Part shown: piece by piece, positions 1 to 64,000 of the stretch | Numbering within the stretch: position 1 is the stretch's first letter | Layout: every line of letters begins with the position of its first letter | Made by a program: the position numbers and the translations under genes | Assembly: GCF_008370495.1 (NCBI RefSeq) | Contig: NZ_VTUX01000002.1 | Span: 186,001-250,000 of the forward strand | Length of the DNA: 64,000 nucleotides | Reading direction: 5' to 3' | Source of the DNA: Pseudohalioglobus sediminis | Lineage (GTDB): Bacteria; Pseudomonadota; Gammaproteobacteria; Pseudomonadales; Halieaceae | Notes under the pieces: model-generated | The model's input: only the letters and a program-made list of their open reading frames with translations | Database searches by the model: none | What the model was told of the DNA's origin: nothing

Positions 1-139
1 CAATATCGTCCCAGCCGATACCGGCGTCGTCGAGCGCGTTCTGCGCCGCCTCCCGCACCAGTCCCGCTATGGAGACATCATCGCGCTTGGTGGTGTACTT
101 GGTCTGGCCGATGCCGACCACTGCTGCCAGATTCGCCAT
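1..139 (-). CDS. Thiolase-family protein, N-terminal fragment cut by window start
   Basis: Reading leftward from 139, the frame starts MANLAAVVGIGQTKY and stays open to base 1 (46 residues visible). The opening beta-strand VVGIGQTKY followed by an SIAGLVREAAQNALDDAGI helix is the usual N-terminus of SCP-x/lipid-transfer-type thiolases. Its ATG overlaps the stop of the neighbouring thiolase gene by one base (TAATG), so the two are probably translationally coupled. The catalytic part lies outside the window, so I cannot say whether it is a true thiolase (with Cys) or an aldolase-type homologue. Together with the next three genes it forms a thiolase/DUF35 operon. Confidence 0.75.
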   Translation of the reverse strand, partial: MANLAAVVGIGQTKYTTKRDDVSIAGLVREAAQNALDDAGIGWDDI

Positions 140-1200
140 TACGCCTTCTCCACTACGGTAACCAGGTTGTGTTGCAGGCAGGGGCCTGACGTGGCATGCG
201 CCACACCGCGCTGCGCTTCGCCCGCAACAATGCGATTGAAGACCTCCCCTACACGTGCCAGTCCCGATGCCATCATCAGGTTGCCGGCCAGGACGCCGCC
301 GCTGGGATTGATATCTGTTTGCTCCCCGAGCCCCAGCGCACGCGCCAGGATCAGTTCCTGGTGGCTGAACGGGGCGTAGAGTTCAGCCACGTCAACCGGC
401 CCGTCGCCCACGCCAGCGCGCTCTGCGGCCAGGCGTGTGGACGCGGAATCGGTCAGGTCTCGCATGCCGATATGGTGAGTCTCGATACGGTGATCGATAC
501 CGCGTATCAGTGCGTACGGCACACCCCACTCCCTGGCCTTGTCTTCGGTGCAGATGATCATTGCCGCGGCGCCGTCAGACACCGGGCAGCAGTCGACACG
601 ACGCAGCGGCGACAGGTAGGTCTCTTCCGCCAGCACATCGTCCACGCTGATATCACCGGCAAGCTGCGCATTCGGATTTTGCCGGGCATTGCGTCTTGAG
701 CGGGAAACGACGGCAGCCATATCGCGCTCGGTAATCACGCCCTGCTCCAGCAACAGGCGCGCCTGCATGGCAGCCAGCGACACCGTGTCAATCCACTGTG
801 GCGCCAGGTAATAGGGATCCAGCTGCTGGGACAGCACGATCGGCAGCTCTCCAGGTGAGGACTTGCCAAAGCCGTAGATCAGCGCCGACTCGGCACTGCC
901 CATGCGGATTTTCAGGATTGATTCGTACAGAGCCCAGGCCGCATCCATTTCAACGTGCGACTCCTTGATCGGTGGCACCGCACCGAGGGCATCGACACCG
1001 GCGACGAAGGCGAAAGCAGCGCCCTGCATATAGTCACAGCTGCCGGAACACACGAAATCCACGTCCTGGGCATTGTTGATACCCACCTGCCCGTACACTT
1101 CATTGAGCACCGGCATGATCATTTCCACCTCGTTGCAGGCACCGGCGTCGGCCACGGCCCGCGACTGGTGGTAAGCCACGATAGCTATATCACGCATCAC
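139..1200 (-). CDS. SCP-x/lipid-transfer-type thiolase homologue lacking the usual catalytic Cys
   Basis: This 353-residue protein has a thiolase-fold layout. Where classical thiolases carry the nucleophilic Cys of the first half, it reads SHVEMDAAWALYES (residues 81-94), with no Cys. Established family knowledge: such Cys-less proteins are found beside DUF35 proteins, and some (Ltp2 type) act as retro-aldolases on steroid side-chain CoA esters. The C-terminal half retains a GGVLAGNLMMASG stretch and a GPCLQHN motif. The start is GTG at 1200 or ATG at 1197; GGGAGGG lies 6 and 9 bases upstream respectively, inside the end of the preceding DUF35 gene, which overlaps it. Substrate is unknown; aldolase rather than thiolase activity is an inference. 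Confidence 0.8.
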   Translation of the reverse strand: MMRDIAIVAYHQSRAVADAGACNEVEMIMPVLNEVYGQVGINNAQDVDFVCSGSCDYMQGAAFAFVAGVDALGAVPPIKESHVEMDAAWALYESILKIRMGSAESALIYGFGKSSPGELPIVLSQQLDPYYLAPQWIDTVSLAAMQARLLLEQGVITERDMAAVVSRSRRNARQNPNAQLAGDISVDDVLAEETYLSPLRRVDCCPVSDGAAAMIICTEDKAREWGVPYALIRGIDHRIETHHIGMRDLTDSASTRLAAERAGVGDGPVDVAELYAPFSHQELILARALGLGEQTDINPSGGVLAGNLMMASGLARVGEVFNRIVAGEAQRGVAHATSGPCLQHNLVTVVEKA

Positions 1201-1717
1201 TCATGCCCTCCCAGCCGCTAACCGGCAGCTTGCCGATTTGCGCCACCGGCACATCGGGTTCGTCCAGCGGCTTGAAGTAACGGATGTTGTCCATGGAATA
1301 GTCCCACTCTTCTTCCGGCTTCCATACCGCCTGCACGCGCTGGCCGATACGGACGTCCTCGTTGACGCATTCACTCATCAGGTGAATGAAGGAAATATTG
1401 GCGCCGTCGAGCACCAGGTTAGCGATGATATAGGGCGGCTTTATCGGGTTGTTGGGTATGGGTATCGATACGATAGTAAAGGACTGCACGGTCGCCTTGT
1501 CCGGCAGCACCAGTTCTTCTTCCGTGGCCACACCACAGGCCGCGCAGGAACCGCGTGGTGGTATGTACACCTGCTGGCAACGCGGACAGCGCTGGCCGGT
1601 CAATTTGCCATTCTTTACCTGGCTCAGGAACCGCGCCGGCCCCGCTCCCGCGGTAAAGTTATACTTGAGGTACACCGGTACATCGATGCCGGTTATCGTA
1701 TCTTGTTGGTCCGCCAT
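1190..1717 (-). CDS. DUF35 / OB-fold protein with zinc ribbon
   Basis: A 175-residue protein with a rubredoxin-like zinc ribbon (C44, C47, C58, C61: CPRC...CAAC) followed by an OB-fold (DUF35) of about 80 residues. I use the internal ATG at 1717 (MADQQD) because GGGGA sits about 6 bases upstream; a longer frame to 1741 lacks this. Family knowledge: DUF35 proteins pair with Cys-less thiolases and with MaoC-type hydratases, and are needed for aldolase activity in steroid side-chain removal. Here the gene directly precedes the thiolase homologue and overlaps its start, which supports a functional pair. Confidence 0.85.
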   Translation of the reverse strand: MADQQDTITGIDVPVYLKYNFTAGAGPARFLSQVKNGKLTGQRCPRCQQVYIPPRGSCAACGVATEEELVLPDKATVQSFTIVSIPIPNNPIKPPYIIANLVLDGANISFIHLMSECVNEDVRIGQRVQAVWKPEEEWDYSMDNIRYFKPLDEPDVPVAQIGKLPVSGWEGMSDA

Positions 1718-1727
1718 TACAGTTCCC

Positions 1728-2168
1728 CTATACCAGTTCAAAGCCGGCTATGTCGGTGATGAAACCCACGGTTTCATCGGCCCAGCGAGCGCGCACACGC
1801 GCACCGGTGTGCAGATCGCTTTCATCACCGGCCTGCACCCAGTGCACCATGGGTACATCGGCGCCATCTAGGCGAATCATTGCCCAGGCGAACGGCTCTG
1901 TGCTGGGGTGCGCTTCCCTGGGATGCTTGACCCAGGCCCAGCTGACGATTTCGCCCTCACTGGACACGTCAACGAACTCGGACAATTCCGCAGCCGTGTC
2001 GGGGTCGTATTCCATGGGCGGCACGACTACACGTCCGTCGCTGGCGCGGATGCCGACTATCTTGCGGTCACGCAAGCCAGTAAGAAACCGTCCCACCACG
2101 GGACCGGTAGATCGGGTGTAGGTGTAACCCAGTTCAAAAGCCTGGTTGAGAATCTCGGACTCTGGCAC
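1728..2168 (-). CDS. DUF35 / OB-fold protein without zinc ribbon
   Basis: A 146-residue OB-fold-type protein. The open frame extends to 2252, but AGGAGGG followed by 8 bases and GTG CCA GAG places the start at 2168 (MPESEILNQAFELG). It has the DUF35 core pattern (VSWAWVKHPREAH..., GARVRARW, FITDIAGF) but lacks the four ribbon cysteines of the next gene. It is first in the minus-strand operon and 10 bases upstream of the zinc-ribbon DUF35 gene. Two DUF35 genes with two thiolase genes suggest two thiolase/DUF35 pairs. Confidence 0.75.
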   Translation of the reverse strand: MPESEILNQAFELGYTYTRSTGPVVGRFLTGLRDRKIVGIRASDGRVVVPPMEYDPDTAAELSEFVDVSSEGEIVSWAWVKHPREAHPSTEPFAWAMIRLDGADVPMVHWVQAGDESDLHTGARVRARWADETVGFITDIAGFELV

Positions 2169-2372
2169 TGCCGTTGCCCTCCTGCGATCAGAAATAAGCG
2201 AACAGGCAGTATCAAAGGAATGACATAAGCGCTCAATGACCCATCTAATCAACTCGCAGTGACTTTTCAGATCACTATGATGAACCGTGCCCGTGATAAC
2301 GTCGCAAGAGTGTGGCCAGCCCGCAGAATATGCCGATAATGAACCTCTACATCCAACCTTCAGGAGAAACAG
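2169..2372. promoter_or_regulatory. Divergent intergenic region
   Basis: This region separates the thiolase/DUF35 operon (leftward) from the dioxygenase gene (rightward), so it should hold both promoters. A weak inverted repeat AGTGA/TCACT is visible near 2261-2276. No clear -35/-10 pair can be defended. Confidence 0.4.
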
Positions 2373-3278
2373 ATGTCCGTCTCAGCTTCAGGCTACTTGC
2401 GTATAGGCGCCACCGACGTGGACGCGTGGATGAATTTCGGCACGGATGTGCTCGGCCTGATGGATGCACAGCGCGAAGACTCCGCCGGCGCGCGCTTCCT
2501 GCGCATGGACGACCATCCCTTCCGGCTGATGATCGAACCCGCGGAGGCAGACGGCCTGCTCGCCACTGGCCTGGAATTCCCCTGCGCCGATTCCTGGCAA
2601 CGCACCTGCGAAGCGGCTGCAGAAGCGGGTCGCCCGGTAACCCAGGGCTCAGCCGAGGAAGCGAAGCGTCGCGGCGTCACCGCCTTTGCCACCACCTCAG
2701 ACCCTGCAGGCAACACCCTGGAGTTGTTCTGGGGACGCGAACTGGACTACACGCCGCTGGTGTCACCGCAGGGTATCTCGGGTTTTGTGACCACCTACCA
2801 GCAAACCGGTGATCTCGGCTTCGGCCACCTGGTGCTACCCGCGCCGGAGATCGACGCTGCAGCGGCGTTCTACACAGACGTGATCGGCATGGGCCTCACT
2901 GACACCCTCTACCCGCCCGGCATGGACGGCATGAAGATACAGTTCTATCACGCCAATAACCCGCGCCAGCATTCCCTGGCCCTGTTCAATGGGCCACACC
3001 CCCTCGGCGTGGTGCATATCATGGTCGAGGTCAGCAGTATGGATGAGGTTGGTGGTGCCATGGACAGGGCCAAGTCAGCCGGTGTGCATTTCCTGGCCAC
3101 GCTGGGGCGGCATGTCAACGACAACATGTGCTCCGTGTATCTGCTGGCGCCGGGGGGCATCGCGGTGGAATACGGCTATGACGGCATGTTGATCGACTAC
3201 GAAAATCACGTGCCCACTGTCAGTACGGAAGGCGACCTCTGGGGCCATGAGTACAGCTTTCCCGGGGTGAACGACTGA
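2373..3278 (+). CDS. Type I extradiol dioxygenase (VOC superfamily)
   Basis: A 301-residue protein with two VOC modules (about 5-125 and 147-270), the size of BphC/HsaC-type ring-cleavage dioxygenases. The three Fe(II) ligands are visible: H152 (GFGHLVLP), H215 (GVVHIMVE) and E266 (IAVEYGYD). H200 (RQHSLAL) fits the conserved second-sphere His. It should open a catechol ring next to the hydroxyls (meta cleavage). AGGAGA lies 7 bases before the ATG. The gene stands alone facing the thiolase/DUF35 operon, consistent with ring cleavage of a steroid-like or aromatic substrate whose side chain is handled by those genes. The substrate is not predictable. Confidence 0.85.
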   Translation: MSVSASGYLRIGATDVDAWMNFGTDVLGLMDAQREDSAGARFLRMDDHPFRLMIEPAEADGLLATGLEFPCADSWQRTCEAAAEAGRPVTQGSAEEAKRRGVTAFATTSDPAGNTLELFWGRELDYTPLVSPQGISGFVTTYQQTGDLGFGHLVLPAPEIDAAAAFYTDVIGMGLTDTLYPPGMDGMKIQFYHANNPRQHSLALFNGPHPLGVVHIMVEVSSMDEVGGAMDRAKSAGVHFLATLGRHVNDNMCSVYLLAPGGIAVEYGYDGMLIDYENHVPTVSTEGDLWGHEYSFPGVND

Positions 3279-3419
3279 GCCCTGCTCGCCTCAGCGCACT
3301 CGCCGTCAGAGTCGTTGCACCGAGGCTTTACTTTTAAACCCGGGGCGCAGTAGCAGGCGCGGCTTCTGCTGCGGCGGGGTTTTGCGCATACATTGGCCGG
3401 TGACGTCACCCTTACCGCT

Positions 3420-4529
3420 TCAGGGCATGCTGTCAGCCTGCACCTCGACCAGCCGCAGCAGGTCGCCGATGGTGTAGTTGAAATCCGCCTGGTGCAGGCT
3501 GCCGCCCAGCACCAGTTGCACCAGCTCCGGCGGCACCGTGGGTTGCCGCTCCTGCTGCACCGTGCCAATGGACAGGTAACCATTGCTGTCGCAGGACGCT
3601 GTGTGCATCTGCGGCCAGCCTATCCAGCTGGTCTCCACGCCTTCCGGGAAAGGGATACCTTCCTGGTCGTTATAAATCATGTTGGCGAGTAAGCCGGGTT
3701 CACCACCGAGGCGGGTTGGGTCGACACAGGGCAAGGCCTGCTCACGCTGCGGGCGCTCGGCCCCTTCTGCATTGGTGTCGTAGGCGACAATGCAGGCATT
3801 ATCGGTTGCGTGTGTACACAGCGGGATATTGGCGAAACTGCCCCCGACGACCTCGCCCTCGGGCACCTCGAGCCAGCCCACCGGGCCGATGACCAGCGCC
3901 GAGATCAACCTGTTACGCAATGCGGCGTTATTCTCGAAACGCCGCGCCAGCAGCTCCAGCAGCATGTGCGACCCCTGGGAGTGCCCCATGAGTACGAAGT
4001 TGCGACCGGGATTCTCCAGCAGGTACTGCTCAAAGGCCTCTTCCACATCAGCAAAGGCGCTGCTGAAGTAGCTGCTGTTGCGCACATCCTCGACCCCGTA
4101 GCTGCCAATGGTCATTTGCCGGTATTTGGGGGCAAAAACGCGGCACACACTGTTGAAACGCGCCGCCTGGTTCACCAGTGGCCGCAACATCAGGTTTTCA
4201 CCGGCCTCGAGGTCGAGCATGTTGCCCGGTTCACTGCGCTGGTCCACGGTGGGATACACGTAGAAGCAGTCGAATTCCGGGTCAGCGGCGATTTCATGCT
4301 GGTACACGACCTGGCTGTTGTCTTCCTGGATATGGGTGATGGTCTGGTCCAGATCGCGGCAGCGATCCTGCGCTATGCCCGGCTTGCACAGCCACAAATC
4401 ATCTGCGGCGTAGGGCCCGGGCCGCGCCGGCGCGTCACTGCTGTCACTGCACCCCGCCAATACCAGGCACATTGCCAGTCCGCAGCCACGAAGCCAGGCA
4501 CCAGTCATCTTGTCTTTTCGCATGCTCAC
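3420..4529 (-). CDS. DUF3089 lipoprotein, alpha/beta-hydrolase fold
   Basis: A 369-residue predicted lipoprotein. The hydrophobic signal ends in the lipobox LAGC (C27). The mature part carries GHSQG at 182-186 (nucleophile S184) and the VYPTVDQRSE and PVGWLEVPEG stretches typical of DUF3089. These proteins resemble lipases/esterases, but substrates are not established. The start is GTG at 4529, because GAGGAGGG precedes it by 10 bases; an ATG at 4523 is possible. The gene is 16 bases downstream of the solute-binding-protein gene, so co-transcription is likely. It probably sits on an outer-membrane face. Confidence 0.8.
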   Translation of the reverse strand: MSMRKDKMTGAWLRGCGLAMCLVLAGCSDSSDAPARPGPYAADDLWLCKPGIAQDRCRDLDQTITHIQEDNSQVVYQHEIAADPEFDCFYVYPTVDQRSEPGNMLDLEAGENLMLRPLVNQAARFNSVCRVFAPKYRQMTIGSYGVEDVRNSSYFSSAFADVEEAFEQYLLENPGRNFVLMGHSQGSHMLLELLARRFENNAALRNRLISALVIGPVGWLEVPEGEVVGGSFANIPLCTHATDNACIVAYDTNAEGAERPQREQALPCVDPTRLGGEPGLLANMIYNDQEGIPFPEGVETSWIGWPQMHTASCDSNGYLSIGTVQQERQPTVPPELVQLVLGGSLHQADFNYTIGDLLRLVEVQADSMP

Positions 4530-4545
4530 GTGCAGCTGTCCCTCC

Positions 4546-5298
4546 TCACTCCACTTCCACGGTGACGGGTATCCAGCGGTTCAGGATGTACTGCAGCGTG
4601 CCGTTCTGGTTCATCAAGGCCAGCGCCCGGTTCAGCTCTGTCAGCAACGCGGTATTGTCCGGCGCCACAGCCCAGGCCAGCATCTCCTCGGTAAGCGGGG
4701 AATACAGGCTTATCAGGTCATCATTGTCCATGCCGTTGGCCAGCTGCCAGCTGGTGGGGGCATCGTGGATGTAGAGGTCAATGATGTCATTGCGCAGCCC
4801 CTTGAAGGCTGACTCCGGGTCGTCGAAGAAGCTGATCTGTGCATCCTGGAGTTCACGCTCGGCAAAGGCGGCGCCGGTAGTGCCCGGCTCGACGCCGATA
4901 CGCACGCCCTCTCGGTACACCGACCACGGCTGCGAAAAGCGGCCCAGTTTGCTCTTGTGCATGATGGCCATTTGGCCCACGCGCAGGTAAGGGTCGGAAA
5001 AACGCACCTCCCTGCTGCGCTCTGCGGTAACACTCAACCCTGACATCAGCACGTCCACCTTGCCCGCCAGCAGGGCAGGAATAAGCTGGTTAAAGGGTAT
5101 TTCGACAATCTCGACCGGGCGCGAGATGATCTCACCAACCGCCTTGGCGGCGTCCGCCTCGATGCCGAGATAACGCCCGTCCTGCTTGAAATGCAGCGGC
5201 GGATAGTCAGCTGACATGCCCACACGCAAGGCGCCGGCTGCCGTGGCCGTAGACGTGATCAGCAGCAGACAGATTGCTGCGAAGTAGTGTTTGAACAT
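4546..5298 (-). CDS. Periplasmic amino-acid-type solute-binding protein (SBP family 3)
   Basis: A 250-residue protein with a Sec signal (about residues 1-20, TATAA) and the family-3 binding-protein pattern: LRVGMSADYPPLHF at the N-terminus, LGIEADAAKAVGE, DVLMSGLSVTAERS and VRIGVEPGTTG. AAGGAG lies 6 bases before the ATG. There is no ABC permease or ATPase in the neighbourhood, so it may serve a transporter encoded elsewhere or act as a stand-alone sensor. The ligand is unknown. It is probably the first gene of a two-gene unit with the DUF3089 lipoprotein. Confidence 0.85.
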   Translation of the reverse strand: MFKHYFAAICLLLITSTATAAGALRVGMSADYPPLHFKQDGRYLGIEADAAKAVGEIISRPVEIVEIPFNQLIPALLAGKVDVLMSGLSVTAERSREVRFSDPYLRVGQMAIMHKSKLGRFSQPWSVYREGVRIGVEPGTTGAAFAERELQDAQISFFDDPESAFKGLRNDIIDLYIHDAPTSWQLANGMDNDDLISLYSPLTEEMLAWAVAPDNTALLTELNRALALMNQNGTLQYILNRWIPVTVEVE

Positions 5299-5474
5299 GT
5301 TATCTCCTTATTGCTGTCGCACCTGCCCAGCCGCGAGCTGGCCTGCTCGCAGCACTTTAGCATTCGAGCGGCGGCAGCCAACAGGTTTTTCTGGCTGCAG
5401 GCGCCCATGCCCGCTTGGGCGGGCGACGGATGTGCCGTAGAATGCCGCTTTGACCTGAGCGCGATGATATACAG

Positions 5475-5945
5475 ATGAGTTCACCCCGGGCAATTGACAA
5501 GGCAACCGTTGAGCAGTGGCTGGCAGAAGCGAGAGTAGAGTTCTTTACCTGCGACCGCTGTGAGGGCCTGCACCTGAGTACGCTGCAGGAAACCGAGGGT
5601 GTGATCGACAGCCGCCTGTTCCTGGAACCCTGGGGGCTGCTGTTAACCACAGAGCTGGAGATCAGGCCCATGGCCTTGCTGCCACTGGCCGCGGACCTGG
5701 GCCGGCTGAATATGGACTACCCCACGCTTAAGCTGTTCCAGGATGTGGTAGACGATGCCACACCACAGCTGGTGGCGGCGGGAACCTGTCTCGGGGGCGC
5801 GGGGCTGAACCTGGAACAGTTCGCCGACTTTGTCGCCAATACCATCCGCGTCACCCGCCAGGTCGCCGCCGAGTGCCTGCAACTGAACTACCTGTTCGCG
5901 CAAGCGGATCCGGACATGCAACCGGGATCAAGCGCCCTGCATTGA
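5475..5945 (+). CDS. YbjN-domain protein
   Basis: A 156-residue cytosolic protein recognisable as YbjN (type III secretion chaperone-like fold): FTCDRCEGLHLS near the N-terminus, then EGVIDSRLFLE, LLTTELEIRP, ALLPLAADLGRLN, YPTLKLFQDV. YbjN members affect motility and stress phenotypes in enterobacteria, but the molecular role is not settled. The gene is divergent from the solute-binding protein and convergent with the SDR gene. The SD is weak. Confidence 0.8.
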   Translation: MSSPRAIDKATVEQWLAEARVEFFTCDRCEGLHLSTLQETEGVIDSRLFLEPWGLLLTTELEIRPMALLPLAADLGRLNMDYPTLKLFQDVVDDATPQLVAAGTCLGGAGLNLEQFADFVANTIRVTRQVAAECLQLNYLFAQADPDMQPGSSALH

Positions 5946-5972
5946 GAACAGCGCACTGGCACCGCAGCCCTG

Positions 5973-6815
5973 TTACGACGGGCGCAGCTTGCTCAGGCCG
6001 AAACGCTTGCTCAATATAGCGTCAAACAGCTTCATCGGCAGCACACGTTTCAGCATGACGAACTTTACGCTACCCGCGCCGCCGCGAATCACAGCAGGCG
6101 GGTTCTGGCGCAGCAGTTTATCCACCACCGGTTCGACAAATTCATCTGTCGGCGTCGCATTCTGCTGACCGGCCTGCGCCCTGGCGCGCACACCGGCCTC
6201 TATGGGCTTGTAGACTGAATCCTCGGGGAGGCGAATTGCCTCCTCCGCATGATCGCCGAAGGAGGAACGTACGCCACCCGGCTGGATTGTGATGGTGCGT
6301 ATACCCAGCGGGGCCAGTTCCATGCGCAGTGCGTCAGTCAGCGAGTGCAGGCAGGCTTTACTGGAACAGTAGGCACCGGCAAACGGTGTGGTGAACAGGC
6401 CCACGATACTGCCCACGTTCACCAGGTCGGCCACGCCCCGGGACGCCACCGCCTTGCGCAACAGCGGCAGAGCGGCGCGGGTCACGGCGACTGGCGCGAT
6501 AACATTGGTCTCGTACTGCCGACGCAGGTCCTCTCGCTGCAGGTCCAACACTGCCCCGACCTGCGAGAACCCGGCGTTGTTGACCAGCATATCCAACTGC
6601 CCCGCTTCGGCGCTGACGATATCCATGGCAGCACTGATGCTCTGTTCATCGTTGACGTCCAGCGCCAGTGTGCGCAGGCCCTTGTCCGCCAGTTCCTGCA
6701 GGGTCTCGGGACGCCGGGCCGTGGCATACACCCGGTGACCACGCCCGTGCAGGCTCAGGGCGAGGCTGCGGCCGATGCCGCTTGAGCAGCCGGTGATCAG
6801 CACTGTCTTGGTCAT
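5973..6815 (-). CDS. Short-chain dehydrogenase/reductase (classical SDR)
   Basis: A 280-residue SDR with TGCSSGIG (8-15) for NAD(P) binding, NNAG (79-82), S136 and the catalytic YCSSK (Y149, K153). I place the start at ATG 6815 (MTKTVLITG) because CAGGAG lies about 9 bases upstream; a longer frame to 6923 runs into the AraC gene. It lies 13 bases downstream of the AraC-type regulator, so it is likely regulated with it. It probably oxidises or reduces a hydroxyl/keto lipid. The substrate is unknown. Confidence 0.85.
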   Translation of the reverse strand: MTKTVLITGCSSGIGRSLALSLHGRGHRVYATARRPETLQELADKGLRTLALDVNDEQSISAAMDIVSAEAGQLDMLVNNAGFSQVGAVLDLQREDLRRQYETNVIAPVAVTRAALPLLRKAVASRGVADLVNVGSIVGLFTTPFAGAYCSSKACLHSLTDALRMELAPLGIRTITIQPGGVRSSFGDHAEEAIRLPEDSVYKPIEAGVRARAQAGQQNATPTDEFVEPVVDKLLRQNPPAVIRGGAGSVKFVMLKRVLPMKLFDAILSKRFGLSKLRPS

Positions 6816-6828
6816 TGTGATACTCCTG

Positions 6829-7857
6829 TCAGGTAGTCTTCGCTTGCGCCGACCAGCTCCCCTGTTCGGCCCATTTCCTGGGTGATACGCCATACCAGCT
6901 ACGAAAGCTGCGGCTGAAAGCACTCAGCTCGCTGTAGCCTAACACCATTGCCAGCTGGGTAAGCTGCATATCTCCGCGGCGCAGGTGGAAGGTGGCGATC
7001 TCCCTGCGCACGTTTTCCAGAATCTGGCGGAAACTTGTTTGCTCGGTTTCGAGACGCGCCTGGATGGTTCGCGTTGTCGTCGCCAGCGTCTGCGCGACAC
7101 GGGGCAATGTGCACTCCCCTGTGGGCAGCAGGCGACGGATCATATCCTCGACCATGCGCGCGGTGGATTGCGCACTGCCCAGAGGTGTCGCGGTGAAATA
7201 ATCCCCCAGCGCTGTGCGCAGTTCCTGGTCGCGCCCGGGCAAAGACTGTTCGATCAGTGAAGGCGCCACATGCATTTCAACCGCGCTGGAACCAAAGCGC
7301 ACGCGGCGCGCAGGCAGTGCAGCATAGACGGACACATCTGCCGGTTCGGCGATTGGCAGGATGATTTCCTCGGCCATGAAATCGACACCGCAGAACTGGC
7401 GCATGATATTACCCATCATGCCCGCGGCCACATCGTAGACCTGGCGAGTGCCTGGCTGGTCATTACGCGGCAGGCCATAGCTGAGCATGACCGAACCCGG
7501 GTAACGCCAGATGCGCACCCGCCCATAGGTATCGTGGATGCGGTAAAACTGTGACAGGGTCTGCCAGGCGCCGCCCACGGTATCGGCCTGGGTCATGATA
7601 ATCCCCACCGTGCCGAGGGTTTCGGCGTTGCCGCGACGCGCCATCAACAGGCCAAAATGCGGCGTGGCTGTAGCCTCAGCAGCGCAGTGCATCAGGCGCA
7701 TATAGCTGGAGTAAGGCAGAAAGGTGCCGCGGATGCTCATGACTTCCGGCGCCACATCCGCCTCCCGCAACAGCGCTGACACGTCACCGCCCAGCGCCTC
7801 AACGGTGCTGGCGAAATATTCCAGCACCCCGCCTCGTATGTAGGATTGCAGCTGCAT
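6829..7857 (-). CDS. AraC-family transcriptional regulator (arabinose-binding-like N-domain)
   Basis: A 342-residue regulator. The N-terminal ligand domain (about 1-220) matches the 'AraC N-terminal/arabinose_bd' type common in lipid and steroid catabolism. The C-terminal double helix-turn-helix includes LPRVAQTLATTTRTIQARL and LAMVLGYSELSAFSRSFR. I prefer ATG 7857 (MQLQSYIRGG); the frame is open to 7920, but that start would lie inside a direct-repeat operator. It is divergent from the ligase/aldehyde dehydrogenase/alcohol dehydrogenase operon and just upstream of the SDR, so it probably controls both. Confidence 0.85.
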   Translation of the reverse strand: MQLQSYIRGGVLEYFASTVEALGGDVSALLREADVAPEVMSIRGTFLPYSSYMRLMHCAAEATATPHFGLLMARRGNAETLGTVGIIMTQADTVGGAWQTLSQFYRIHDTYGRVRIWRYPGSVMLSYGLPRNDQPGTRQVYDVAAGMMGNIMRQFCGVDFMAEEIILPIAEPADVSVYAALPARRVRFGSSAVEMHVAPSLIEQSLPGRDQELRTALGDYFTATPLGSAQSTARMVEDMIRRLLPTGECTLPRVAQTLATTTRTIQARLETEQTSFRQILENVRREIATFHLRRGDMQLTQLAMVLGYSELSAFSRSFRSWYGVSPRKWAEQGSWSAQAKTT

Positions 7858-7889
7858 GCCTGTAGATTGCCTTAGTCGTTCAGCTGCGG

Positions 7890-7920
7890 AAATTGTCAAA
7901 AGAAGCGCACAAATTGTCAA
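7890..7920. promoter_or_regulatory. Direct repeat, likely AraC-type operator
   Basis: AAATTGTCAA occurs at 7890-7899 and again, identically, at 7911-7920, a period of 21 bp (two helical turns). AraC/XylS proteins bind paired direct repeats with this spacing. The site lies between the AraC gene and the divergent ligase operon. Read leftward it includes TTGACA, which could also serve as a -35 box. Confidence 0.6.
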
Positions 7921-8002
7921 GCGGCGACGGCTGCTTTAACTACACTACTCAGTGTCAGTAAGCGTATACCCCGCACACGACACGATAATAAAGGAGTGCA
8001 CT

Positions 8003-9637
8003 ATGGCTGAAACAGTCAACACCCCACTGGACATGTTCTATCGCTGGGAGCAGGAAACACCCGACAAAGTGTACCTGCGGCAACCGGCAAAACTGGAATG
8101 GAGCGAGTATACCTGGGCCCAGGTGGCCGACCGCGTTCGGCGCATCGCCCGGTTCCTGAAATCCCGGGATTACGAGCCCGGCAGCAGGATCGCGATCTGG
8201 TCGTCAAACAGTATGGACTGGCCTATCGTCGATCTCGCCATCATGCTCGCCGGCCACATCAGCGTACCGATTTATCCCGGGCAGGACGTGGAATCGGCCA
8301 ACTACATCCTCAATCACTCTGACGCCAGGCTGGTCTTCTGCGGCGATTTCGACCAGCACGCCCGCGCCGGCGAGGCTATCGGTGACAATCGCGAGACGGT
8401 GGCAATGTTGGGCTGCAAGAACCCGACCGACACCAGCCTTGAGGATATCTACCAGAACTACGAACCCTACATGGAGTCGCCCCGGCCGGACGGCGAGGAC
8501 ATCTTCACGATTATTTACACCTCTGGCACCACCGGTAACCCCAAGGGCGTCATGCATATGTACCAGACCCCGGGGCACGTGGTCCCGGGCCTGGCGAAGG
8601 CGTTCAGACTTACCGAGGGTGAGAACGACTTTTTCTCATTCCTGCCCATGTCCCACGCCGCCGAGCGCATCGTGGTGGAAATGTGCAGCCTCTACGTCAA
8701 TGCGACCATCTCTTTCTCTGAGGGGCTGGAGACATTCGGCGACGAAATCCGCTCCGTGCAACCGACCCTGTTTTTTGCCGTGCCCCGGCTCTGGGTCAAG
8801 TTCAAGGAGGGCGTGGACGCCAAGATTCCGCCGGAAGCCCAGGCCGGTCTCACTGCCGAGCAGAAAGCCGGCATTGCGCAGATGCTGGGACTGGGGCGCG
8901 CGCGTTTCATTCTCACCGGTTCAGCGCCCTGCCCCCGGGACGTGCAGGACTGGTTCCTGGATATGGGCATCGCCCTGCGCGACGGCTACGGCATGACCGA
9001 GAATTTTATCCACGGCATCGGCTGGACCAAAGACGACCAGCCCATTTCAGGCTGTGTCGGCCAACCCATGGACGACAGCATCCAGGTGCGCCTGTCCGAC
9101 TCCGGCGAAATCCAGTTCAAGAGCAAGGGCCTGATGAAAGGCTACTACCTGAATCCCGAGAAAACGGCAGAGGTCTTCGATGACGGCTGGTACTGCACCG
9201 GCGACTCGGGCAAGTTCGACGAGGACGGGAATCTCTGGGTCACCGGGCGTGTCAGCGAGGTATTCAAGACCTCCAAGGGCAAGTTCATCGTGCCGACGCG
9301 ACTGGAGACCCTGTTCGGGCGCAATCCCAGCCTGGCGCAATTCTGTTGCATGGGCCATGGCCTGGACGCGCCGATCATACTGGTCACGCTGTCGGAACTG
9401 GGCAAGGGCCGTGACCGCGAGGAACTCACGGCTGAACTGGAGGCGCTACTGGACGAGATCAATGCCGAAGTGCCGGCGCATGAACGCGTGTCCAACCTGT
9501 TCATCACCGATGAATGGACCATCGAAAACGCCCTGCTCACGCCGACCATGAAACTGAAGCGCAAGCAGATCGAAGACCACTACCGCGACCTCGTCCAGCA
9601 ACACCTGGGCAAGGGACGCGTCAACTTCCTGGATTAG
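8003..9637 (+). CDS. Long-chain acyl-CoA synthetase (AMP-forming)
   Basis: A 544-residue ANL-superfamily ligase. The P-loop YTSGTTGNPKGV is at 172-183, followed by YGMTEN and a CTGDSGKFDEDGNLWVTGR hinge region, the pattern of FadD15/bubblegum-type long-chain ligases. It forms acyl-AMP, then acyl-CoA. The start at 8003 is supported by AAGGAG 6 bases upstream; the longer frame to 7952 is not. It is the first gene of a three-gene operon with aldehyde and alcohol dehydrogenases (17- and 26-base gaps), so it probably activates the acid they produce. Confidence 0.9.
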   Translation: MAETVNTPLDMFYRWEQETPDKVYLRQPAKLEWSEYTWAQVADRVRRIARFLKSRDYEPGSRIAIWSSNSMDWPIVDLAIMLAGHISVPIYPGQDVESANYILNHSDARLVFCGDFDQHARAGEAIGDNRETVAMLGCKNPTDTSLEDIYQNYEPYMESPRPDGEDIFTIIYTSGTTGNPKGVMHMYQTPGHVVPGLAKAFRLTEGENDFFSFLPMSHAAERIVVEMCSLYVNATISFSEGLETFGDEIRSVQPTLFFAVPRLWVKFKEGVDAKIPPEAQAGLTAEQKAGIAQMLGLGRARFILTGSAPCPRDVQDWFLDMGIALRDGYGMTENFIHGIGWTKDDQPISGCVGQPMDDSIQVRLSDSGEIQFKSKGLMKGYYLNPEKTAEVFDDGWYCTGDSGKFDEDGNLWVTGRVSEVFKTSKGKFIVPTRLETLFGRNPSLAQFCCMGHGLDAPIILVTLSELGKGRDREELTAELEALLDEINAEVPAHERVSNLFITDEWTIENALLTPTMKLKRKQIEDHYRDLVQQHLGKGRVNFLD

Positions 9638-9653
9638 GCGAGAGGAGACAATA

Positions 9654-11174
9654 ATGACGGAACTACAACACTTCCCGTTAATCATCAACGGCGAACGCTG
9701 TGAACCCGCGAGCGGCGAATACGCCGACGTGATCAACCCGGCGGACGGCAACGTCATTGCTAGGGCCGCCATGGGCGACAAGGCCGATGTGGACAAAGCC
9801 GTGGCCGCGGCGCGCGCCGCCTTCGATGACCGCGCTTGGCGCGAGATGTCACCGGCCGACCGCTCCAAGGTGCTGTACAGTTGCGCCCACGTGGTGATGC
9901 AGAACGCGCAGGAACTGATCGAGCTGGAAATCGCTTGCTCCGGCGCCACCCTGAATCGCGCCAGCAACCTGGATATTCCCGCGGTGGCGGACCTGTGGAT
10001 GAACCTGGCGGAGGCGGTGAAGACCTATCCCTTCGTCAGCAACCAGTCTCCCCGCCCCCTGCCGGAGCAGTGGCACTCACAGATATTCAAGGAGCCCGTG
10101 GGCGTGTGCGGGCTGATCACGGCCTGGAACTTCCCGCTGCTACTGTTTTCCTGGAAAGTCGGTCCCGCACTTGCCGCTGGCAACACCATGGTGTTGAAGC
10201 CATCGGAACTGACCCCGACCTCGTCCATCCGCCTCGCCGAGTTGCTGCAGCAGGTACTGCCCCCCGGCGTACTGAATGTGGTCAACGGTGATGGCGCCCG
10301 TGTGGGCGATGCCATGACCCTGCACCGGGGCATCGACAAGATATCGTTCACCGGCTCAACCCGCGTGGGACGGATCGTGCAGACCAACTGCGCTTCCACC
10401 ATGAAGCGCTGCACCCTGGAACTGGGTGGCAAGGGCCCGGGTATCGTACTGCCCGATGCCGACCTGGACATGGTGGCACAGGGCTCCCTGTGGGCGGTGT
10501 ATATGAACGCGGGCCAGGCCTGCGAGTCCGGCACCCGGCTGCTGGTACACGAGGATGTCTACGACGAGCTATTGCAAAAGCTTGCAGAGCGCTCCGACCA
10601 GGTCATTGTCGGCAATCCCGCGGACCCGGCAACCGGCGTTGGCCCGATGTCTACAGAGGCGCATTTCCACAAGGTGATGGGTTATATCGAGTCAGGTGTT
10701 GCCGAGGGCGCGAGGGTGGTCTGCGGCGGCGAGCCCGCCACTGTGGCAGGCTGCGAAGGCGGCTTCTACGTCCAGCCCACGGTACTGGCTGATGTTACCA
10801 ACGACATGAAGGTCGCCCGCGAGGAAATCTTCGGACCGGTGCTCTCGGTCATCAAGTACAGCGATGTGGACGAGGCGGTCCGGATTGCCAACGACACCGA
10901 CTATGGCCTGTCCGCCGGCATCTGGACCGGCGACCTAGTCAGGGCCCAGCAACTGGCCAGGGAACTGCGCGCCGGTTCCGTGTGGGTTAATGACTGGCAC
11001 ATGATGCGCACCGATGCCCCCTTTGGCGGTTACAAGCAGAGCGGATACGGCCGTGAACTGGGCGCCCAGAGCATCGACGCCTACGTGGAGACCAAGGCCG
11101 TACAGATGTCCTTTGAGCGCGTGCCAGAGCGCAAGGGCATGCAGCGCATCGTCCACACCACCCTGGGCCAATAA
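9654..11174 (+). CDS. NAD(P)-dependent aldehyde dehydrogenase
   Basis: A 506-residue ALDH-superfamily enzyme with the oxyanion N159 (TAWNFPLL), general base E256 (LELGGKGP) and nucleophile C290 (NAGQACESGT). The gene has a GAGAGGAG ribosome-binding site. It should oxidise an aldehyde to an acid, the step between the downstream alcohol dehydrogenase and the upstream acyl-CoA ligase. Confidence 0.92.
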   Translation: MTELQHFPLIINGERCEPASGEYADVINPADGNVIARAAMGDKADVDKAVAAARAAFDDRAWREMSPADRSKVLYSCAHVVMQNAQELIELEIACSGATLNRASNLDIPAVADLWMNLAEAVKTYPFVSNQSPRPLPEQWHSQIFKEPVGVCGLITAWNFPLLLFSWKVGPALAAGNTMVLKPSELTPTSSIRLAELLQQVLPPGVLNVVNGDGARVGDAMTLHRGIDKISFTGSTRVGRIVQTNCASTMKRCTLELGGKGPGIVLPDADLDMVAQGSLWAVYMNAGQACESGTRLLVHEDVYDELLQKLAERSDQVIVGNPADPATGVGPMSTEAHFHKVMGYIESGVAEGARVVCGGEPATVAGCEGGFYVQPTVLADVTNDMKVAREEIFGPVLSVIKYSDVDEAVRIANDTDYGLSAGIWTGDLVRAQQLARELRAGSVWVNDWHMMRTDAPFGGYKQSGYGRELGAQSIDAYVETKAVQMSFERVPERKGMQRIVHTTLGQ

Positions 11175-11199
11175 CAACAGCATTCGACGGAGCAGAATC

Positions 11200-12399
11200 A
11201 TGTCCAACACAGGTTACTTTCAATACAACATGCGCACGGTGGTCCACAGCGGCTGCGGTGCCATCGTTCGCATCCCTGCCCTGCTGCAAGGCATGGGCGC
11301 ACGTCGCGTCCTGCTGATATCCGACCCCGGTCTCAAGGCCGTCGGTATTGTCGATCGCGTGGTGAGTTGTTTCGATAACTGGCAGTCAGGCACCATGCCG
11401 ACACTGGCCGGCGTGTATACCGACATCCCACCAGACGCACACAGCAGTGCGGTAAACCAGTGCGCGGCCTATGCCAGGGAGATCGCCGCAGACGCCATAC
11501 TTGCCGTGGGCGGCGGCTCTGTACTGGATGCGTCCAAGGCGGTGAAATACGCCCTGCAGCACCAGGTGCTGAATATCGCTGACATGCTGCAGAGCGGCAT
11601 TCGCAGTGAGTCCTGGCCGGCGGCCACCCACTCCGGCATCCCTCACCTTGCCGTACCGACGACCGCCGGGACCGGCGCTGAGGCCTCCAACGCGGCGGTG
11701 ATCTACAACGAGGAAGTGGGTATCAAGGGTGGCATCGTAGCCCCTTACCTGGAGCCCGATATCGCGGTACTGGATGCACAACTCACCCTGGGGCTGCCCC
11801 CTGGCCTGACTGCCTCTACCGGCATGGACGCGCTGACTCATGCCCTGGAGGGGGTAGCCTCGCCCAACGCCAATCCGTTTACCGACGCCCACTGCATGAT
11901 GGCCGCGCAGTTGATCGAAAAGAACCTGCCCCTCGCCGTCGCCAACGGACAGGACCTCGATGCCAGACACCAGATGCTGACCGCCAGTTGCATGGCGATC
12001 GACGGCTACGTGGCGTCCCTGAACGCAACACCGGTACACAATTGCGCTCATGCTTTCGGGGCCCTGTTTCACATCCCCCATGGCGATGCCAACGGCGTTT
12101 TCCTGCCCATCGTCATGGAGGCGCTGCCGGAGCTGTATATCCCCAATGCGGAGCGACTGGCCCAGGCGCTGAATATGCAGGCCGGTGGCAATTCCGGTGA
12201 GGCACTGCTGCAGGATGTGATCGGCAGAATCCGCCAGCTGCAACAGCAGATCGGCTGCGCTACTGACCTGAAGCGCTGGGACGTCAGCGCGGATCGCCTG
12301 GAGGAGATTGTCATGGCGGTAGCCACCGACCCGATCGCGATGTTCTACCCCATCCCGCCGGAGAAGATCGCCGAGATTACCGTCAAGGCTATCGGTTGA
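11200..12399 (+). CDS. Iron-containing alcohol dehydrogenase
   Basis: A 399-residue group III (Fe-ADH) enzyme: NAD-binding GGGSVLD (104-110), PTTAGTGAEAS, and metal ligands D210, H214 (GMDALTHALEG), H280 (PVHNCAHAFG) and H294 (HIPHGDAN). I use ATG 11200 (MSNTGYFQYN), 25 bases after the aldehyde dehydrogenase stop, with GGAG upstream. It should interconvert a primary alcohol and aldehyde. With the two genes before it, it completes an alcohol-aldehyde-acid-CoA ester route. Confidence 0.9.
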   Translation: MSNTGYFQYNMRTVVHSGCGAIVRIPALLQGMGARRVLLISDPGLKAVGIVDRVVSCFDNWQSGTMPTLAGVYTDIPPDAHSSAVNQCAAYAREIAADAILAVGGGSVLDASKAVKYALQHQVLNIADMLQSGIRSESWPAATHSGIPHLAVPTTAGTGAEASNAAVIYNEEVGIKGGIVAPYLEPDIAVLDAQLTLGLPPGLTASTGMDALTHALEGVASPNANPFTDAHCMMAAQLIEKNLPLAVANGQDLDARHQMLTASCMAIDGYVASLNATPVHNCAHAFGALFHIPHGDANGVFLPIVMEALPELYIPNAERLAQALNMQAGGNSGEALLQDVIGRIRQLQQQIGCATDLKRWDVSADRLEEIVMAVATDPIAMFYPIPPEKIAEITVKAIG

Positions 12400-12428
12400 T
12401 TAGTTGCCGCTGAAGTGACAGTGTATGG

Positions 12429-12457
12429 AACGGGCCCGCGGGGCCCGTTTTATATTT
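12429..12457 (+). terminator. Rho-independent terminator
   Basis: A perfect 9-bp stem, AACGGGCCC (12429-12437) and GGGCCCGTT (12441-12449), with a GCG loop, followed by TTATATTT. It ends the ligase/ALDH/ADH operon. Confidence 0.85.
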
Positions 12458-12503
12458 ATGGGCACCGCCCGAAGAGCCAACCACCAGAAACGGAGCAACC
12501 CCC

Positions 12504-12929
12504 ATGGCCCAATCAGCTGCCCAGGCCGTCGTGCAGGCATTCTATGCGGCGCTGGCTCAGAAGCAGACCGACCCCGACGTCGACCTGACCGCATTCTTCA
12601 GCGCCGATGCCCGCTGGTGCTTGCCGCGCACCAGCCCGCTGCACAACAAGCTACAGGGCCCGGAAGCCATCGCCGGCCTTTTTAGTGGCGCCGTTGACAG
12701 TTATTACCGACCTGAGAGCATGCGCTACGACTACCATGCGCAACTCGCTGACGACACGCATGTGATGATGCAGTTCACGCTCTCAGCCACCACCGCCAAC
12801 GGCAAGGATTACGAGAACGACTACTGCCTGCTCTACCGCGTGGAAGACGGGCTGATTGCCGAGGTGAAGGAATTTTTCGACACGGCACTGCTGTTTGACC
12901 TGATGCCCGAGGTGCGCGAAAACGCCTAG
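12504..12929 (+). CDS. SnoaL-like / NTF2-fold protein
   Basis: A 141-residue protein with the NTF2-like pattern: an N-terminal helix (AVVQAFYAALAQ), WCLPRTSPLHNKLQGPEAIAGLF, a central strand set ending in YCLLYRVEDGLIAEVKEFFDT. The fold covers limonene-epoxide hydrolases, ketosteroid isomerases and SnoaL cyclases; which it is cannot be told. It lies after the operon terminator and so probably has its own promoter. Confidence 0.75.
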   Translation: MAQSAAQAVVQAFYAALAQKQTDPDVDLTAFFSADARWCLPRTSPLHNKLQGPEAIAGLFSGAVDSYYRPESMRYDYHAQLADDTHVMMQFTLSATTANGKDYENDYCLLYRVEDGLIAEVKEFFDTALLFDLMPEVRENA

Positions 12930-12957
12930 TGGCCCTGCCTGGCGCGACGCAATCGCC

Positions 12958-13686
12958 TCAATTACAGAACCAGTCCTGCACCGCCTGCAAGGTATAGCGA
13001 CCATCGGCGGCGTAATCAGCCAGATCCTGCAACAGGACCAGGCGCGTGCGCTGCGGATCGGCGGTATTGGCGGTGAGATAGCCGTAAAAGAGTCCGGCCT
13101 GGTCAAAAATAGCCGGCGGATAGCTGGCAAAACGGTTCCACGGGCTGAGTTCGGAACTCGTCGAACCAAAATCGCCGAACCGGTTCCAGATGCTGTCCAC
13201 GGCCCTGGGCGAACCGAAGATACTGTTGCTGTTGCAGATCGACTCCGGGTCCAGCCTGGTGCAGGTAATGCATCCGAGGTAATAGTCCGAGGTGACGCCA
13301 CCGTACAACAGCAGGTGACCGTTACTGTTCACCGGGATCACCTCGAAAACGGGTTCGAGGTAGAACACCTCGTCCGCTTCGAGGAACATCATCAGTACCG
13401 GGTTACCCTCGAAAGCACTGGTCTCCAGTTCGCAATCGCCCAGGCGTCCGCCGCAGAGCCCGCGATCACGTTTTTTCCAGCCGGCAAAGCGGTATCCGGC
13501 CCTGGGTTCTGCGATAAAGGTCTCGTCGAAGAAAATATCGCTGACCTCGACAATGCAGCGCTCACCCTGGGCACAACCATAGGCACCCGAGGCGGACACC
13601 ACGTTGCCGCCATTGGGCACCACTATTTCTATTTTGCAGCCGGACAGCGCGAAGGCCGCCAGCAACAGAATCATCAGCCTGATCAT
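12958..13686 (-). CDS. Lipoprotein with InlB-type repeat and SIWN-rich C-terminus
   Basis: A 242-residue predicted lipoprotein (signal MIRLMILLLAAFALSGC, lipidated C17). The N-half contains a divergent InlB/beta-repeat-like stretch (AEPRAGYRFAGWKKRDRG with paired Cys). The C-half holds the repeated pattern ICNSNSIFGS, SIWNRFGDFGS, SPWNRFA seen in uncharacterised bacterial proteins. Function unknown; an envelope location is inferred. It lies 18 bases downstream of the DUF3237 gene, possibly co-transcribed with it. Confidence 0.65.
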   Translation of the reverse strand: MIRLMILLLAAFALSGCKIEIVVPNGGNVVSASGAYGCAQGERCIVEVSDIFFDETFIAEPRAGYRFAGWKKRDRGLCGGRLGDCELETSAFEGNPVLMMFLEADEVFYLEPVFEVIPVNSNGHLLLYGGVTSDYYLGCITCTRLDPESICNSNSIFGSPRAVDSIWNRFGDFGSTSSELSPWNRFASYPPAIFDQAGLFYGYLTANTADPQRTRLVLLQDLADYAADGRYTLQAVQDWFCN

Positions 13687-13704
13687 AACGTTACGCCCTG
13701 GAGA

Positions 13705-14154
13705 CTACTGCGGCCGCCAGACGCGGTAGGCCACACCTGAATCCGGCAACAATCGGCCCTCGCCGACGAAGAAGGTGGTATTGACCCAGCTGTAACGCTC
13801 ATCGCCCGTCTCCAGGCGCGGGTTGGTATAAAAATACTGCTCACCGAACTCGGTGCCCGAGCCACTGGCCAGCGCCCCGTGGACCGCCTCGTTCATTTCC
13901 ATCAGTCCGGTGTACTGCATATAGATATGCGCGCCGTCATGCGTCTCCAGCTGCAGGCGAACATCCACCCGCAGGAAACCATCGGGGCCGATCAGCGCCC
14001 ATTCGCCGCCGGCAAGTACCCTGCCGCGCAGGCGCTCGCCGCTTACCTCACCGGATGCGACCGTATACACGACGCGGGTGCCCGAGGGCCCCGCGCCGAC
14101 GGGCAGCGGCTCATGCAACTTTATTTCCAGCGAGAATTCCTCTGTTAAACGCAT
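13705..14154 (-). CDS. DUF3237 protein
   Basis: A 149-residue beta-rich protein matching DUF3237: EFSLEIKLHEPLPVGAGPSG at the N-terminus, then GGEWALIGPDGFLRVDVR, YMQYTGLMEMN, QYFYTNPRLETGDERYSWVN, and a C-terminal VAYRVW. These proteins are common near aromatic and steroid catabolic genes; their activity is unknown. It lies upstream of the small lipoprotein gene on the same strand. Confidence 0.75.
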   Translation of the reverse strand: MRLTEEFSLEIKLHEPLPVGAGPSGTRVVYTVASGEVSGERLRGRVLAGGEWALIGPDGFLRVDVRLQLETHDGAHIYMQYTGLMEMNEAVHGALASGSGTEFGEQYFYTNPRLETGDERYSWVNTTFFVGEGRLLPDSGVAYRVWRPQ

Positions 14155-14252
14155 GCTCAGCTCCGGGGAATGGTCTTGTCATAGAGTTTGTCGATAGGGG
14201 CATCATAGCCCAGTACAGCCGCTGAAACAGCGACGATGTGCTGTCGGGAACA

Positions 14253-14290
14253 GAAAAAACCCGGGCTTTTCCCCGCGCTGGCGCGCCAGC
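14253..14290 (-). terminator. Possible terminator / palindrome pair
   Basis: Just after the stop of the NTF2 gene at 14294, the minus strand reads a perfect 14-bp palindrome GCTGGCGCGCCAGC (14277-14290), then AAAAGCCCGGGTTTTTT. The second element is short-stemmed but has a six-T run. It plausibly ends the minus-strand operon. Confidence 0.5.
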
Positions 14291-14293
14291 CCG

Positions 14294-14824
14294 CTACGAG
14301 GTGTTGCGTTGCAGCTGCTGCGCCAGCTTTTCCTTCATCGGCAGCACCCACTCTGCTTTCAAACGGGGAGACAACAATCCGGCATCTTCCAGTTCGTCGC
14401 ATAGCAGCATCTGGTGGGCGAGATCAAACATATCGAACTGGCGACTGATCCTGGCGTCGCTGTTGAGTGTAATAAAGGACACACCCGGGGTCTGGAAGTA
14501 GCTGCCGTCGGCACGGGTACCGGGCCCCCTGTTCAGCCAGTGCGTCACCAGGTTGTTCTGCGCGCCCACGTAGACGCCCTCATAGGGGAAGGTCCAGCCC
14601 TCCCAGCCGACCTGCATATCGCGGCCATAATGCGTAGCCTTGATCTCCTCGATGCCGTTGGCGGTAACATTCATCACCCCGGCATATTCGCAGGTGTAAA
14701 CGCAATCCGTGGCGTAGAGCTCGTCGACGAATGCCAGCCAATCGTTGCTGATGGAAGCCGCCTGGTGGGCCGCGATAAGGCGCTCGGCAGTCGCCCTCAG
14801 TACCTGTTCACTCAATCGTGTCAT
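14294..14824 (-). CDS. SnoaL-like / NTF2-fold protein
   Basis: A 176-residue NTF2-like protein (DWLAFVDELYATDCVYTCEYAG, FPYEGVYVGAQNNLVTHWLNRGP, FQTPGVSFITLNSDARISRQFD) with a C-terminal helical extension. It could be a polyketide-cyclase-like or isomerase-like enzyme, but no catalytic residues can be assigned with confidence. It lies 26 bases downstream of an epimerase-like gene and is probably the last gene of a minus-strand operon starting with the LLM oxidoreductase at 16610. Confidence 0.75.
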   Translation of the reverse strand: MTRLSEQVLRATAERLIAAHQAASISNDWLAFVDELYATDCVYTCEYAGVMNVTANGIEEIKATHYGRDMQVGWEGWTFPYEGVYVGAQNNLVTHWLNRGPGTRADGSYFQTPGVSFITLNSDARISRQFDMFDLAHQMLLCDELEDAGLLSPRLKAEWVLPMKEKLAQQLQRNTS

Positions 14825-14850
14825 GTTCGATTCTCCCGACCCGCAAAGCG

Positions 14851-15744
14851 TCAGCCGTAGGCACTGACGACCTGTTCTATGGTGTGTTGAATACGCCCGA
14901 GGGGGTAGCTCAATTCGCCCAGCTCGGGCTCATAACTCACCCGTGCATTGCGGCCGGCATACATCATGACGTCAGGAAACAACGGGTGTTCCTGCTCTGA
15001 AACAGGCAGGTCCACCGGGTTACCCGCTGCCCGGAAGAACCGTTCCAGGTAAGTCTTCCAGCTGAGGTTTTCGTCGCCCACCAGGTAGTCATGGCCACCC
15101 CTGCCCTGCTCCAGCGCGCTGGCTATCGCTGCGGACATGGACTCGCTGCTGATGTGATTGGTACCGCCCGCCGGAGCAAGCAGCGGCACGCCTTCCAGCT
15201 TGCCACGGGCATAATCCACCATCGCCGCGACATGCGGCAGCCGCAGCCCGGGCACATGGCCGAGGATAAATGGCGCATTCAGGCTGCACACGGAAAAACT
15301 GTCACAGTCCAGCTGCCTGACGCCCTCGTCCGCGAGATGGCGCGAGCGCACATAGACTGAGCGTGCGATGGCCTCGGGCGCCACCTGCGGGTAAAAGCTG
15401 CCGATGTAGACCGCGCGCGCAAGGCCGGCCGATCTGGCGCTGGCAAAAAATGCCGGGATGGCTTCCACGTTCACCCGGGTGTAAAAGGCTGCCTCATCCT
15501 GCCCGCGCGGGAACTGGCGTATATCGGCACCGGCCGCAAAGACCATTTGCTCAAAGCCAGACCACTGCGCCGCTGATAAGGGCTCCTGCACGTAGTCGGC
15601 GGCGATGTGCTCAAACTCCTGCAGGCACTCGAGCGTGGGTGCGCTGCGCGACATCAGGGTGACTTCATGCCCCAGCTCGCGCAGGTGAAGCGCCGCATGC
15701 GCCCCGGTCAAACCGGTACCGCCAACAATCAGAATCCTGGCCAT
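14851..15744 (-). CDS. NAD-dependent epimerase/dehydratase-like protein (extended SDR)
   Basis: A 297-residue protein with the Rossmann motif GGTGLTGAH (8-16) and the extended-SDR order of strands. The catalytic YxxxK appears as YVRSR, with Arg instead of Lys, so ordinary dehydrogenase chemistry is doubtful. It may be an atypical oxidoreductase or an NmrA-like NADP-binding protein. It overlaps no neighbour, with a 2-base gap to the LLM gene upstream, so it is certainly in the same operon. Confidence 0.75.
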   Translation of the reverse strand: MARILIVGGTGLTGAHAALHLRELGHEVTLMSRSAPTLECLQEFEHIAADYVQEPLSAAQWSGFEQMVFAAGADIRQFPRGQDEAAFYTRVNVEAIPAFFASARSAGLARAVYIGSFYPQVAPEAIARSVYVRSRHLADEGVRQLDCDSFSVCSLNAPFILGHVPGLRLPHVAAMVDYARGKLEGVPLLAPAGGTNHISSESMSAAIASALEQGRGGHDYLVGDENLSWKTYLERFFRAAGNPVDLPVSEQEHPLFPDVMMYAGRNARVSYEPELGELSYPLGRIQHTIEQVVSAYG

Positions 15745-15746
15745 GA

Positions 15747-16610
15747 TCAGTCCTGTAACTCGGGTATGACTTTGGCGTACTTGTCGATCATGGGCATCAC
15801 CGCCTCCGGTTTATCCCAGAGATCCATGGCCACGCCGATGGTGGCGCGCTCGATGCCCATATCCCGGTACTGCTTGAGTTTGTCGAGGTTGCCGGTGTCC
15901 ATTATCTGGATGTTGATTTCCACATCATCGGGGTCGCGACCCGCGGCCCTGACCTCTTCCCGAAAGCTGCTGACGCTCTGTTCGACATCGCCCATGGCCA
16001 CATCAACCGGGTACCAGCCATCTGCCCAGGCGGCAGCGTGCTTCCTGCCAAGCGGGCCCATGGCACCGAGGAACACCTTCGGGCCTCCGGGCTGCAAGGG
16101 CTTCGGATCAGCCCATACCGGGTCGAAGCGAATGTACTGCCCCTGGTAGCTGGCTTCTTCCTCACGCCACAGGGCACGTGTTGCCGCCACGGTTTCGCGC
16201 ATCACCGCGTAGCGCTTGTTGAAAGGATGCGGATTGGCATTCTCGAATTCTTCCTGATTCCAGCCGACGCCGGTGCCGATCATCACGCGCCCGTTGGACA
16301 ACTGGTCGAGGGTGGCGATGGTCTTGGCCTGCGCGAACAGGTCGCGCTCCATCAACAGGGCAATGCCGGTACCCAGCTTCAGCCTGGTAGTGGCATTGGC
16401 CGCCGTCATCAGCGACAGGTAGGGATCCATCATGGTGCGATACGGCAACGGCATTTCACCGCCCGGCGGATACGGCGTTTTCCGCGAACAGGGAATATGA
16501 CTGTGCTCCCCGTACCAGAGTGACTCAAAACCCCTGTCTTCCAGCGCCCGGGCCAGCTCGGCCGGGTGCGGGTCCCTGAGCGTGTTCATTGAGCTGAATG
16601 CAAGATGCAT
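15747..16610 (-). CDS. Luciferase-like (LLM class) flavin-dependent oxidoreductase
   Basis: A 287-residue LLM protein: SLWYGEHSHIP, LKLGTGIALLMERD, LATLDQLSNGRVMIGTGVGWNQEEF. The pattern is that of the TIGR03619 type, usually annotated F420-dependent, but many such proteins in Gammaproteobacteria probably use FMN. It probably oxidises or reduces a lipid-like substrate. It is the first gene of the operon with the epimerase-like and NTF2-fold genes. Confidence 0.82.
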   Translation of the reverse strand: MHLAFSSMNTLRDPHPAELARALEDRGFESLWYGEHSHIPCSRKTPYPPGGEMPLPYRTMMDPYLSLMTAANATTRLKLGTGIALLMERDLFAQAKTIATLDQLSNGRVMIGTGVGWNQEEFENANPHPFNKRYAVMRETVAATRALWREEEASYQGQYIRFDPVWADPKPLQPGGPKVFLGAMGPLGRKHAAAWADGWYPVDVAMGDVEQSVSSFREEVRAAGRDPDDVEINIQIMDTGNLDKLKQYRDMGIERATIGVAMDLWDKPEAVMPMIDKYAKVIPELQD

Positions 16611-16665
16611 AAGCTGTTTCCTTGTTTGATTATTGTTTGACTACTGCCGGTGACGGCAGTTGCCT

Positions 16666-17829
16666 TCAGTAGGTGGGCTCATCGCCCGAAAGTCCGAAAT
16701 CAGGCCACGCGCCGTGGATCCAGGTCTGGCAATTACCTATACCGACACCGCCGCCGACCTGGTCTTCCACCCGTATCAGGCAATCCCGGAATTGCTTATA
16801 GCGATCGAGAACACCTGGCTCAGCCGCATCGACAACATGGTCCCCGTCAACATGCAGCTCACCCCGCCAGCTCCCGTGATAGTGTCCATCGCCGCCATGA
16901 TAGTGGCCCGAACCGAGGTAGAAACCCGTCTCCGAGAGCTTCTCGAACACCAGCGGCCGTTCACTGCCGTCCTGCATCTGCAACAGGAAGCGACCTCCCT
17001 GCAAACGCTTGCTGGGGCTGTCAAAGCGCAGTTCCGGGGTCATGCCAACCAGGGTTTCGGTCTGCCCCTCCGGCGACTCAAAACCGCCCTGGACGCGCTG
17101 GTGTGAAAAGCCGGGGCCACTGAAATTAAGCAGGTAGTGATGATATGCATAATGAGAACCATCCTTGCGCTGGAACACCAGCGGATTCCAGATTGCCAGC
17201 GCCCTGGGGATCATTTCATGGTAATCGGGCTCCAGGTCAGTCGCCGGTAACCCTACCATGGGCCTGACGCCCCAGGACTTGTCGCGCGTGGCTACCCATT
17301 CACTGTCACTGAATTCCATGCGCTGGCCCTCTACTTCCAGCCACCCCCTCGCCAGGCCGCTCTGGTGATAACGCACCTGGTCGGTCGACTTGCGATAGCC
17401 GTGCAGGTCGCGACGGTCCTCGCGCTCCTCGACAACACAGGCCGCCACCGCATGAAACCACAGTTCGAAGGCGATGGGCTGGCAGTCGTTGGGCGCCAGC
17501 GAGACCTTGATTTGCTGCAAGGGCTCAACCACCTCATAGCGAATCGGCCCGACATCCACCGATTCGGGATCAGCGCTGAGGGCGCGGCTGGCACGCACCA
17601 CCCATTGCTCCTTGCCGCGCGAGATCCCGGCGTAGGCGTCGACCACGTTGCGGTTGGTGTATTTTCCGAAACCGAAGGCAATCTGCAGGGAACCGTCTCG
17701 GGCCGCTGCCATACCACAGACTTTTTCCGCCCAGGACAGGTCACTCTGTCCCACGGAGGCAAAGGTATCCACTACCTGGTGATTGAATTGCTCATCTGTC
17801 GCCAACAGCGGACCGATACTCGCAGCCAT
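16666..17829 (-). CDS. AttH/CrtC-like beta-barrel protein (DUF7064-like)
   Basis: A 387-residue protein of uncertain function. A DKSWGVRPMVG motif in mid-sequence and paired beta-barrel-like halves recall the AttH/hydroxyneurosporene-synthase-like family (DUF7064/7065 in newer catalogues). Members are found near steroid and lipid catabolic genes and may be hydratases or lipid binders; no activity is proven. The start is ATG 17829 (MAASIGPLL), with AAAGGAG 5 bases upstream. It is divergent from the acyl-CoA ligase at 18042. Confidence 0.6.
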   Translation of the reverse strand: MAASIGPLLATDEQFNHQVVDTFASVGQSDLSWAEKVCGMAAARDGSLQIAFGFGKYTNRNVVDAYAGISRGKEQWVVRASRALSADPESVDVGPIRYEVVEPLQQIKVSLAPNDCQPIAFELWFHAVAACVVEEREDRRDLHGYRKSTDQVRYHQSGLARGWLEVEGQRMEFSDSEWVATRDKSWGVRPMVGLPATDLEPDYHEMIPRALAIWNPLVFQRKDGSHYAYHHYLLNFSGPGFSHQRVQGGFESPEGQTETLVGMTPELRFDSPSKRLQGGRFLLQMQDGSERPLVFEKLSETGFYLGSGHYHGGDGHYHGSWRGELHVDGDHVVDAAEPGVLDRYKQFRDCLIRVEDQVGGGVGIGNCQTWIHGAWPDFGLSGDEPTY

Positions 17830-18041
17830 GGGATCTCCTTTTGCCTGGACCCACAGCCTATGCCCACCGGTGCTCTCTGGCAATTGCCGGGGCGGTGCCA
17901 GTGGGGGTCACAACACGCAACTGTTGCCAGTCAGTTCAATTGCTTGAATCGAGCCGCTCACTGATCCCCGCGGGCGACCGACAGGCGGAAAACTGGGTTA
18001 TATTCCCTGACGCGAACAGGGACACAGCAGGAGTAGACCGC

Positions 18042-19757
18042 ATGACCTTCAGTGGCAGTGATATCCAGGCAAAAAAGGCCGAACTCACCGCAGCGGGTGC
18101 GTTTTTCGAGACCGAGGAGGTGATCCTGGACGGTCAAGCCTGCGACGCCTTCAAGCACGCTGCGAAAACGGTCGTGGAGGTGCTCAATAACGCCCGCAAC
18201 CACGGCGACCTTGAATTCGTCGTGTACGCAGGCAAACGCTATACCTATAACGACTTCTTTGCCGAGGTCGATGCGCTGGCGGCGCAGTTGCAGGGTGATT
18301 TCGAGATCGAAAAAGGAGACCGTGTCGCCATCGCCATGCGCAACAACGTGGAGTGGATGATTACCTGCTGCGCCGCACTGCTGGTTGGCGCCGTGGTCGT
18401 GCCCATCAACAGCTGGGGTAAAACTGAAGAACTTGAATACGCTATCACTGATTGTGGCGCGCGCTTACTGGTCTGTGATGAGGCACGCTACGCACTGGTC
18501 GAGAGTCGCCTGGCCACATTGCAGGTCGCGATTATCGTGGTACCAACGTCAGATCAGTACCAACGTCCTGACAACGTGGCCCTGTTTGACGATGTCATCA
18601 GTGCCGGGACCGAGCAAACGTACAAGACGCCCCCTGTAGAGCCTGAAGACGACGCCTTCATCCTCTACACTTCCGGCAGCACCGGTTTCCCCAAGGGCGT
18701 ACTGCATCGTCATCGCAGTGTTGGCCAGGCGCTGATGAATATGATGTTCCTGGGCTTGCTGGTCGCCGAGTTCGAAGGCGGCCCCAGGGCGTATCGTGGC
18801 GGCGCCGAGCGCGAAACGCCTATGCTGACCGTCCCCCTGTTCCATGCAACCGGCCTGCTCAGCGGGCTGTTACTGCCCATTACCCTGGGCCAGAAAGTGG
18901 TGATGATGTACAAGTGGGACAGCGGCGAGGCGCTAAAACTGATTGAGGCGGAGCGGGTAACGGGGCTGTCTTCGGTGCCCGCCATACTGCAGGACCTGCT
19001 CAACCACCCGGAGTTCGAGAATTTCGACACCCGCTCCCTGATGCGCATCAGCGCCGCGGGTGCGGCGACGCCGGCGGGCCTGCCGGAACTCATTGACGCG
19101 CGCGTGGCACAGCCCAGCCGCTCCGCCGGTTATGGCATGACCGAAACCATGGCCGTCGGTGCGACCATGAGCGGCGCGCTGTTTGATGCCAAACCGGACA
19201 GCGCCGGCGTGGTATCCCCGATCATGGAAATACGCTTTGTGAACGCAGACGGCACCAGTGCCGCGCCGGGTGAACCCGGTGAAATCGAGTTACGCGGCGT
19301 GTGTTGCACGCCCGGGTACTGGGAGAAGCCGGACGCGAATGCCGCCACCTTCACCGATGAGGGTTGGATGAAAACCGGTGACGTGGGCCTGCTGGACGAC
19401 GATGGGTTTCTCCACATCACCGGGCGCATCAAGGAGATCGTGATACGGGGAGGTGAGAACATCTACCCAGGCGAAATCGAGCAGGCGGCGTTTGAAATGC
19501 CGGAAGTCCGCGAGGTCGTGGTATTCGGCGAGCCTGACCAGGCCATGGGTGAAGAACTGGTCATGGTTATCTACTCGGCCCCGGGCGCCACGCTCACCGA
19601 AACCCAGGTCCGCGACTACCTGAATACTCGCCTGGCCGGCTACAAGGTCCCGCGCAGCATCGTGTTGTGGCCACAACCCCTGCCCCGCAATGCCAGCGAG
19701 AAGCTACATAAGCTCAAGGTGAAAGAAGCCTATCTCGGCGGCGCAGCAGTCGCCTGA
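18042..19757 (+). CDS. Acyl-CoA synthetase (AMP-forming)
   Basis: A 571-residue ANL ligase: P-loop YTSGSTGFPKGV (209-220), YGMTETMAVG, and TGRIKEIVIRGGENIYP ending at the catalytic-hinge region. The start at 18042 (MTFSGSD) follows CAGGAG; the frame is open to 17841 but has no SD there. It activates a carboxylic acid as the CoA thioester; a medium-chain or steroid-derived acid is possible from context. A second ligase gene follows within 22 bases. Confidence 0.88.
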   Translation: MTFSGSDIQAKKAELTAAGAFFETEEVILDGQACDAFKHAAKTVVEVLNNARNHGDLEFVVYAGKRYTYNDFFAEVDALAAQLQGDFEIEKGDRVAIAMRNNVEWMITCCAALLVGAVVVPINSWGKTEELEYAITDCGARLLVCDEARYALVESRLATLQVAIIVVPTSDQYQRPDNVALFDDVISAGTEQTYKTPPVEPEDDAFILYTSGSTGFPKGVLHRHRSVGQALMNMMFLGLLVAEFEGGPRAYRGGAERETPMLTVPLFHATGLLSGLLLPITLGQKVVMMYKWDSGEALKLIEAERVTGLSSVPAILQDLLNHPEFENFDTRSLMRISAAGAATPAGLPELIDARVAQPSRSAGYGMTETMAVGATMSGALFDAKPDSAGVVSPIMEIRFVNADGTSAAPGEPGEIELRGVCCTPGYWEKPDANAATFTDEGWMKTGDVGLLDDDGFLHITGRIKEIVIRGGENIYPGEIEQAAFEMPEVREVVVFGEPDQAMGEELVMVIYSAPGATLTETQVRDYLNTRLAGYKVPRSIVLWPQPLPRNASEKLHKLKVKEAYLGGAAVA

Positions 19758-19778
19758 GCGCGGCAAGGAGACGTGAAC

Positions 19779-21392
19779 ATGAAACTGGATCTGACGCATC
19801 CGCAGGAACGCCTTCTGGGCAAGATACTCGATCGACACGCGGAACAATCAGCGGATACCCGATTCCTGGTCACCGATGACACCAGCATCAGTTTCGCCGA
19901 CGCCGCCGAGCTGACCAACCGGCTGGCCGCGGGTTTGCTTGAGCACGGTATCGGGCCCGGTGACCGGGTGGTGCTGTTCCTCGGTAACTGCCCGGAAATG
20001 GTCCTGCTGACCCTGGCAGCCAACAAGATCGGTGCCGTGTGGGTCCCGATCAACACGGACTTTCGCGGGGACTGGCTGCTGGATGCCGTCAGTCGCAGCC
20101 GGCCGGCGATGATTGTCACCGAGTCCAGGCTCGCGCCAAGGCTCGCCGAGATCGAACAGCAACTGCCAGCGGCACAGCGTTTCATGCTGGAGGACGACGC
20201 CGTAGCCGCTTTAGCGGGCGCTATCCCCTACAGCCAACTGGTGCACGACACGCCGCTGGTACCGGACTACAGCAAACAGGATTACGGCGATACCAGCGCC
20301 ATTCTCTGGACTTCGGGTACCACCGGTCGCTCCAAGGGCGTGATGCAGAGTCACAACAACTGGATTAGGGCGATTGTCGACGGGGCTGCACGGATGTATG
20401 ACTCCGCGCCCGACGACGTCTGCTACTGTCCATTGCCGCTGTACAACTCCGGCGCCTGGATAACCTGTGTTTACCGGGCCTTGATTGAGGGTATCCCGGT
20501 GGTACTGGAGGACAAGTTCTCGGTATCCACCTTCTGGGAGCGCATCAACCACTTTGGCGCCACACAAATCTTTGCCATTGGCGCCATGGGCTCATTCCTG
20601 ATGAATGCGCCGGAATCCGCAGAAGACAGGAACAACACCCTGCGCACGGCCCTGATCGTGCCGATGGCGCCGGACCTGTGGCAGGCTTTCGAGCAGCGCT
20701 TTGACGTGCGCCTGCTGACCTCGGGCCTGGGTATGAGCGAGTGCCTGCTCATTATGAACCAGCTGGAATGCCCGCCTGGCACTCTCAGCTACGCCCTGGG
20801 CCGGCCGCCGGCAGACCTCGATGTCGCCCTGTGCGACGACAACGGCAAACCGGTAGCCGACGGTGAGGCCGGCGAAATGTGCCTGCGCGAAAAAGCACCT
20901 CATGTGCTGTTCAAGGGTTACTTTGACGATAACGAGGCGACCGTAGCCGCGTTTCGCGAAGAGTGGTTCCTGACCGGCGACATGGCGCGATACGACCCGG
21001 AAAGCGGCGTCTACTTTTTCTGCGACCGCAAGAAAGATGCAGTGCGCTTTGCCGGCCGGAATATTTCCACGCTGGAAGTGGAAAGCGTCGTGCGCCGCCA
21101 TCCGGAGGTTGCCGATGTCGCCGCCTATGGCATACCGGCGAAGGAGATCGAGAGTGAGGATGAGCTCAAGCTGAGCGTGGTGCGCAAACCCGGCAGCGAG
21201 TTGACGGCGGAAGCACTTTGCGAATTCATCAACAGCCACGCGCCCTATTTTTTCGTGCCGCGTTACCTCGATTTCGTTGCCAACCTGCCCTACACGCCAA
21301 CGCAGAAGGTGCAGAAATATCGGCTGCGCGAACAGGGCAACTCGGATGCGACCTGGGACCTGCGCGCGTCCGGCTTCAAAGTGCGTCGCTGA
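19779..21392 (+). CDS. Acyl-CoA synthetase (CaiC/crotonobetaine-ligase-like)
   Basis: A 537-residue ANL ligase with P-loop WTSGTTGRSKGV (177-188), GLGMSECLLI in place of the usual YGxTE, and CDRKKDAVRFAGRNIS. The replacement of Tyr-Gly-x-Thr-Glu by Gly-Met-Ser-Glu is unusual in an otherwise normal sequence. I use ATG 19779, with CAAGGAG 8 bases before it; a GTG at 19773 would be too close. It is the second of two tandem ligases. Confidence 0.87.
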   Translation: MKLDLTHPQERLLGKILDRHAEQSADTRFLVTDDTSISFADAAELTNRLAAGLLEHGIGPGDRVVLFLGNCPEMVLLTLAANKIGAVWVPINTDFRGDWLLDAVSRSRPAMIVTESRLAPRLAEIEQQLPAAQRFMLEDDAVAALAGAIPYSQLVHDTPLVPDYSKQDYGDTSAILWTSGTTGRSKGVMQSHNNWIRAIVDGAARMYDSAPDDVCYCPLPLYNSGAWITCVYRALIEGIPVVLEDKFSVSTFWERINHFGATQIFAIGAMGSFLMNAPESAEDRNNTLRTALIVPMAPDLWQAFEQRFDVRLLTSGLGMSECLLIMNQLECPPGTLSYALGRPPADLDVALCDDNGKPVADGEAGEMCLREKAPHVLFKGYFDDNEATVAAFREEWFLTGDMARYDPESGVYFFCDRKKDAVRFAGRNISTLEVESVVRRHPEVADVAAYGIPAKEIESEDELKLSVVRKPGSELTAEALCEFINSHAPYFFVPRYLDFVANLPYTPTQKVQKYRLREQGNSDATWDLRASGFKVRR

Positions 21393-21521
21393 ACGCAGAG
21401 AAGTCTGCGGCAATGCGGCCAGGGGCTAGGCAACACGCCCGATTGCGGTTATATTCAGCGCGCTCCCTTGGAGTGTGATACTGCTTTTTCGATACAACTA
21501 TCTAATAATCGGGGTGTAGTA

Positions 21522-21599
21522 ATGACTCAACTTATCTCTTTCAGCACTGCCATGGCAGTGTTTGCGGTATTCGTCGCCACTGGCCTGGGTTCAGTCTAG
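21522..21599 (+). CDS. Possible 25-residue hydrophobic peptide
   Basis: The frame is M-T-Q-L-I-S-F-S-T-A, then MAVFAVFVATGLGSV and TAG: one hydrophobic segment with no charged residues. GGGGTG lies about 7 bases before the ATG, and TATATT and TTATAT-like sequences lie 65-70 bases upstream. It ends 22 bases before the convergent NTF2-fold gene. It could be a small membrane protein or a chance frame. No homologue is known to me. Confidence 0.3.
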   Translation: MTQLISFSTAMAVFAVFVATGLGSV

Positions 21600-21620
21600 G
21601 ACGGCACAGGCGCCGCCCCG

Positions 21621-22028
21621 TCAGGGGCGCGCGCCACCGCACAGCACGTCCGTTACCAGTTCGGTATCCATATACTCCTTCAGTTCAACTATCCGACCTT
21701 CTTTCCAGGTAAACAGGAAGTGGTATTCATTCCTGTAGTCGCGCCCGGAGACATGACGTCCCGCTGATGTCGCCTCCACCGCCACGCGATCGCCCTCTGC
21801 CGTCATGGCATGGACGGTGAAAGCCAGTCCTTCGGGGAACGCATCCAGTACACCGGCCGCGAAGCTGCGAATCTCCTCCTTACCCCGGGCCCCGGAAATC
21901 AGCGTGTTCCCCATAGTCACCACGCGCCCGTCCTCACAGTACGCGTCGGCGATTGCGTCCGCATCGGCCCGCTGCATGGCCTCGAAGAAGGCCGCGGTCA
22001 GATTTTTGTTGGTCTGTTCCAGGCTCAT
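21621..22028 (-). CDS. SnoaL-like / NTF2-fold protein
   Basis: A 135-residue NTF2-like protein: NLTAAFFEAMQRADADAIADAYCEDGRVVTMG, HVSGRDYRNEYHFLFTWKEGRIVELKEYMDT. It is close to ketosteroid-isomerase-like proteins. It is divergent from the acyl-CoA ligase at 22208 (179-base shared upstream region) and is the third protein of this fold in the window. Confidence 0.78.
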   Translation of the reverse strand: MSLEQTNKNLTAAFFEAMQRADADAIADAYCEDGRVVTMGNTLISGARGKEEIRSFAAGVLDAFPEGLAFTVHAMTAEGDRVAVEATSAGRHVSGRDYRNEYHFLFTWKEGRIVELKEYMDTELVTDVLCGGARP

Positions 22029-22207
22029 CTGCTCTCTCCCGTAATATTGAGAACCCAGTATAGAGGCCCGCCGCGATGGCAGCGCCCGCTGCGAAGAATT
22101 TTACGCCGCAGTTCAGAAATACCGACACCGGTCGCACTGCGACGCTTCTCTGGCATTGCCATCAATGAAATACTGTCGGTCGCACTCACCTTAACCACGG
22201 CCACACC

Positions 22208-23770
22208 ATGCAAACCAATATTGGACTGCTGCTGAAAAAGCGCGCCGCCATCACACCCGCAAACGAGGCATTCGTGGAGTGGGAACGCCAGCGACGCTTC
22301 ACCTTCCGCGATCTCAACCAGCGCTGCAACCGCGTGGCCAATACCCTGCTGGAACAGGGTATACAACCCGGCGAGCGAGTGGCGACGCTTTTGAAAAACG
22401 GCATCGAGTTCGTGGAGACCTACTTCGCCATTGCCAAGATTGGCGCGGTCATGGTGCCGGTCAACTGGCGCCTCACGCCAGCAGAAATCGCCTACATCCT
22501 GGAAGACGCCGGCGCCAGCGCCCTCGTGCACGACGCCGAGTTCGATGCCAGCATCAGTACCCTACAGCAACAGGGCTCGGACTCAGCCAGGTGTCGACTG
22601 TGGCTGCGAGTAGTTGATGAGCCCGCCAGCGCCATGACGGCTACCAGCCTGGACTACAACCAGTGTCTCGTCCGGGCCAGTGACGATGAACCGGCGGTGG
22701 GCGCCTGGGATGATGACAACCTTTTTATCATGTATACCTCGGGCACCACGGGACATCCCAAGGGCGCCGTACACAGCCACGATGGCATGCTGTGGTCACA
22801 GCTGACCAGCATGGCCACCTCGGACATGCGCGGCGACGACCGCTTCCTGCTGCCTCTGCCCATGTTCCATGTGGGCTGCCTGAACCCGGTTTCCCTGCTG
22901 GTACACCGGGGCGGCACCGGGGTCATCATGCGCGATCTGGATATGGCGCAAATGTTTAAGTGTATCGCCAGCGAACGCATCAGCATTTTCATGGCCGTGC
23001 CCGCCCTGCTGCAATTCATGTTGCAGGCCCCGGAACGGCCTGATCATGACCTGTCGTCACTGCGCTGGATTGCGACGGGTGCCGCCCCGGTGCCGGTGTC
23101 GTTGCTGCGCGCCTGGCGCGAACTGGGCATCAGCATCCACCAGGCCTATGGCCTTACCGAATCGTGCGGGCCCGGTACGCTGCTGCTCGCAGCGGACGCC
23201 GAACGCAAGGCCGGTTCCTGTGGACGGCCGCAAATGCATACCGAGGTAAAAATCGTGGATGCCCGGGGCGACGAGATCCCCCCTGGCAGCCCGGAAGCCG
23301 GGGAATTGCTACTGGCGGGCCGCCACATCATGAAGGGCTACTGGAACAATCCACAGGCCACTGCAGAAACCCTGCAGGATGGCTGGTTGCACACCGGGGA
23401 TATCTGCACTGCCGACAGCGAGGGCTTCATCACCCTATGCGATCGCAAGAAAGACATGATTATCTCCGGCGGCGAGAATATCTACCCCGCGGAACTGGAA
23501 AACGTGCTCAGCGCCTGCCCCGAAGTACAGGAAGCCGCCGTGATTGGCGTGGCATCGACAAAATGGGGAGAAACGCCCCTGGCGCTGGTGGTCCCTGCGC
23601 CCGGGGCGATGCCGACCGCAGACAGCCTCCGGCAATGGTGCCGGGAGCACCTGGCGGGTTACAAAGTACCGCAACTCTATGAACTGGTAGACGCCCTGCC
23701 CCGCAACCCATCGGGAAAGCTGCTCAAGCCGCAACTGCGCGAGGCTTTCCCGGGCCCCGCGCCATTCTAG
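22208..23770 (+). CDS. Acyl-CoA synthetase (long-chain/FadD3-like, AMP-forming)
   Basis: A 520-residue ANL ligase: P-loop YTSGTTGHPKG (176-186), YGLTESCGPGT, TGDICTADSEGFI, and CDRKKDMIISGGENIYP with a C-terminal NPSGKLLKP lysine. The pattern is that of family members that activate fatty or ring-derived acids (FadD3/FadK group). It is the fourth acyl-CoA ligase in the window and stands alone. Confidence 0.88.
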   Translation: MQTNIGLLLKKRAAITPANEAFVEWERQRRFTFRDLNQRCNRVANTLLEQGIQPGERVATLLKNGIEFVETYFAIAKIGAVMVPVNWRLTPAEIAYILEDAGASALVHDAEFDASISTLQQQGSDSARCRLWLRVVDEPASAMTATSLDYNQCLVRASDDEPAVGAWDDDNLFIMYTSGTTGHPKGAVHSHDGMLWSQLTSMATSDMRGDDRFLLPLPMFHVGCLNPVSLLVHRGGTGVIMRDLDMAQMFKCIASERISIFMAVPALLQFMLQAPERPDHDLSSLRWIATGAAPVPVSLLRAWRELGISIHQAYGLTESCGPGTLLLAADAERKAGSCGRPQMHTEVKIVDARGDEIPPGSPEAGELLLAGRHIMKGYWNNPQATAETLQDGWLHTGDICTADSEGFITLCDRKKDMIISGGENIYPAELENVLSACPEVQEAAVIGVASTKWGETPLALVVPAPGAMPTADSLRQWCREHLAGYKVPQLYELVDALPRNPSGKLLKPQLREAFPGPAPF

Positions 23771-23798
23771 CCAGTGATTGCTTGATCAGCCCATCGCG

Positions 23799-24530
23799 CT
23801 AGCCGCTGGCCAGGGTGCGCTGCAGCGTGTCGGACTCGATACCGGCAAGCGTGCGATACAGGATGCCATAGGCAATCAGCAGCGCGGGCACGGTCCAGAT
23901 GAAGGGGATGCCCAGCAACACCGTTGACACGGTGGTCACCACAATAGCGCCAATATCGAAGCCCAATACCTTGAACCAGTTGTGCCCGATCACCTTGCGC
24001 GATGCCTCCAGCGCCTGCCAGGGGCCCAGTTTCTTGTCTACCGCCAGCGGCATCGCCAGCTGGTAGCTGACCAGCAGGTAAATTCCCGGCAACACCAGCA
24101 GCAGGAAACCAACGAAGACCAGCACGCTCATCAGCAGGTAGGTCAGCACCAGCTTCAGCGTATTGTCGTACCAGGAGAACAGGCTCTTCGGCACCGGTTT
24201 GTGACCCAGCGCAATCGCTGTACCAAAAAAACACAGGCCCGCCGCCATGGGCAGCATCACCAGTGTTATCACCACGTTGCCAATCTGTTGCATGGCACTT
24301 GGCGGCTGCACTGTCTGCGGGTCAGGTGGCGCGCCTTCCAACAGCCCAAAAACGATGCTCAGCAGGAACACCACGGCAAAATAGAACAACATCGCCTTCC
24401 ATACCAGGGCCTTGTTGCCGCTGACGCGGCCCCATGCTTCACGTGCGAGGGCGCCGAGCTCCAGCTCGTAGTCACCCGCCATGCCCCGTTCCAGTGAACC
24501 CTGCCCTGCTGTTGCGGTTTCGACTTCCAT
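23799..24530 (-). CDS. Polytopic membrane protein, YciC/DUF975-like
   Basis: A 243-residue protein with about five or six hydrophobic segments: KAMLFYFAVVFLLSIVFGLL, VVITLVMLPMAAGLCFF, LVLTYLLMSVLVFVGFLLLV, LPGIYLLVSYQLAMPL, then two more near the C-terminus. The LPGIYL(L)VSYQLAMPL...GPWQALEASRKV pattern is shared with uncharacterised YciC/DUF975-like inner-membrane proteins. The start is ATG 24530, with AGAGGA upstream. It is divergent from the Omp85-type gene. Confidence 0.7.
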   Translation of the reverse strand: MEVETATAGQGSLERGMAGDYELELGALAREAWGRVSGNKALVWKAMLFYFAVVFLLSIVFGLLEGAPPDPQTVQPPSAMQQIGNVVITLVMLPMAAGLCFFGTAIALGHKPVPKSLFSWYDNTLKLVLTYLLMSVLVFVGFLLLVLPGIYLLVSYQLAMPLAVDKKLGPWQALEASRKVIGHNWFKVLGFDIGAIVVTTVSTVLLGIPFIWTVPALLIAYGILYRTLAGIESDTLQRTLASG

Positions 24531-24607
24531 TGAGTTCTTCCTCTTGTACGCTGCTGATATACTCAATTACACCCTGCAACTATAGCACCGGACCCCGAGG
24601 ACTGTTC

Positions 24608-25705
24608 ATGAAGCGCAAGGCAAACGCCTTTTCGCGCCTGGCCCCGATCGCGTTTGCCGCCATCGCCTGTGCCTGTGCCATTGCCGAACCCGGTGCCGGC
24701 AGCAGCGAGCCGGGCGACGAAGATACCGCGGGGGAAGCGGTTTCACCCTGGCTGCTCACGCCGACCGTCAGTGCGGACCCGAAGCTGGGCACCACACTGG
24801 GCGCAGTGGCCGGATACGTCAGCGCGCTGGACCGGGGCTCAAGCCCGTCGTTGATTACCGCCTTTGCCACCTACAGTGATACCGACTCCTACGTCGGCGG
24901 CATGTTCGGGGATTTGTACTTTGGCGCGGACACGCACAAGGTCATGTTCGGCTATATCAACGGCAAGATCCGCAACGAATACGACGATTTCCTGGGCACA
25001 GGCAGAACCGTACGCACCGAGGACAACATCGAATCCCTGTTCGCACGCTACCAGCACCGCGTCGGTGATCACTGGTACCTGGGTGGCCAGTTCATCATGA
25101 GCGATTACGTGATCGGTGCCGACGGGATATTCGAGCTCATCCTCGACCAGATTGGCCTCACCGGATTCCAGTCCAATGGCATCGGACTGGTGGCCCAGTA
25201 CGATACCCGCGACGACCAGCGCGATCCCACCACCGGCGATAGCTTCGTCGCCCACAATGTTGCCTACCGGGAAGGACTGGGTGGCGAGGAGTCATTTGAC
25301 ACCTTCACCATTAATTACAGCAACTACTGGCCCTTTGGCGACGGCCATGTGCTGGCCACCAACGCCCGTGGTCGCTGGACCGGGGACGCGCCGCTATCGG
25401 GGTATTCATCGCTGAACATGCGCGGTTATACTCGCGGCAATTACCTGGACGAGCATTACACGCACCTCAACCTGGATGCGCGCTTTCACGTACGCGGGCG
25501 CTGGGGCGCCGCGCTGTTTGGCGGGGTCGGATGCCTGTACAGTAAAGTGTCGGCCTGCAGGGAATCAGAGAGCCTGTATCCGATGCTCGGTGCGGGCATC
25601 ATTTTTGACCTGAAGCCCGATGCCGGCATCGTGCTGCGACTGGATTACGCCAGGGGCGAGAGTGATAACGAGGCAATCTACCTGAGTCTGGGGCAGCCGT
25701 TCTAG
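24608..25705 (+). CDS. Omp85-superfamily outer-membrane barrel, no POTRA domain
   Basis: A 365-residue protein with a signal peptide (about 1-27) and, after a short acidic linker, a C-terminal BamA-type (surface antigen/D15) barrel. LNMRGYTRGNYLD carries the loop-6 (V/M)RGY signature of Omp85 proteins, and the chain ends in phenylalanine (LSLGQPF). No POTRA domain is possible in the space available. The start is ATG 24608, with CGAGGA upstream; the frame extends to 24434 without SD. The barrel may be a pore or part of a lipid/protein export system. Confidence 0.8.
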   Translation: MKRKANAFSRLAPIAFAAIACACAIAEPGAGSSEPGDEDTAGEAVSPWLLTPTVSADPKLGTTLGAVAGYVSALDRGSSPSLITAFATYSDTDSYVGGMFGDLYFGADTHKVMFGYINGKIRNEYDDFLGTGRTVRTEDNIESLFARYQHRVGDHWYLGGQFIMSDYVIGADGIFELILDQIGLTGFQSNGIGLVAQYDTRDDQRDPTTGDSFVAHNVAYREGLGGEESFDTFTINYSNYWPFGDGHVLATNARGRWTGDAPLSGYSSLNMRGYTRGNYLDEHYTHLNLDARFHVRGRWGAALFGGVGCLYSKVSACRESESLYPMLGAGIIFDLKPDAGIVLRLDYARGESDNEAIYLSLGQPF

Positions 25706-25917
25706 ATTCCTCAGGCAGCCACTTGCAGGGGCAGGCTAATCTATTTTCTAGCCATTGAACCCTATTTTATATTATTAAATATCAATAGCTTAAGAGCTTT
25801 TATTCAGGCGTTGAATTAATTCAAATAATTGATTAAAAAGCAGCACTTAACAATACCGAACAACCCCGACTACGGCCGCCGGCGAATACGGCGTCACCAG
25901 CACAAGGATCACCACAC
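25706..25917. promoter_or_regulatory. AT-rich intergenic region with palindrome
   Basis: The stretch 25740-25845 is conspicuously A+T-rich compared with its neighbours. It contains a perfect 14-bp palindrome, TTGAATTAATTCAA (25811-25824). No clear terminator for the Omp85 gene is seen. The aminotransferase operon promoter is probably here. Confidence 0.5.
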
Positions 25918-26838
25918 ATGGCCAGTACCCATACCTACCAGCAGGACCCGCGTAACGCCGATATCCAGATCAATATCAACGGTGAACTGTTTCACCGGGA
26001 CCAGGCTGTGGTGTCGGTATTCGATTCGGGCTTTATTCTCGGGGATGGCATCTGGGAGGGCCTGCGCCTGCACAACGGCGTGATCCCCTTTCTCGACAAG
26101 CACATGAAGCGGCTGTGGGAAGGCGCCAAGGCCCTGGACCTCGACCTGGCACTGACCAGGGAAGAGCTGCAGGCGCGCCTGTACCATACCGTCGATGCCA
26201 ACGGCATGGACGACCACGTGCACATCAGGCTGATGGTCAGCCGCGGCATCAAGGCGACCCCCTACCAGGACCCGGCGGTGACCATCTCCGGGCCGACCAT
26301 CGTCATCATACCGGAGTACAAGAATCCCGATCCGGCGCTGAATGATCGCGGCGTGAACCTGTATACCGTGTACGTCAGGCGCGGCTATGCCGATGTACAG
26401 GACCCGCGCATCAACAGTCATTCCAAGCTCAATTGCATCTTTGGCTGCATCCAGGCCGCCAAGGCCGGTGCCGACGAAGCCCTGATGCTCGACCCGCACG
26501 GTCACGTGGCGACCTGTAACTCCACCCACTTCTTTATCGTCCGTGATGGCGAGGTCTGGACCTCGTCAGGCGACTACTGCCTGGACGGCATTACCCGGCG
26601 CAACGTGATCGATTTGTGCAAGGCCAATGATATTCCGGTATACGAGAAGAACTTTTCGGTGATGCAGGCCTACGGCGCAGATGAGGCTTTTGTCACCGGC
26701 ACCTTCGCCGGACTGACCCCGGTGTTCGATATCGATGGGCGTCGCATTGGCGATGGCCGTCGCGGCCCCATGGTGGACCGCTTGCAGGCACTGTACCGGG
26801 AACTGATCGGCAACGAGTGCGCGCGGGGCCGGGCATGA
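25918..26838 (+). CDS. Class IV (branched-chain-type) aminotransferase
   Basis: A 306-residue fold-type IV PLP enzyme: the opening VVSVFDSGFILGDGIWEGLR, SVFD motif and PLP lysine K170 (INSHSKLNCIF), then a C-terminal CNSTHFFIVRDGEVW with the ATCNST phosphate-binding loop. It could transaminate branched-chain or D-amino acids. A GGATC precedes the ATG, 8 bases off. Its TGA overlaps the next ATG (ATGA at 26835), indicating translational coupling to the sulfotransferase-like gene. Confidence 0.87.
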   Translation: MASTHTYQQDPRNADIQININGELFHRDQAVVSVFDSGFILGDGIWEGLRLHNGVIPFLDKHMKRLWEGAKALDLDLALTREELQARLYHTVDANGMDDHVHIRLMVSRGIKATPYQDPAVTISGPTIVIIPEYKNPDPALNDRGVNLYTVYVRRGYADVQDPRINSHSKLNCIFGCIQAAKAGADEALMLDPHGHVATCNSTHFFIVRDGEVWTSSGDYCLDGITRRNVIDLCKANDIPVYEKNFSVMQAYGADEAFVTGTFAGLTPVFDIDGRRIGDGRRGPMVDRLQALYRELIGNECARGRA

Positions 26839-27563
26839 CGCTGCGCATTGCCATGTGGTCCGGCCCGCGCAACATCTCTACCGCGATGATGCGCAGCTGG
26901 GAGAACCGGCCGGACTGCTCGGTAGTGGACGAGCCCTTCTATGCCGCCTACCTGGCCGACACCGGGCTCGAGCACCCCTGCAGGAACGAGATACTACTGA
27001 CCAAGAGCACCGACTATGGCAAGGTCATTGAAGAGCTCACCAGCTATCCGGTGAATACGCCGCTGCAATACCAGAAACAGATGACACACCACATCCCGCG
27101 CGGCATGAGCATGGGCTGGTGCGCGGGCATGAAGCACTGCTTCCTGATCCGCGATCCCGCCGAGGTCATCGCCTCCTATGTGCAGAAGATGCCGGAAGTG
27201 GATGCAGACGCCATCGGCATCTGCCGGCAGGCGGAACTGTTTGCGGAAATCACCGGGCTCACCGGCGAAACACCGGCGGTTATCGATTCAAACGAGGTAC
27301 TGATGGACCCGGAAGCGGTCCTGGGTAAGCTGTGCGCCTACCTGGAAGTCCCGTTTTTACCTGAGGCGATGCTGCACTGGCCCAGTGGTCGCAGGGACTC
27401 GGATGGCATCTGGGCCAGTCACTGGTACCGCAACGTGGAGCGCTCCACCGGGTTCGGGGAATACACGCCTTCCCGGCCGCAGTTGAGCGCTGCACATCGC
27501 CAGCTCGCCGCAGCCATGCAACCCTATTACGATGAGCTGTCGCGTTGGCGCCTGCGGCCCTGA
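26835..27563 (+). CDS. Sulfotransferase-like P-loop protein
   Basis: A 242-residue protein beginning MTLRIAMWSGPRNISTAMM; the SGPRNIST segment (9-16) resembles the PAPS-binding P-loop of sulfotransferases, and HCFLIRDPAEVIASYV the 3'-phosphate (R/S) motif. These proteins are annotated 'sulfotransferase family' or 'branched-chain aminotransferase-like'. It is coupled to the aminotransferase by a 4-bp ATGA overlap. I know of plant proteins that fuse the same two domains. The sulphated substrate, if any, is unknown. Confidence 0.75.
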   Translation: MTLRIAMWSGPRNISTAMMRSWENRPDCSVVDEPFYAAYLADTGLEHPCRNEILLTKSTDYGKVIEELTSYPVNTPLQYQKQMTHHIPRGMSMGWCAGMKHCFLIRDPAEVIASYVQKMPEVDADAIGICRQAELFAEITGLTGETPAVIDSNEVLMDPEAVLGKLCAYLEVPFLPEAMLHWPSGRRDSDGIWASHWYRNVERSTGFGEYTPSRPQLSAAHRQLAAAMQPYYDELSRWRLRP

Positions 27564-27576
27564 GCGCGCAGCGCGG

Positions 27577-28701
27577 CTATTCCTGCGTGGTCACGGTATT
27601 GACCTGCTCCAGCGCCTCGGCATATTCCGACAGCAGCTGGAACATGATGTCGCGGCATGACTGCTCGGTGTTCATCTGCCCCACCACCTGACCTACCGGG
27701 TTGAACGCGATTTTCTGGCAATCGCCCACACCGGCGTAGCGATGCGTGCGGCGCACGGCGTCGAAAGTCAGGTAACCCTGCAGCGGCATCGGCAGCGCGT
27801 CGGGTGTATCTTCCCGCTCCCAGGCCTCGGTCCATTCGTTCTTGAGCATACGCGCGGTTTTACCGGTGAAGGAACGCGAGCGTACGGTGTCTTCGGAGTT
27901 CGCCGCCTTGTAAGACTCTCGCTGCGCCGGCTCGGCCTGGGCCTCGGTTGCTATCAGCCAGCGTGAGCCCATCCACACACCCTGGGCACCCATACTCATG
28001 GCGGCGAGCATCTGCCTGCCGTTGCCGATACCACCCGCAGCCAGCACCGGCAGGGGCGCAATCGCATCGACCATCTGCGGCCACAGCACCATTGAGGTGA
28101 CTTCACCGGCGTGACCACCGCCCTCTGAACCCTGGCACACCACAAAGTCGAGCCCTGCTTCCTTGTGGGCAATGCCGTGCTTGAGGCGGCCGGCCAGTGC
28201 GCCGATCAGGCGACCTGCATCGTGAACCTGTTGCACGATTTCCGGGGGCGGCGTACCCAGGGCGTTGACTATCATCGCGCATTTGGGCCTGGTCAGCGCC
28301 TCATCCACCAGTGCCTGTGCCTGCTGCACGGAAAAGCTCAGGCTGACCGGGTCTTTCTCGTCGGGCCACTCGGGGACGCCAGCGTCCCGGAGCAGTTTCT
28401 CTGCAAAATCGCGATGCCGCTGCGGAATGGCTGCCTCGATCATCGCCACCAGTTCCTCGGGAGTCGACTTGTCCATGCCTTCATACTTCTGCGGGATGGC
28501 GGTATCCACTCCGTAGATGTGATCGCCAATGTGCGCATCGATCCAGTCCAGTTCCTCGCGCAATTGCTCCACGGAAAAGCCCACCGCACCCAACACGCCG
28601 ATACCACCGGCCTTGGAAACCTCGACCACCACGTCGCGACAGTGAGTGAACGCAAAGACAGGGACTTCAATCCCCAATTTTTTACTGAGCTCAGTTTGCA
28701 T
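27577..28701 (-). CDS. Nitronate monooxygenase / 2-nitropropane-dioxygenase-like flavoprotein
   Basis: A 374-residue TIM-barrel flavoprotein: GIEVPVFAFTHCRDVVVEV at the N-terminus, CQGSEGGGHAGE for FMN phosphate, PVLAAGGIGNGRQM and MGAQGVWMGSRW. These proteins are annotated nitronate monooxygenase, but many are probably flavin-dependent enoyl reductases or dehydrogenases (FabK-like). The convergent sulfotransferase-like gene ends 13 bases away. It is one of two in the window. Confidence 0.82.
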   Translation of the reverse strand: MQTELSKKLGIEVPVFAFTHCRDVVVEVSKAGGIGVLGAVGFSVEQLREELDWIDAHIGDHIYGVDTAIPQKYEGMDKSTPEELVAMIEAAIPQRHRDFAEKLLRDAGVPEWPDEKDPVSLSFSVQQAQALVDEALTRPKCAMIVNALGTPPPEIVQQVHDAGRLIGALAGRLKHGIAHKEAGLDFVVCQGSEGGGHAGEVTSMVLWPQMVDAIAPLPVLAAGGIGNGRQMLAAMSMGAQGVWMGSRWLIATEAQAEPAQRESYKAANSEDTVRSRSFTGKTARMLKNEWTEAWEREDTPDALPMPLQGYLTFDAVRRTHRYAGVGDCQKIAFNPVGQVVGQMNTEQSCRDIMFQLLSEYAEALEQVNTVTTQE

Positions 28702-28867
28702 GGCATTGCCCCCTACAGAAAAATACAGCAGCAGAATGGGGTATAAGCGCTGGCGGCGACATGGCCGAAAAGGCCGAAAGGGATGGCTTTATTGACAACT
28801 CGGGGCAGGATGCCGACCGGGCGATGCCGGTCGGTGCGCGGTAAACCTTTACAGCAGGCGCCCGCTG

Positions 28868-30304
28868 CTATTCGACAATCCCCAGGTCGTGGCACAGGCT
28901 CTGCAGCGTCCTGCCGATCCGCGTCTGGATACGTATCATTTCCAGCTTTGGCCAGGTAGAGCGCTCACCGGTCTTGATCAGGTTGAAGATCTCTTCTTCG
29001 GTCAGGTGCGCCAGTATCCGCGACGGGTTAAAGAAGCGGAACGGCGGGATGATATTGATATCGCCGACATAGTCCTGGTTGACGATCGCCAGTATGGTAT
29101 TGGTTAACTGGTTCAGCGCCGGGCGTTTCTGCAGCGGTTTCTGCATGATCTCCGCCGAGGCGTTGAGCCATTCCCTCGCTGTGCGCGTGGCCGCGGTCTT
29201 GACCACGTCGATACGCGTATTGCGCCGCCCGGAGTCGCGCACAAAGGGAATAATGTGCGGGTTGGTCTGGCTGACAATATAGTGATTCACCCCGTACAGC
29301 CGCGCCAGTCGCTTGGCGGGCAGGTCGTCGCTCACAGCACCGTCCACCCACTTGCGCGAGGGCAGGTATTCCTTTTTATCACCGTACTTGTCGCGTGCCA
29401 TCAGCGTGACCGGCGGGTACACCCCGGGTACCGCGGCCGATGCCATGATCGACTGGCGAATCAGTACATTGGGGGTGGTGGTGGCATTGAGCAGCCGGGA
29501 GGTCTGGTGCGTCTCCGCGGGGGCGATGGAGATATTCATGTGAATCCCCGTCTTGGCGAAGGCTTCCTGGAATGTCATATCGGGAACCAGGCGTTCAACG
29601 ATACCCTGGATCTCGTGCACCTGCAGGATCTGCGGGCGGATACGGTGCAGCACGCTGAGACGTTGTTTCTCCATTTCAATCTGGCTGACAAGATAGGTGG
29701 GATCAAACATCTTCTGCAGTTCATCGCGGCTGTGGGTCGCGAGCATACTGCCGACGAAGGACCCGCCACTGGAGCCGGACAGGATATCGGGCAGCAGGTT
29801 CTGCTCAAGCAGCGCCTTCACCACACCGACGTGGAAATACAGCAGCATACCGGAGCCGCTCATCATCAACGCCGAGCGGCCGAAACAGTGATTGGCGCGA
29901 CGGAAGAAGTCCAGTCGCTCCTCTTCCCCTATCTCGCTGTCATCGACCGTAGCGAGCAGCTGCAGCGAATCGACAATCTCCTCGACATAATCCTCGATGA
30001 CCTGCTTGGTGCCGGAGCGGGCGACCTGGTAGAGCTCTGAGCGCCCCATCCCGCCCACGTTACCGTGGATGCCCTCGTTCAGCGTGAACAACAGCCCGGG
30101 ATAGTCGTGGCGAGCACGCAGCGACCGCAAGCGGTCGAGCCGGCTGCGGATAGAGACGTAGTCATAAGCCGATGACTGATCACGGCGCCGCCAGTTGGCC
30201 TTGCCGGAACGTTCATCGTGCGCCAGTGCCGCCTCACGCCACTCCTGATAGGAGTCGGCCTGCAACATGGCTTTTTCGTATTTACGCAGCGCTCTCCAGC
30301 TCAC
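28868..30304 (-). CDS. Patatin-like phospholipase with DUF3336 N-terminal domain
   Basis: A 478-residue lipase-like protein. An N-terminal DUF3336 region (about 1-140; SYQEWREAALAHDE, RSRLDRLRSLRARHD) precedes the patatin core with GSG (150-152), nucleophile GSSGG (S179) and the second dyad member D321 in VDGAVSDDLPA. This architecture is that of triacylglycerol lipases related to yeast TGL3/4/5. The start is GTG 30304, with AAGGGG 6 bases upstream. A second protein of the same build starts at 62642. Confidence 0.87.
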   Translation of the reverse strand: MSWRALRKYEKAMLQADSYQEWREAALAHDERSGKANWRRRDQSSAYDYVSIRSRLDRLRSLRARHDYPGLLFTLNEGIHGNVGGMGRSELYQVARSGTKQVIEDYVEEIVDSLQLLATVDDSEIGEEERLDFFRRANHCFGRSALMMSGSGMLLYFHVGVVKALLEQNLLPDILSGSSGGSFVGSMLATHSRDELQKMFDPTYLVSQIEMEKQRLSVLHRIRPQILQVHEIQGIVERLVPDMTFQEAFAKTGIHMNISIAPAETHQTSRLLNATTTPNVLIRQSIMASAAVPGVYPPVTLMARDKYGDKKEYLPSRKWVDGAVSDDLPAKRLARLYGVNHYIVSQTNPHIIPFVRDSGRRNTRIDVVKTAATRTAREWLNASAEIMQKPLQKRPALNQLTNTILAIVNQDYVGDINIIPPFRFFNPSRILAHLTEEEIFNLIKTGERSTWPKLEMIRIQTRIGRTLQSLCHDLGIVE

Positions 30305-30485
30305 AAACTACCCCTTGTCCCCAAACACCCTGGCCAGGCTGCATGTCGCAGCACTCGAGCAAACAGTTTATCACTTTGCACGCCGATTATCGCAATACGG
30401 TGCGCCCGGGTGCGGTCAGAATTCGTAGCCAGGAACGGCCCTGCAGCGGTGGCCGCTGTAGCGTCATCGAGGTCTGGCGAGGGCC

Positions 30486-33400
30486 TTATTCCTGCAAACT
30501 GAACAGCTGCGTATTGCCGCCCTTGGCCACGACATTGTCGGTGCGCGTTTTCTCCGTCGCGAAACGGTACAGGTAGTTTGGCCCGCCGGCCTTGGGACCG
30601 GTGCCGGAAAGCCCCATGCCACCGAAGGGGTTTACCCCGACCACGGCGCCGACGGTATTGCGGTTAATGTAGGTATTGCCGACGCGGGTGGCGGCGAAGA
30701 TGTCGCGGGCGAATCCGTCTATGCGGCTGTGCACGCCCAGCGTCAGGCCGTAGCCCGAGGCATTGATCTCATCCAGAACCCTGCCCAGTTCGCTGGTGCC
30801 ATAGCGAATAACATGCAGGATCGGTCCGAATACTTCCCCGGGCAACTGCGCCAAAGACTGTATTTCATAGACCTGGGGCGGCACGAAGTAACCCCCGGTG
30901 TGACTTTCATCCAGACTGCAGGCCGCCACCAGACGCCCTTCATCACGCATGCGCAGCTGGTGACGCTCCAGCATCTGTCGCGCGTCCAGGTCGATGACCG
31001 GGCCGATATCCGTGCTCAGGGCGGCTGGATCCCCGATCCGCAACTCCTGCATGGCGCCGGCGAGCATCTGCAACACGTTGTCAGCGATATCCTGCTGCAG
31101 GTAAAGCACGCGCAGTGCGCTGCAGCGCTGGCCCGCACTCTGGAAAGCCGAGGTGATAACATCGTCGACCACCTGCTCCGGTAATGCCGTCGCGTCGACG
31201 ATCATGGTATTCAGGCCGCCCGTCTCCGCTATCAGCGGCACAATCGGCCCATCGCGCTCGGCCAGTTGCTGATTGATAAGCTTTGCCGTCGCTGTCGAGC
31301 CGGTAAAGGCGACACCACTGATACGCGTATCCCTGACCAGGGCGGCACCAACGCGGGCACCGTCTCCCGGGAGCAGCTGCAACACCTCCGCCGGCACACC
31401 AGCCTGCAACAGTAAAGCCACGGCACGCGCGGCGATTAACGGCGTCTGCTCGGCAGGCTTGGCGATCACGCTGTTGCCGGCGGCGAGCGCCGCCGCCACC
31501 TGGCCCACGAAGATGGCCAGCGGAAAATTCCATGGGCTGATACACAGGAATACACCACGACCGTGCAGAGACAGCTCATTGACCTCACCGGTTGGCCCCG
31601 GCAGCGGGCTCGGCGCAGAGAACAGACGGCGCGCCTGTTGCGCATAGTAGCGGCAGAAATCCACCGCCTCGCGTACCTCTGACAAGGCGTCATCGAGGGT
31701 TCGCCCCGCCTCGGCGACAATCAAGGACATCAACTGCGCCGTTTCCTGCTCCATCAGGGTGGCAGCCTGCTCCAGCACCCGGGCCCGCAGCTCTGCACCG
31801 GCCCGGTCCCATTGCAACTGTGACGCCGATGCAGTCGCCAGTGCCAGCTCAATGGCTTCGGCACCGGCCTCTACCACCTGCCCCACCGGTGTTTGCGTAC
31901 TGGCCGGACTGATCACTGCGCGGCTGCTGCCCGGCTGTGTACTGCCGTTGACAACTGGTGCCGCCTCGAAGGCACGCTCCCTGCTGGCCTCGACCTCCTG
32001 CAGCAGCGGCAGCACCACCAGTGGTTCGGCGAGATCGAGGCCTGCGGCGCTCTGCCAGGGCCATGTCTCATCGCGATACAGCTCCCTGGGTGCTGGAATG
32101 CGTCCGTGGCGCCCGTGCGGGTTCTCCCGCGTCTCTGCAACCGGGTCCCGGAGCAGCTCCCCCGGCGCCACCTTCGCATCGAGGAAGCGATTGACAAACG
32201 AACTATTGGCGCCATTTTCCAGCAATCGACGCACCAGGTATGGCAGCAGGTCGCGATGGTTGCCCACCGGTGCGTAAACGCGCAGCGCCGTGTCCGGCGC
32301 GCCGGCCTGCACCTGCTCGTACAATAAATCGCCCATGCCGTGCAGGCGCTGGAACTCGAACTCTCTTCCATCGCGCGTCAGCTCCTGCACCATGGCCACG
32401 GTGTAGGCGTTGTGTGTGGCGAACTGCGGGTAGATGTCGTCCTGGGCCGCGAGCAGGATCTCGGCACAGACCTGGTAGGACAGATCGGAATGGCACTTGC
32501 GCGTGAATACCGGGTAATCGCTGACACCCAGTTCCTGTGCGTGCTTGATTTCACCGTCCCAGTAGGCACCTTTGACCAGGCGCACCATCAGCCGCCGATT
32601 GCATTCCCTGGCCAGCTGCACCAGCCAGTGCGACACCTCGGTGGCGCGCTTCTGGTACGCCTGCAAAACGAAACCGAGGCCGTCCCAGCCGGCCAGCTCG
32701 GGGTCGGCGGCCAGTGCTGCAAAGATGTCCAGCGACAGGTCCAGACGATCACACTCCTCGGCATCGATACTGAAACCGATGTTGCCGGAGCGTGCCGCCA
32801 CGGCGAGTGCCTTGACTCGCGGCAACAGCTCGTTCATCACCCTGCGCTTCTGGCGATATTCGTAGCGCGGGTGCAGTGCAGAAAGCTTCACCGATATCCC
32901 GTTGGCTTCCAGGACACTGGCCGAGCTGTCGGCAGCAACGATACGCTCGATGGCACTGGCATAGGCGTCAAAGTAGCGTCGCGCGTCCTCGTCGGTGCGC
33001 GCGCCCTCCCCCAACATGTCAAAGGAAAACCGCGTGCCCGGCCGGTTGTCGGCAATACCGCGCTGAATGGCTTCTTCGATGGTCCTGCCCAGCACATACT
33101 GGCCGCCCATGATACGCATGGCCTGCAGCACGGCGCGGCGCACTACCGGCTCGCCGATGGACGACACCAGGCGCTTCATCCACGAGCCGGTGTTGCCGGT
33201 GATATCCTCGTCGAGATTGACCACCTTGCCGGTGAGCATCAGGCCCCAGACGGATGCGTTGACGAAACGGGAACCGGACCGGCCCTTGTGTGCAGCCCAG
33301 TCCCCGGAGCGGATTTTCTCGGCAATCAGGCGATCCGCGGTGTCTTCGTCCGGCACCCGCAACAGCGACTCCGCCAGGCACATCAGCGCGATGCCTTCCT

Positions 33401-33620
33401 TGTTGGAAAGACCGAACTCCTGCAGGAAAGCGTCCAGCGTACCGGCGCGATCGCTCCTGCCGCGACACTGTTCGACCAGGGCCACGGCGTGCTCGTGCAC
33501 GCGCGCCGCGCGCGCATCCTTGATCGAGGTGGCACCGAGCAGCTCCCGCACGACCTCCGGTTCAGCGGCATGTGTGGCGGCGCGGATCTGTTGCCTCAGG
33601 GCATCCAATTGTTCGCTCAC
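30486..33620 (-). CDS. putA: Bifunctional proline dehydrogenase/P5C dehydrogenase
   Basis: A 1044-residue protein. The N-terminal PRODH half includes SMLGEGA-like FDMLGEGARTDED, LVKGAYWDGEIKHAQ and the ARNCHR-type VYAPVGNHRDLLPYLVRRLLENGANSSFV. The C-terminal aldehyde-dehydrogenase half has SPWNFPLAIF and nucleophile SAGQRCSALR. It oxidises proline to glutamate. There is no N-terminal RHH DNA-binding domain, so it does not repress its own gene. I prefer GTG 33620 because AGAGG lies 9 bases upstream; ATG 33629 has no spaced SD. It is divergent from the Crp-like gene. Confidence 0.93.
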   Translation of the reverse strand: MSEQLDALRQQIRAATHAAEPEVVRELLGATSIKDARAARVHEHAVALVEQCRGRSDRAGTLDAFLQEFGLSNKEGIALMCLAESLLRVPDEDTADRLIAEKIRSGDWAAHKGRSGSRFVNASVWGLMLTGKVVNLDEDITGNTGSWMKRLVSSIGEPVVRRAVLQAMRIMGGQYVLGRTIEEAIQRGIADNRPGTRFSFDMLGEGARTDEDARRYFDAYASAIERIVAADSSASVLEANGISVKLSALHPRYEYRQKRRVMNELLPRVKALAVAARSGNIGFSIDAEECDRLDLSLDIFAALAADPELAGWDGLGFVLQAYQKRATEVSHWLVQLARECNRRLMVRLVKGAYWDGEIKHAQELGVSDYPVFTRKCHSDLSYQVCAEILLAAQDDIYPQFATHNAYTVAMVQELTRDGREFEFQRLHGMGDLLYEQVQAGAPDTALRVYAPVGNHRDLLPYLVRRLLENGANSSFVNRFLDAKVAPGELLRDPVAETRENPHGRHGRIPAPRELYRDETWPWQSAAGLDLAEPLVVLPLLQEVEASRERAFEAAPVVNGSTQPGSSRAVISPASTQTPVGQVVEAGAEAIELALATASASQLQWDRAGAELRARVLEQAATLMEQETAQLMSLIVAEAGRTLDDALSEVREAVDFCRYYAQQARRLFSAPSPLPGPTGEVNELSLHGRGVFLCISPWNFPLAIFVGQVAAALAAGNSVIAKPAEQTPLIAARAVALLLQAGVPAEVLQLLPGDGARVGAALVRDTRISGVAFTGSTATAKLINQQLAERDGPIVPLIAETGGLNTMIVDATALPEQVVDDVITSAFQSAGQRCSALRVLYLQQDIADNVLQMLAGAMQELRIGDPAALSTDIGPVIDLDARQMLERHQLRMRDEGRLVAACSLDESHTGGYFVPPQVYEIQSLAQLPGEVFGPILHVIRYGTSELGRVLDEINASGYGLTLGVHSRIDGFARDIFAATRVGNTYINRNTVGAVVGVNPFGGMGLSGTGPKAGGPNYLYRFATEKTRTDNVVAKGGNTQLFSLQE

Positions 33621-33977
33621 TGCAATCATCCTCTTGACAAGAAACCGCACCGACTCACCCGCAGGCCGCTCCATCGCGCGGGGGCAAGCGCCTCGACGCT
33701 ACACCCTCCCTGGCCGGGTCGGAAAACACGAAAAGTAGCACACAGCTTGCATGCGAACCATGTCAGGCACGTGATAATCGCACCCCAGGCATGACGCAGG
33801 AACGGGAGCCCCGAGCAGCCATCCGGTGTGTCATCCGTCGTTTCCAACCCTCTCCATACTCGACAGCCCCGGGTTAGCGCCGTCGTCAACGGCTCAGGCC
33901 GGGAAAGTCGACATCACGCTTGCGCGACACCTGCGCTTGCGGCAACGTGCACCTGACGCACCAGGGAACACCACACC
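33621..33977. other. Intergenic region between putA and the Crp-like gene
   Basis: This 357-bp stretch is the shared upstream region of putA (leftward) and the Crp-like gene (rightward). No coding frame looks real here. No clean TGTGA-N6-TCACA site was found. The best partial candidate, GTGATAATCGCAC near 33772, has a poor right half. Promoters are presumed present but cannot be pinned down. Confidence 0.5.
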
Positions 33978-34640
33978 ATGCTCAAAGACGAGGACCTGCT
34001 GGAACTGTTGCTGGCCCAATGCCAGCAAGGCGACTATGCCCCGCGCTGCGATGTCATCCGGCCCGGTGACCCTTCAGACACACTGTATTACGTGGTAGAG
34101 GGTTCGCTGTCGGTGCAGGTCCGTGACGACAGCGGGCAGGCATTTGTACTGGCCTACCTGCACCAGGGCGATTTCCTTGGCGAACTGGGCGTCTTCCTGG
34201 ACACACCCGTGCGCAATGTCCATGTCAAGACACGAACCGAGAGCAAGCTCGCGAAGATTCAATACGCGCGGCTGCAGGAACTGTTACAGGGTGAACTGGC
34301 GTCACGCCGTGCAGATTACCTGCGCATGTTCGGCGAACACCTTGCGCGCAGGCTGATGCAGGCGGAACGCAAAACCGGCGACCTGGCATTGCTGGACGTC
34401 ACCGGGCGCATAGCGCGCGTGCTGCTTGACCTGGCGGAACAACCGGATGCCTATACCCACGCCGAAGGCGTGCGCGTCAACGTCACCCGCACCGAGATCG
34501 CGCGCCTGAGCGCTTGCTCCAGGGAGATGGCAGGCCGCTGCCTGCGCGATCTCGAAGCACGGCAACTGATCGTCAGTGAAGGCCGCAGTATTATCGTCAA
34601 AGGTGCCGGCAAAGCCACTGCGCTGCTCGAAGACGTGTAG
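33978..34640 (+). CDS. Crp/Vfr-type transcriptional regulator
   Basis: A 220-residue Crp/Fnr protein resembling Vfr: a cNMP-binding roll (1-115) and DVTGRIARVLLDLAEQPDAY before the HTH. The recognition helix CSREMAGR keeps R182, E183, R187, equivalent to R180/E181/R185 of E. coli Crp, so a TGTGA-type site is expected. The cAMP contacts look altered: R79-N80 replaces Arg-Ser, and the Thr-Ser of the C-helix is replaced by Ala-Glu in MQAERK. It may use another ligand or none. It is divergent from putA. Confidence 0.85.
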   Translation: MLKDEDLLELLLAQCQQGDYAPRCDVIRPGDPSDTLYYVVEGSLSVQVRDDSGQAFVLAYLHQGDFLGELGVFLDTPVRNVHVKTRTESKLAKIQYARLQELLQGELASRRADYLRMFGEHLARRLMQAERKTGDLALLDVTGRIARVLLDLAEQPDAYTHAEGVRVNVTRTEIARLSACSREMAGRCLRDLEARQLIVSEGRSIIVKGAGKATALLEDV

Positions 34641-34656
34641 CAGGCAGCGCGCGGAT

Positions 34657-35592
34657 CTAGGCCGGCTGCGCGCCACCGCCCAGTTCCGGCACGGCCCGTC
34701 GAATCACGGCGAGGTAACCCGTAGCCAGGGCATTCTCGTGCCCCTGGTAAAAACCGCGCTCCTTGAGCAGGCGGTGCAATGCCGGCAGTTTATGCGCCGG
34801 CACGCTGGCCAGCAGGTGATGCTCCAGGTGGTAATTGACAAAATTGGGGCAAAACACCAGGCGCTCCAGCGGGTTGGCATAGGTGGTACGGGTGTTGCTG
34901 CGCGGGTCCAGGTCATAGAGGTCCGGCACATTGCCGTGCTCGGCGACCTGCCGGATGCGCGCGATCAGCGGGTAGGCGGTAAAGTACGCCACCACCCACA
35001 ACAGGTAGTAGGCGCCGAAGCCCAGAGCCACCAGCAACAGCAGCAGGCACAGGTTGACCAGCAGGCCGCGCCGTTCGGCGTGCGTTCTCTCACCTTCCCT
35101 CAGCATCAGGTTGCGCCCCTTGCCGCCAAACACACTGCGAATCAGCTGCAGGCCGGTCTGCCCGCTCAGGTCGCGCTTGATCTTGCGCAGGAAGCTGGCG
35201 CGTGTCACCGGGTAGGCACGATAGTTGGGCAGGTCGGGATCGTTTTCCGTTCCCGCGTGGCGGTGATGTTCGCGGTGGGATGCACCGTAGGCCGTCACAT
35301 CGCCCAGAACCGGGTAGGCACAGAGCCACTGCCCCACCAGATCATTGAGTTTCTGCGTCCTGAACAGGGTTTTGTGGCCGGCCTCGTGCATCAATACCGC
35401 CAGCCCCAGCTGCCTGCCACCCAGCAGAATGACAGCGAGCAGCAGTGTCAAAGGGTTGGTCCAGACAATGGTCACAGCGAAAATGGTCGCAATCAGCAGC
35501 CAGTTCCAGGCGACCAGCCAAGCCCCGGCGACGTCACTGCGACGGGTGAATGCGCGAATTTCCTCTTTGTCCAGATAGTCGCTGGCTTTCAT
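34657..35592 (-). CDS. Membrane fatty-acid desaturase
   Basis: A 311-residue integral-membrane di-iron enzyme with the three histidine boxes HEAGH (69-73), HREHHRH (106-112) and HLEHH (255-259) and hydrophobic segments around 28-66 and 178-210. It introduces a double bond or hydroxyl into an acyl or similar chain. The start is ATG 35592, with GGAG 8 bases before it; the frame extends to 35844 but would cross the divergent PaaX gene. The shared region with PaaX carries an inverted repeat. Confidence 0.85.
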   Translation of the reverse strand: MKASDYLDKEEIRAFTRRSDVAGAWLVAWNWLLIATIFAVTIVWTNPLTLLLAVILLGGRQLGLAVLMHEAGHKTLFRTQKLNDLVGQWLCAYPVLGDVTAYGASHREHHRHAGTENDPDLPNYRAYPVTRASFLRKIKRDLSGQTGLQLIRSVFGGKGRNLMLREGERTHAERRGLLVNLCLLLLLVALGFGAYYLLWVVAYFTAYPLIARIRQVAEHGNVPDLYDLDPRSNTRTTYANPLERLVFCPNFVNYHLEHHLLASVPAHKLPALHRLLKERGFYQGHENALATGYLAVIRRAVPELGGGAQPA

Positions 35593-35634
35593 TTGGTCAC
35601 TCCAGGGCTGATATTGCTTCGACACCAGACTAAA

Positions 35635-35673
35635 TGTAACACATATCGCGCATATTGAAACTTTACTGTTACA
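35635..35673. promoter_or_regulatory. Inverted repeat between desaturase and PaaX-type gene
   Basis: TGTAACA at 35635-35641 and TGTTACA at 35667-35673 are exact 7-base reverse complements, 25 bases apart. They lie in the 106-bp divergent region and would suit a dimeric regulator of both genes. Confidence 0.5.
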
Positions 35674-35698
35674 ATCAGGCGATGCAACAGGACGCGAC

Positions 35699-36520
35699 AT
35701 GAAGCAATCCAGCCAGCAGGCGCCCGCGGCGAAACGCCTCATCCTGTCTCTGCTCAGTGCGCCGGACCTGGGTGAGGCCAGCATCGCCTCGCTGGAGCAA
35801 TGGGGAGCGCTGTTCGACATTGATGCGGCCGCCATCCGCGTCACCGTGGGCCGGCTGAAACGCCAGGGCCTGCTGGCGTCCCCGCGCCGGGGCGTCTATG
35901 TGATTGGCCCGAAAGGGCGCATCATGGCCGACACCGCCCGGGACTGGGTTAACGTGGAACGTCGCATCGGGTACTGGGATGGTGACTGGATACTGGCGCA
36001 CTGTGCACACCTGGGCCGGGGCAATCGCACGGCGCTGCGGGCCCGGGAGCGGGCTTTGCGACTGAACGGGTTTGCAGAGTACGCCGCCGGGCTGTGGATA
36101 CGGCCGTCGAACCTGGCAGAGCCCCTAACCGCAACACAACAACGACTGATCACGCTGGGCATGGAAGCAGATGCCGTGATCAGCCGGGCCACGGAAATAG
36201 CCGGCGTCAATGCCGAGGCACTGTTCGCACTGTGGCCGGGTGATGCCATCGAATCCGCCTACCGATACCACTGCGAGGCGATGACCGCGAGCCTGGCGCG
36301 ACTGGGCAAACTGCCACTGGCCGACGCCGCTCGCGAAACAATACAGGTTGGTGAGGCCGTGATCAGGCAGATCAATTCCGACCCGCTGCTGCCCGACCCC
36401 ATCGTCGACGCCGCCGCTCGCAGCCGGATGATTGCGCAGATGCTGGTCTACGATCGGGCCGGGCGCAACATCTGGCAGCGCCTGATCGAGGCTTCAGGAG
36501 CCGGCCTCGATTCACCGTAA
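35699..36520 (+). CDS. PaaX-family transcriptional regulator
   Basis: A 273-residue protein with a winged-helix N-terminus (IASLEQWGALFDIDAAAIRVTVGRLKRQGLL), a middle domain (DWILAHCAHLGRGNRTALRARERALRLNGFAEYAAGLWIRP) and a PaaX-type C-domain. PaaX proteins repress phenylacetate or related catabolic genes and respond to acyl-CoA esters. Here the neighbours are two desaturases, so control of lipid desaturation by an acyl-CoA is a reasonable guess. It is divergent from one desaturase and convergent (5-bp gap) with the other. Confidence 0.85.
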   Translation: MKQSSQQAPAAKRLILSLLSAPDLGEASIASLEQWGALFDIDAAAIRVTVGRLKRQGLLASPRRGVYVIGPKGRIMADTARDWVNVERRIGYWDGDWILAHCAHLGRGNRTALRARERALRLNGFAEYAAGLWIRPSNLAEPLTATQQRLITLGMEADAVISRATEIAGVNAEALFALWPGDAIESAYRYHCEAMTASLARLGKLPLADAARETIQVGEAVIRQINSDPLLPDPIVDAAARSRMIAQMLVYDRAGRNIWQRLIEASGAGLDSP

Positions 36521-36525
36521 TGGAT

Positions 36526-37437
36526 CTATGCCGGTTGTCCCGACTGCCCGCCCCCATTCTCTACCAGTCCCCTCAGGGTGAGGCGGTAAACCGGCGCGCC
36601 CTGGGCCAGCATGATAGGTTCTATGTCCGCGTACAGGTCAGCGTAACGATAGAAGGGTACGCGCGGAAACAGATGGTGAATGGAGTGATAGTTCTGGTAT
36701 CCCCAGGCGACCGTGAGCCACTGCTGCAACGGGCCGGGTAGGAGGATAGTAGAGGTATCCACGTAGCGGCCTACCTTGTTGTGAGGGCGATGCACGATAT
36801 AGGCGAACAGGTACAGCAGCAGTACGATACCCAGCGACCAGCCGACAACGAACAAGGCAAAGGCTTCCAGCCAATAGCCTGCCAGCACCAGGGCCACCCG
36901 CGGCAGGATCGCCGCAGCAACTTCCAGGCAGAGGTAGACATTCTGCCGCAGGGGGCCTTTGGACCAGCGATGGCGCAGATAATACCGGTACTGGACCGTC
37001 AGTAACTGCAGGGCGGCTGCGAGCGCAGCGCGCGGTGACTGCCGCATCTGCGCCACGTGATAGTCCGGGTCCTGTTCCGGCTCGTTGGTATGCCGGTGAT
37101 GTGCCAGGTGCTCGTGGCGATGCGCGGTCAGGGGGATCATCATAATCCAGGCGGCGCCGTAGCCGAGGGCCTCATTCACCCAGCGCAATCGCGGGTGGCT
37201 GCCACTGATACAACCGTGCACCGACTCGTGGGCGACGGTGTAGGCGCAATAGGTCAGGCCGGCGATCATCGGCGTGGCCAGCCACAGTGAGAGCGTGCCT
37301 GTCACGGCCAGCGCCACCGTTGCCAGGTAGCCGAAGAACGTCGCCAGTGCCAGCAGCACCGTGGGCCAGGCGAAGTCACCCATATAGTGCCGTGCTCGCG
37401 CCAGCGCTGCCGCATCCGCACTCTCTTGTTTGCTCAT
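36526..37437 (-). CDS. Membrane fatty-acid desaturase
   Basis: A 303-residue di-iron membrane enzyme: HESVH (70-74), HRHEHLAHH (106-114) and HSIHH near the C-terminus, with hydrophobic segments at about 25-62 and 178-214. Its boxes differ from those of the desaturase at 34657, so it is a separate subfamily, closer to beta-carotene hydroxylase/DesA-like proteins. The start is ATG 37437, with GGGGAG 7 bases upstream; a TTG at 37440 is less likely. Confidence 0.83.
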   Translation of the reverse strand: MSKQESADAAALARARHYMGDFAWPTVLLALATFFGYLATVALAVTGTLSLWLATPMIAGLTYCAYTVAHESVHGCISGSHPRLRWVNEALGYGAAWIMMIPLTAHRHEHLAHHRHTNEPEQDPDYHVAQMRQSPRAALAAALQLLTVQYRYYLRHRWSKGPLRQNVYLCLEVAAAILPRVALVLAGYWLEAFALFVVGWSLGIVLLLYLFAYIVHRPHNKVGRYVDTSTILLPGPLQQWLTVAWGYQNYHSIHHLFPRVPFYRYADLYADIEPIMLAQGAPVYRLTLRGLVENGGGQSGQPA

Positions 37438-37554
37438 CAACCTGCTCCCCGCTCATTTGGCTATGAGTAAAGACTTTGCCGTAGCTGCCTCCGCCTTGTG
37501 AGTGCAGAACTCGCCAGAAAGGTGTCATAATTCGCCAAAAGCGGAGTCCAAGCA

Positions 37555-38565
37555 TTGGAAAAGATCAGCCCTGTGTACGCACGCCTGATTTTGCGAGAGG
37601 TAGTGCGTCGCGATATAAACCCCGCCCCGCTATTCTGCGGCGCCTCGATAACGCGGGAGCAGCTGCTTGGCGGTGGCGATATCAGCATGGCGGACTTCCT
37701 GCACATACTGCGCACCGGGCACGAGATCACCGGTGACGATCAGCTGGGTTTTATACTGGGGCGCAACATGCCGGTATTTGCCCTCGGTGAGGTGGGCGCA
37801 GGCATGGCCGTAGCGCCGACACTGCGAGAGGGCCTACAGCTGATGGAAGCGCATTCGCGCCTGCACGCCAGCTACGTCGTTGTCCGCATTCGTTCGACCT
37901 TCCACGGACTGACAGCATCCATCGGCTACCATCAAGACACGGATAACCTTGAGCGCTTTCATACAGAAACGGCAATGCTGATTCTGCAGCGCTACGCCGA
38001 GTCACTACTTGACCATGTGCTGGCGGATGCCAGCTATCGCCTGACCATAGCGGAACCTGACAACAGTCACGTGTACCGCAGTGCACTGCACGGAAGCGTC
38101 AGTTTCGCAGCAGCGGCGAACGAGGTGGACATTCCACGCCGCTGGCTCGACCTGCCCTCCCCCTATTTCCACCCCGAACTCTGGCGGCAGGCCTGCCTTG
38201 ACCTTTCACGCCGGCTGGCGGACACCGCCAGTGCCAACGCAGCACCCTACAGTGACCACGTCGCTGCCTTGCTGCGCAGCAGTGAACCACCGCTTCCTGA
38301 CCTGGTCACGGTGGCCTCCTCACTCTGCGTCTCGGAACGCACCCTGAACCGGCGATTGCAGCAGGAGGGGCAGAGTTTTCGGCAATTGAAGACCGAGGCG
38401 CTGGCGGCGCGGGCCAGGCACTATCTCCGCAACAGCAACGACAGCATCGAGTCCATCGCGGCAACGCTTGGTTACCAGGACACCGCCAATTTCCGTCGCG
38501 CCTTTCGCAACAATGAGGGCTGCACACCCAACCACTACCGCCAGCGGGCGCAGAAAACAGGATAG
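37555..38565 (+). CDS. AraC-family transcriptional regulator
   Basis: A 336-residue regulator with an AraC arabinose-binding-like N-domain and a C-terminal HTH pair ([19 protein letters not shown] and [19 protein letters not shown]). The start codon is TTG at 37555, with CGGAG 9 bases upstream. The nitroreductase-type gene follows 5 bases after its stop, so regulator and enzyme are one transcription unit. The inducer is unknown. Confidence 0.85.
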
Positions 38566-38570
38566 AAAAC

Positions 38571-39245
38571 ATGCCGGATTACCAACCCGTGCCACTGCCA
38601 GACTGGCAAAGTTACAGCGATGACGAGATGCGCCGGCGCGCCAAAGACTATCTCGAAGATATCCAGCGCCGCCACTCGGTGCGGGCCTTCAGCGATAAAC
38701 CCGTGCCCAGGGACATCATTGAGGCCTGCATACGCGCCGCCGGCTCGGCACCGAGCGGCGCAAACCACCAGCCATGGCACTTCGTTTGTGTTTCAGACGC
38801 GGAGACCCGGCGCAAGATACGTATCGCCGCCGAGCACGAAGAGGCCGAATTCTACAGCGGTCGCGCCGGGGAGGACTGGCTGGAGGACCTGGACAAGCTG
38901 GGCACGGACCAGCACAAGCCCTTCCTGGAAACTGCACCGTGGTTAATCGCCATATTCCTGCAACGATCCGGCGTGGATGCGGATGGCAATAAACAGAAAA
39001 ACTATTACATGTCGGAATCCGTGGGTATCGCCACCGGCTTTCTCCTCAACGCACTGCATCGCGCCGGACTGGCCACGCTGACCCACACGCCCAACCCGAT
39101 GAAGTTCCTCTCGGAAATACTGCAACGGCCAGCGACAGAGCGGCCCTATATGCTGCTGGTGGTGGGCCACCCGGCTGATGACGCCACGGTACCGGGCGCC
39201 GCACTGCAAAAAAAATCGCTGGATGAGATAGCGAGCTTCGTCTGA
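38571..39245 (+). CDS. Nitroreductase-fold flavoprotein, iodotyrosine-deiodinase-like
   Basis: A 224-residue FMN protein. [14 protein letters not shown] (33-46) and [13 protein letters not shown] (60-72) bind FMN as in nitroreductases. The sequence resembles the iodotyrosine deiodinase (IYD) subgroup: E91, Y95 and K116 align with the human E157/Y161/K182 lid residues that hold the zwitterion of halotyrosine. The C-terminal [18 protein letters not shown] and TPNPM also fit. IYD catalyses reductive dehalogenation. The alignment to human IYD is from memory. It follows the AraC gene. Confidence 0.75.
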
Positions 39246-39254
39246 GGGCCGTCA

Positions 39255-39285
39255 ACCGCGGCGCTACGGGAAACAGCGGCGCGGT
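39255..39285. terminator. Possible bidirectional hairpin between convergent genes
   Basis: ACCGCGGCGCT (39255-39265) and AGCGGCGCGGT (39275-39285) pair over 11 bases with one mismatch and a 9-base loop. No T-run follows, so it is at best a weak terminator between the nitroreductase-type and LLM genes. Confidence 0.35.
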
Positions 39286-39293
39286 GGTGCGCA

Positions 39294-40340
39294 TCAGGCC
39301 CCTGCAGAAAAGCCCTGGAACGCCATCGGTATCGCCCTGATATCTTCGATCACCTGCGCGGGCAGCCTGCCCGGCATCTCGTAAGACGCGCTGTCGGATA
39401 CGGCGTCGGCCAGACCGGCAAACCGGCTTTCAATCTGCGTAGCGATCTGGTCATGGCGACCGATGGCGCAAAACAGTTGCAACACGTCATCGCTTATGAC
39501 CGCAGGCATATCGCGCCACTGTGACTGCCTGGCCATGGCATTGAGTTGTTCGCCCACGTCCAGCAGGTCATGCTGCTCCAGCACCGGCCAGTAGGCGCGG
39601 GTGGAGCCATAGAAGGCGATGCGCTGGCGGTGGAACTCTATGCTGCGCTCAACCTCTGCGTCCGTCGCGCCGGTTACCACGAAACCACCACCACTGACCT
39701 GCAGCGATGCCCGGTTGCGACCGGCCCGGTCAAGGCCGGTCTGCAGCTGCGGCAGTACGGCGTTCTGGAAATACTTGCGCGTGCAAAACGCATGCAAGCG
39801 CACCCCGTCTGCCACCTCGCCGGCGAGCCGCAACATGGCTGGCCCCACCGCCGCCATGGTGACAGGCGGTGGCGAAAACGGCATTGCCTCCGGGGTGAAA
39901 TTCGGCGTCATCAGGGTAAAGCGGTAGTGCTCGCCATCAAATGCCAGCGGCGCACCTGTTTTCCAGCTCCGCCATATCGCCCGCAGTGCGCCGATGTACT
40001 CTTTCAGGCGCGGCACCGGGGCAGACCACGGCACGGAAAAACGTCGCTCGTTATGCCCCTTTACCTGCGTGCCCAGTCCAAGCTCGAAACGCCCTTTACT
40101 GGCCGCTTGCAGGTCCCAGCCGAGATTGGCCATGACCATGGGACTGCGCGGGAACGCAATCGCCACACCGGTACCCAGGCGCAGTCGATCACTGTTTACC
40201 GCCGCTACACCCAGCGGCAGGAACGGGTCGTGACGGTTTTCCTGGGTGAGCACGCCGTCGTAGCCGGCGTGCTCGAGGCGCTGGATCTCGCCGGCTACGG
40301 CTCGCAGCTCATCCTGCACCAGCGTGGTGTAGATCTGCAC
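39294..40340 (-). CDS. LLM-class oxidoreductase (TIGR03617-type)
   Basis: A 348-residue luciferase-like protein: LEHAGYDGVLTQENRHDPFLPLGVAA, LRLGTGVAIAFPRSPMVMANLGWDLQ, GRFELGLGTQVKGHNERRF. This is the pattern of the TIGR03617 F420-dependent group, though F420 use in Gammaproteobacteria is doubtful and FMN is possible. The start is GTG 40340. It is 17 bases downstream of the methyltransferase gene on the same strand and probably the last gene of that unit. Confidence 0.83.
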   Translation of the reverse strand: MQIYTTLVQDELRAVAGEIQRLEHAGYDGVLTQENRHDPFLPLGVAAVNSDRLRLGTGVAIAFPRSPMVMANLGWDLQAASKGRFELGLGTQVKGHNERRFSVPWSAPVPRLKEYIGALRAIWRSWKTGAPLAFDGEHYRFTLMTPNFTPEAMPFSPPPVTMAAVGPAMLRLAGEVADGVRLHAFCTRKYFQNAVLPQLQTGLDRAGRNRASLQVSGGGFVVTGATDAEVERSIEFHRQRIAFYGSTRAYWPVLEQHDLLDVGEQLNAMARQSQWRDMPAVISDDVLQLFCAIGRHDQIATQIESRFAGLADAVSDSASYEMPGRLPAQVIEDIRAIPMAFQGFSAGA

Positions 40341-40357
40341 GTCTTTGCTGCCGCGAG

Positions 40358-41179
40358 CTAGGGCTTGCGGAAGACCAGTGTCATGCGTTCACTCTCGCCC
40401 GCCGCCGTCAACGCGGCCTTTTGCGCATCCGATTCAACTTTGTGCAGCGTTGGCGGCAGGCTCCAGACGCCGTGCTCGTGGCGCTTGGTGTCCAGCGGGT
40501 TACGGTTGAAGAAACCCTCAGCTTCGAGGACGAAGCCGGCACGGGTAGCCATTGCCACAACGTAGTCGCGACCGACGTAGCCAATATTGCGCGACATCCA
40601 GTCCTGGTCCGCATCGGCCATGTGCTGCACCACGCCCAGCTTGCCGCCTGGCTTGAGGATAGCGTAGAAGTGTTCAAAGGCCGCCGGCGCGATACCGGAG
40701 CGCACCATACCGTGGGCGCTGCGGAAGGTCACGACGCGGTCGACACTGTTATCCGCCGCCGCGGGCTTGACCAGCGTATCGGCCTCCTCATCGAACATGA
40801 GCGAGGTGACCTCGACCTTGCCGTAAACGTCCGGCGTATCTTTCATCTTCTGTTCAAAGCGCTCGCGCCCACGCGGACGGTAATCTGCCTGGGTATCACT
40901 GCTGTCGTAGTGCGCAGCGATCAACTTGCCGTTATCGCGCAGGTAAGGCGCTAGAATTTCCGTATACCAACCGCCGCCCGGCCAGACTTCAACCACGGTA
41001 TGCCCGGGCTGGATGTCGAACAATTTCAGGGTTTGCACGGGATTGCGGTACTTGTCGCGCGCTTTATTGGCCTCGGCGCGATGTTCGCCGGCGACCGCTG
41101 CCTCCAGTGCGGCGTCGTCAGCGTGAACCGCCGGCATTATGGCAATTGCCAGCAGTGCAGCAAAAATCCTTGTTCTCAT
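40358..41179 (-). CDS. Predicted methyltransferase with signal peptide (COG4798-like)
   Basis: A 273-residue protein with a Sec signal (MRTRIFAALLAIAIMPAVHA, cleavage near 20) followed by a class I SAM-methyltransferase-like core: VVEVWPGGGWYTEILAPYL, then RVVTFRSAHGM and LKPGGKLGVVQHM. An exported methyltransferase-like protein is unusual because SAM is cytosolic, but COG4798-type proteins of this build are widespread. Function unknown. Confidence 0.75.
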   Translation of the reverse strand: MRTRIFAALLAIAIMPAVHADDAALEAAVAGEHRAEANKARDKYRNPVQTLKLFDIQPGHTVVEVWPGGGWYTEILAPYLRDNGKLIAAHYDSSDTQADYRPRGRERFEQKMKDTPDVYGKVEVTSLMFDEEADTLVKPAAADNSVDRVVTFRSAHGMVRSGIAPAAFEHFYAILKPGGKLGVVQHMADADQDWMSRNIGYVGRDYVVAMATRAGFVLEAEGFFNRNPLDTKRHEHGVWSLPPTLHKVESDAQKAALTAAGESERMTLVFRKP

Positions 41180-41422
41180 TGTGTATTTCTCCGCTTGGTC
41201 ATTAGGAAATTCGGACTGTCGGGGAGGTTACAGGTACTGTTGCCTGCGGATCAAGCGCGTGCCCTGCTTATGGCCCTGTGCCGTGGCAACCTGGCCTGCC
41301 GGGAACGCGAGCGTGCATCTCCCCAACCAGTTTGGTACGCCGGGCGGCCCAGCCCGGTTCAAACCGCCTGGCCACCGCGGCCGCATGTAAACCAAGCGTA
41401 TGTGGACGCCTCAGCGTGGAGT

Positions 41423-42490
41423 TCAGCCCAGGAAGTCCATCGCATCCAGGTCCAGGCAATGCTGGAAATGACGCTGCGCCATGGTCAGGAACATCCTGTC
41501 GCTGCGCTCTCCCGCCGCCGCGAAGCAGGCTCCCAGGATGGTGATCATCAATCCGTGCATTGACTGTAGCCGGTACTGATTCCAGCAGTCATCGAGGCTC
41601 AACTTCACGCCCAGACGCGCGAGTTCATCGCGGTACTCGGCGACAACATCCCGCTCCCACTGCCGCCGCTGCGCCGTGTCGACACTGCCGCCCATAAAGT
41701 AGGCGAGATCGGTGAGCGGACTGTGTTCCGAGATGGTCTGCCAGTCCACGGTACATGCCATATCGCCATCGAAGAGGATGTTTTCGCTACGGAAATCCCC
41801 GTGCACCAGGGTCTTGGGGCCGGCATAGTGGCACGCGAACCTGACGTGATTGTTAACGTAATGCTCGCCGAACTGTTTCGCGCTGGCATCCAGTGAATCA
41901 CCGAAACGCTGCAGGAACGTCGGCCAGAACTGTTGCAGAAAGTCCTGCCCGACCTTTGCGCCTTCCGGTTCGGTACTCTTCACCACGAAATCGCAGGCCT
42001 TGAGGCTGTCGTCGTCGTAGAAGGCCGACGCCAGCCTGGCTGCCTGTTTCAACGCTACCTGTGTGCGGGCCAGTGTCTCGCCGACAAGCTGGCTACCGGG
42101 CTCCGCCGGTGCCATGTCTTCCATCACGATAATGAAATCCATGCGGTCTTCGCTGATTTCGTTGGCAAAGATTTCCGGCGTGCGGATGCTGGTTTTGTCG
42201 GCGAGATGGCGGTAAAACATCACCTCGTTGAAATAGGCGCCCTGCGCACCCGCCATCATTCGCGCGGTTTCATCTGCAGCCGGGAACTTGACGATCACCG
42301 AGGCCGGGGCCTCAGTCTCAAGGCCCTCATAGCAGAGCTGGAAACGCGCGTTATCGCCCATCTTGCCGGTACCGATGATCGTGTAGTCCACGTCGGTGAC
42401 GCGGCCTTCAGGGAGCCGGCCGGATTCATGCAAAGCGCGCGTAAACCATTCCGCAGTGATTTCCGCGGGTTTTGTCACGATATCTACCAT
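41423..42490 (-). CDS. Ecdysteroid-kinase-like phosphotransferase
   Basis: A 355-residue APH-fold kinase-like protein: K68 (VIVKFP) as the ATP-binding Lys, LVHGDFRSENILF with H230-G231-D232 and N237, and D249 (CTVDW) as the metal-binding Asp. The sequence resembles the EcKL/DUF1679 branch (ecdysteroid 22-kinases of insects) rather than the aminoglycoside enzymes. In steroid- and terpenoid-degrading bacteria such proteins are common and probably phosphorylate a secondary alcohol. It lies 5 bases downstream of the LLM gene. Confidence 0.75.
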   Translation of the reverse strand: MVDIVTKPAEITAEWFTRALHESGRLPEGRVTDVDYTIIGTGKMGDNARFQLCYEGLETEAPASVIVKFPAADETARMMAGAQGAYFNEVMFYRHLADKTSIRTPEIFANEISEDRMDFIIVMEDMAPAEPGSQLVGETLARTQVALKQAARLASAFYDDDSLKACDFVVKSTEPEGAKVGQDFLQQFWPTFLQRFGDSLDASAKQFGEHYVNNHVRFACHYAGPKTLVHGDFRSENILFDGDMACTVDWQTISEHSPLTDLAYFMGGSVDTAQRRQWERDVVAEYRDELARLGVKLSLDDCWNQYRLQSMHGLMITILGACFAAAGERSDRMFLTMAQRHFQHCLDLDAMDFLG

Positions 42491-42495
42491 TGCGA

Positions 42496-43551
42496 TTACG
42501 CCTCTGCTGTCTTGATTCTTCGGTATTCTTCTATCACCGGAGCAAATTCATCCGGCGTGGAGGCGTGGATGCAGACCTCGTCAGCGCCGTGCCCTAACTC
42601 CTCGTGAATACGGCGCGCACATGCCTCCGGCGTCCCTGTGGCCACCGCTGACAACCACTCTTGCGGGATCAACTTCTCCAGCGCTTCGAGTTGTTCGAGC
42701 GTCGCCACGCTGTCGATGCCACCGAGCATGGAGCTCACCAGGGCGTCGGCCCTGAACTGCGTCAGCACTTCGGCATCCCAGTCGTTCAACTCCACCAATA
42801 ATTCCGCATACCCGGGTGCCTGCATATAGGTGGCCATCCGCGCCACTATCTTACGCAGGTAGTCCTCCCGGGACGGGTTCACCACGGTGGCCATTACCGT
42901 GCAGATTTTCACATCATCGATGCAACGACCCGCTTGTTCTGCTCCCTGTTGAACCGCCTGCTTCGCCCTGTGGAGGCCATCAGGGGTGATAAAGGTATGC
43001 AGGTGCACGCCGTCAAAATGCTTGCCGGCGAACACCAGGCTCTTGGGGCCAAAGCCGACAAAGTAGATCGGGATATGTGCATCCAGCCAGTCTCCCGGGC
43101 TGAGATAGGGAAGATTGCCCATCGGCCCCTCGTAGGAGACGATCTTCTCCCCCCGCCACAGACGGCGCAGGATATCGAGCCCGTCCACCATTTGCCTGTT
43201 GGTCACGGTACCGAGCCCCATCAGCTGGTTGCGAATGGCGACGCCGCGAGCCAGGCCCAGCTCGAATCGACCTGCGGACATATAGTGCAGCGAACTGCAC
43301 ATGGTCGCCAGCACCATCGGGTGGCGGGTATGGATATTGGTCGCCGCGGTGGCGACATGAATGCGCTCGGTTACTGCCAGTGCCGCCGAGCAGATCACGC
43401 CGGCGTCTTTCACATCGAAACGCTCGGACAACCAGGCCTTACCCAGACCAAGGTCCTCCGCCCGCCTGACCTCGTCGAGGGCATCGACAGGTGTGCGGGT
43501 GTGCCCCGGAAGCAGGTAACAACTCAGTTCAGGAAATTCTTGCTGTGACAT
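42496..43551 (-). CDS. LLM-class oxidoreductase (TIGR03857-type)
   Basis: A 351-residue luciferase-like protein: PELSCYLLPGHTRTPVDALDEV at the N-terminus, VATAATNIHTRHPMVLATM, GRFELGLARGVAIRNQLMGLGTV. The TIGR03857-type pattern is usually called F420-dependent. ATG 43551 (MSQQEFPELS) is my preferred start; an in-frame ATG at 43569 has no SD. The gene lies between the phosphotransferase and the P450 and probably acts in the same pathway. Confidence 0.8.
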   Translation of the reverse strand: MSQQEFPELSCYLLPGHTRTPVDALDEVRRAEDLGLGKAWLSERFDVKDAGVICSAALAVTERIHVATAATNIHTRHPMVLATMCSSLHYMSAGRFELGLARGVAIRNQLMGLGTVTNRQMVDGLDILRRLWRGEKIVSYEGPMGNLPYLSPGDWLDAHIPIYFVGFGPKSLVFAGKHFDGVHLHTFITPDGLHRAKQAVQQGAEQAGRCIDDVKICTVMATVVNPSREDYLRKIVARMATYMQAPGYAELLVELNDWDAEVLTQFRADALVSSMLGGIDSVATLEQLEALEKLIPQEWLSAVATGTPEACARRIHEELGHGADEVCIHASTPDEFAPVIEEYRRIKTAEA

Positions 43552-43616
43552 CGGGTGTACATCTCTCATTTTGTAGTATCAGTTGTCAGTGCTGCGGCGC
43601 TCGCGGGCTCAGTGCT

Positions 43617-44966
43617 CTAGTGGCGTGGACTGATATCGAGCGGCAACCTGGCCGGCTTGGGCAAGGGCACCCACAACAGCCTGGGCTTGAATCCCTTCGG
43701 GGTTTGATAGTCAAAACGCTTGAGGAACTGGAACATGAAAGCCTTGGCCAGCATGACCGCGAAATGCATACCAATGCACTTATGTGCCCCGCCACCGAAG
43801 GGGTGGTAGCAGAAGCTGTGCTGCTTGTGCTCCGCGCGCTCGGGCAAAAACCGGTCCGGGTCAAACTGGTCCGGGTTGCTCCAGTACCTGGGATCGCGGT
43901 GATTGAACATGGGCGGCAGGAATAGCATGGTGTTGGGCGGAATGGTATAAGCGCCCAGTTCGCACTCCCTGATGGTCCGCCGCGTCATCAACGGTACCGA
44001 AGGATGCAGGCGCAGGCACTCATGAAAACAGCGATCTATGAGCTCCAGACTGGCCAGGTCTTCGTACTCGAGCGTGTCCTTGCCCAGGCTTTCCACTTCT
44101 GCGCGCATTTTGCGCTGCCATGATGGATCCATCGCCGAGTACATCACCAGGTGATTCAGCACAGACGTGGTCGTATCGTGAGCAGCAAAAAGCAGGAAAG
44201 AGGCATGGGCAATGATATCCTGCTCATCAAAGAAGCGGCCGTCCTCCTGTTTTTCGTTGCACATGTAGGTCAGCATATCGGTGCCGTCACTACCCCGGCG
44301 CCGGGGGATCAGCTCGGCGAAGTAACGGGCCAGGAAGCGTTCTCCCTGCTTGCCTTTCCTGAACTTGGTAAAAGGCAGCTCTTTTTTCACCTGCCCGACC
44401 AGGCCTTCATTGATATCCGTAAACGCCCTGTTCAGCGCTTCGGCTTCAGCGCCGCTGGCTTCAACGCCGATGAATACCCGGGCGCCAACGGCCAGCAGCA
44501 GTTCCTTGATACTGGCGCCAAACTCGATGCGACCGTGCTGGCTCCAACTATCGAGGTGCGCCTCGATAATGGGATTCATCTCCGCGACGTAGTTACCCAT
44601 CACCGCGGTCTTGAAAGCGCTCTGCATGATGCGGCGCTGGAATTTGTGCTCTTCGAAATCCCGCAGCAACAGGCCGCCCTTGTAGAACTGGCCCAGGTTG
44701 GCGTCATAGCCCATTTCAGCAGAGAAATTTTTATCGCGGTCCAGGTAAATGCGCTGGTAGTTGTCCGCGCCGAGCACCAACACGCCGCGCTGATCCAGGA
44801 TCTTGATCCGCGAGACCTCGCCCCACTTCCGGTAGTGCTCGTCAGCGAGGTCTTTCAGGCGGAACACGGCATCGAGACCTCGGCCAAAATACGGCAGACC
44901 ATCGCTGCCGGGGATATGGTCCAGATCCCTGTTATCGGGCTCTTGTTTGTAGGCCTGACTGGTCAT
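43617..44966 (-). CDS. Cytochrome P450
   Basis: A 449-residue P450: I-helix AAHDTT (261-266), ExxR (E316-R319, HECLR), PERF-like FDPDRFLPER and the haem loop FGGGAHKCIG with C397. It resembles bacterial P450s that hydroxylate sterols, terpenoids or alkyl chains (CYP51/CYP183-like); I cannot assign a subfamily. The start is ATG 44966, with AGGA upstream. No ferredoxin or ferredoxin reductase is nearby, so redox partners must come from elsewhere. Confidence 0.88.
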   Translation of the reverse strand: MTSQAYKQEPDNRDLDHIPGSDGLPYFGRGLDAVFRLKDLADEHYRKWGEVSRIKILDQRGVLVLGADNYQRIYLDRDKNFSAEMGYDANLGQFYKGGLLLRDFEEHKFQRRIMQSAFKTAVMGNYVAEMNPIIEAHLDSWSQHGRIEFGASIKELLLAVGARVFIGVEASGAEAEALNRAFTDINEGLVGQVKKELPFTKFRKGKQGERFLARYFAELIPRRRGSDGTDMLTYMCNEKQEDGRFFDEQDIIAHASFLLFAAHDTTTSVLNHLVMYSAMDPSWQRKMRAEVESLGKDTLEYEDLASLELIDRCFHECLRLHPSVPLMTRRTIRECELGAYTIPPNTMLFLPPMFNHRDPRYWSNPDQFDPDRFLPERAEHKQHSFCYHPFGGGAHKCIGMHFAVMLAKAFMFQFLKRFDYQTPKGFKPRLLWVPLPKPARLPLDISPRH

Positions 44967-45345
44967 CTCACGTTCCTGTAGGTAATTTGGCAGTAGCCGC
45001 CCCGTCGCCACACAGCGTGGCGCGGCCATGGTTCGCATGTATGCACAGGGCTGGCGATGCCTCTCCCCCTTTGCTGCGTATGGGGTGAAGTCATGGCACA
45101 ACATTCGCAGGGCATCGGGTCTGCGCGCGTTGATTCAGCACACAACACGGGGCACCGACCATACGGCCCATTGTGCCATCGGCGAGCATGTCAGTAATCC
45201 CCAGAAACCACTCGAAGGTTTGATGAGGTGATGAAGCGCATTCGCGGTTCGTTTACTTATGACAGCAAGCGCTAAAACTATTGCTGGGAGGACGTAGTAG
45301 CCGTTGGACCTGCGTTAGTCTCCAGAATCCGATCAACTGCCGGTT
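44967..45345. other. Intergenic region upstream of P450
   Basis: A 379-bp stretch between the P450 start and the end of the SDR gene. It probably holds the P450 promoter. No coding frame, RNA gene or strong repeat is visible. Confidence 0.5.
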
Positions 45346-46170
45346 TCAGGCGCCGATACCCAGGAGGTCATCGCGCTGTGCCATATAGATCTCGGCACAG
45401 TAGCCATAGTCCACCGGCAGGTTGACCCCGCTGACAAAAGCAGCGAGCGTGCTGCCCAATAGCACCAGCGGCCCGGCCATATCCCCGGCCTCGGCATAGC
45501 GGCCGTTGGCTGGCAGGAACAGGTCTATCGCTGCATCGGGCATCTGCCCTTCTCCCTTGAGCTTCTCCATGAACGCGCTGTCGGTGGGCGATGGTGAAAT
45601 ACAGTTGATGCGGATATTGCGCTGTGCCAGCAGCCTGGCTTTAGCCATGGTGTACACGATCAAGCACTGCTTGGAAAAACCGTAACCGTCGGCGCAGGAC
45701 TCCGGGTTGGCATCCAGCCACTCGTCTGCCGCGGCAAAAGACGGCGGCCTGTTCAGGAATGCCGTGACGCTATCCAGCCTGGATTTCCAGGCCATGCCCG
45801 CGGTCGACGCAATCGAGGTTATGGAACCACCCTCCTGCAAACGCGGAAGCAAGGCCTCGGTGAGGTAACGCAGGCCGACAAAATTAACGCGTATGGTATC
45901 GCGAGCACTGAACGGCGGGCTGGGCACACCTGCGCAGTTGAATAAAGCGTATACCTCTCCGGGTAATTCGTTCAGCGCGGCGTCAATGCTGGCGGGGTCG
46001 CTCATATCAACTTGAATGCAACGCTTGACAGCAACCGAGACCGGCGCAATGTCGAGCGCATGGACCTCCGCTCCCAATTCAACCAGCTGCTGGGCCGCGG
46101 CCTGCCCCATGCCCGAAGCGGCGCCTGTAATGACCACATTCCTGCCTCGGTATCCCAGAATATCCTGCAT
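45346..46170 (-). CDS. 3-alpha-hydroxysteroid-dehydrogenase/carbonyl-reductase-like SDR
   Basis: A 274-residue SDR with TGAASGMG (15-22), S122 region and catalytic YGFSK (Y163, K167). The HALDIAPV, FNCAGVPS and FLNRPPSFAAADEWLDANPES segments are those of the 3-alpha-HSD/carbonyl reductase group (Comamonas HsdA-like). An alicyclic alcohol or steroid substrate is plausible. It lies 15 bases downstream of another SDR and completes a unit of four dehydrogenases. Confidence 0.82.
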   Translation of the reverse strand: MQDILGYRGRNVVITGAASGMGQAAAQQLVELGAEVHALDIAPVSVAVKRCIQVDMSDPASIDAALNELPGEVYALFNCAGVPSPPFSARDTIRVNFVGLRYLTEALLPRLQEGGSITSIASTAGMAWKSRLDSVTAFLNRPPSFAAADEWLDANPESCADGYGFSKQCLIVYTMAKARLLAQRNIRINCISPSPTDSAFMEKLKGEGQMPDAAIDLFLPANGRYAEAGDMAGPLVLLGSTLAAFVSGVNLPVDYGYCAEIYMAQRDDLLGIGA

Positions 46171-46185
46171 TCTTTTTCCCTCTGC

Positions 46186-46959
46186 TTAACCCTTTGGTGA
46201 CCGTCGCTGTGGCCGCAACTCGAGTAGATCCACTGACACGCCCCTGGGCTGGGCCAATGCGAACACAACCGCGTTGGCGACATCATCCACGGTCATACCG
46301 ACCGCCATATAACTGCCTTCTTCGCGCCAGGCTGCGAAGGCCGCCATAGTCACGTCCATGTCCCAGGCCTCAGCGATGCTGGAATCCGCGCCCCCGGGAC
46401 GAATACAGGACACGCCGATTTCCTCCGCCTGGCACTCCGTGGCCAGGTCGCGAGTGAAGCGCTCCACCGCCGCCTTGGAGGCGGCGTAGATCGAAAGATG
46501 GCTCATTTCATCGAAATGAAACGCCGAGGCGGAAGAGATATTGATAATGCGCGGGTTGTCACTGCCATGCTCTCGTAACTGCGGTATCACCGCCTGGCAG
46601 GCGAAAACCGTACCGAGGAAGTTGGTATTGACCTGCATCAGCACCTCCTCTTCCACCAGATTCTCAACCGTGTTGGGCCTGGCGGCGCCGGCGTTATTAA
46701 CCAAACCATCCAAACGGCCAAAGTGCTGCGCGATAGCCGCAATAGCTCCCGTGATGCCAGTGCGTTGACCCACGTCGGCGGCGACGCCATAGGCACGGTC
46801 CGCGCCAAGTTCGCTCACCGCTTGCTCAAGCCCCTGCTGATTTCGGCTGACCAGGCCCACGCGCGCGCCTGCAGCCACCAGCGCCCTGGCTATAGCCAGG
46901 CCAAAGCCCTTCGAGCCACCGGTGACAATATAAACGCGATCAACCAGTTCCATCTTCAT
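46186..46959 (-). CDS. Short-chain dehydrogenase/reductase
   Basis: A 257-residue classical SDR: TGGSKGFG, NNAGAARPN, NISSASAF and YAASK. It is translationally coupled to the aldehyde dehydrogenase gene by an ATGA overlap (46956-46959). It probably oxidises a hydroxyl produced by the P450 pathway, but the substrate is unknown. Confidence 0.85.
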   Translation of the reverse strand: MKMELVDRVYIVTGGSKGFGLAIARALVAAGARVGLVSRNQQGLEQAVSELGADRAYGVAADVGQRTGITGAIAAIAQHFGRLDGLVNNAGAARPNTVENLVEEEVLMQVNTNFLGTVFACQAVIPQLREHGSDNPRIINISSASAFHFDEMSHLSIYAASKAAVERFTRDLATECQAEEIGVSCIRPGGADSSIAEAWDMDVTMAAFAAWREEGSYMAVGMTVDDVANAVVFALAQPRGVSVDLLELRPQRRSPKG

Positions 46960-48419
46960 ACCGCTATCGCTATGGTCTTGGTTTCCAGGTATTCCTCAAA
47001 TCCCTCTGTTCCCATCTCCCGGCCGATGCCGCTTTGCTTGTAGCCGCCAAAGGGAGCGTCCGGGCCGTAGAAATTGCCACCGTTGACGTTCACAGTGCCG
47101 ACTCGCAAGCGCCTGGCAACCTCCAGCCCTCTATCCAGGGTGCCTGCCCAGACACTGCCAGAGAGCCCGAAGGGCGAATCGTTGGCAATACGCACTGCCT
47201 CGTCCTCATTATCGTAGGCAATGACACACAGCACGGGGCCAAAGATTTCCTCGCGCGCGATGGTCATATCATTGGTGACGTCGACGAATACAGTAGGCTG
47301 CACGTAATAGCCTTTGGGCAGGTTTTCGGGGATACCGCCACCGAGCAGGAGCCGGGCGCCCTCCTGTTTACCTTTTTCTATATAGGACAGCACCCGATCG
47401 CGCTGTCGCGCATTCACCAGCGGGCCCATGATGTCCTGCTCTGAAGACTGGTCCCCGTAGTGAATCAGGCCGAAATAGGTTTTCAGCAATGCTTCCACCT
47501 CGGCCTGCCTGGCGCGGGGAACCAGCAGCCGGGTATTGAGAGCACAGCCCTGCCCGGCGTGAAAGCACACCGCGAGGGCGCTGAGCAGGCTGCCCGCCAG
47601 ATCAGCGTCTTCGAGGATGATATTCGCAGACTTGCCGCCCAGTTCGAGAAATACCTTCTTCACCGTCTGCGCAGCGCTCGCCATAATATGTTTGCCAACG
47701 GCAGTCGAACCGGTGAAGGAAACCATATCAACGCGCGGGTCGGTGACCAGTTGCTCGCCTACCTGTACGGGGTCCTGCGCGGTAATCACGTTGAAAACGC
47801 CGGCGGGCATATCGGTATGCTCGGCGACGATCCTGCCGAGTGCAGAGGCGCACCAGGGCGTATCCGGCGCTGCTTTCAGGACCACGGTGCAGCCCGCCGC
47901 CAGCGCTGGCACGCACTTGGCCAGGTTGATCTGCAGCGGCACGTTCCACGGTGTGATGGCCGCCACCACGCCTATGGCTTCCTTCTCGACCAGGCGCTCG
48001 TTGTTGCCACCCATGATTTCGTTGGTCCCGATATTCCTGTGCCATTGATACCGCGGCAGGCTTGCAAGTGTGTAGTCTATAAATTCAATGGGCAATTCAC
48101 ATTGCGGGCCGGCCTGGCCACAGATGCCCAGGGGTGCGCCTGTCTCCGCGGAAATCTGCCGCTTCAGCTCTTCCATGTTCGCGAGCAGCCCCGCTTTCAG
48201 CTGCTGCAGGCAATGCAATCGAAAGGCGTGGTTGGTCGACCAATCGGTGTCGTCAAAAGCGCGTCGCGCCGCAGCGATGGCGCGATCCATGTCCTCGGGC
48301 CCGGCATCGGCCACGTGCCCCATTACTTCCTCGGTAGCCGGGTTGATATTAGGGTAGGTTTTACACTCCGCGGCGTTTACCAGCTCACCGTCTATGAGCA
48401 GGCGTGTCTCCGGATTCAT
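46956..48419 (-). CDS. NAD(P)-dependent aldehyde dehydrogenase
   Basis: A 487-residue ALDH with N159 (TPWNVPLQ), E259 (LELGGKSAN) and nucleophile C292 (AGQGCALNT). The start is ATG 48419 (MNPETRLLIDG), where GAGGG lies 7 bases upstream. The frame is open to 48494 but would overlap the upstream dehydrogenase. Its TGA overlaps the following SDR start. It probably oxidises an aldehyde formed after hydroxylation. Confidence 0.9.
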   Translation of the reverse strand: MNPETRLLIDGELVNAAECKTYPNINPATEEVMGHVADAGPEDMDRAIAAARRAFDDTDWSTNHAFRLHCLQQLKAGLLANMEELKRQISAETGAPLGICGQAGPQCELPIEFIDYTLASLPRYQWHRNIGTNEIMGGNNERLVEKEAIGVVAAITPWNVPLQINLAKCVPALAAGCTVVLKAAPDTPWCASALGRIVAEHTDMPAGVFNVITAQDPVQVGEQLVTDPRVDMVSFTGSTAVGKHIMASAAQTVKKVFLELGGKSANIILEDADLAGSLLSALAVCFHAGQGCALNTRLLVPRARQAEVEALLKTYFGLIHYGDQSSEQDIMGPLVNARQRDRVLSYIEKGKQEGARLLLGGGIPENLPKGYYVQPTVFVDVTNDMTIAREEIFGPVLCVIAYDNEDEAVRIANDSPFGLSGSVWAGTLDRGLEVARRLRVGTVNVNGGNFYGPDAPFGGYKQSGIGREMGTEGFEEYLETKTIAIAV

Positions 48420-48429
48420 CTCCTGGCCC

Positions 48430-49311
48430 TCAGTCTTGCGGCAATCGGGACTCATCCCGTGCCAGAAAAACGTCTTCAATCCGGTCACGTACATACACTG
48501 CGGTAGGCATGGTCACCCCATGGCCTGCTGCAGTATCCAGCGCGCACTGCAGGTCCTTGCGCCCAAGCGTGCCCATGGGACCAAACAGCCTTGCCATCTC
48601 TTCCTCGCTGCAGCTTGCTGCCATGCCATTACGACCGGATATGAACATGTGCATCTGCTCGTTGACGACGCCGTTGGACAACCCGACCTCACGCAGCACC
48701 TCCGCGGACAATCCACAGGCGTGGGCCAGGCGGGTGGCTTCGGCCATGGCCACGAACTCCGTGAATTGGATAAAGTTATTGCACAGCTTCAGCGCAATAC
48801 CGGCGCCAACCGCCCCGGCGTGAACCACTTTTTCTGCAGACGTCTCAAACACCGGGGCTGCGGCCCGGACTACTGCTTCCGCGCCGCCGACCATATAACA
48901 CAGCGTCCCGGCTTCAGCCTTGTGTGCGCCGCCGGTGATGGGCGCATCGACAAGCACAATACCCGCATCCGCGGCCTGTTGCGCCCACTTCAGCAGATTG
49001 GCCTGGGTGACAGTGCTGTGCACGGCCACGAGTGTTCCGCTCGCGGCGTTGGTGAAAATACCGCCGGGGCCGTAGAGCAGTTCCTCTACCTGCTGATCGT
49101 CACGGACACAGATACCGATATGAGTGCAGCGCGAGGCGATATCCCGCACCGACTCACCTGCAAGCGCGCCATGCTCTACCAGTTCCTTCACTGCCGGTTG
49201 GTATGTGTCATAGACCCATACCTCGTAAGGTTCAACGATGAGGCGCTGCGCACAGTGCCTGCCGATGTTGCCAAGACCGATAAAGCCCACTTGCTTTTTT
49301 TGCTTATTCAT
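48430..49311 (-). CDS. 3-hydroxyisobutyrate-dehydrogenase-like enzyme
   Basis: A 293-residue beta-hydroxyacid dehydrogenase: GFIGLGNIG Rossmann motif, DAPITGGAHKAEAG substrate loop and catalytic lysine in GIALKLCNN. It acts on beta-hydroxy acids with NAD(P). It is the first gene of the unit with the aldehyde dehydrogenase and two SDRs and is divergent from the MarR gene, which may repress it. Confidence 0.87.
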   Translation of the reverse strand: MNKQKKQVGFIGLGNIGRHCAQRLIVEPYEVWVYDTYQPAVKELVEHGALAGESVRDIASRCTHIGICVRDDQQVEELLYGPGGIFTNAASGTLVAVHSTVTQANLLKWAQQAADAGIVLVDAPITGGAHKAEAGTLCYMVGGAEAVVRAAAPVFETSAEKVVHAGAVGAGIALKLCNNFIQFTEFVAMAEATRLAHACGLSAEVLREVGLSNGVVNEQMHMFISGRNGMAASCSEEEMARLFGPMGTLGRKDLQCALDTAAGHGVTMPTAVYVRDRIEDVFLARDESRLPQD

Positions 49312-49371
49312 CAGCGCGAACAGCCTTGCTGGTTAGGGTCAGCGGCCAGAGTAGTTTCGAGCATTTTTATT

Positions 49372-49387
49372 GTCAAGCCAGATTGAC
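49372..49387. promoter_or_regulatory. Inverted repeat, possible MarR operator
   Basis: GTCAA (49372-49376) and TTGAC (49383-49387) are exact inverted arms with a 6-base spacer, located 32 bases before the tandem-MarR start and 60 bases before the divergent dehydrogenase start. The half-sites suit a dimeric winged-helix repressor. Confidence 0.45.
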
Positions 49388-49418
49388 TACTAGGCAATAT
49401 GGCTTTACTTTACGCATC

Positions 49419-50480
49419 ATGAACACGGCTATCGAACATTGTGGGCTCGACCTTGAGACGCAGCGTCAATACCGCGACAATTTCGCAAGGCACTTCCTGA
49501 GTGTCACGCTCTATATTCAGGCCGAGATCATGGCTGCGCTGACACTCAAACACGGGCACAGCAACCTACGGCTGAACTTTGCACCCTATATCACCCTGGC
49601 TGGTCACGACGGTGCGCGCTTGTCGGACATCGCAGAAACACTGGGTATCAGCCGCCAGGCAGCCAACCAGATTGCCAACCAGATCGAGGCTGCTGGCTAT
49701 CTGCGGCGCACGGCAGACCGCAGTGACGGCAGGGCCAAATTGCTCACTCGCACCCCGCGCGCACGCGCCCTGGTTGAACAGGGCGCCTCGGAGGCAGCGC
49801 GCCTGCAGGCGCGGTTCGCGGCACTTACTGCTGCCGGGGATGTGGAGAAGACAACCCTCACGCTCGCGCAACTGAACAAGCACCTGGCATTACTTGTCGC
49901 ACGGGAAGGCGGTGACTTATCACTGGCTGCAGTCCTGCCAAGGCTGTCTGACCATATCAGCACCCGACTGCAGGAACTCACCATGGCCCGGGGGCACCCT
50001 GGACTGAAGCGCAGTTTTGGTTCAGTGCTGATGTCAATTGGCCCGGCTGGGGGCCGCATTCAACAGATCGCCGATGCGCATGATGTGAGCAAACAGGCCA
50101 TCAGCGCGATCGCATCAGAGCTGGAAGAACTGCGTTATATCGCGCGTCTGCCCGATCCCGGAGACGCCCGACAGGTGATTCTGGTGTTCACCGCCGCGGG
50201 GCGCCGGCTCATTGAGGATTCGGTCGCGTCCACTGCGCAGCTCTATAGCGAACTCGAGGCTCTTGTCGGGAAGCGAGCGTTCAGGCAGGCAGCATCCACG
50301 CTTGCCGCGCTGTACCAGTCGCTGAACCTGGGCGAAGAGATATTTGGCCACGTCGGCGACGATGACATCGGCAGCATCGCCCGGCAACTTACACGGCAAT
50401 TGGGAGATGAGCGCGCGCGTGCACTCGCGAGGGTGATTCTTGCAGCTGATCCAGATGAACCAGCAAGGGTATCGTTATGA
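49419..50480 (+). CDS. Tandem MarR-domain regulator
   Basis: A 353-residue protein built of two MarR-type winged-helix units in one chain: LSDIAETLGISRQAANQIAN (about 70-89) and IQQIADAHDVSKQAISAIAS (about 212-231). MarR proteins are normally about 150-residue homodimers, so this is a covalent pseudo-dimer. The start is ATG 49419; the frame extends to 49326 without SD. Its stop overlaps the CMD gene (ATGA). Confidence 0.82.
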   Translation: MNTAIEHCGLDLETQRQYRDNFARHFLSVTLYIQAEIMAALTLKHGHSNLRLNFAPYITLAGHDGARLSDIAETLGISRQAANQIANQIEAAGYLRRTADRSDGRAKLLTRTPRARALVEQGASEAARLQARFAALTAAGDVEKTTLTLAQLNKHLALLVAREGGDLSLAAVLPRLSDHISTRLQELTMARGHPGLKRSFGSVLMSIGPAGGRIQQIADAHDVSKQAISAIASELEELRYIARLPDPGDARQVILVFTAAGRRLIEDSVASTAQLYSELEALVGKRAFRQAASTLAALYQSLNLGEEIFGHVGDDDIGSIARQLTRQLGDERARALARVILAADPDEPARVSL

Positions 50481-50878
50481 GTTCAAGTGAACGCCGCAAA
50501 ATCGGCGCCAGAAAAATGGAGGAAGTCTATGCCGGTGATGTAACCGTGCCGGCTGAGGGCTATGCGTTCACCGACGTGATGCTGGAAACACTGTTTGCCG
50601 AAGTCTGGACCCGTGACACCCTATCCATGCGCGACAGGCGCATTCTCCTCCTCGGCATGTTGGCGGCACAGTCACAACACGACACCTTCAAAATACAGGT
50701 CAAGGCAGCGCTCAAGCGAGGCGAACTCACGGCGGACGAAGTCCGTGAGCTGCATTTATTCATTGCCCAGTATTGCGGCTACCCGACAGCGGCGGCACTG
50801 ATCACACCCATGGAAACCGCAATCGCTGAAGCACAAGAAAAACCCGGGGACGTTGCAGCCGAGGGGGCCTCAGAATGA
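50477..50878 (+). CDS. Carboxymuconolactone-decarboxylase-family protein
   Basis: A 133-residue CMD/AhpD-fold protein: RDRRILLLGMLAAQSQHDTFKIQVKAALKRGELTADEVRELHLFIAQYCGYP. It lacks the AhpD CxxC pair, so it is closer to the gamma-CMD branch; whether it decarboxylates a lactone is unknown. It is coupled at both ends by 4-bp overlaps. Confidence 0.8.
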   Translation: MSSSERRKIGARKMEEVYAGDVTVPAEGYAFTDVMLETLFAEVWTRDTLSMRDRRILLLGMLAAQSQHDTFKIQVKAALKRGELTADEVRELHLFIAQYCGYPTAAALITPMETAIAEAQEKPGDVAAEGASE

Positions 50879-51648
50879 GCAGCATTATTGAGCACTATGA
50901 TTGGCTAGCGGGCCTGGTCACGGTAGTCGGCATAATTGCGGTCACTGTCCTGGGCCGGGCTATCGCTTTTCGCATACCGGCCATCGCCGCAGCGCGCGCG
51001 GCGGACAAGGCCCAGAACATCGACAAGTGGCGCAACAAGGCCAGTAAATACCGCCCGAGAGTGCAGCCCAGCCAGAAGATAGGCCTGGGGCTAACCCTCG
51101 GCTTCTACATCCTGGTACAGCCGTTTATTGTCACACTGGATGCGGAGCCGATCTGGAAAATCCTGCTGGACAGTTTTCTGATACTGATGGTTTACGACTT
51201 CTTTTACTATTTAATCCACCGCTTCCTGTTTCATGGACAGGGTTATTTCCGCCGCGTTCACGCTGTGCACCACCAGGCTCGGAGCCGGGTCAGTTCGATC
51301 GACTCCCACCTGCTCCACCCATGGGAACTCTTCATCGGCGTCGCACTTTTTTACGTGGTGACGGTCGTCATGGCGCTGGTGAATGGCGGACCTTTCCATG
51401 TCGCGACCATCGTGATCACCTCGGTCATCTATACACAGCTGAACCAGATCAATCACTGTCGCATCGACCTGCACACGGCACCCTGGAAAACCCTCAACTG
51501 GATTGCCATGAAGCACGACGCCCACCACCTCGATATGCACAGAGGCAACTACGCCACCATCACCCTGCTCTATGACTGGCTGTTCGGGACGCTGGAGACG
51601 CACCCGATGGAACTGGAAGGAAAAACGGCAGCGCAGACTGGCGGCTGA
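50875..51648 (+). CDS. Sterol-desaturase/fatty-acid-hydroxylase-type membrane enzyme
   Basis: A 257-residue integral-membrane di-iron protein: HRFLFH, HAVHH, then a late HDAHH, with hydrophobic segments at 12-35, 70-90 and 100-120 and 155-190. The group covers sterol C4/C5 oxidases and alkylglycerol or fatty-acid hydroxylases. It is the last gene of the operon begun by the tandem MarR protein. Confidence 0.82.
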   Translation: MSSIIEHYDWLAGLVTVVGIIAVTVLGRAIAFRIPAIAAARAADKAQNIDKWRNKASKYRPRVQPSQKIGLGLTLGFYILVQPFIVTLDAEPIWKILLDSFLILMVYDFFYYLIHRFLFHGQGYFRRVHAVHHQARSRVSSIDSHLLHPWELFIGVALFYVVTVVMALVNGGPFHVATIVITSVIYTQLNQINHCRIDLHTAPWKTLNWIAMKHDAHHLDMHRGNYATITLLYDWLFGTLETHPMELEGKTAAQTGG

Positions 51649-51676
51649 CACAGTCGACCGGCGCTGCACCAATCAA

Positions 51677-52075
51677 TTATTTCGGTGCGCCTTCCTGCAA
51701 AGAAGCCGTTGCAGGAACCGCGTCGACCCGCACCCACTCAATGGTGCGGCTCATGAAGCCGACCTTGACCTTGAACTGCATCAGGTCAGGCTCCTTCAGG
51801 GATATCTCAGCGTCCTTGTACTCGCCCAATTTCTCGGCATAGACCTGGCCTCGCCACACGTTCTCACTGGCCCCATCGGCCTCCAGTTCCCTGATGATCT
51901 GGCGGCCGACACGTTCGGGAAACTTGTCATTGCGTAGCACGGTGCCTTCGCCCTCATCCAGGCTGATTTCGATCCAGCCCGGTTCGTCGGCATGTTTCCA
52001 GAAACCTGAGATATCACCCGCCAAGGACAGGGGTGCCGTGAGCATGGCACACAAAAATACTGCGATACGATTCAT
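51677..52075 (-). CDS. Secreted small protein, DUF2147-like
   Basis: A 132-residue protein with a signal peptide (about 1-19, PLSLAG) and a DISGFWKHADEPGWIEISLDEGEGTV start resembling DUF2147, followed by a short beta-rich region ending FMSRTIEWVRVD. Function unknown. It lies 17 bases downstream of the acyl-CoA dehydrogenase gene on the same strand. Confidence 0.6.
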   Translation of the reverse strand: MNRIAVFLCAMLTAPLSLAGDISGFWKHADEPGWIEISLDEGEGTVLRNDKFPERVGRQIIRELEADGASENVWRGQVYAEKLGEYKDAEISLKEPDLMQFKVKVGFMSRTIEWVRVDAVPATASLQEGAPK

Positions 52076-52092
52076 CTCTGTTCCCCTGTTAA

Positions 52093-53307
52093 CTAGCCGT
52101 TAAGCTCACGCGCGGTCAGCTTGCCCAGCTGCGACATGTGCACCTCATCGGGACCATCGGCAATGCGTGAGAACCGCGCCAGGGTGAATACATCCGGGAT
52201 CATGGTGTCCTGGCACACCCCCATACCGCCGAACACCTGCATGGCGCGATCGGCCACCTGCTGCGCCATATTGGGTGCGACGATCTTGACCATGGAGATA
52301 TAGGGTATCGCCGCTTTCATACCCTGGGTGTCCATCACGTGAGCGGCCTGCAGGGTCAGCAAGCGGGCCTGCTCGATATCGCAGCGACAGCGGGCGATCT
52401 CGTGTTGTACGCTGGTTTTCTTGATCAACTTCTCGCCAAAGGCTACACGCTCGTCGGCACGGGCACACATCAGCTCCAGGCAGCGCTGGGCATTACCTAC
52501 CAGCCCCATGGCGTACTGGAATCGGCCGGGGCCCAGACGACCCTGGGCAATTTCGAAACCGCAGCCCTCTCCCTTGATCATATTGCTCACCGGCACGCGC
52601 ACGTTGTCGAACAGGAATTCCGCTTCGCCGCCCGGGGAGTGGAGGTTGTCGAATACGCGAAGTTCTCGCACCAGCTTCACCCCAGGGGTATCGCGGGGTA
52701 CCAGAATAGTGGAGTGCTGGCGGTGACGCTCATTCTCGGGGTTCGACTTTCCCATTACCAGCATGATCTTGCAGCGCGGATTAACCGCATTGGTCGTCCA
52801 CCACTTGCGGCCATTGAGCACATAGTCGTCGCCGTCGCGGACAATCTCCAGCTCCATATTGGTGGCATCGGAAGACGCTACCTGGGGCTCGGTCATCGCA
52901 TAGGCGCTGCGGATCTCACCCGCCAGCAGGGGCTTCAACCACTGCTCCTGTTGCTCTTGAGTGCCGTATTTCGCCAACACTTCCATATTGCCGCGGTCTG
53001 GCGCGTTGCAATTAAAGACAGCCTGCGCCCAGATCACCTTGCTCATGGTTTCGAACAGCGGGGCAATTTCCACGTTGCTGAGGCCCGGGCTCCAGGGTTC
53101 ATATTCGCGCGGGAGAAACAAGTTCCAAAGCCCCTGCGCCCTGGCCAATTCTCGCAGTTCGTCAAACCAGGGGGGCGTCTCCCAGAGATTGTCCTGGTTG
53201 AGTGTCCACTCGTGCCAGTCGTGCTCGCGGGGGTAAACATGCTCCTCCATGAACGCTTCGAGTTTGGCATTCAGGGCCATCACCTTTTCGCTGACTTCAA
53301 ATCCCAT
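52093..53307 (-). CDS. ACAD11-like acyl-CoA dehydrogenase
   Basis: A 404-residue FAD enzyme: CNAPDRGNMEVLAKYG, AMTEPQVASSDATNM, NGRKWWTTNAVNP, HRQHSTILVPRDTPGV, GRLGPGRFQYAM and the C-terminal ADGPDEVHMSQLGKL. The segment order and wording match the dehydrogenase domain of animal ACAD10/ACAD11 rather than the short-chain ACADs. In those proteins a kinase domain sits in the same chain; here a kinase of the matching type is encoded separately at 62715. It is the second gene in a minus-strand run. Confidence 0.87.
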   Translation of the reverse strand: MGFEVSEKVMALNAKLEAFMEEHVYPREHDWHEWTLNQDNLWETPPWFDELRELARAQGLWNLFLPREYEPWSPGLSNVEIAPLFETMSKVIWAQAVFNCNAPDRGNMEVLAKYGTQEQQEQWLKPLLAGEIRSAYAMTEPQVASSDATNMELEIVRDGDDYVLNGRKWWTTNAVNPRCKIMLVMGKSNPENERHRQHSTILVPRDTPGVKLVRELRVFDNLHSPGGEAEFLFDNVRVPVSNMIKGEGCGFEIAQGRLGPGRFQYAMGLVGNAQRCLELMCARADERVAFGEKLIKKTSVQHEIARCRCDIEQARLLTLQAAHVMDTQGMKAAIPYISMVKIVAPNMAQQVADRAMQVFGGMGVCQDTMIPDVFTLARFSRIADGPDEVHMSQLGKLTARELNG

Positions 53308-53318
53308 ATTCCTTCTCC

Positions 53319-54269
53319 TCAGTCTGTGTAGCGGGTGGCCAATCGATTTACCGCTTCATAAAATTCATTCACTGTGCTGTGGACAATATCCGCCGCACTC
53401 TTTATTTCATCAATGCGCCCGACCACCTGCCCGGATAAGGGAATAGCCGCTTCCATTTCACCGCCGAAATAGAGCTCGGGTATCCCCGCAAGGTGTTCCA
53501 TCGCGTTGAACGCACCCAGTGGTTCCAGCATTTCAGTACGCTGCGTGCGCAGTGCACGCAGGGCGGGACGCGATTGCTGGTTGAGAAATACCGTATCCGT
53601 TTCCTTTGCTGCGACAATCGACTGTTTCCAGTTGTCGTGCACCGGCGAGTCAGAACTACTGAGCATACGGGTACCCATCTGCACCCCCTCGGCGCCCATG
53701 GCAAAGGCACCGGCCATAGAAAGTCCGTCGCACATGCCGCCCGCCGCAATAATGGGAAGATCTGTGCGTGAGCGGATCAGCGGCAATAGCACCATGGTTG
53801 ATACCGGGCTCGGGTTCTTGAAGCCGCCGCCCTCCCCGCCTTCCACTACCAGGCCGTCCACGCCGCAGTCGATGGCCTTCAGCGCCATATCCAGCGTCGG
53901 CACCACGTGAAACACCTTGATACCCGCCTCCTGAAACGCCTGCGTGCAAACACTGGGGCTGCCCGATGAGGTGGTGACGAACTTGATACCCTGCTTGATC
54001 ACAAAGTCGACAACGTTGGTGCCTTTGACGTAAGACAGGGCCACGTTCATGCCGAAAGGCTTGTCGGTGAGGTCGCGCATTTTCGCCACCTCATTGCGGA
54101 TATTGTCGAACTCACCGGAGGCGGTTTCGATAACTCCCATGCCGCCGGCATTGCTCACCGCGGAAGCCAGCTGAGCGCGGGCAATCCAGCCCATGGGCGC
54201 CTGGATGATGGGATAGTCGGTACCGGTCATTTCGGTGACGCGGTTTTTGATAGGGCGTGCTGTGGTCAT
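53319..54269 (-). CDS. Nitronate monooxygenase-like flavoprotein
   Basis: A 316-residue TIM-barrel FMN protein: YPIIQAPMGWIARAQLASAVSNAGG, VVEGGEGGGFKNP for phosphate binding, and PIIAAGGMCDGLSMAGAFAMGAEGV. It may be an enoyl reductase or oxidase rather than a true nitronate oxidase. It is 11 bases upstream of the acyl-CoA dehydrogenase, consistent with a shared pathway. Confidence 0.83.
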   Translation of the reverse strand: MTTARPIKNRVTEMTGTDYPIIQAPMGWIARAQLASAVSNAGGMGVIETASGEFDNIRNEVAKMRDLTDKPFGMNVALSYVKGTNVVDFVIKQGIKFVTTSSGSPSVCTQAFQEAGIKVFHVVPTLDMALKAIDCGVDGLVVEGGEGGGFKNPSPVSTMVLLPLIRSRTDLPIIAAGGMCDGLSMAGAFAMGAEGVQMGTRMLSSSDSPVHDNWKQSIVAAKETDTVFLNQQSRPALRALRTQRTEMLEPLGAFNAMEHLAGIPELYFGGEMEAAIPLSGQVVGRIDEIKSAADIVHSTVNEFYEAVNRLATRYTD

Positions 54270-54295
54270 ATTGTTCCTCTAGTAGCTGTGTCTGA

Positions 54296-55336
54296 TTACG
54301 TGAGGGAAAGCATCGTTTCCACACCGGTGCCCTGCAGCAGTGCATCCACCCGCGAGCGATCGGCATCACCAAGGGCACGGTAGCGCTCATTAGTCCACTG
54401 CAGGCATTTAGCCTGGTAGGGAAAGGTCTGCTGGGTCCAGCGGGCGCCATCGATCTCGGACTCCCAGGTTTTTTCACCCGCCTGAACTGCGCGGGCATTC
54501 GCCAGCTGGGCAGGGGCGTAGACCCGGCCTATCTCTTCCATCAAACCACGCAGGCTCTCGGGTTGGTCATCCAGTGCGATCCAGTCCTGTTCTGATGGCT
54601 CGTGCCCACTCTGGTCGCTCATTTGGTCGACCCAGGCAACAGTGCGCAGGGATACCTCGTGGGCAATGGCACGGGGTGTGGGATCAAAGCCCACCAGCTG
54701 AGTCAACTGGCCATAGAGTCCGAAATCGCCAGCCCCCGGGCGATCACCCAGCATGAATTTCTGGTTGGCCAGGTGGTTCTCCATGGCTGCCAGAAAGCGC
54801 CGATAGCTGGCATCGATCACCGGCGCAGTGGTGTCATTGGATCCCACAACGTACAAACGGCCGACCTGGCGATCCGTAAAATATTGCTTGAACTGCTGGA
54901 GCGCCTCCGGTGGCAGGCTCACATCCATACCCAGCGGCAACAGGGTGCCCGCATTATCCGCGTCCGCTTCAGGGTACCAGCGATAGTGAAACATATACTT
55001 GGTACACCACTCGTCGCCAAAGTCTTCAATCAGGTAATCGATAAAGGCCAGCGCTGGATCACCAGGCAGCACCGAGCGGCCCGGGTACATCTGTTCCAGA
55101 CGGCGGATAATCGGCGTGGAATCACACTCGGCTTTAAGCCCCTGGTCCCCGTCAAAAAAGAACGTGGGATGAAAAATGGGCTTCGGCTTCTCCACCCCCA
55201 GCGCATCACAAACCTGGTCCGGCTGGTCCCATGTCACCGCGTAGGGCACGCGGCGGTAGCGCAGCAACGCCACCATTTTCTGCGTATAGGGCGAGGCTGT
55301 GCCGCCCACCAGGCGGATCGGTTGCTGTGCCGTCAT
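54296..55336 (-). CDS. Glutathione S-transferase family protein
   Basis: A 346-residue GST-like protein with a thioredoxin-fold N-domain (IRLVGGTASPYTQKMVALLRYRRVPY) and a longer helical C-domain (DRPGAGDFGLYGQLTQL). It is longer than ordinary GSTs (about 210). The start is ATG 55336, with GAGGAG 8 bases upstream; a GTG at 55342 is possible. It is divergent from another 347-residue GST. Confidence 0.8.
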   Translation of the reverse strand: MTAQQPIRLVGGTASPYTQKMVALLRYRRVPYAVTWDQPDQVCDALGVEKPKPIFHPTFFFDGDQGLKAECDSTPIIRRLEQMYPGRSVLPGDPALAFIDYLIEDFGDEWCTKYMFHYRWYPEADADNAGTLLPLGMDVSLPPEALQQFKQYFTDRQVGRLYVVGSNDTTAPVIDASYRRFLAAMENHLANQKFMLGDRPGAGDFGLYGQLTQLVGFDPTPRAIAHEVSLRTVAWVDQMSDQSGHEPSEQDWIALDDQPESLRGLMEEIGRVYAPAQLANARAVQAGEKTWESEIDGARWTQQTFPYQAKCLQWTNERYRALGDADRSRVDALLQGTGVETMLSLT

Positions 55337-55407
55337 ATGCACTTCTCCTCTATCTCAAGTGAAATTAGCAGGGTAAAACCCGCGCACGCCAGGCAAAACA
55401 TATTGAC

Positions 55408-55426
55408 ACATAAACTGCCATTATGT
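55408..55426. promoter_or_regulatory. Inverted repeat in divergent GST/GST region
   Basis: ACATAA (55408-55413) and TTATGT (55421-55426) are exact inverted arms with a 7-base spacer. A TTGACA at 55403-55408 just before them could be a -35 box. It lies between two divergent GST-type genes. Confidence 0.4.
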
Positions 55427-55540
55427 AAACCTGCCACTGTAGTAAATTGATCGGCCACCGTGCATAAAAAGGGCGCAGCTGACGATACTTGAGAATCGCG
55501 GGTTGTCCCCGATTTTCTGTTCCCAGTTTATGGAGAGAGT

Positions 55541-56584
55541 ATGTACCCAGGGGAATACCAGCTCGTTGGCAGCGAGATGAGCTTCTTTACGCGAAAACTC
55601 GAGGCCCAGTTGCGATGTCAGCAAGTGCCCTGGCGCTACCTGTTCAAAACCGAACAGCGAAAGGCTGAGCTGGAAGCCAGGGCCGGCACCCACTTTATTC
55701 CACTGCTGTTGACCCCTGACAAGTGGCTGATACAAGACACTATCGCCATCGGCCCCATGCTTAGCCAGCGCTTCAGGGCGCGCGGGGTCGTACCTGAAAC
55801 GCCGCTACAACGCACCTGCTGCTATATATTGGAGGATGCCTTCAACCACTGGCTGGGGCGCGTCTGCGTGCATTCCCGCTGGTGCTACCCGGACAACGTT
55901 GCCTGGATCGGCCCCCGCTTCGGCGCCAATCTGATGCTGGACCGCTCCATTGAAGAGCCTTTCTCAGAAGCGGAACTGGAACAGTTCGCCCCTATCGGCC
56001 CGATGATGTACGAAGGATTCGGTAAAGGCGTGTGCGAGGTGAATGGCGCAGGACCAGACCAGGCCGCCGCCGTTCAGGGTGACTTCAGGAACATGCTGGA
56101 CGCCCTGGCAGTACACTTTGCCAACAACGATTTCCTGCTGGGCGAGCGACCCTGCCTGGCTGATTTCGCCCTGGCCGGCGCCAGCAAGGCCCACTTTATA
56201 TGCGACCCGGAGCCGAAAAGCTGGCTGGGGGAGCACAGTGCCATGCTGCATGAATATACCGGACGCTTCTTCAGTGACTGGCAGGGTGAACTCGTCCCCT
56301 GGCCTGCGCACGACCGGGTACCGGATAGCCTGCAAATCGTGCTGGATTACCTGCAAGGCAGCTACTACCAGTCAGCGCCAGCTAATATCGCCGCTGGCCT
56401 TGCCGGTGAGAAATATTACGAGTTCGACTACGGTTTCGGTACCACGCGGGCGCGCACCCAAAAACGTCTGAACCTGGCCAGACTGCATGTACAGGACGAA
56501 CTGCAGCGGCTGGGGGCAGGCGAAAATGCCGACATCCAGGCACTGTTCGCCAGCCGTGGCATCCTACAGCACTACATGGCTTAA
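55541..56584 (+). CDS. Glutathione S-transferase family protein
   Basis: A 347-residue GST-type protein: YQLVGSEMSFFTRKLEAQLRCQQVPWRYLF N-domain and LLGERPCLADFALAGASKAHF C-domain, with an extended tail. GGAGAG precedes the ATG. It is similar in size and layout to the divergent protein at 54296, so the two may be old duplicates. The substrate is unknown. Confidence 0.78.
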   Translation: MYPGEYQLVGSEMSFFTRKLEAQLRCQQVPWRYLFKTEQRKAELEARAGTHFIPLLLTPDKWLIQDTIAIGPMLSQRFRARGVVPETPLQRTCCYILEDAFNHWLGRVCVHSRWCYPDNVAWIGPRFGANLMLDRSIEEPFSEAELEQFAPIGPMMYEGFGKGVCEVNGAGPDQAAAVQGDFRNMLDALAVHFANNDFLLGERPCLADFALAGASKAHFICDPEPKSWLGEHSAMLHEYTGRFFSDWQGELVPWPAHDRVPDSLQIVLDYLQGSYYQSAPANIAAGLAGEKYYEFDYGFGTTRARTQKRLNLARLHVQDELQRLGAGENADIQALFASRGILQHYMA

Positions 56585-56603
56585 AACTGAAAACCAGGAA
56601 AAC

Positions 56604-56647
56604 CAGGGACAGACCACGAATTGTGACCCCAATAATCGTGGTCTGAC
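56604..56647. repeat. REP-like palindrome, copy 1
   Basis: CAGACCACGA (56610-56619) and TCGTGGTCTG (56636-56645) form a perfect 10-bp stem, preceded by AGGGA. This core (GGGGACAGACCAC) recurs at four other places up to 62700. The type is typical of REP sequences mobilised by RAYT transposases, though none is encoded in the window. Confidence 0.75.
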
Positions 56648-56674
56648 ACGGTTTTAACGCAAAAGGCAATCACA

Positions 56675-57334
56675 ATGTCCACACGCTTCAAAATTTGGCT
56701 GCTTCCCGCACTGTTCTACGCTGCCTTTTTCTACTGGTACACCGACTTCGGCGGCCCCTTGAGCGATGCTGAGATCGGTGAATTCGTGGCCACCATGCAA
56801 ACCAACGGCAGCGACACCGAAGTCACAGCTTTCATCGAAAAGTTTGCTCGACAAGACAGCGGACGCCAATTCCTGATGGTGAACAACATCGACATGAACG
56901 AGAATCCACCGGATGTCGAAGGCGCCGAACCCGGCGAAAGCGCATCAAGCCTCATGGCACGCTACATGGAGCACATGATTCCCGCGTTACTGGCCCGCGC
57001 CTGCCACCCGGTGCTTATGGGCTCTGCAATCTATCCCGCCATGGACCTGGTCGGTATCGAGGGAGCTGAGAACTGGGACCAGGCCGCCCTGTTTCGCTAT
57101 CGCAGCCGCCGTGCCTTTCTTGAAATTGTTACCAATCCCGCTTTCAGGGGAAAACATCACTTTAAAACTGCGGCGCTGGAGAAAACCATCGCTTACCCGA
57201 TAGAAACCGACCTTTATCTCGGCGATCCCAGGCTCTTGCTGGGGCTGATCCTGCTGGCAATCACCGCACTAATCGACAGCTTCAGTTTGTCCAAAAAGGC
57301 CAGGCAAAAAAAAGAGACAGCCCACAGTGTATAA
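56675..57334 (+). CDS. Membrane-anchored protein with DUF1330-like central domain
   Basis: A 219-residue protein with an N-terminal hydrophobic segment (6-24) and a C-terminal one (about 183-203). The middle, with FLMVNNIDMN, FRYRSRRAFLEIVTNPAFRGKHHFKTAALEKT, resembles the dimeric alpha/beta barrel of DUF1330 proteins. Function unknown. The last codons overlap the left arm of REP copy 2. Confidence 0.6.
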   Translation: MSTRFKIWLLPALFYAAFFYWYTDFGGPLSDAEIGEFVATMQTNGSDTEVTAFIEKFARQDSGRQFLMVNNIDMNENPPDVEGAEPGESASSLMARYMEHMIPALLARACHPVLMGSAIYPAMDLVGIEGAENWDQAALFRYRSRRAFLEIVTNPAFRGKHHFKTAALEKTIAYPIETDLYLGDPRLLLGLILLAITALIDSFSLSKKARQKKETAHSV

Positions 57335-57354
57335 AACGCGGTCTGTCCCTGTTT
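57314..57354. repeat. REP-like palindrome, copy 2
   Basis: GAGACAGCCCAC (57314-57325) pairs imperfectly (9 of 12) with GCGGTCTGTCCC (57339-57350). The right arm contains the conserved GGTCTGTCCC. The left arm lies in the end of the preceding coding region. Confidence 0.6.
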
Positions 57355-57366
57355 CATTTGCTATTC

Positions 57367-57382
57367 TGTACTAAATGGTACA
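57367..57382. promoter_or_regulatory. TetR-type operator candidate
   Basis: TGTAC (57367-57371) and GTACA (57378-57382) are exact inverted arms with a 6-base spacer, 38 bases before the TetR start. TGTAC-N6-GTACA is a common TetR-family operator shape. The site probably mediates autorepression and control of the downstream dehalogenase unit. Confidence 0.6.
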
Positions 57383-57419
57383 TTATTAAACTCTCTGACC
57401 TCCAAGATTGAGAGCGGAT

Positions 57420-58007
57420 ATGGCACGTCCCGCCGAGTTCGACCGCACCCAAGCCCTGGAAGCTGCTATGAAGCTATTCTGGGCCCGCGGGTATACCGCA
57501 ACATCACTGCCTGATTTGCTGGCGGCCATGGGCATTGCCCGCTCAAGTTTTTATGCCAGTTTCAAAACCAAGCGCGGGCTTTTCGTCGAATGCCTTGAAC
57601 TGTTCGGTGACCGCACCCTGGACATTGTCGACAGGGATGCCGGCAAGATTCCCGCTGCTGCCCTGCCCCGTGCTTTTTTTGAAGCGACCTTGCTTCATGT
57701 GTCCCGACGTAAGGCAAAGCGGGGTTGCATGATGGTCAATACGGTACTGGAACTGGCCGATGTAGATCATGAACTCAATCAACTGGCGACGTTGAAACTC
57801 GAAGCCATTGAAAACGCTTTTGCGCTGGCTTTTGAGCGGGCGCAGCAAGAAGGCCAACTTGACACCAGGCGCAGCGCGCAGGAACTGGCCAGTATTGTGA
57901 TGACGATCAATTTCGGCCTACGAGTTCAAAGCCGCCAGATGCGATCCCCGGAGCAAATCAGAACAATCATCGATAACAGCCTGTCCATGCTTGGGCTGGC
58001 TGCCTAA
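57420..58007 (+). CDS. TetR-family transcriptional regulator
   Basis: A 195-residue protein: ALEAAMKLFWARGYTATSLPDLLAAMGIARSSFYASFKTKRGLF is the TetR N-terminal HTH. ATG 57420 (MARPAEF) is preferred over the TTG at 57408 because the TetR helix normally starts about 7 residues in. It lies 33 bases before the haloalkane dehalogenase gene and probably regulates it. Confidence 0.85.
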   Translation: MARPAEFDRTQALEAAMKLFWARGYTATSLPDLLAAMGIARSSFYASFKTKRGLFVECLELFGDRTLDIVDRDAGKIPAAALPRAFFEATLLHVSRRKAKRGCMMVNTVLELADVDHELNQLATLKLEAIENAFALAFERAQQEGQLDTRRSAQELASIVMTINFGLRVQSRQMRSPEQIRTIIDNSLSMLGLAA

Positions 58008-58039
58008 CGACTAATCACAGGATACACGAGCAACTTATC

Positions 58040-58918
58040 ATGTTGTCTGAGACCATGCCCTTTGAGAAAAATTTTGCCAGCGTAAACGGCAAACGAATCG
58101 CCTACCTTGAAGAAGGCAGCGGCGACCCTATCGTGTTGCTGCACGGTAACCCCACCTCCTCTTTCCTTTGGCGCAATGTCGTGCCTGAACTGGTCGAGTC
58201 GGGAAGAGTGATTGTTCCCGACCTGATCGGCCAGGGCGAGTCTGAAAAACTACCGGCCAGTGAAGGCCCAGACCGCTACACACTGGAAGTAGCCTACGCC
58301 TACGTAGATGGCCTGCTGGCAGCCATCGGCGCCACCAAGCGCGTCACCCTGGTCATTCACGACTGGGGCAGCGCCATCGGCTTCCTCTGGGCCATGCGCC
58401 ACCCGGATGACGTCAGGGGCGTGGCCTATATGGAGGGCATCGTTAAGCCGATGAACTGGGCAGACTGGCCGGAGGGTGCCGTGGGCATTTTCAAAGGCTT
58501 CCGCTCCGACAAAGGGGAAGACCTGATCCTGAACCGCAACATGTTCATTGAGGCCGTACTGCCCACCTCGATAATACGCGAACTCAGCGAAACCGAAATG
58601 GATGCCTACCGGGCACCGTATCCCAACAGCGACGACCGCCAACCCCTGCTGAACTGGCCACGGCAGATTCCCATTGAAGGCGAGCCCGAGGATATGGTCG
58701 CCCTGGTGAACGAATACGGTGCCTTCATGGCTGGCAGCGAAATGCCCAAGCTATTTATCAATGCAGAGCCGGGTTCCATTCTGGTCGGCCCGCAACGCGA
58801 ATTCTGCCGCAGCTGGCCAAACCAACAGGAAGTCACGGTAAAAGGCCTGCATTTTATTCAGGAAGACTCGCCGGTTGAGATCGGCCAGGCCGTCGCCAAT
58901 TGGTTGAAAACCATCTAG
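58040..58918 (+). CDS. Haloalkane dehalogenase (HLD-II type)
   Basis: A 292-residue alpha/beta hydrolase carrying the complete HLD-II pentad: nucleophile D108 and halide-binding W109 (HDWG), N37 (HGNPTSS), acid E132 (YMEGI) and base H271 (GLHFIQED). It should hydrolyse haloalkanes to an alcohol and halide, as DhaA/LinB/DmbA do. MPFEKNF at 58055 is an alternative start. It is followed by DUF1330 and GST genes. Confidence 0.9.
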   Translation: MLSETMPFEKNFASVNGKRIAYLEEGSGDPIVLLHGNPTSSFLWRNVVPELVESGRVIVPDLIGQGESEKLPASEGPDRYTLEVAYAYVDGLLAAIGATKRVTLVIHDWGSAIGFLWAMRHPDDVRGVAYMEGIVKPMNWADWPEGAVGIFKGFRSDKGEDLILNRNMFIEAVLPTSIIRELSETEMDAYRAPYPNSDDRQPLLNWPRQIPIEGEPEDMVALVNEYGAFMAGSEMPKLFINAEPGSILVGPQREFCRSWPNQQEVTVKGLHFIQEDSPVEIGQAVANWLKTI

Positions 58919-58951
58919 TTCAATATTCAAGCAAGCAAAAGGAAACAGACC

Positions 58952-59263
58952 ATGTCAGATGCGCCCGCGTATGTTATCGGAAACTTCACCATTCACGATA
59001 AGGATGTTTATAGGGAGTACGAGAAGGGATTTTTCACGATATTGAAAAAACACGGCGGTACATTTTTCACCTATGACGATAATACCGTACACCTTGAGGG
59101 TTCCGATCCCAGGCAAGGCCGCACGGTGATATTTCAATTTCCCTCCGCAGCCGCTGCCGACGCCTGGTACAACGACCCGGAATATCAAGCCCTGTCAGAA
59201 CACCGCCGGGCTGGTACAAGCCTGGTGTCACTGACCATGGTGCATGGCTTGCCACCCCGCTAA
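58952..59263 (+). CDS. DUF1330 protein
   Basis: A 103-residue ferredoxin-like protein: YVIGNFTIHDKDVYREYEKGFF, ILKKHGGTFFTYDDN, VIFQFPSAAAADAWYNDPEYQ. The DUF1330 fold resembles small monooxygenases and isomerases; activity is unknown. AAGGA precedes the ATG. It lies between the dehalogenase and the GST. Confidence 0.87.
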   Translation: MSDAPAYVIGNFTIHDKDVYREYEKGFFTILKKHGGTFFTYDDNTVHLEGSDPRQGRTVIFQFPSAAAADAWYNDPEYQALSEHRRAGTSLVSLTMVHGLPPR

Positions 59264-59279
59264 AAAACGGGGACAGCTC
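59264..59279. repeat. REP-like half element, copy 3
   Basis: AAAACGGGGACAGCTC begins one base after the DUF1330 stop. Only the left half-core GGGGACAG is recognisable; the pairing arm is missing or degraded. Confidence 0.45.
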
Positions 59280-59329
59280 AGGATAAGGAAAGCCGATCCA
59301 GTCAAAATGTCATATTTCAGGAGCAGACC

Positions 59330-59968
59330 ATGATAAAGGTGTACGGTGTGCACGGATCACCGTTCGTACGCAAGGTTTTTGTCGCGTTGGACTTTAAGAA
59401 CATTCCCTATGAAATTGTTCCGCAGATGCCCTTTTCCGGCGACGAAAAGTACCTGGAGATCAATCCCCTCGGCAAGATTCCCACTCTGGTGGACGGAAAG
59501 CTGACGCTAGGTGACTCCAAGGTGATATGCCGGTATCTCGAAAAAGCCTACCCGGAGCCGGCGCTCTACCCCGCTGATATCGTCGACAACGCCATGGCGG
59601 ACTGGTTCGAGGACCTGTGCGGCGGCGCGGTGGCCGAGATGGCCGCTGGCATTTTCTTTCAGCGCTTTATGCGGCCTTTCGCGTTCAAGCAGGAACCGGA
59701 TGAGGAACTGGTCGCCAAAATCATAGAAAAGCGCCTGCCGCCGATGCTTGACTATCTGGAGAGCAAAATACCCGCCGCTGGCTTTGTATTCGGCGAGTTC
59801 ACCATGGCTGACCTGAGTATTGTCAGCCCCTTTATCAATGCCGCCTACGCGCGCTACGAGGTCGATGACCAACGCTGGCCCTCAGTGTCCGGCCTGCTCA
59901 CCCGGGTCAAGGCGCAGCCGCAGGTCGCGGCCGTGCTGGAGAAAGAGGCCAAAGCGCTGGGGCTATAA
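59330..59968 (+). CDS. Glutathione S-transferase
   Basis: A 212-residue GST of ordinary size: KVYGVHGSPFVRKVFVAL N-domain (probable catalytic S10), INPLGKIPTLVDGKLTLGDSKVICRYLE, and a C-domain GEFTMADLSI motif. AGGAG lies 7 bases before the ATG. It closes the TetR/dehalogenase/DUF1330 group and may conjugate products or other halogenated substrates. A link to dehalogenation is inferred from position. Confidence 0.88.
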   Translation: MIKVYGVHGSPFVRKVFVALDFKNIPYEIVPQMPFSGDEKYLEINPLGKIPTLVDGKLTLGDSKVICRYLEKAYPEPALYPADIVDNAMADWFEDLCGGAVAEMAAGIFFQRFMRPFAFKQEPDEELVAKIIEKRLPPMLDYLESKIPAAGFVFGEFTMADLSIVSPFINAAYARYEVDDQRWPSVSGLLTRVKAQPQVAAVLEKEAKALGL

Positions 59969-60479
59969 GGCATCACCAGATATTGCGTGCCGGTTTCAGA
60001 AACCGGGGACAGACCACAATTTCGTGATGTATAAATCGTTGTCTGCCGCCGTCCCTTTTTTTGGGGGGTGGGAGACGCAGGTATTGGGACTATGCAGTTG
60101 CAAGGTGTAAGCCCGACCTGTCGCAGCAAGAGGCTGGGGTTTTGGCCTAACCTGGAAACGAGGTCCATTTAACCCGTTAGCGCGCCGTTACGAACCAGAT
60201 GCATGGGGTGATTTGAGGCGGCATGTCCAAGCCCAGAGACACACATTTGCGTAGGGATTTTTTTCGCTCATGCGGAACTCCGTTGACACTTAACAGTGCT
60301 GTGCCCTACTGATCTAGGGCTTGGAAAAGGTACCAGTAACAGCGTATTTTTCGACTATTACTGTGGAACGGAACCTGGAAGCTGCGCATGCCGGAGAAGC
60401 CGAAGTAAAAGAAGGCGACGGTTGGCGTGGACAGCGCCACTCTTGGGAAATTGTGCTTTCATCAATTCCTGCAGTACTT
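59969..60479. other. Intergenic region with REP element, no recognisable gene
   Basis: A 511-bp region between the GST and the convergent DUF1330 gene. It contains the REP-like element (copy 4). The remainder has no frame with normal codon use; two short frames (60296-60610, 60314-60529) are unconvincing. It may be degraded coding DNA. Confidence 0.5.
59990..60055. repeat. REP-like palindrome, copy 4, with adjoining hairpin
   Basis: CCGGTTT (59990-59996) and AAACCGG (60000-60006) form a perfect 7-bp hairpin with a 3-base loop, directly followed by GGGGACAGACCACAATTT. AAATCGTTGTCTGCCGCCGTCCC (60033-60055) pairs imperfectly with it. The hairpin may help end the dehalogenase transcript. Confidence 0.65.
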
Positions 60480-60917
60480 TCATTGTGATCCTGCCTGCAA
60501 CCACTTGCCTGAAAGTTTGCGTGTCTCAATGTTCAACTGGCCTGCCAACCCTGCGGTGCGGTGCACCCCGATTTCCTGCATCTCTGCTGACTGCATCACC
60601 TCGAGCATGACCTTACGCGAGGGCCAAACCGCCAGCGCGACCAGGTCCCACAGCTCCTCTACTTCACCCAACGCCAGGCGCTCCACGTCACCCTCGAAGC
60701 CAATACACCCACCAACGCCTTGCAGCAATTTCTTTACGCCCTTTTCATACAGAGCATAAGCCTCTCCCCCGGTGAGATCTGTTTCACGGCCATCCTCATA
60801 CTCTGCCTTTACTTTAAATTTGAGCAGATTGACCATACAGATCGGGCCCTCGGCGCCGGGCTCAAGAAAGCCCTGTATCTGCTCTTTGTTGGGGTACACT
60901 TTGTTGATGACTTCCAT
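60480..60917 (-). CDS. DUF1330-like protein
   Basis: A 145-residue protein: EGPICMVNLLKFKVKAEYEDGRET, GEAYALYEKGVKKLL, WDLVALAVWPSRKVMLEVMQSAEM. This is the longer DUF1330-type layout and clearly differs from the 103-residue protein at 58952. ATG 60917 is preferred because AAAGGAA sits about 7 bases upstream; ATG 60923 is too close. Function unknown. Confidence 0.75.
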   Translation of the reverse strand: MEVINKVYPNKEQIQGFLEPGAEGPICMVNLLKFKVKAEYEDGRETDLTGGEAYALYEKGVKKLLQGVGGCIGFEGDVERLALGEVEELWDLVALAVWPSRKVMLEVMQSAEMQEIGVHRTAGLAGQLNIETRKLSGKWLQAGSQ

Positions 60918-60932
60918 CGTCATTTCCTTTTC

Positions 60933-61243
60933 TCAAGCAATTTTGTATTTATGGAGCCTGTCAATCGCCAGACCTGCCGAGTCCTGCAACGACACCATAA
61001 TGCCCTGCTGACCGGAGATCTCGTTGTCCAGCACATCGTGCCAGACGTTGGCACAGACCTGGGCGCCCCGGTGAAACTTCATTTCAAGTTGCCCCTCAAG
61101 TTCCACGGCAAGAGCTGCAATGGCGGTATAGCCTTTTTGGGTCAGAACGTCGAGGGCACATTGCTGAGGCTCTCCACTACATCGTAGGTCACTACCTGGC
61201 CACAGTCTTTGGTCCGGCATTTAAACAACGGCGCTGTTTTCAT
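60933..61243 (-). pseudogene. Small zinc-ribbon-like gene, probably frameshifted
   Basis: From ATG 61243 one frame reads MKTAPLFKCRTKDCGQVVTYDV and stops at 61142. A second frame, open from 61220, continues to 60933 with good codon use and reads ALAVELEGQLEMKFHRGAQ and CANVWHDVLDNEISG. Joined by one frameshift somewhere at 61142-61200, they would make a single protein of about 100 residues with an N-terminal CxxxxC. The start overlaps the end of the patatin gene. It could equally be two separate short frames or a sequencing error. Confidence 0.4.
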
Positions 61244-62642
61244 AGCGCTGTAATATCTCGCGCAGGGTGCGGCTGACCCTTGTCTGCAGGCGTATCATCT
61301 CCAGTTTTGGCCAGGTACAGCGCTCGCCCGAGGCGATCAATTTCAACACCTGTTTCTCGCCGGGAAAGCCGAGCAAATTTTTGGGATTGATCAAGCGGTA
61401 GTCGGGCAGAATATTGATATCGCCCACGTAGTCCTGGTTGATGATCGAGCGCATCAAGCTGGCGACCTGTGTAACCGCACCATTTTTCCTGTCCGCCCGG
61501 TCAATAATCATGGTGATTGCATTGAACCATTCACGGGTCGAGCGCAGACCCGCATTCTGCAGCAGCCCCAGCGATGTCTGCTTGCGGTGCCCATCTGTCA
61601 CAAAGGGCAACACATGGGGATTGGTCTGGCTGACGATATAGTGATTAACACCATACAGCCGCGCCAGGCGCTTGGCCGGCATATCGTCACTCACGGAACC
61701 GTCTACCCAGCGCCGCGACGGCAGGTAGCTCTTTAGCTGACCATCGTCATCCAACGCCTGCAGCGTCACCGGCGGGAATATACCCGGCACGGCAGCAGAG
61801 GCCATCACAGCACTGCGCATCAATACTGTGGGTGAGGTCGTGGCATTAAGCAGGCGGGATGTCTGGTGCGTTTCCGCGGGGGCAATAGAGACATTCATCG
61901 CCCTGCCGGTTCTTTCAAACGCCTTCTGGAAAGTCATGTCATCGGGTAGATAATGCTTCAGGTTCTCCTCCATATCTGCCGGGTCAGCGGTACCCCCGCG
62001 CTTGGAGGATTCCGGCATTTGCTGCAGAAATACCTCAGGCTCCATTAACTCACGCAACTCCTCGTCCGTGTGGCTGCTGACAATACTGCCGATGATAGAA
62101 CCGCCACTGGAGCCCGACATAACAGATGGAAGCAGGTCCGCTTCAAATAGCGCTCGCGCAACTCCCATATGAAAATACAGCAGCGAACCGGAGCCGCTCA
62201 TCATGAATGCGGTGTGGCCGAAGCAATGACTGGCCCGGCGGAAGAAATCGAGTTTTTCTTCGGGACTGATATCGCCCGTATCTTCCCCGGCCAGGTGCTC
62301 CAGGGTATGGACGATTTCCTCAATGTAGTCTTCTATTAGCAGTTTGGTACCGGTAAGCGCGTGACCATACAGGCCCGCCTTACCCATACCACCCATATTG
62401 CCGTGTATGCCCTCATTGAGGGTATACAACAGTCCGCGGTGATCGTGCCTGGCCTTGAGGCTGCGCAGGCGATCCAGCCGAGTTCGTATGGAAACATAAT
62501 CGTACTGCTGGCTGTGGTCACGTCTGCGCCAGCGATCACGCCCCGTGCGTATATCATAGGCTTCGGCCGCCTCGCGCCATTCCTGGTAGCTGCCTGCACC
62601 TTTCAATGCTCGCTTGGCCTGTAACTGTGTCGCTATACCCAC
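61221..62642 (-). CDS. Patatin-like phospholipase with DUF3336 domain (paralogue)
   Basis: A 473-residue protein with the same build as the one at 28868: DUF3336 (SYQEWREAAEAYD, RTRLDRLRSLKARHD), GSG (150-152), GSSGG with S179 and VDGSVSDDMPA with D314. The first 190 residues align without gaps to the other copy, but the stretch at 205-225 is rewritten. The start is GTG 62642, with AAAGGAG 6 bases upstream. It lies beside REP copy 5. Confidence 0.87.
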   Translation of the reverse strand: MGIATQLQAKRALKGAGSYQEWREAAEAYDIRTGRDRWRRRDHSQQYDYVSIRTRLDRLRSLKARHDHRGLLYTLNEGIHGNMGGMGKAGLYGHALTGTKLLIEDYIEEIVHTLEHLAGEDTGDISPEEKLDFFRRASHCFGHTAFMMSGSGSLLYFHMGVARALFEADLLPSVMSGSSGGSIIGSIVSSHTDEELRELMEPEVFLQQMPESSKRGGTADPADMEENLKHYLPDDMTFQKAFERTGRAMNVSIAPAETHQTSRLLNATTSPTVLMRSAVMASAAVPGIFPPVTLQALDDDGQLKSYLPSRRWVDGSVSDDMPAKRLARLYGVNHYIVSQTNPHVLPFVTDGHRKQTSLGLLQNAGLRSTREWFNAITMIIDRADRKNGAVTQVASLMRSIINQDYVGDINILPDYRLINPKNLLGFPGEKQVLKLIASGERCTWPKLEMIRLQTRVSRTLREILQRYENSAVV

Positions 62643-62657
62643 TTGGCTCTCCTTTAC

Positions 62658-62702
62658 TATCGGGGACGGACCTCGTGCAAGTAAACGTGGCCCGTCCCCT
62701 TT
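62658..62702. repeat. REP-like palindrome, copy 5
   Basis: GGGGACGGACCTCGT (62662-62676) pairs with ACGTGGCCCGTCCCC (62685-62699), 13 of 15 positions. The core GGGGAC(A/G)G-ACC is the same as in copies 1-4 and fills the 72-bp space between the patatin and kinase genes. Confidence 0.7.
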
Positions 62703-62714
62703 ATGTCTATCAGC

Positions 62715-63749
62715 CTAGGCGACAATTTCAAGCGCCATGCTCGCCAGCGGGTCCACCATATCACCCACCTCGCGGGCCGATGCGTTTGAAGCATTGCCCT
62801 GGGTTGCACGCTTGGCCACACCCTGGGCGATAGCTGCCAGGCGAAAGAAACTGAACGCCAGGAAGAAGTTCCAATTGTCGATGTGATCTATGCCCATATA
62901 TTGGCAATAACTTGCTATATATTGCTCTTCACCAGGCAGGCCAAGCGGTTGCAGATCGAGTCCTGCAAGGCCGACAGGCGCCATCTGCTGCCGCTCACTC
63001 GCCGGCAGGCGCATGGCCATGCATTGGTAGGCCAGGTCTGCGCAGGGGTGCCCGAGGGTGGACAGCTCCCAGTCCAGTACCGCGATTACCCGACTGTTGT
63101 CCTTGGCGTACATCAGGTTATCCAGCCTGAAGTCACCGTGCACCAGGGCCACCTGGCCGTCATCGGCGGGCAGGTTCGCCTCCAGATAGCTGATCAACCG
63201 GTTCATTGACTCAATTTTTCCCAGCTCCGATGCACGGTACTGGCTGGTCCAACGTCCCAGCTGCCGCTGGAAGTAATTACCGGGACGGCCGTAATCTGCC
63301 AGCCCCGCTGACTCGAGATCTACACTGTGAATGCTCGCCAGGGTGCGCGCCATCTGGTCATACATGGCGCCGCGCGTATTGGGATCATCTATCTCGCCCA
63401 GCGCCGGATTCCAATAGACATTGCCGTCGCAGTATTGCATCAGGTAGAACATGGAGCCGATCACCGCGGTGTCCTCACACAGGTGATAAACCTCGGCTAC
63501 GGGCACATCTGTGTCCCGCAGCGCAGCCAGTACACGATACTCCCGGTCGACCGCATGGGCCGACTTGAGCAACTTTCCGGGCGGTTGCCGACGCAACACA
63601 TAGGTGCCGGAGTCTGCGTCGATCCTGAAGGTCGGATTGGACTGGCCGCCAGGAAATTTGCTGGCGCTCAGCGGCCCCTTGAAGCCCGGCACATTGGCTT
63701 CCAGGTAAGCGGCCAACACGGCTTCATCAAGCATGGCTACTGATGACAT
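62715..63749 (-). CDS. ACAD10/LvaA-type phosphotransferase (APH fold)
   Basis: A 344-residue kinase-like protein: SKFPGGQSNPTF glycine-rich loop (30-41), YVLRRQPPGKLLKSAHAVDREYRV (50-73), LVHGDFRLDN (H204, D206, N211) and VLDWELSTLGHP (D226). It matches the kinase domain of animal ACAD10/ACAD11 and bacterial LvaA. In those systems, 4-hydroxyacyl-CoA is phosphorylated and then handled by the dehydrogenase. Its ATG overlaps the stop of the upstream partial gene by one base (TAATG). Confidence 0.87.
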   Translation of the reverse strand: MSSVAMLDEAVLAAYLEANVPGFKGPLSASKFPGGQSNPTFRIDADSGTYVLRRQPPGKLLKSAHAVDREYRVLAALRDTDVPVAEVYHLCEDTAVIGSMFYLMQYCDGNVYWNPALGEIDDPNTRGAMYDQMARTLASIHSVDLESAGLADYGRPGNYFQRQLGRWTSQYRASELGKIESMNRLISYLEANLPADDGQVALVHGDFRLDNLMYAKDNSRVIAVLDWELSTLGHPCADLAYQCMAMRLPASERQQMAPVGLAGLDLQPLGLPGEEQYIASYCQYMGIDHIDNWNFFLAFSFFRLAAIAQGVAKRATQGNASNASAREVGDMVDPLASMALEIVA

Positions 63750-64000
63750 TACGAATCCTCGCTATTGAAAAAGGAATATCGCCTGCCCCTGGGTTGGGGC
63801 GCCCTGTGCTCCTCGGGCAGGGTGCAGATCCTGTCCATATAAGTGGTACTGCCATCGGCATATTCCCACACCAGCTGTTCACCTTCCATGTAGCGCTTCA
63901 CTACCACCGGGCCCCAACCAAAGACATGGAAGTTGAGCACGCCCTCCTCCCAGATCATGGAAGCCGTGCTGCGCATGCAATACTCTTGTTCGCCAATGGT
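63749..64000 (-). CDS. Unrecognised protein, C-terminal 83 residues (runs off window end)
   Basis: The frame is open from base 64000 and ends at 63749. It reads TIGEQEYCMRSTASMIWEEGV, then a VVVKRYMEGEQLVWEYADGS stretch and ends FFNSEDS. An internal Met at 63976 is probably not the start because the same frame continues upstream. I do not recognise the family; alternating hydrophobic/charged strands suggest a beta-rich fold. It is coupled to the kinase gene and may work with it. Confidence 0.6.
   Translation of the reverse strand, partial: TIGEQEYCMRSTASMIWEEGVLNFHVFGWGPVVVKRYMEGEQLVWEYADGSTTYMDRICTLPEEHRAPQPRGRRYSFFNSEDS

Follow-up and report, generated by a model that had tools for sequence, protein, structure and literature searches.

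Predicted iodotyrosine deiodinase of Pseudohalioglobus sediminis and its possible link to tyrosine breakdown

The stretch of DNA analysed here, called the window throughout, comprises 64,000 nucleotides of Pseudohalioglobus sediminis and is part of one contig (C16) of a genome of 4.43 Mb. The region of interest centres on a gene for a putative iodotyrosine deiodinase (IYD) and contains the following features:

35699..36520, + strand: PaaX-like regulator, below curated cut-offs (TIGR02277 39.6 versus 264.55 bits; Pfam PaaX 24.3 versus 24.8 bits)
36526..37440, - strand: fatty-acid-desaturase-family protein (PF00487), divergent from the AraC gene
37555..38565, + strand: AraC-family regulator (Pfam Arabinose_bd and HTH_18), with its stop 5 bases before the IYD ATG
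38571..39245, + strand: IYD gene, predicted bacterial iodotyrosine deiodinase (halotyrosine reductive dehalogenase) of 224 aa, assigned by phmmer, active-site residues, tree and AlphaFold2 model
39294..40340, - strand: LLM-class F420-type oxidoreductase (TIGR03617), flanking the IYD site on the right

The IYD reading frame is open from its ATG start over all 224 codons. The oxidoreductase on its right belongs to a single minus-strand run (39294-45104) of two LLM-class F420-type oxidoreductases (TIGR03617 and TIGR03857), an ecdysteroid-kinase-like protein, a cytochrome P450 and one protein without a family match. From this content the run may be a catabolic island.

When the protein is compared with all PDB chains by phmmer, the closest is 5ko7 (E = 1.7e-67, 230 bits), followed by four chains named as IYDs with 259-265 residues (E 2.5e-49 to 1.7e-47, 165-171 bits); the matched chains are taken to come from mouse, human and Haliscomenobacter. 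Every match beyond these five stays at or below 86 bits, including 6pz0, a chain of 192 residues also named iodotyrosine deiodinase (E = 3.2e-23, 85.5 bits), and the first chain not named as an IYD, a nitroreductase (E = 6.9e-16, 61.5 bits). Because of the E-values of the five best chains, we read the likeness of the window protein to the solved IYDs as homology rather than chance. Pairwise identity amounts to 51.5% over 200 positions with 5ko7 and 47.3% with the IYD chain 3tnz. Pfam offers only the name Nitroreductase (PF00881, E 1.2e-23), and an AlphaFold2 model of the monomer without ligand reaches a mean pLDDT of 89.1 and a pTM of 0.86, its weakest ten-residue blocks being 91-110, around the lid, and 61-70. 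The Pfam match and the model together indicate a nitroreductase fold, assigned by homology.

IYDs are domain-swapped dimers with FMN. Their chemistry places the substrate on the FMN, where a lid grips its amino-acid end, a threonine at N5 tunes one-electron steps and the halide leaves; substrates must have such an amino-acid end. The original prediction had seen E91, Y95 and K116 of the window protein at the lid positions of IYD, and this holds: their spacing of 4 and 21 residues recurs unchanged in 5ko7 and the four IYD-named chains above, and the stretch aligns without gaps. To this glutamate, tyrosine and lysine we add T173, which we take to be the counterpart of human T239, the threonine near FMN N5. 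How well are these residues conserved? An alignment of 118 rows was assembled from the window protein, 101 bacterial relatives, 5ko7, 3tnz and 14 outgroups, the latter consisting of three other nitroreductases of the same genome, E. coli NfsB, NfsA and YdjA, and eight BluB proteins. The rows go back to 125 matching loci, from which 16 re-fetched stretches and 8 sequences identical to another row or interrupted were dropped. Each of the 104 IYD-like rows keeps all four residues; among the 14 outgroup rows, none has the E/Y/K triad and two have a threonine at position 173.

We consider it highly probable that the gene encodes a soluble, FMN-dependent IYD that would return halogenated tyrosine to the tyrosine pool for breakdown or reuse, where catalysis, substrate and role are all extrapolated from the family. 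By this analogy, a halotyrosine (3-iodo-, 3-bromo- or 3-chlorotyrosine) would stack on FMN; the lid would close, with E91, Y95 and K116 holding its amino-acid end; T173 would hydrogen-bond to flavin N5 and favour one-electron steps; and reduced FMN would expel the halide to yield tyrosine. The most likely role would be to return halogenated tyrosine, such as that of halogenated marine protein, to the tyrosine pool, which could supply both protein synthesis and breakdown by the HppD-VOC-FahA-MaiA route. Bromo- and iodotyrosine are the likely natural substrates because the sea bears both bromine and iodine. Halogenated phenols, which the original prediction had also considered, are unlikely as main substrates, since the amino-acid end is needed. 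According to PMC4708624, bromo-4-hydroxyphenylacetate did not inhibit mammalian DEHAL1, an enzyme for which the same paper gives conversions of 83% (iodotyrosine) and 18% (bromotyrosine).

A protein of the IYD family could also have another main flavin-dependent job, such as nitroreduction, quinone or flavin reduction, or signalling in the manner of nematode SUP-18, in which case halotyrosine would be incidental. Relatives sharing the nitroreductase fold do perform nitroreduction, the authors of PMC3930498 did not know the substrate of SUP-18, an orthologue of IYD, and the title of a cited paper announces a switch between dehalogenase and nitroreductase by one amino acid. However, the invariance of the triad and T173 in all 104 IYD-like rows is hard to square with an amino-acid end that goes unbound, and we regard such a different main job as unlikely.

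The second question concerns the AraC regulator, 5 bases ahead of the IYD gene as originally described, from which an inducible gene had been surmised. Taken further, the two could be a functional regulator-enzyme pair responding to a halogenated aromatic amino acid. They lie on the same strand with a gap of 5 bases in the window and 2 bases in one sister genome (G028), and a purine-rich stretch spans the AraC stop, which makes co-transcription plausible; read-through from AraC into IYD is possible because the gaps are this short, and a simple promoter scan of the region gave no promoter-like site. The comparison of eight genomes of the genus speaks against a functional pair. AraC relatives (E 1e-60) occur in four of them (G000, which is the window genome, G025, G027 and G028), and the desaturase-like gene occurs in exactly the same four, each time adjacent and divergent, with 114-136 bases between the matched ends. 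Six genomes have IYD (G000, G025, G026, G027, G028 and G031), yet the AraC/desaturase pair adjoins it in no more than two of them, G000 and G028; about 745 kb and 807 kb separate the pair from IYD in G025 and G027, respectively, and four of the six IYD genomes have no AraC gene at the IYD site. AraC also found no match in 80 IYD loci with flanks of up to 6 kb (E 1e-10). AraC was dropped as a functional partner on these counts, and a regulator-enzyme pair of this inducible kind appears distinctly improbable. Most likely the AraC/desaturase pair is a recent arrival upstream of IYD and an accidental neighbour, with AraC most likely regulating the divergent desaturase-like gene rather than IYD.

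The remaining neighbours recur to differing degrees. A PaaX-like gene lies directly upstream of IYD in G026, G027 and G031, and of an IYD remnant in G029; in the window, the AraC/desaturase pair separates the two genes, and the IYD loci of G025 and G028 gave no PaaX-like match. The TIGR03617 oxidoreductase adjoins IYD in G025 and G027 as well, and in G026 follows past a tyrosine operon described below. Clustering all open reading frames of the 80 loci and the window yielded no widely conserved IYD neighbour: those that recur are confined to a few lineages. Among genes named by eye, a GntR-type regulator lies upstream of IYD in 12 loci with six genus labels, and BCCT-type transporters occur nearby in five.

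A quick tree of the 118 rows separates the 14 outgroups from the IYD rows at a branch with an SH-aLRT of 95, the outgroup branches being very long, and nests both references, 5ko7 and 3tnz, among the bacterial IYD rows. Identity to the 14 outgroup nitroreductases is only 19-24%. The top NCBIfam match is BluB (TIGR02476), but at 55.7 bits against a curated cut-off of 150, and the model for NfsB-type oxygen-insensitive NAD(P)H nitroreductases (NF008275) gives 31.9 bits against a cut-off of 227. That the protein is an ordinary NfsB-, NfsA-, YdjA- or BluB-type enzyme, as its bare Pfam name and best NCBIfam match might suggest, is ruled out by the PDB matches, these cut-offs, the tree and the identities, and retains a negligible probability. 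The grouping with NfsB or BluB that the original prediction had named as evidence against itself did not occur, and its assignment of an IYD-like nitroreductase is borne out by sequence, active-site residues and tree: by homology we place the window protein in the known IYD family, its catalysis being predicted.

If the protein does feed tyrosine back into metabolism, where would that tyrosine go? Sister species offer a clue. In G026, G028 and G031, hppD (TIGR01263, 4-hydroxyphenylpyruvate dioxygenase) shares the strand of IYD and follows it at 0.65-1.5 kb. IYD here precedes a phenylalanine/tyrosine breakdown operon, the order after IYD being lrp (on the opposite strand), hppD, voc, a fahA-like gene, maiA and a gene for an aromatic amino acid hydroxylase; G031 has one additional gene between IYD and lrp. 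In G026, the genome for which families were checked, operon proteins exceed the cut-offs of TIGR01263, TIGR01262 and NF010657, and FahA matches Pfam FAA_hydrolase. G029 has no full IYD; in its place, a short interrupted N-terminal remnant (L191:5787-5969) follows the PaaX-like gene ahead of this tyrosine operon; by eye, two genes intervene and the gene that follows the PaaX-like gene and the remnant is acetyltransferase-like. An IYD or its remnant thus precedes the tyrosine operon in four of the seven genus genomes having either. The operon lies away from IYD in G025, G027 and the window genome (there on contig C11), and a draft 86% complete (G030) gave neither an IYD nor an hppD match.

A comparable arrangement is found in another class, where the genome G369 carries a second IYD copy together with a second hppD, voc, fumarylacetoacetase, maiA, an aromatic aminotransferase and an astB-type arginine gene on a contig of 22 kb. 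This small contig (C7, locus L183) also holds transporters, its gene names being partly given by eye, and may represent a mobile island for amino-acid breakdown. Between hppD and fahA lies a gene for a VOC-family protein (about 176-186 aa), which is 67% identical between the window genus and the other class; its genes are:

L124:11353-11898: VOC-family gene
L127:12553-13098: VOC-family gene
L128:11966-12526: VOC-family gene
L188:7579-8112: VOC-family gene
L183:16899-17429: VOC-family gene

Inspection of the tyrosine operon by eye found no cupin-type homogentisate dioxygenase gene within it, and the VOC-family protein could be a stand-in for this enzyme.

How far does this linkage extend? IYD was detected in 66 of 140 genomes of the family Halieaceae (E 1e-30) and in 55 of 397 Pseudomonadota genomes (E 1e-40). 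The marine, bromine-rich setting that had originally lent the gene its interest does fit, but with this many carriers in the family the gene is not special to the organism. Across the phylum sample, hppD (E 1e-30; 218 genomes in all) occurs in 53 of the 55 genomes with IYD and 165 of the 342 without it or, counting matches over the curated cut-off, in 52 of 55 and 153 of 342, all uncorrected for kinship; the corresponding Fisher test (odds ratio 28) ignores kinship too and is not leaned on. Physical proximity, measured start to start, is rarer. Among the 52 phylum-sample genomes carrying both, the two share a contig in 22, lie within 10 kb in one (G369) and within 30 kb in three (G369, G316 and G456). 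IYD occurs in 71 of 199 genomes of the family to which G369 belongs, and 61 of the 63 of these that were searched have hppD; G369 alone has the two within 10 kb, and likewise within 30 kb. Of 66 IYD genomes in Halieaceae, 26 have hppD, three of them within 10 kb, all from the window genus, and seven on a shared contig. Draft breaks may conceal further linkages, as the two genes lie on different contigs only in 30 of 52, 17 of 61 and 19 of 26 genomes of the three samples, respectively.

Looking outward from IYD, hppD, fahA, maiA or phhA was found nearby in one of 80 loci (L002, of the window genus), many of the flanks being short, and no hppD, voc, fahA, maiA or phhA match came up in 29 phylum-sample loci covering about 1.5 kb on each side. 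Plasmids carry an IYD relative in 9 of 72,556 PLSDB records (E 1e-30), and the seven of these nine that were examined gave no match to the same five genes (E 1e-5). One Halieaceae genus (g21), with drafts 54 to 100% complete, has hppD in two of its 40 IYD carriers and showed none in 38; two of the 40 IYD matches (G073 and G093) are notably partial or interrupted. That IYD is kept in these 40 mostly small genomes despite hppD in only two is an observation in its own right, and here the enzyme probably serves something other than an hppD-type breakdown route. Genomes without hppD may use the tyrosine for protein synthesis, or their IYD may act as a detoxifier.

By a rough reckoning, IYD and hppD should fall within 10 kb of each other by chance in about 0.5% of genomes. 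Given this figure, and since the window genus counts as about one event, the two independent linkages are suggestive but not strong. As a hypothesis, the link between IYD and tyrosine breakdown within the genus has moderate support. The more general idea, that bacterial IYD is the entry step by which naturally halogenated tyrosine would be fed into a homogentisate-type breakdown route of marine bacteria, is tentative, and we would sooner doubt than assert it.

Our literature search found nothing tying bacterial IYD to tyrosine breakdown genes, which is no proof of absence from print. The family itself, including bacterial members, is already known, as PMC13078365 reports IYD from mammals to bacteria, and the interest of the present case may lie in the tyrosine-breakdown link within the genus. 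The position of IYD beside hppD, fahA and maiA in sister species allows a concrete proposal, namely that halotyrosine is used as tyrosine. If true, bacterial IYDs would gain a physiological role and the marine organohalogen cycle would be joined to ordinary amino acid breakdown. The genus, whose species show the arrangement linked, unlinked or decayed, would then lend itself naturally to testing the idea.

Among known systems, the closest counterpart is the bacterial protein of 5ko7, 5ko8 and 5krd, named only Nitroreductase in the PDB, which we take to be the IYD of Haliscomenobacter hydrossis, an organism of another phylum. At 51.5% identity it has the same lid residues at the same numbers, the same T173 and a similar length (228 residues), so that all tested active-site residues are alike. 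The mammalian enzyme DEHAL1, to which 3tnz, 4ttb and others presumably belong, has the same E/Y/K and T and an ungapped lid at 47.3% identity to 3tnz. Unlike the 224-aa window protein, which has no such N-terminal extension, it has a membrane anchor, and its part in thyroid iodide salvage cannot be the role here. Much more distant is 6pz0, presumably the Thermotoga enzyme and an IYD by its depositors' name, with 192 residues and 85.5 bits. BluB, NfsB, NfsA and YdjA have the nitroreductase fold in common with the window protein, but at 19-24% identity they lack the E/Y/K triad that it holds together with the IYDs.
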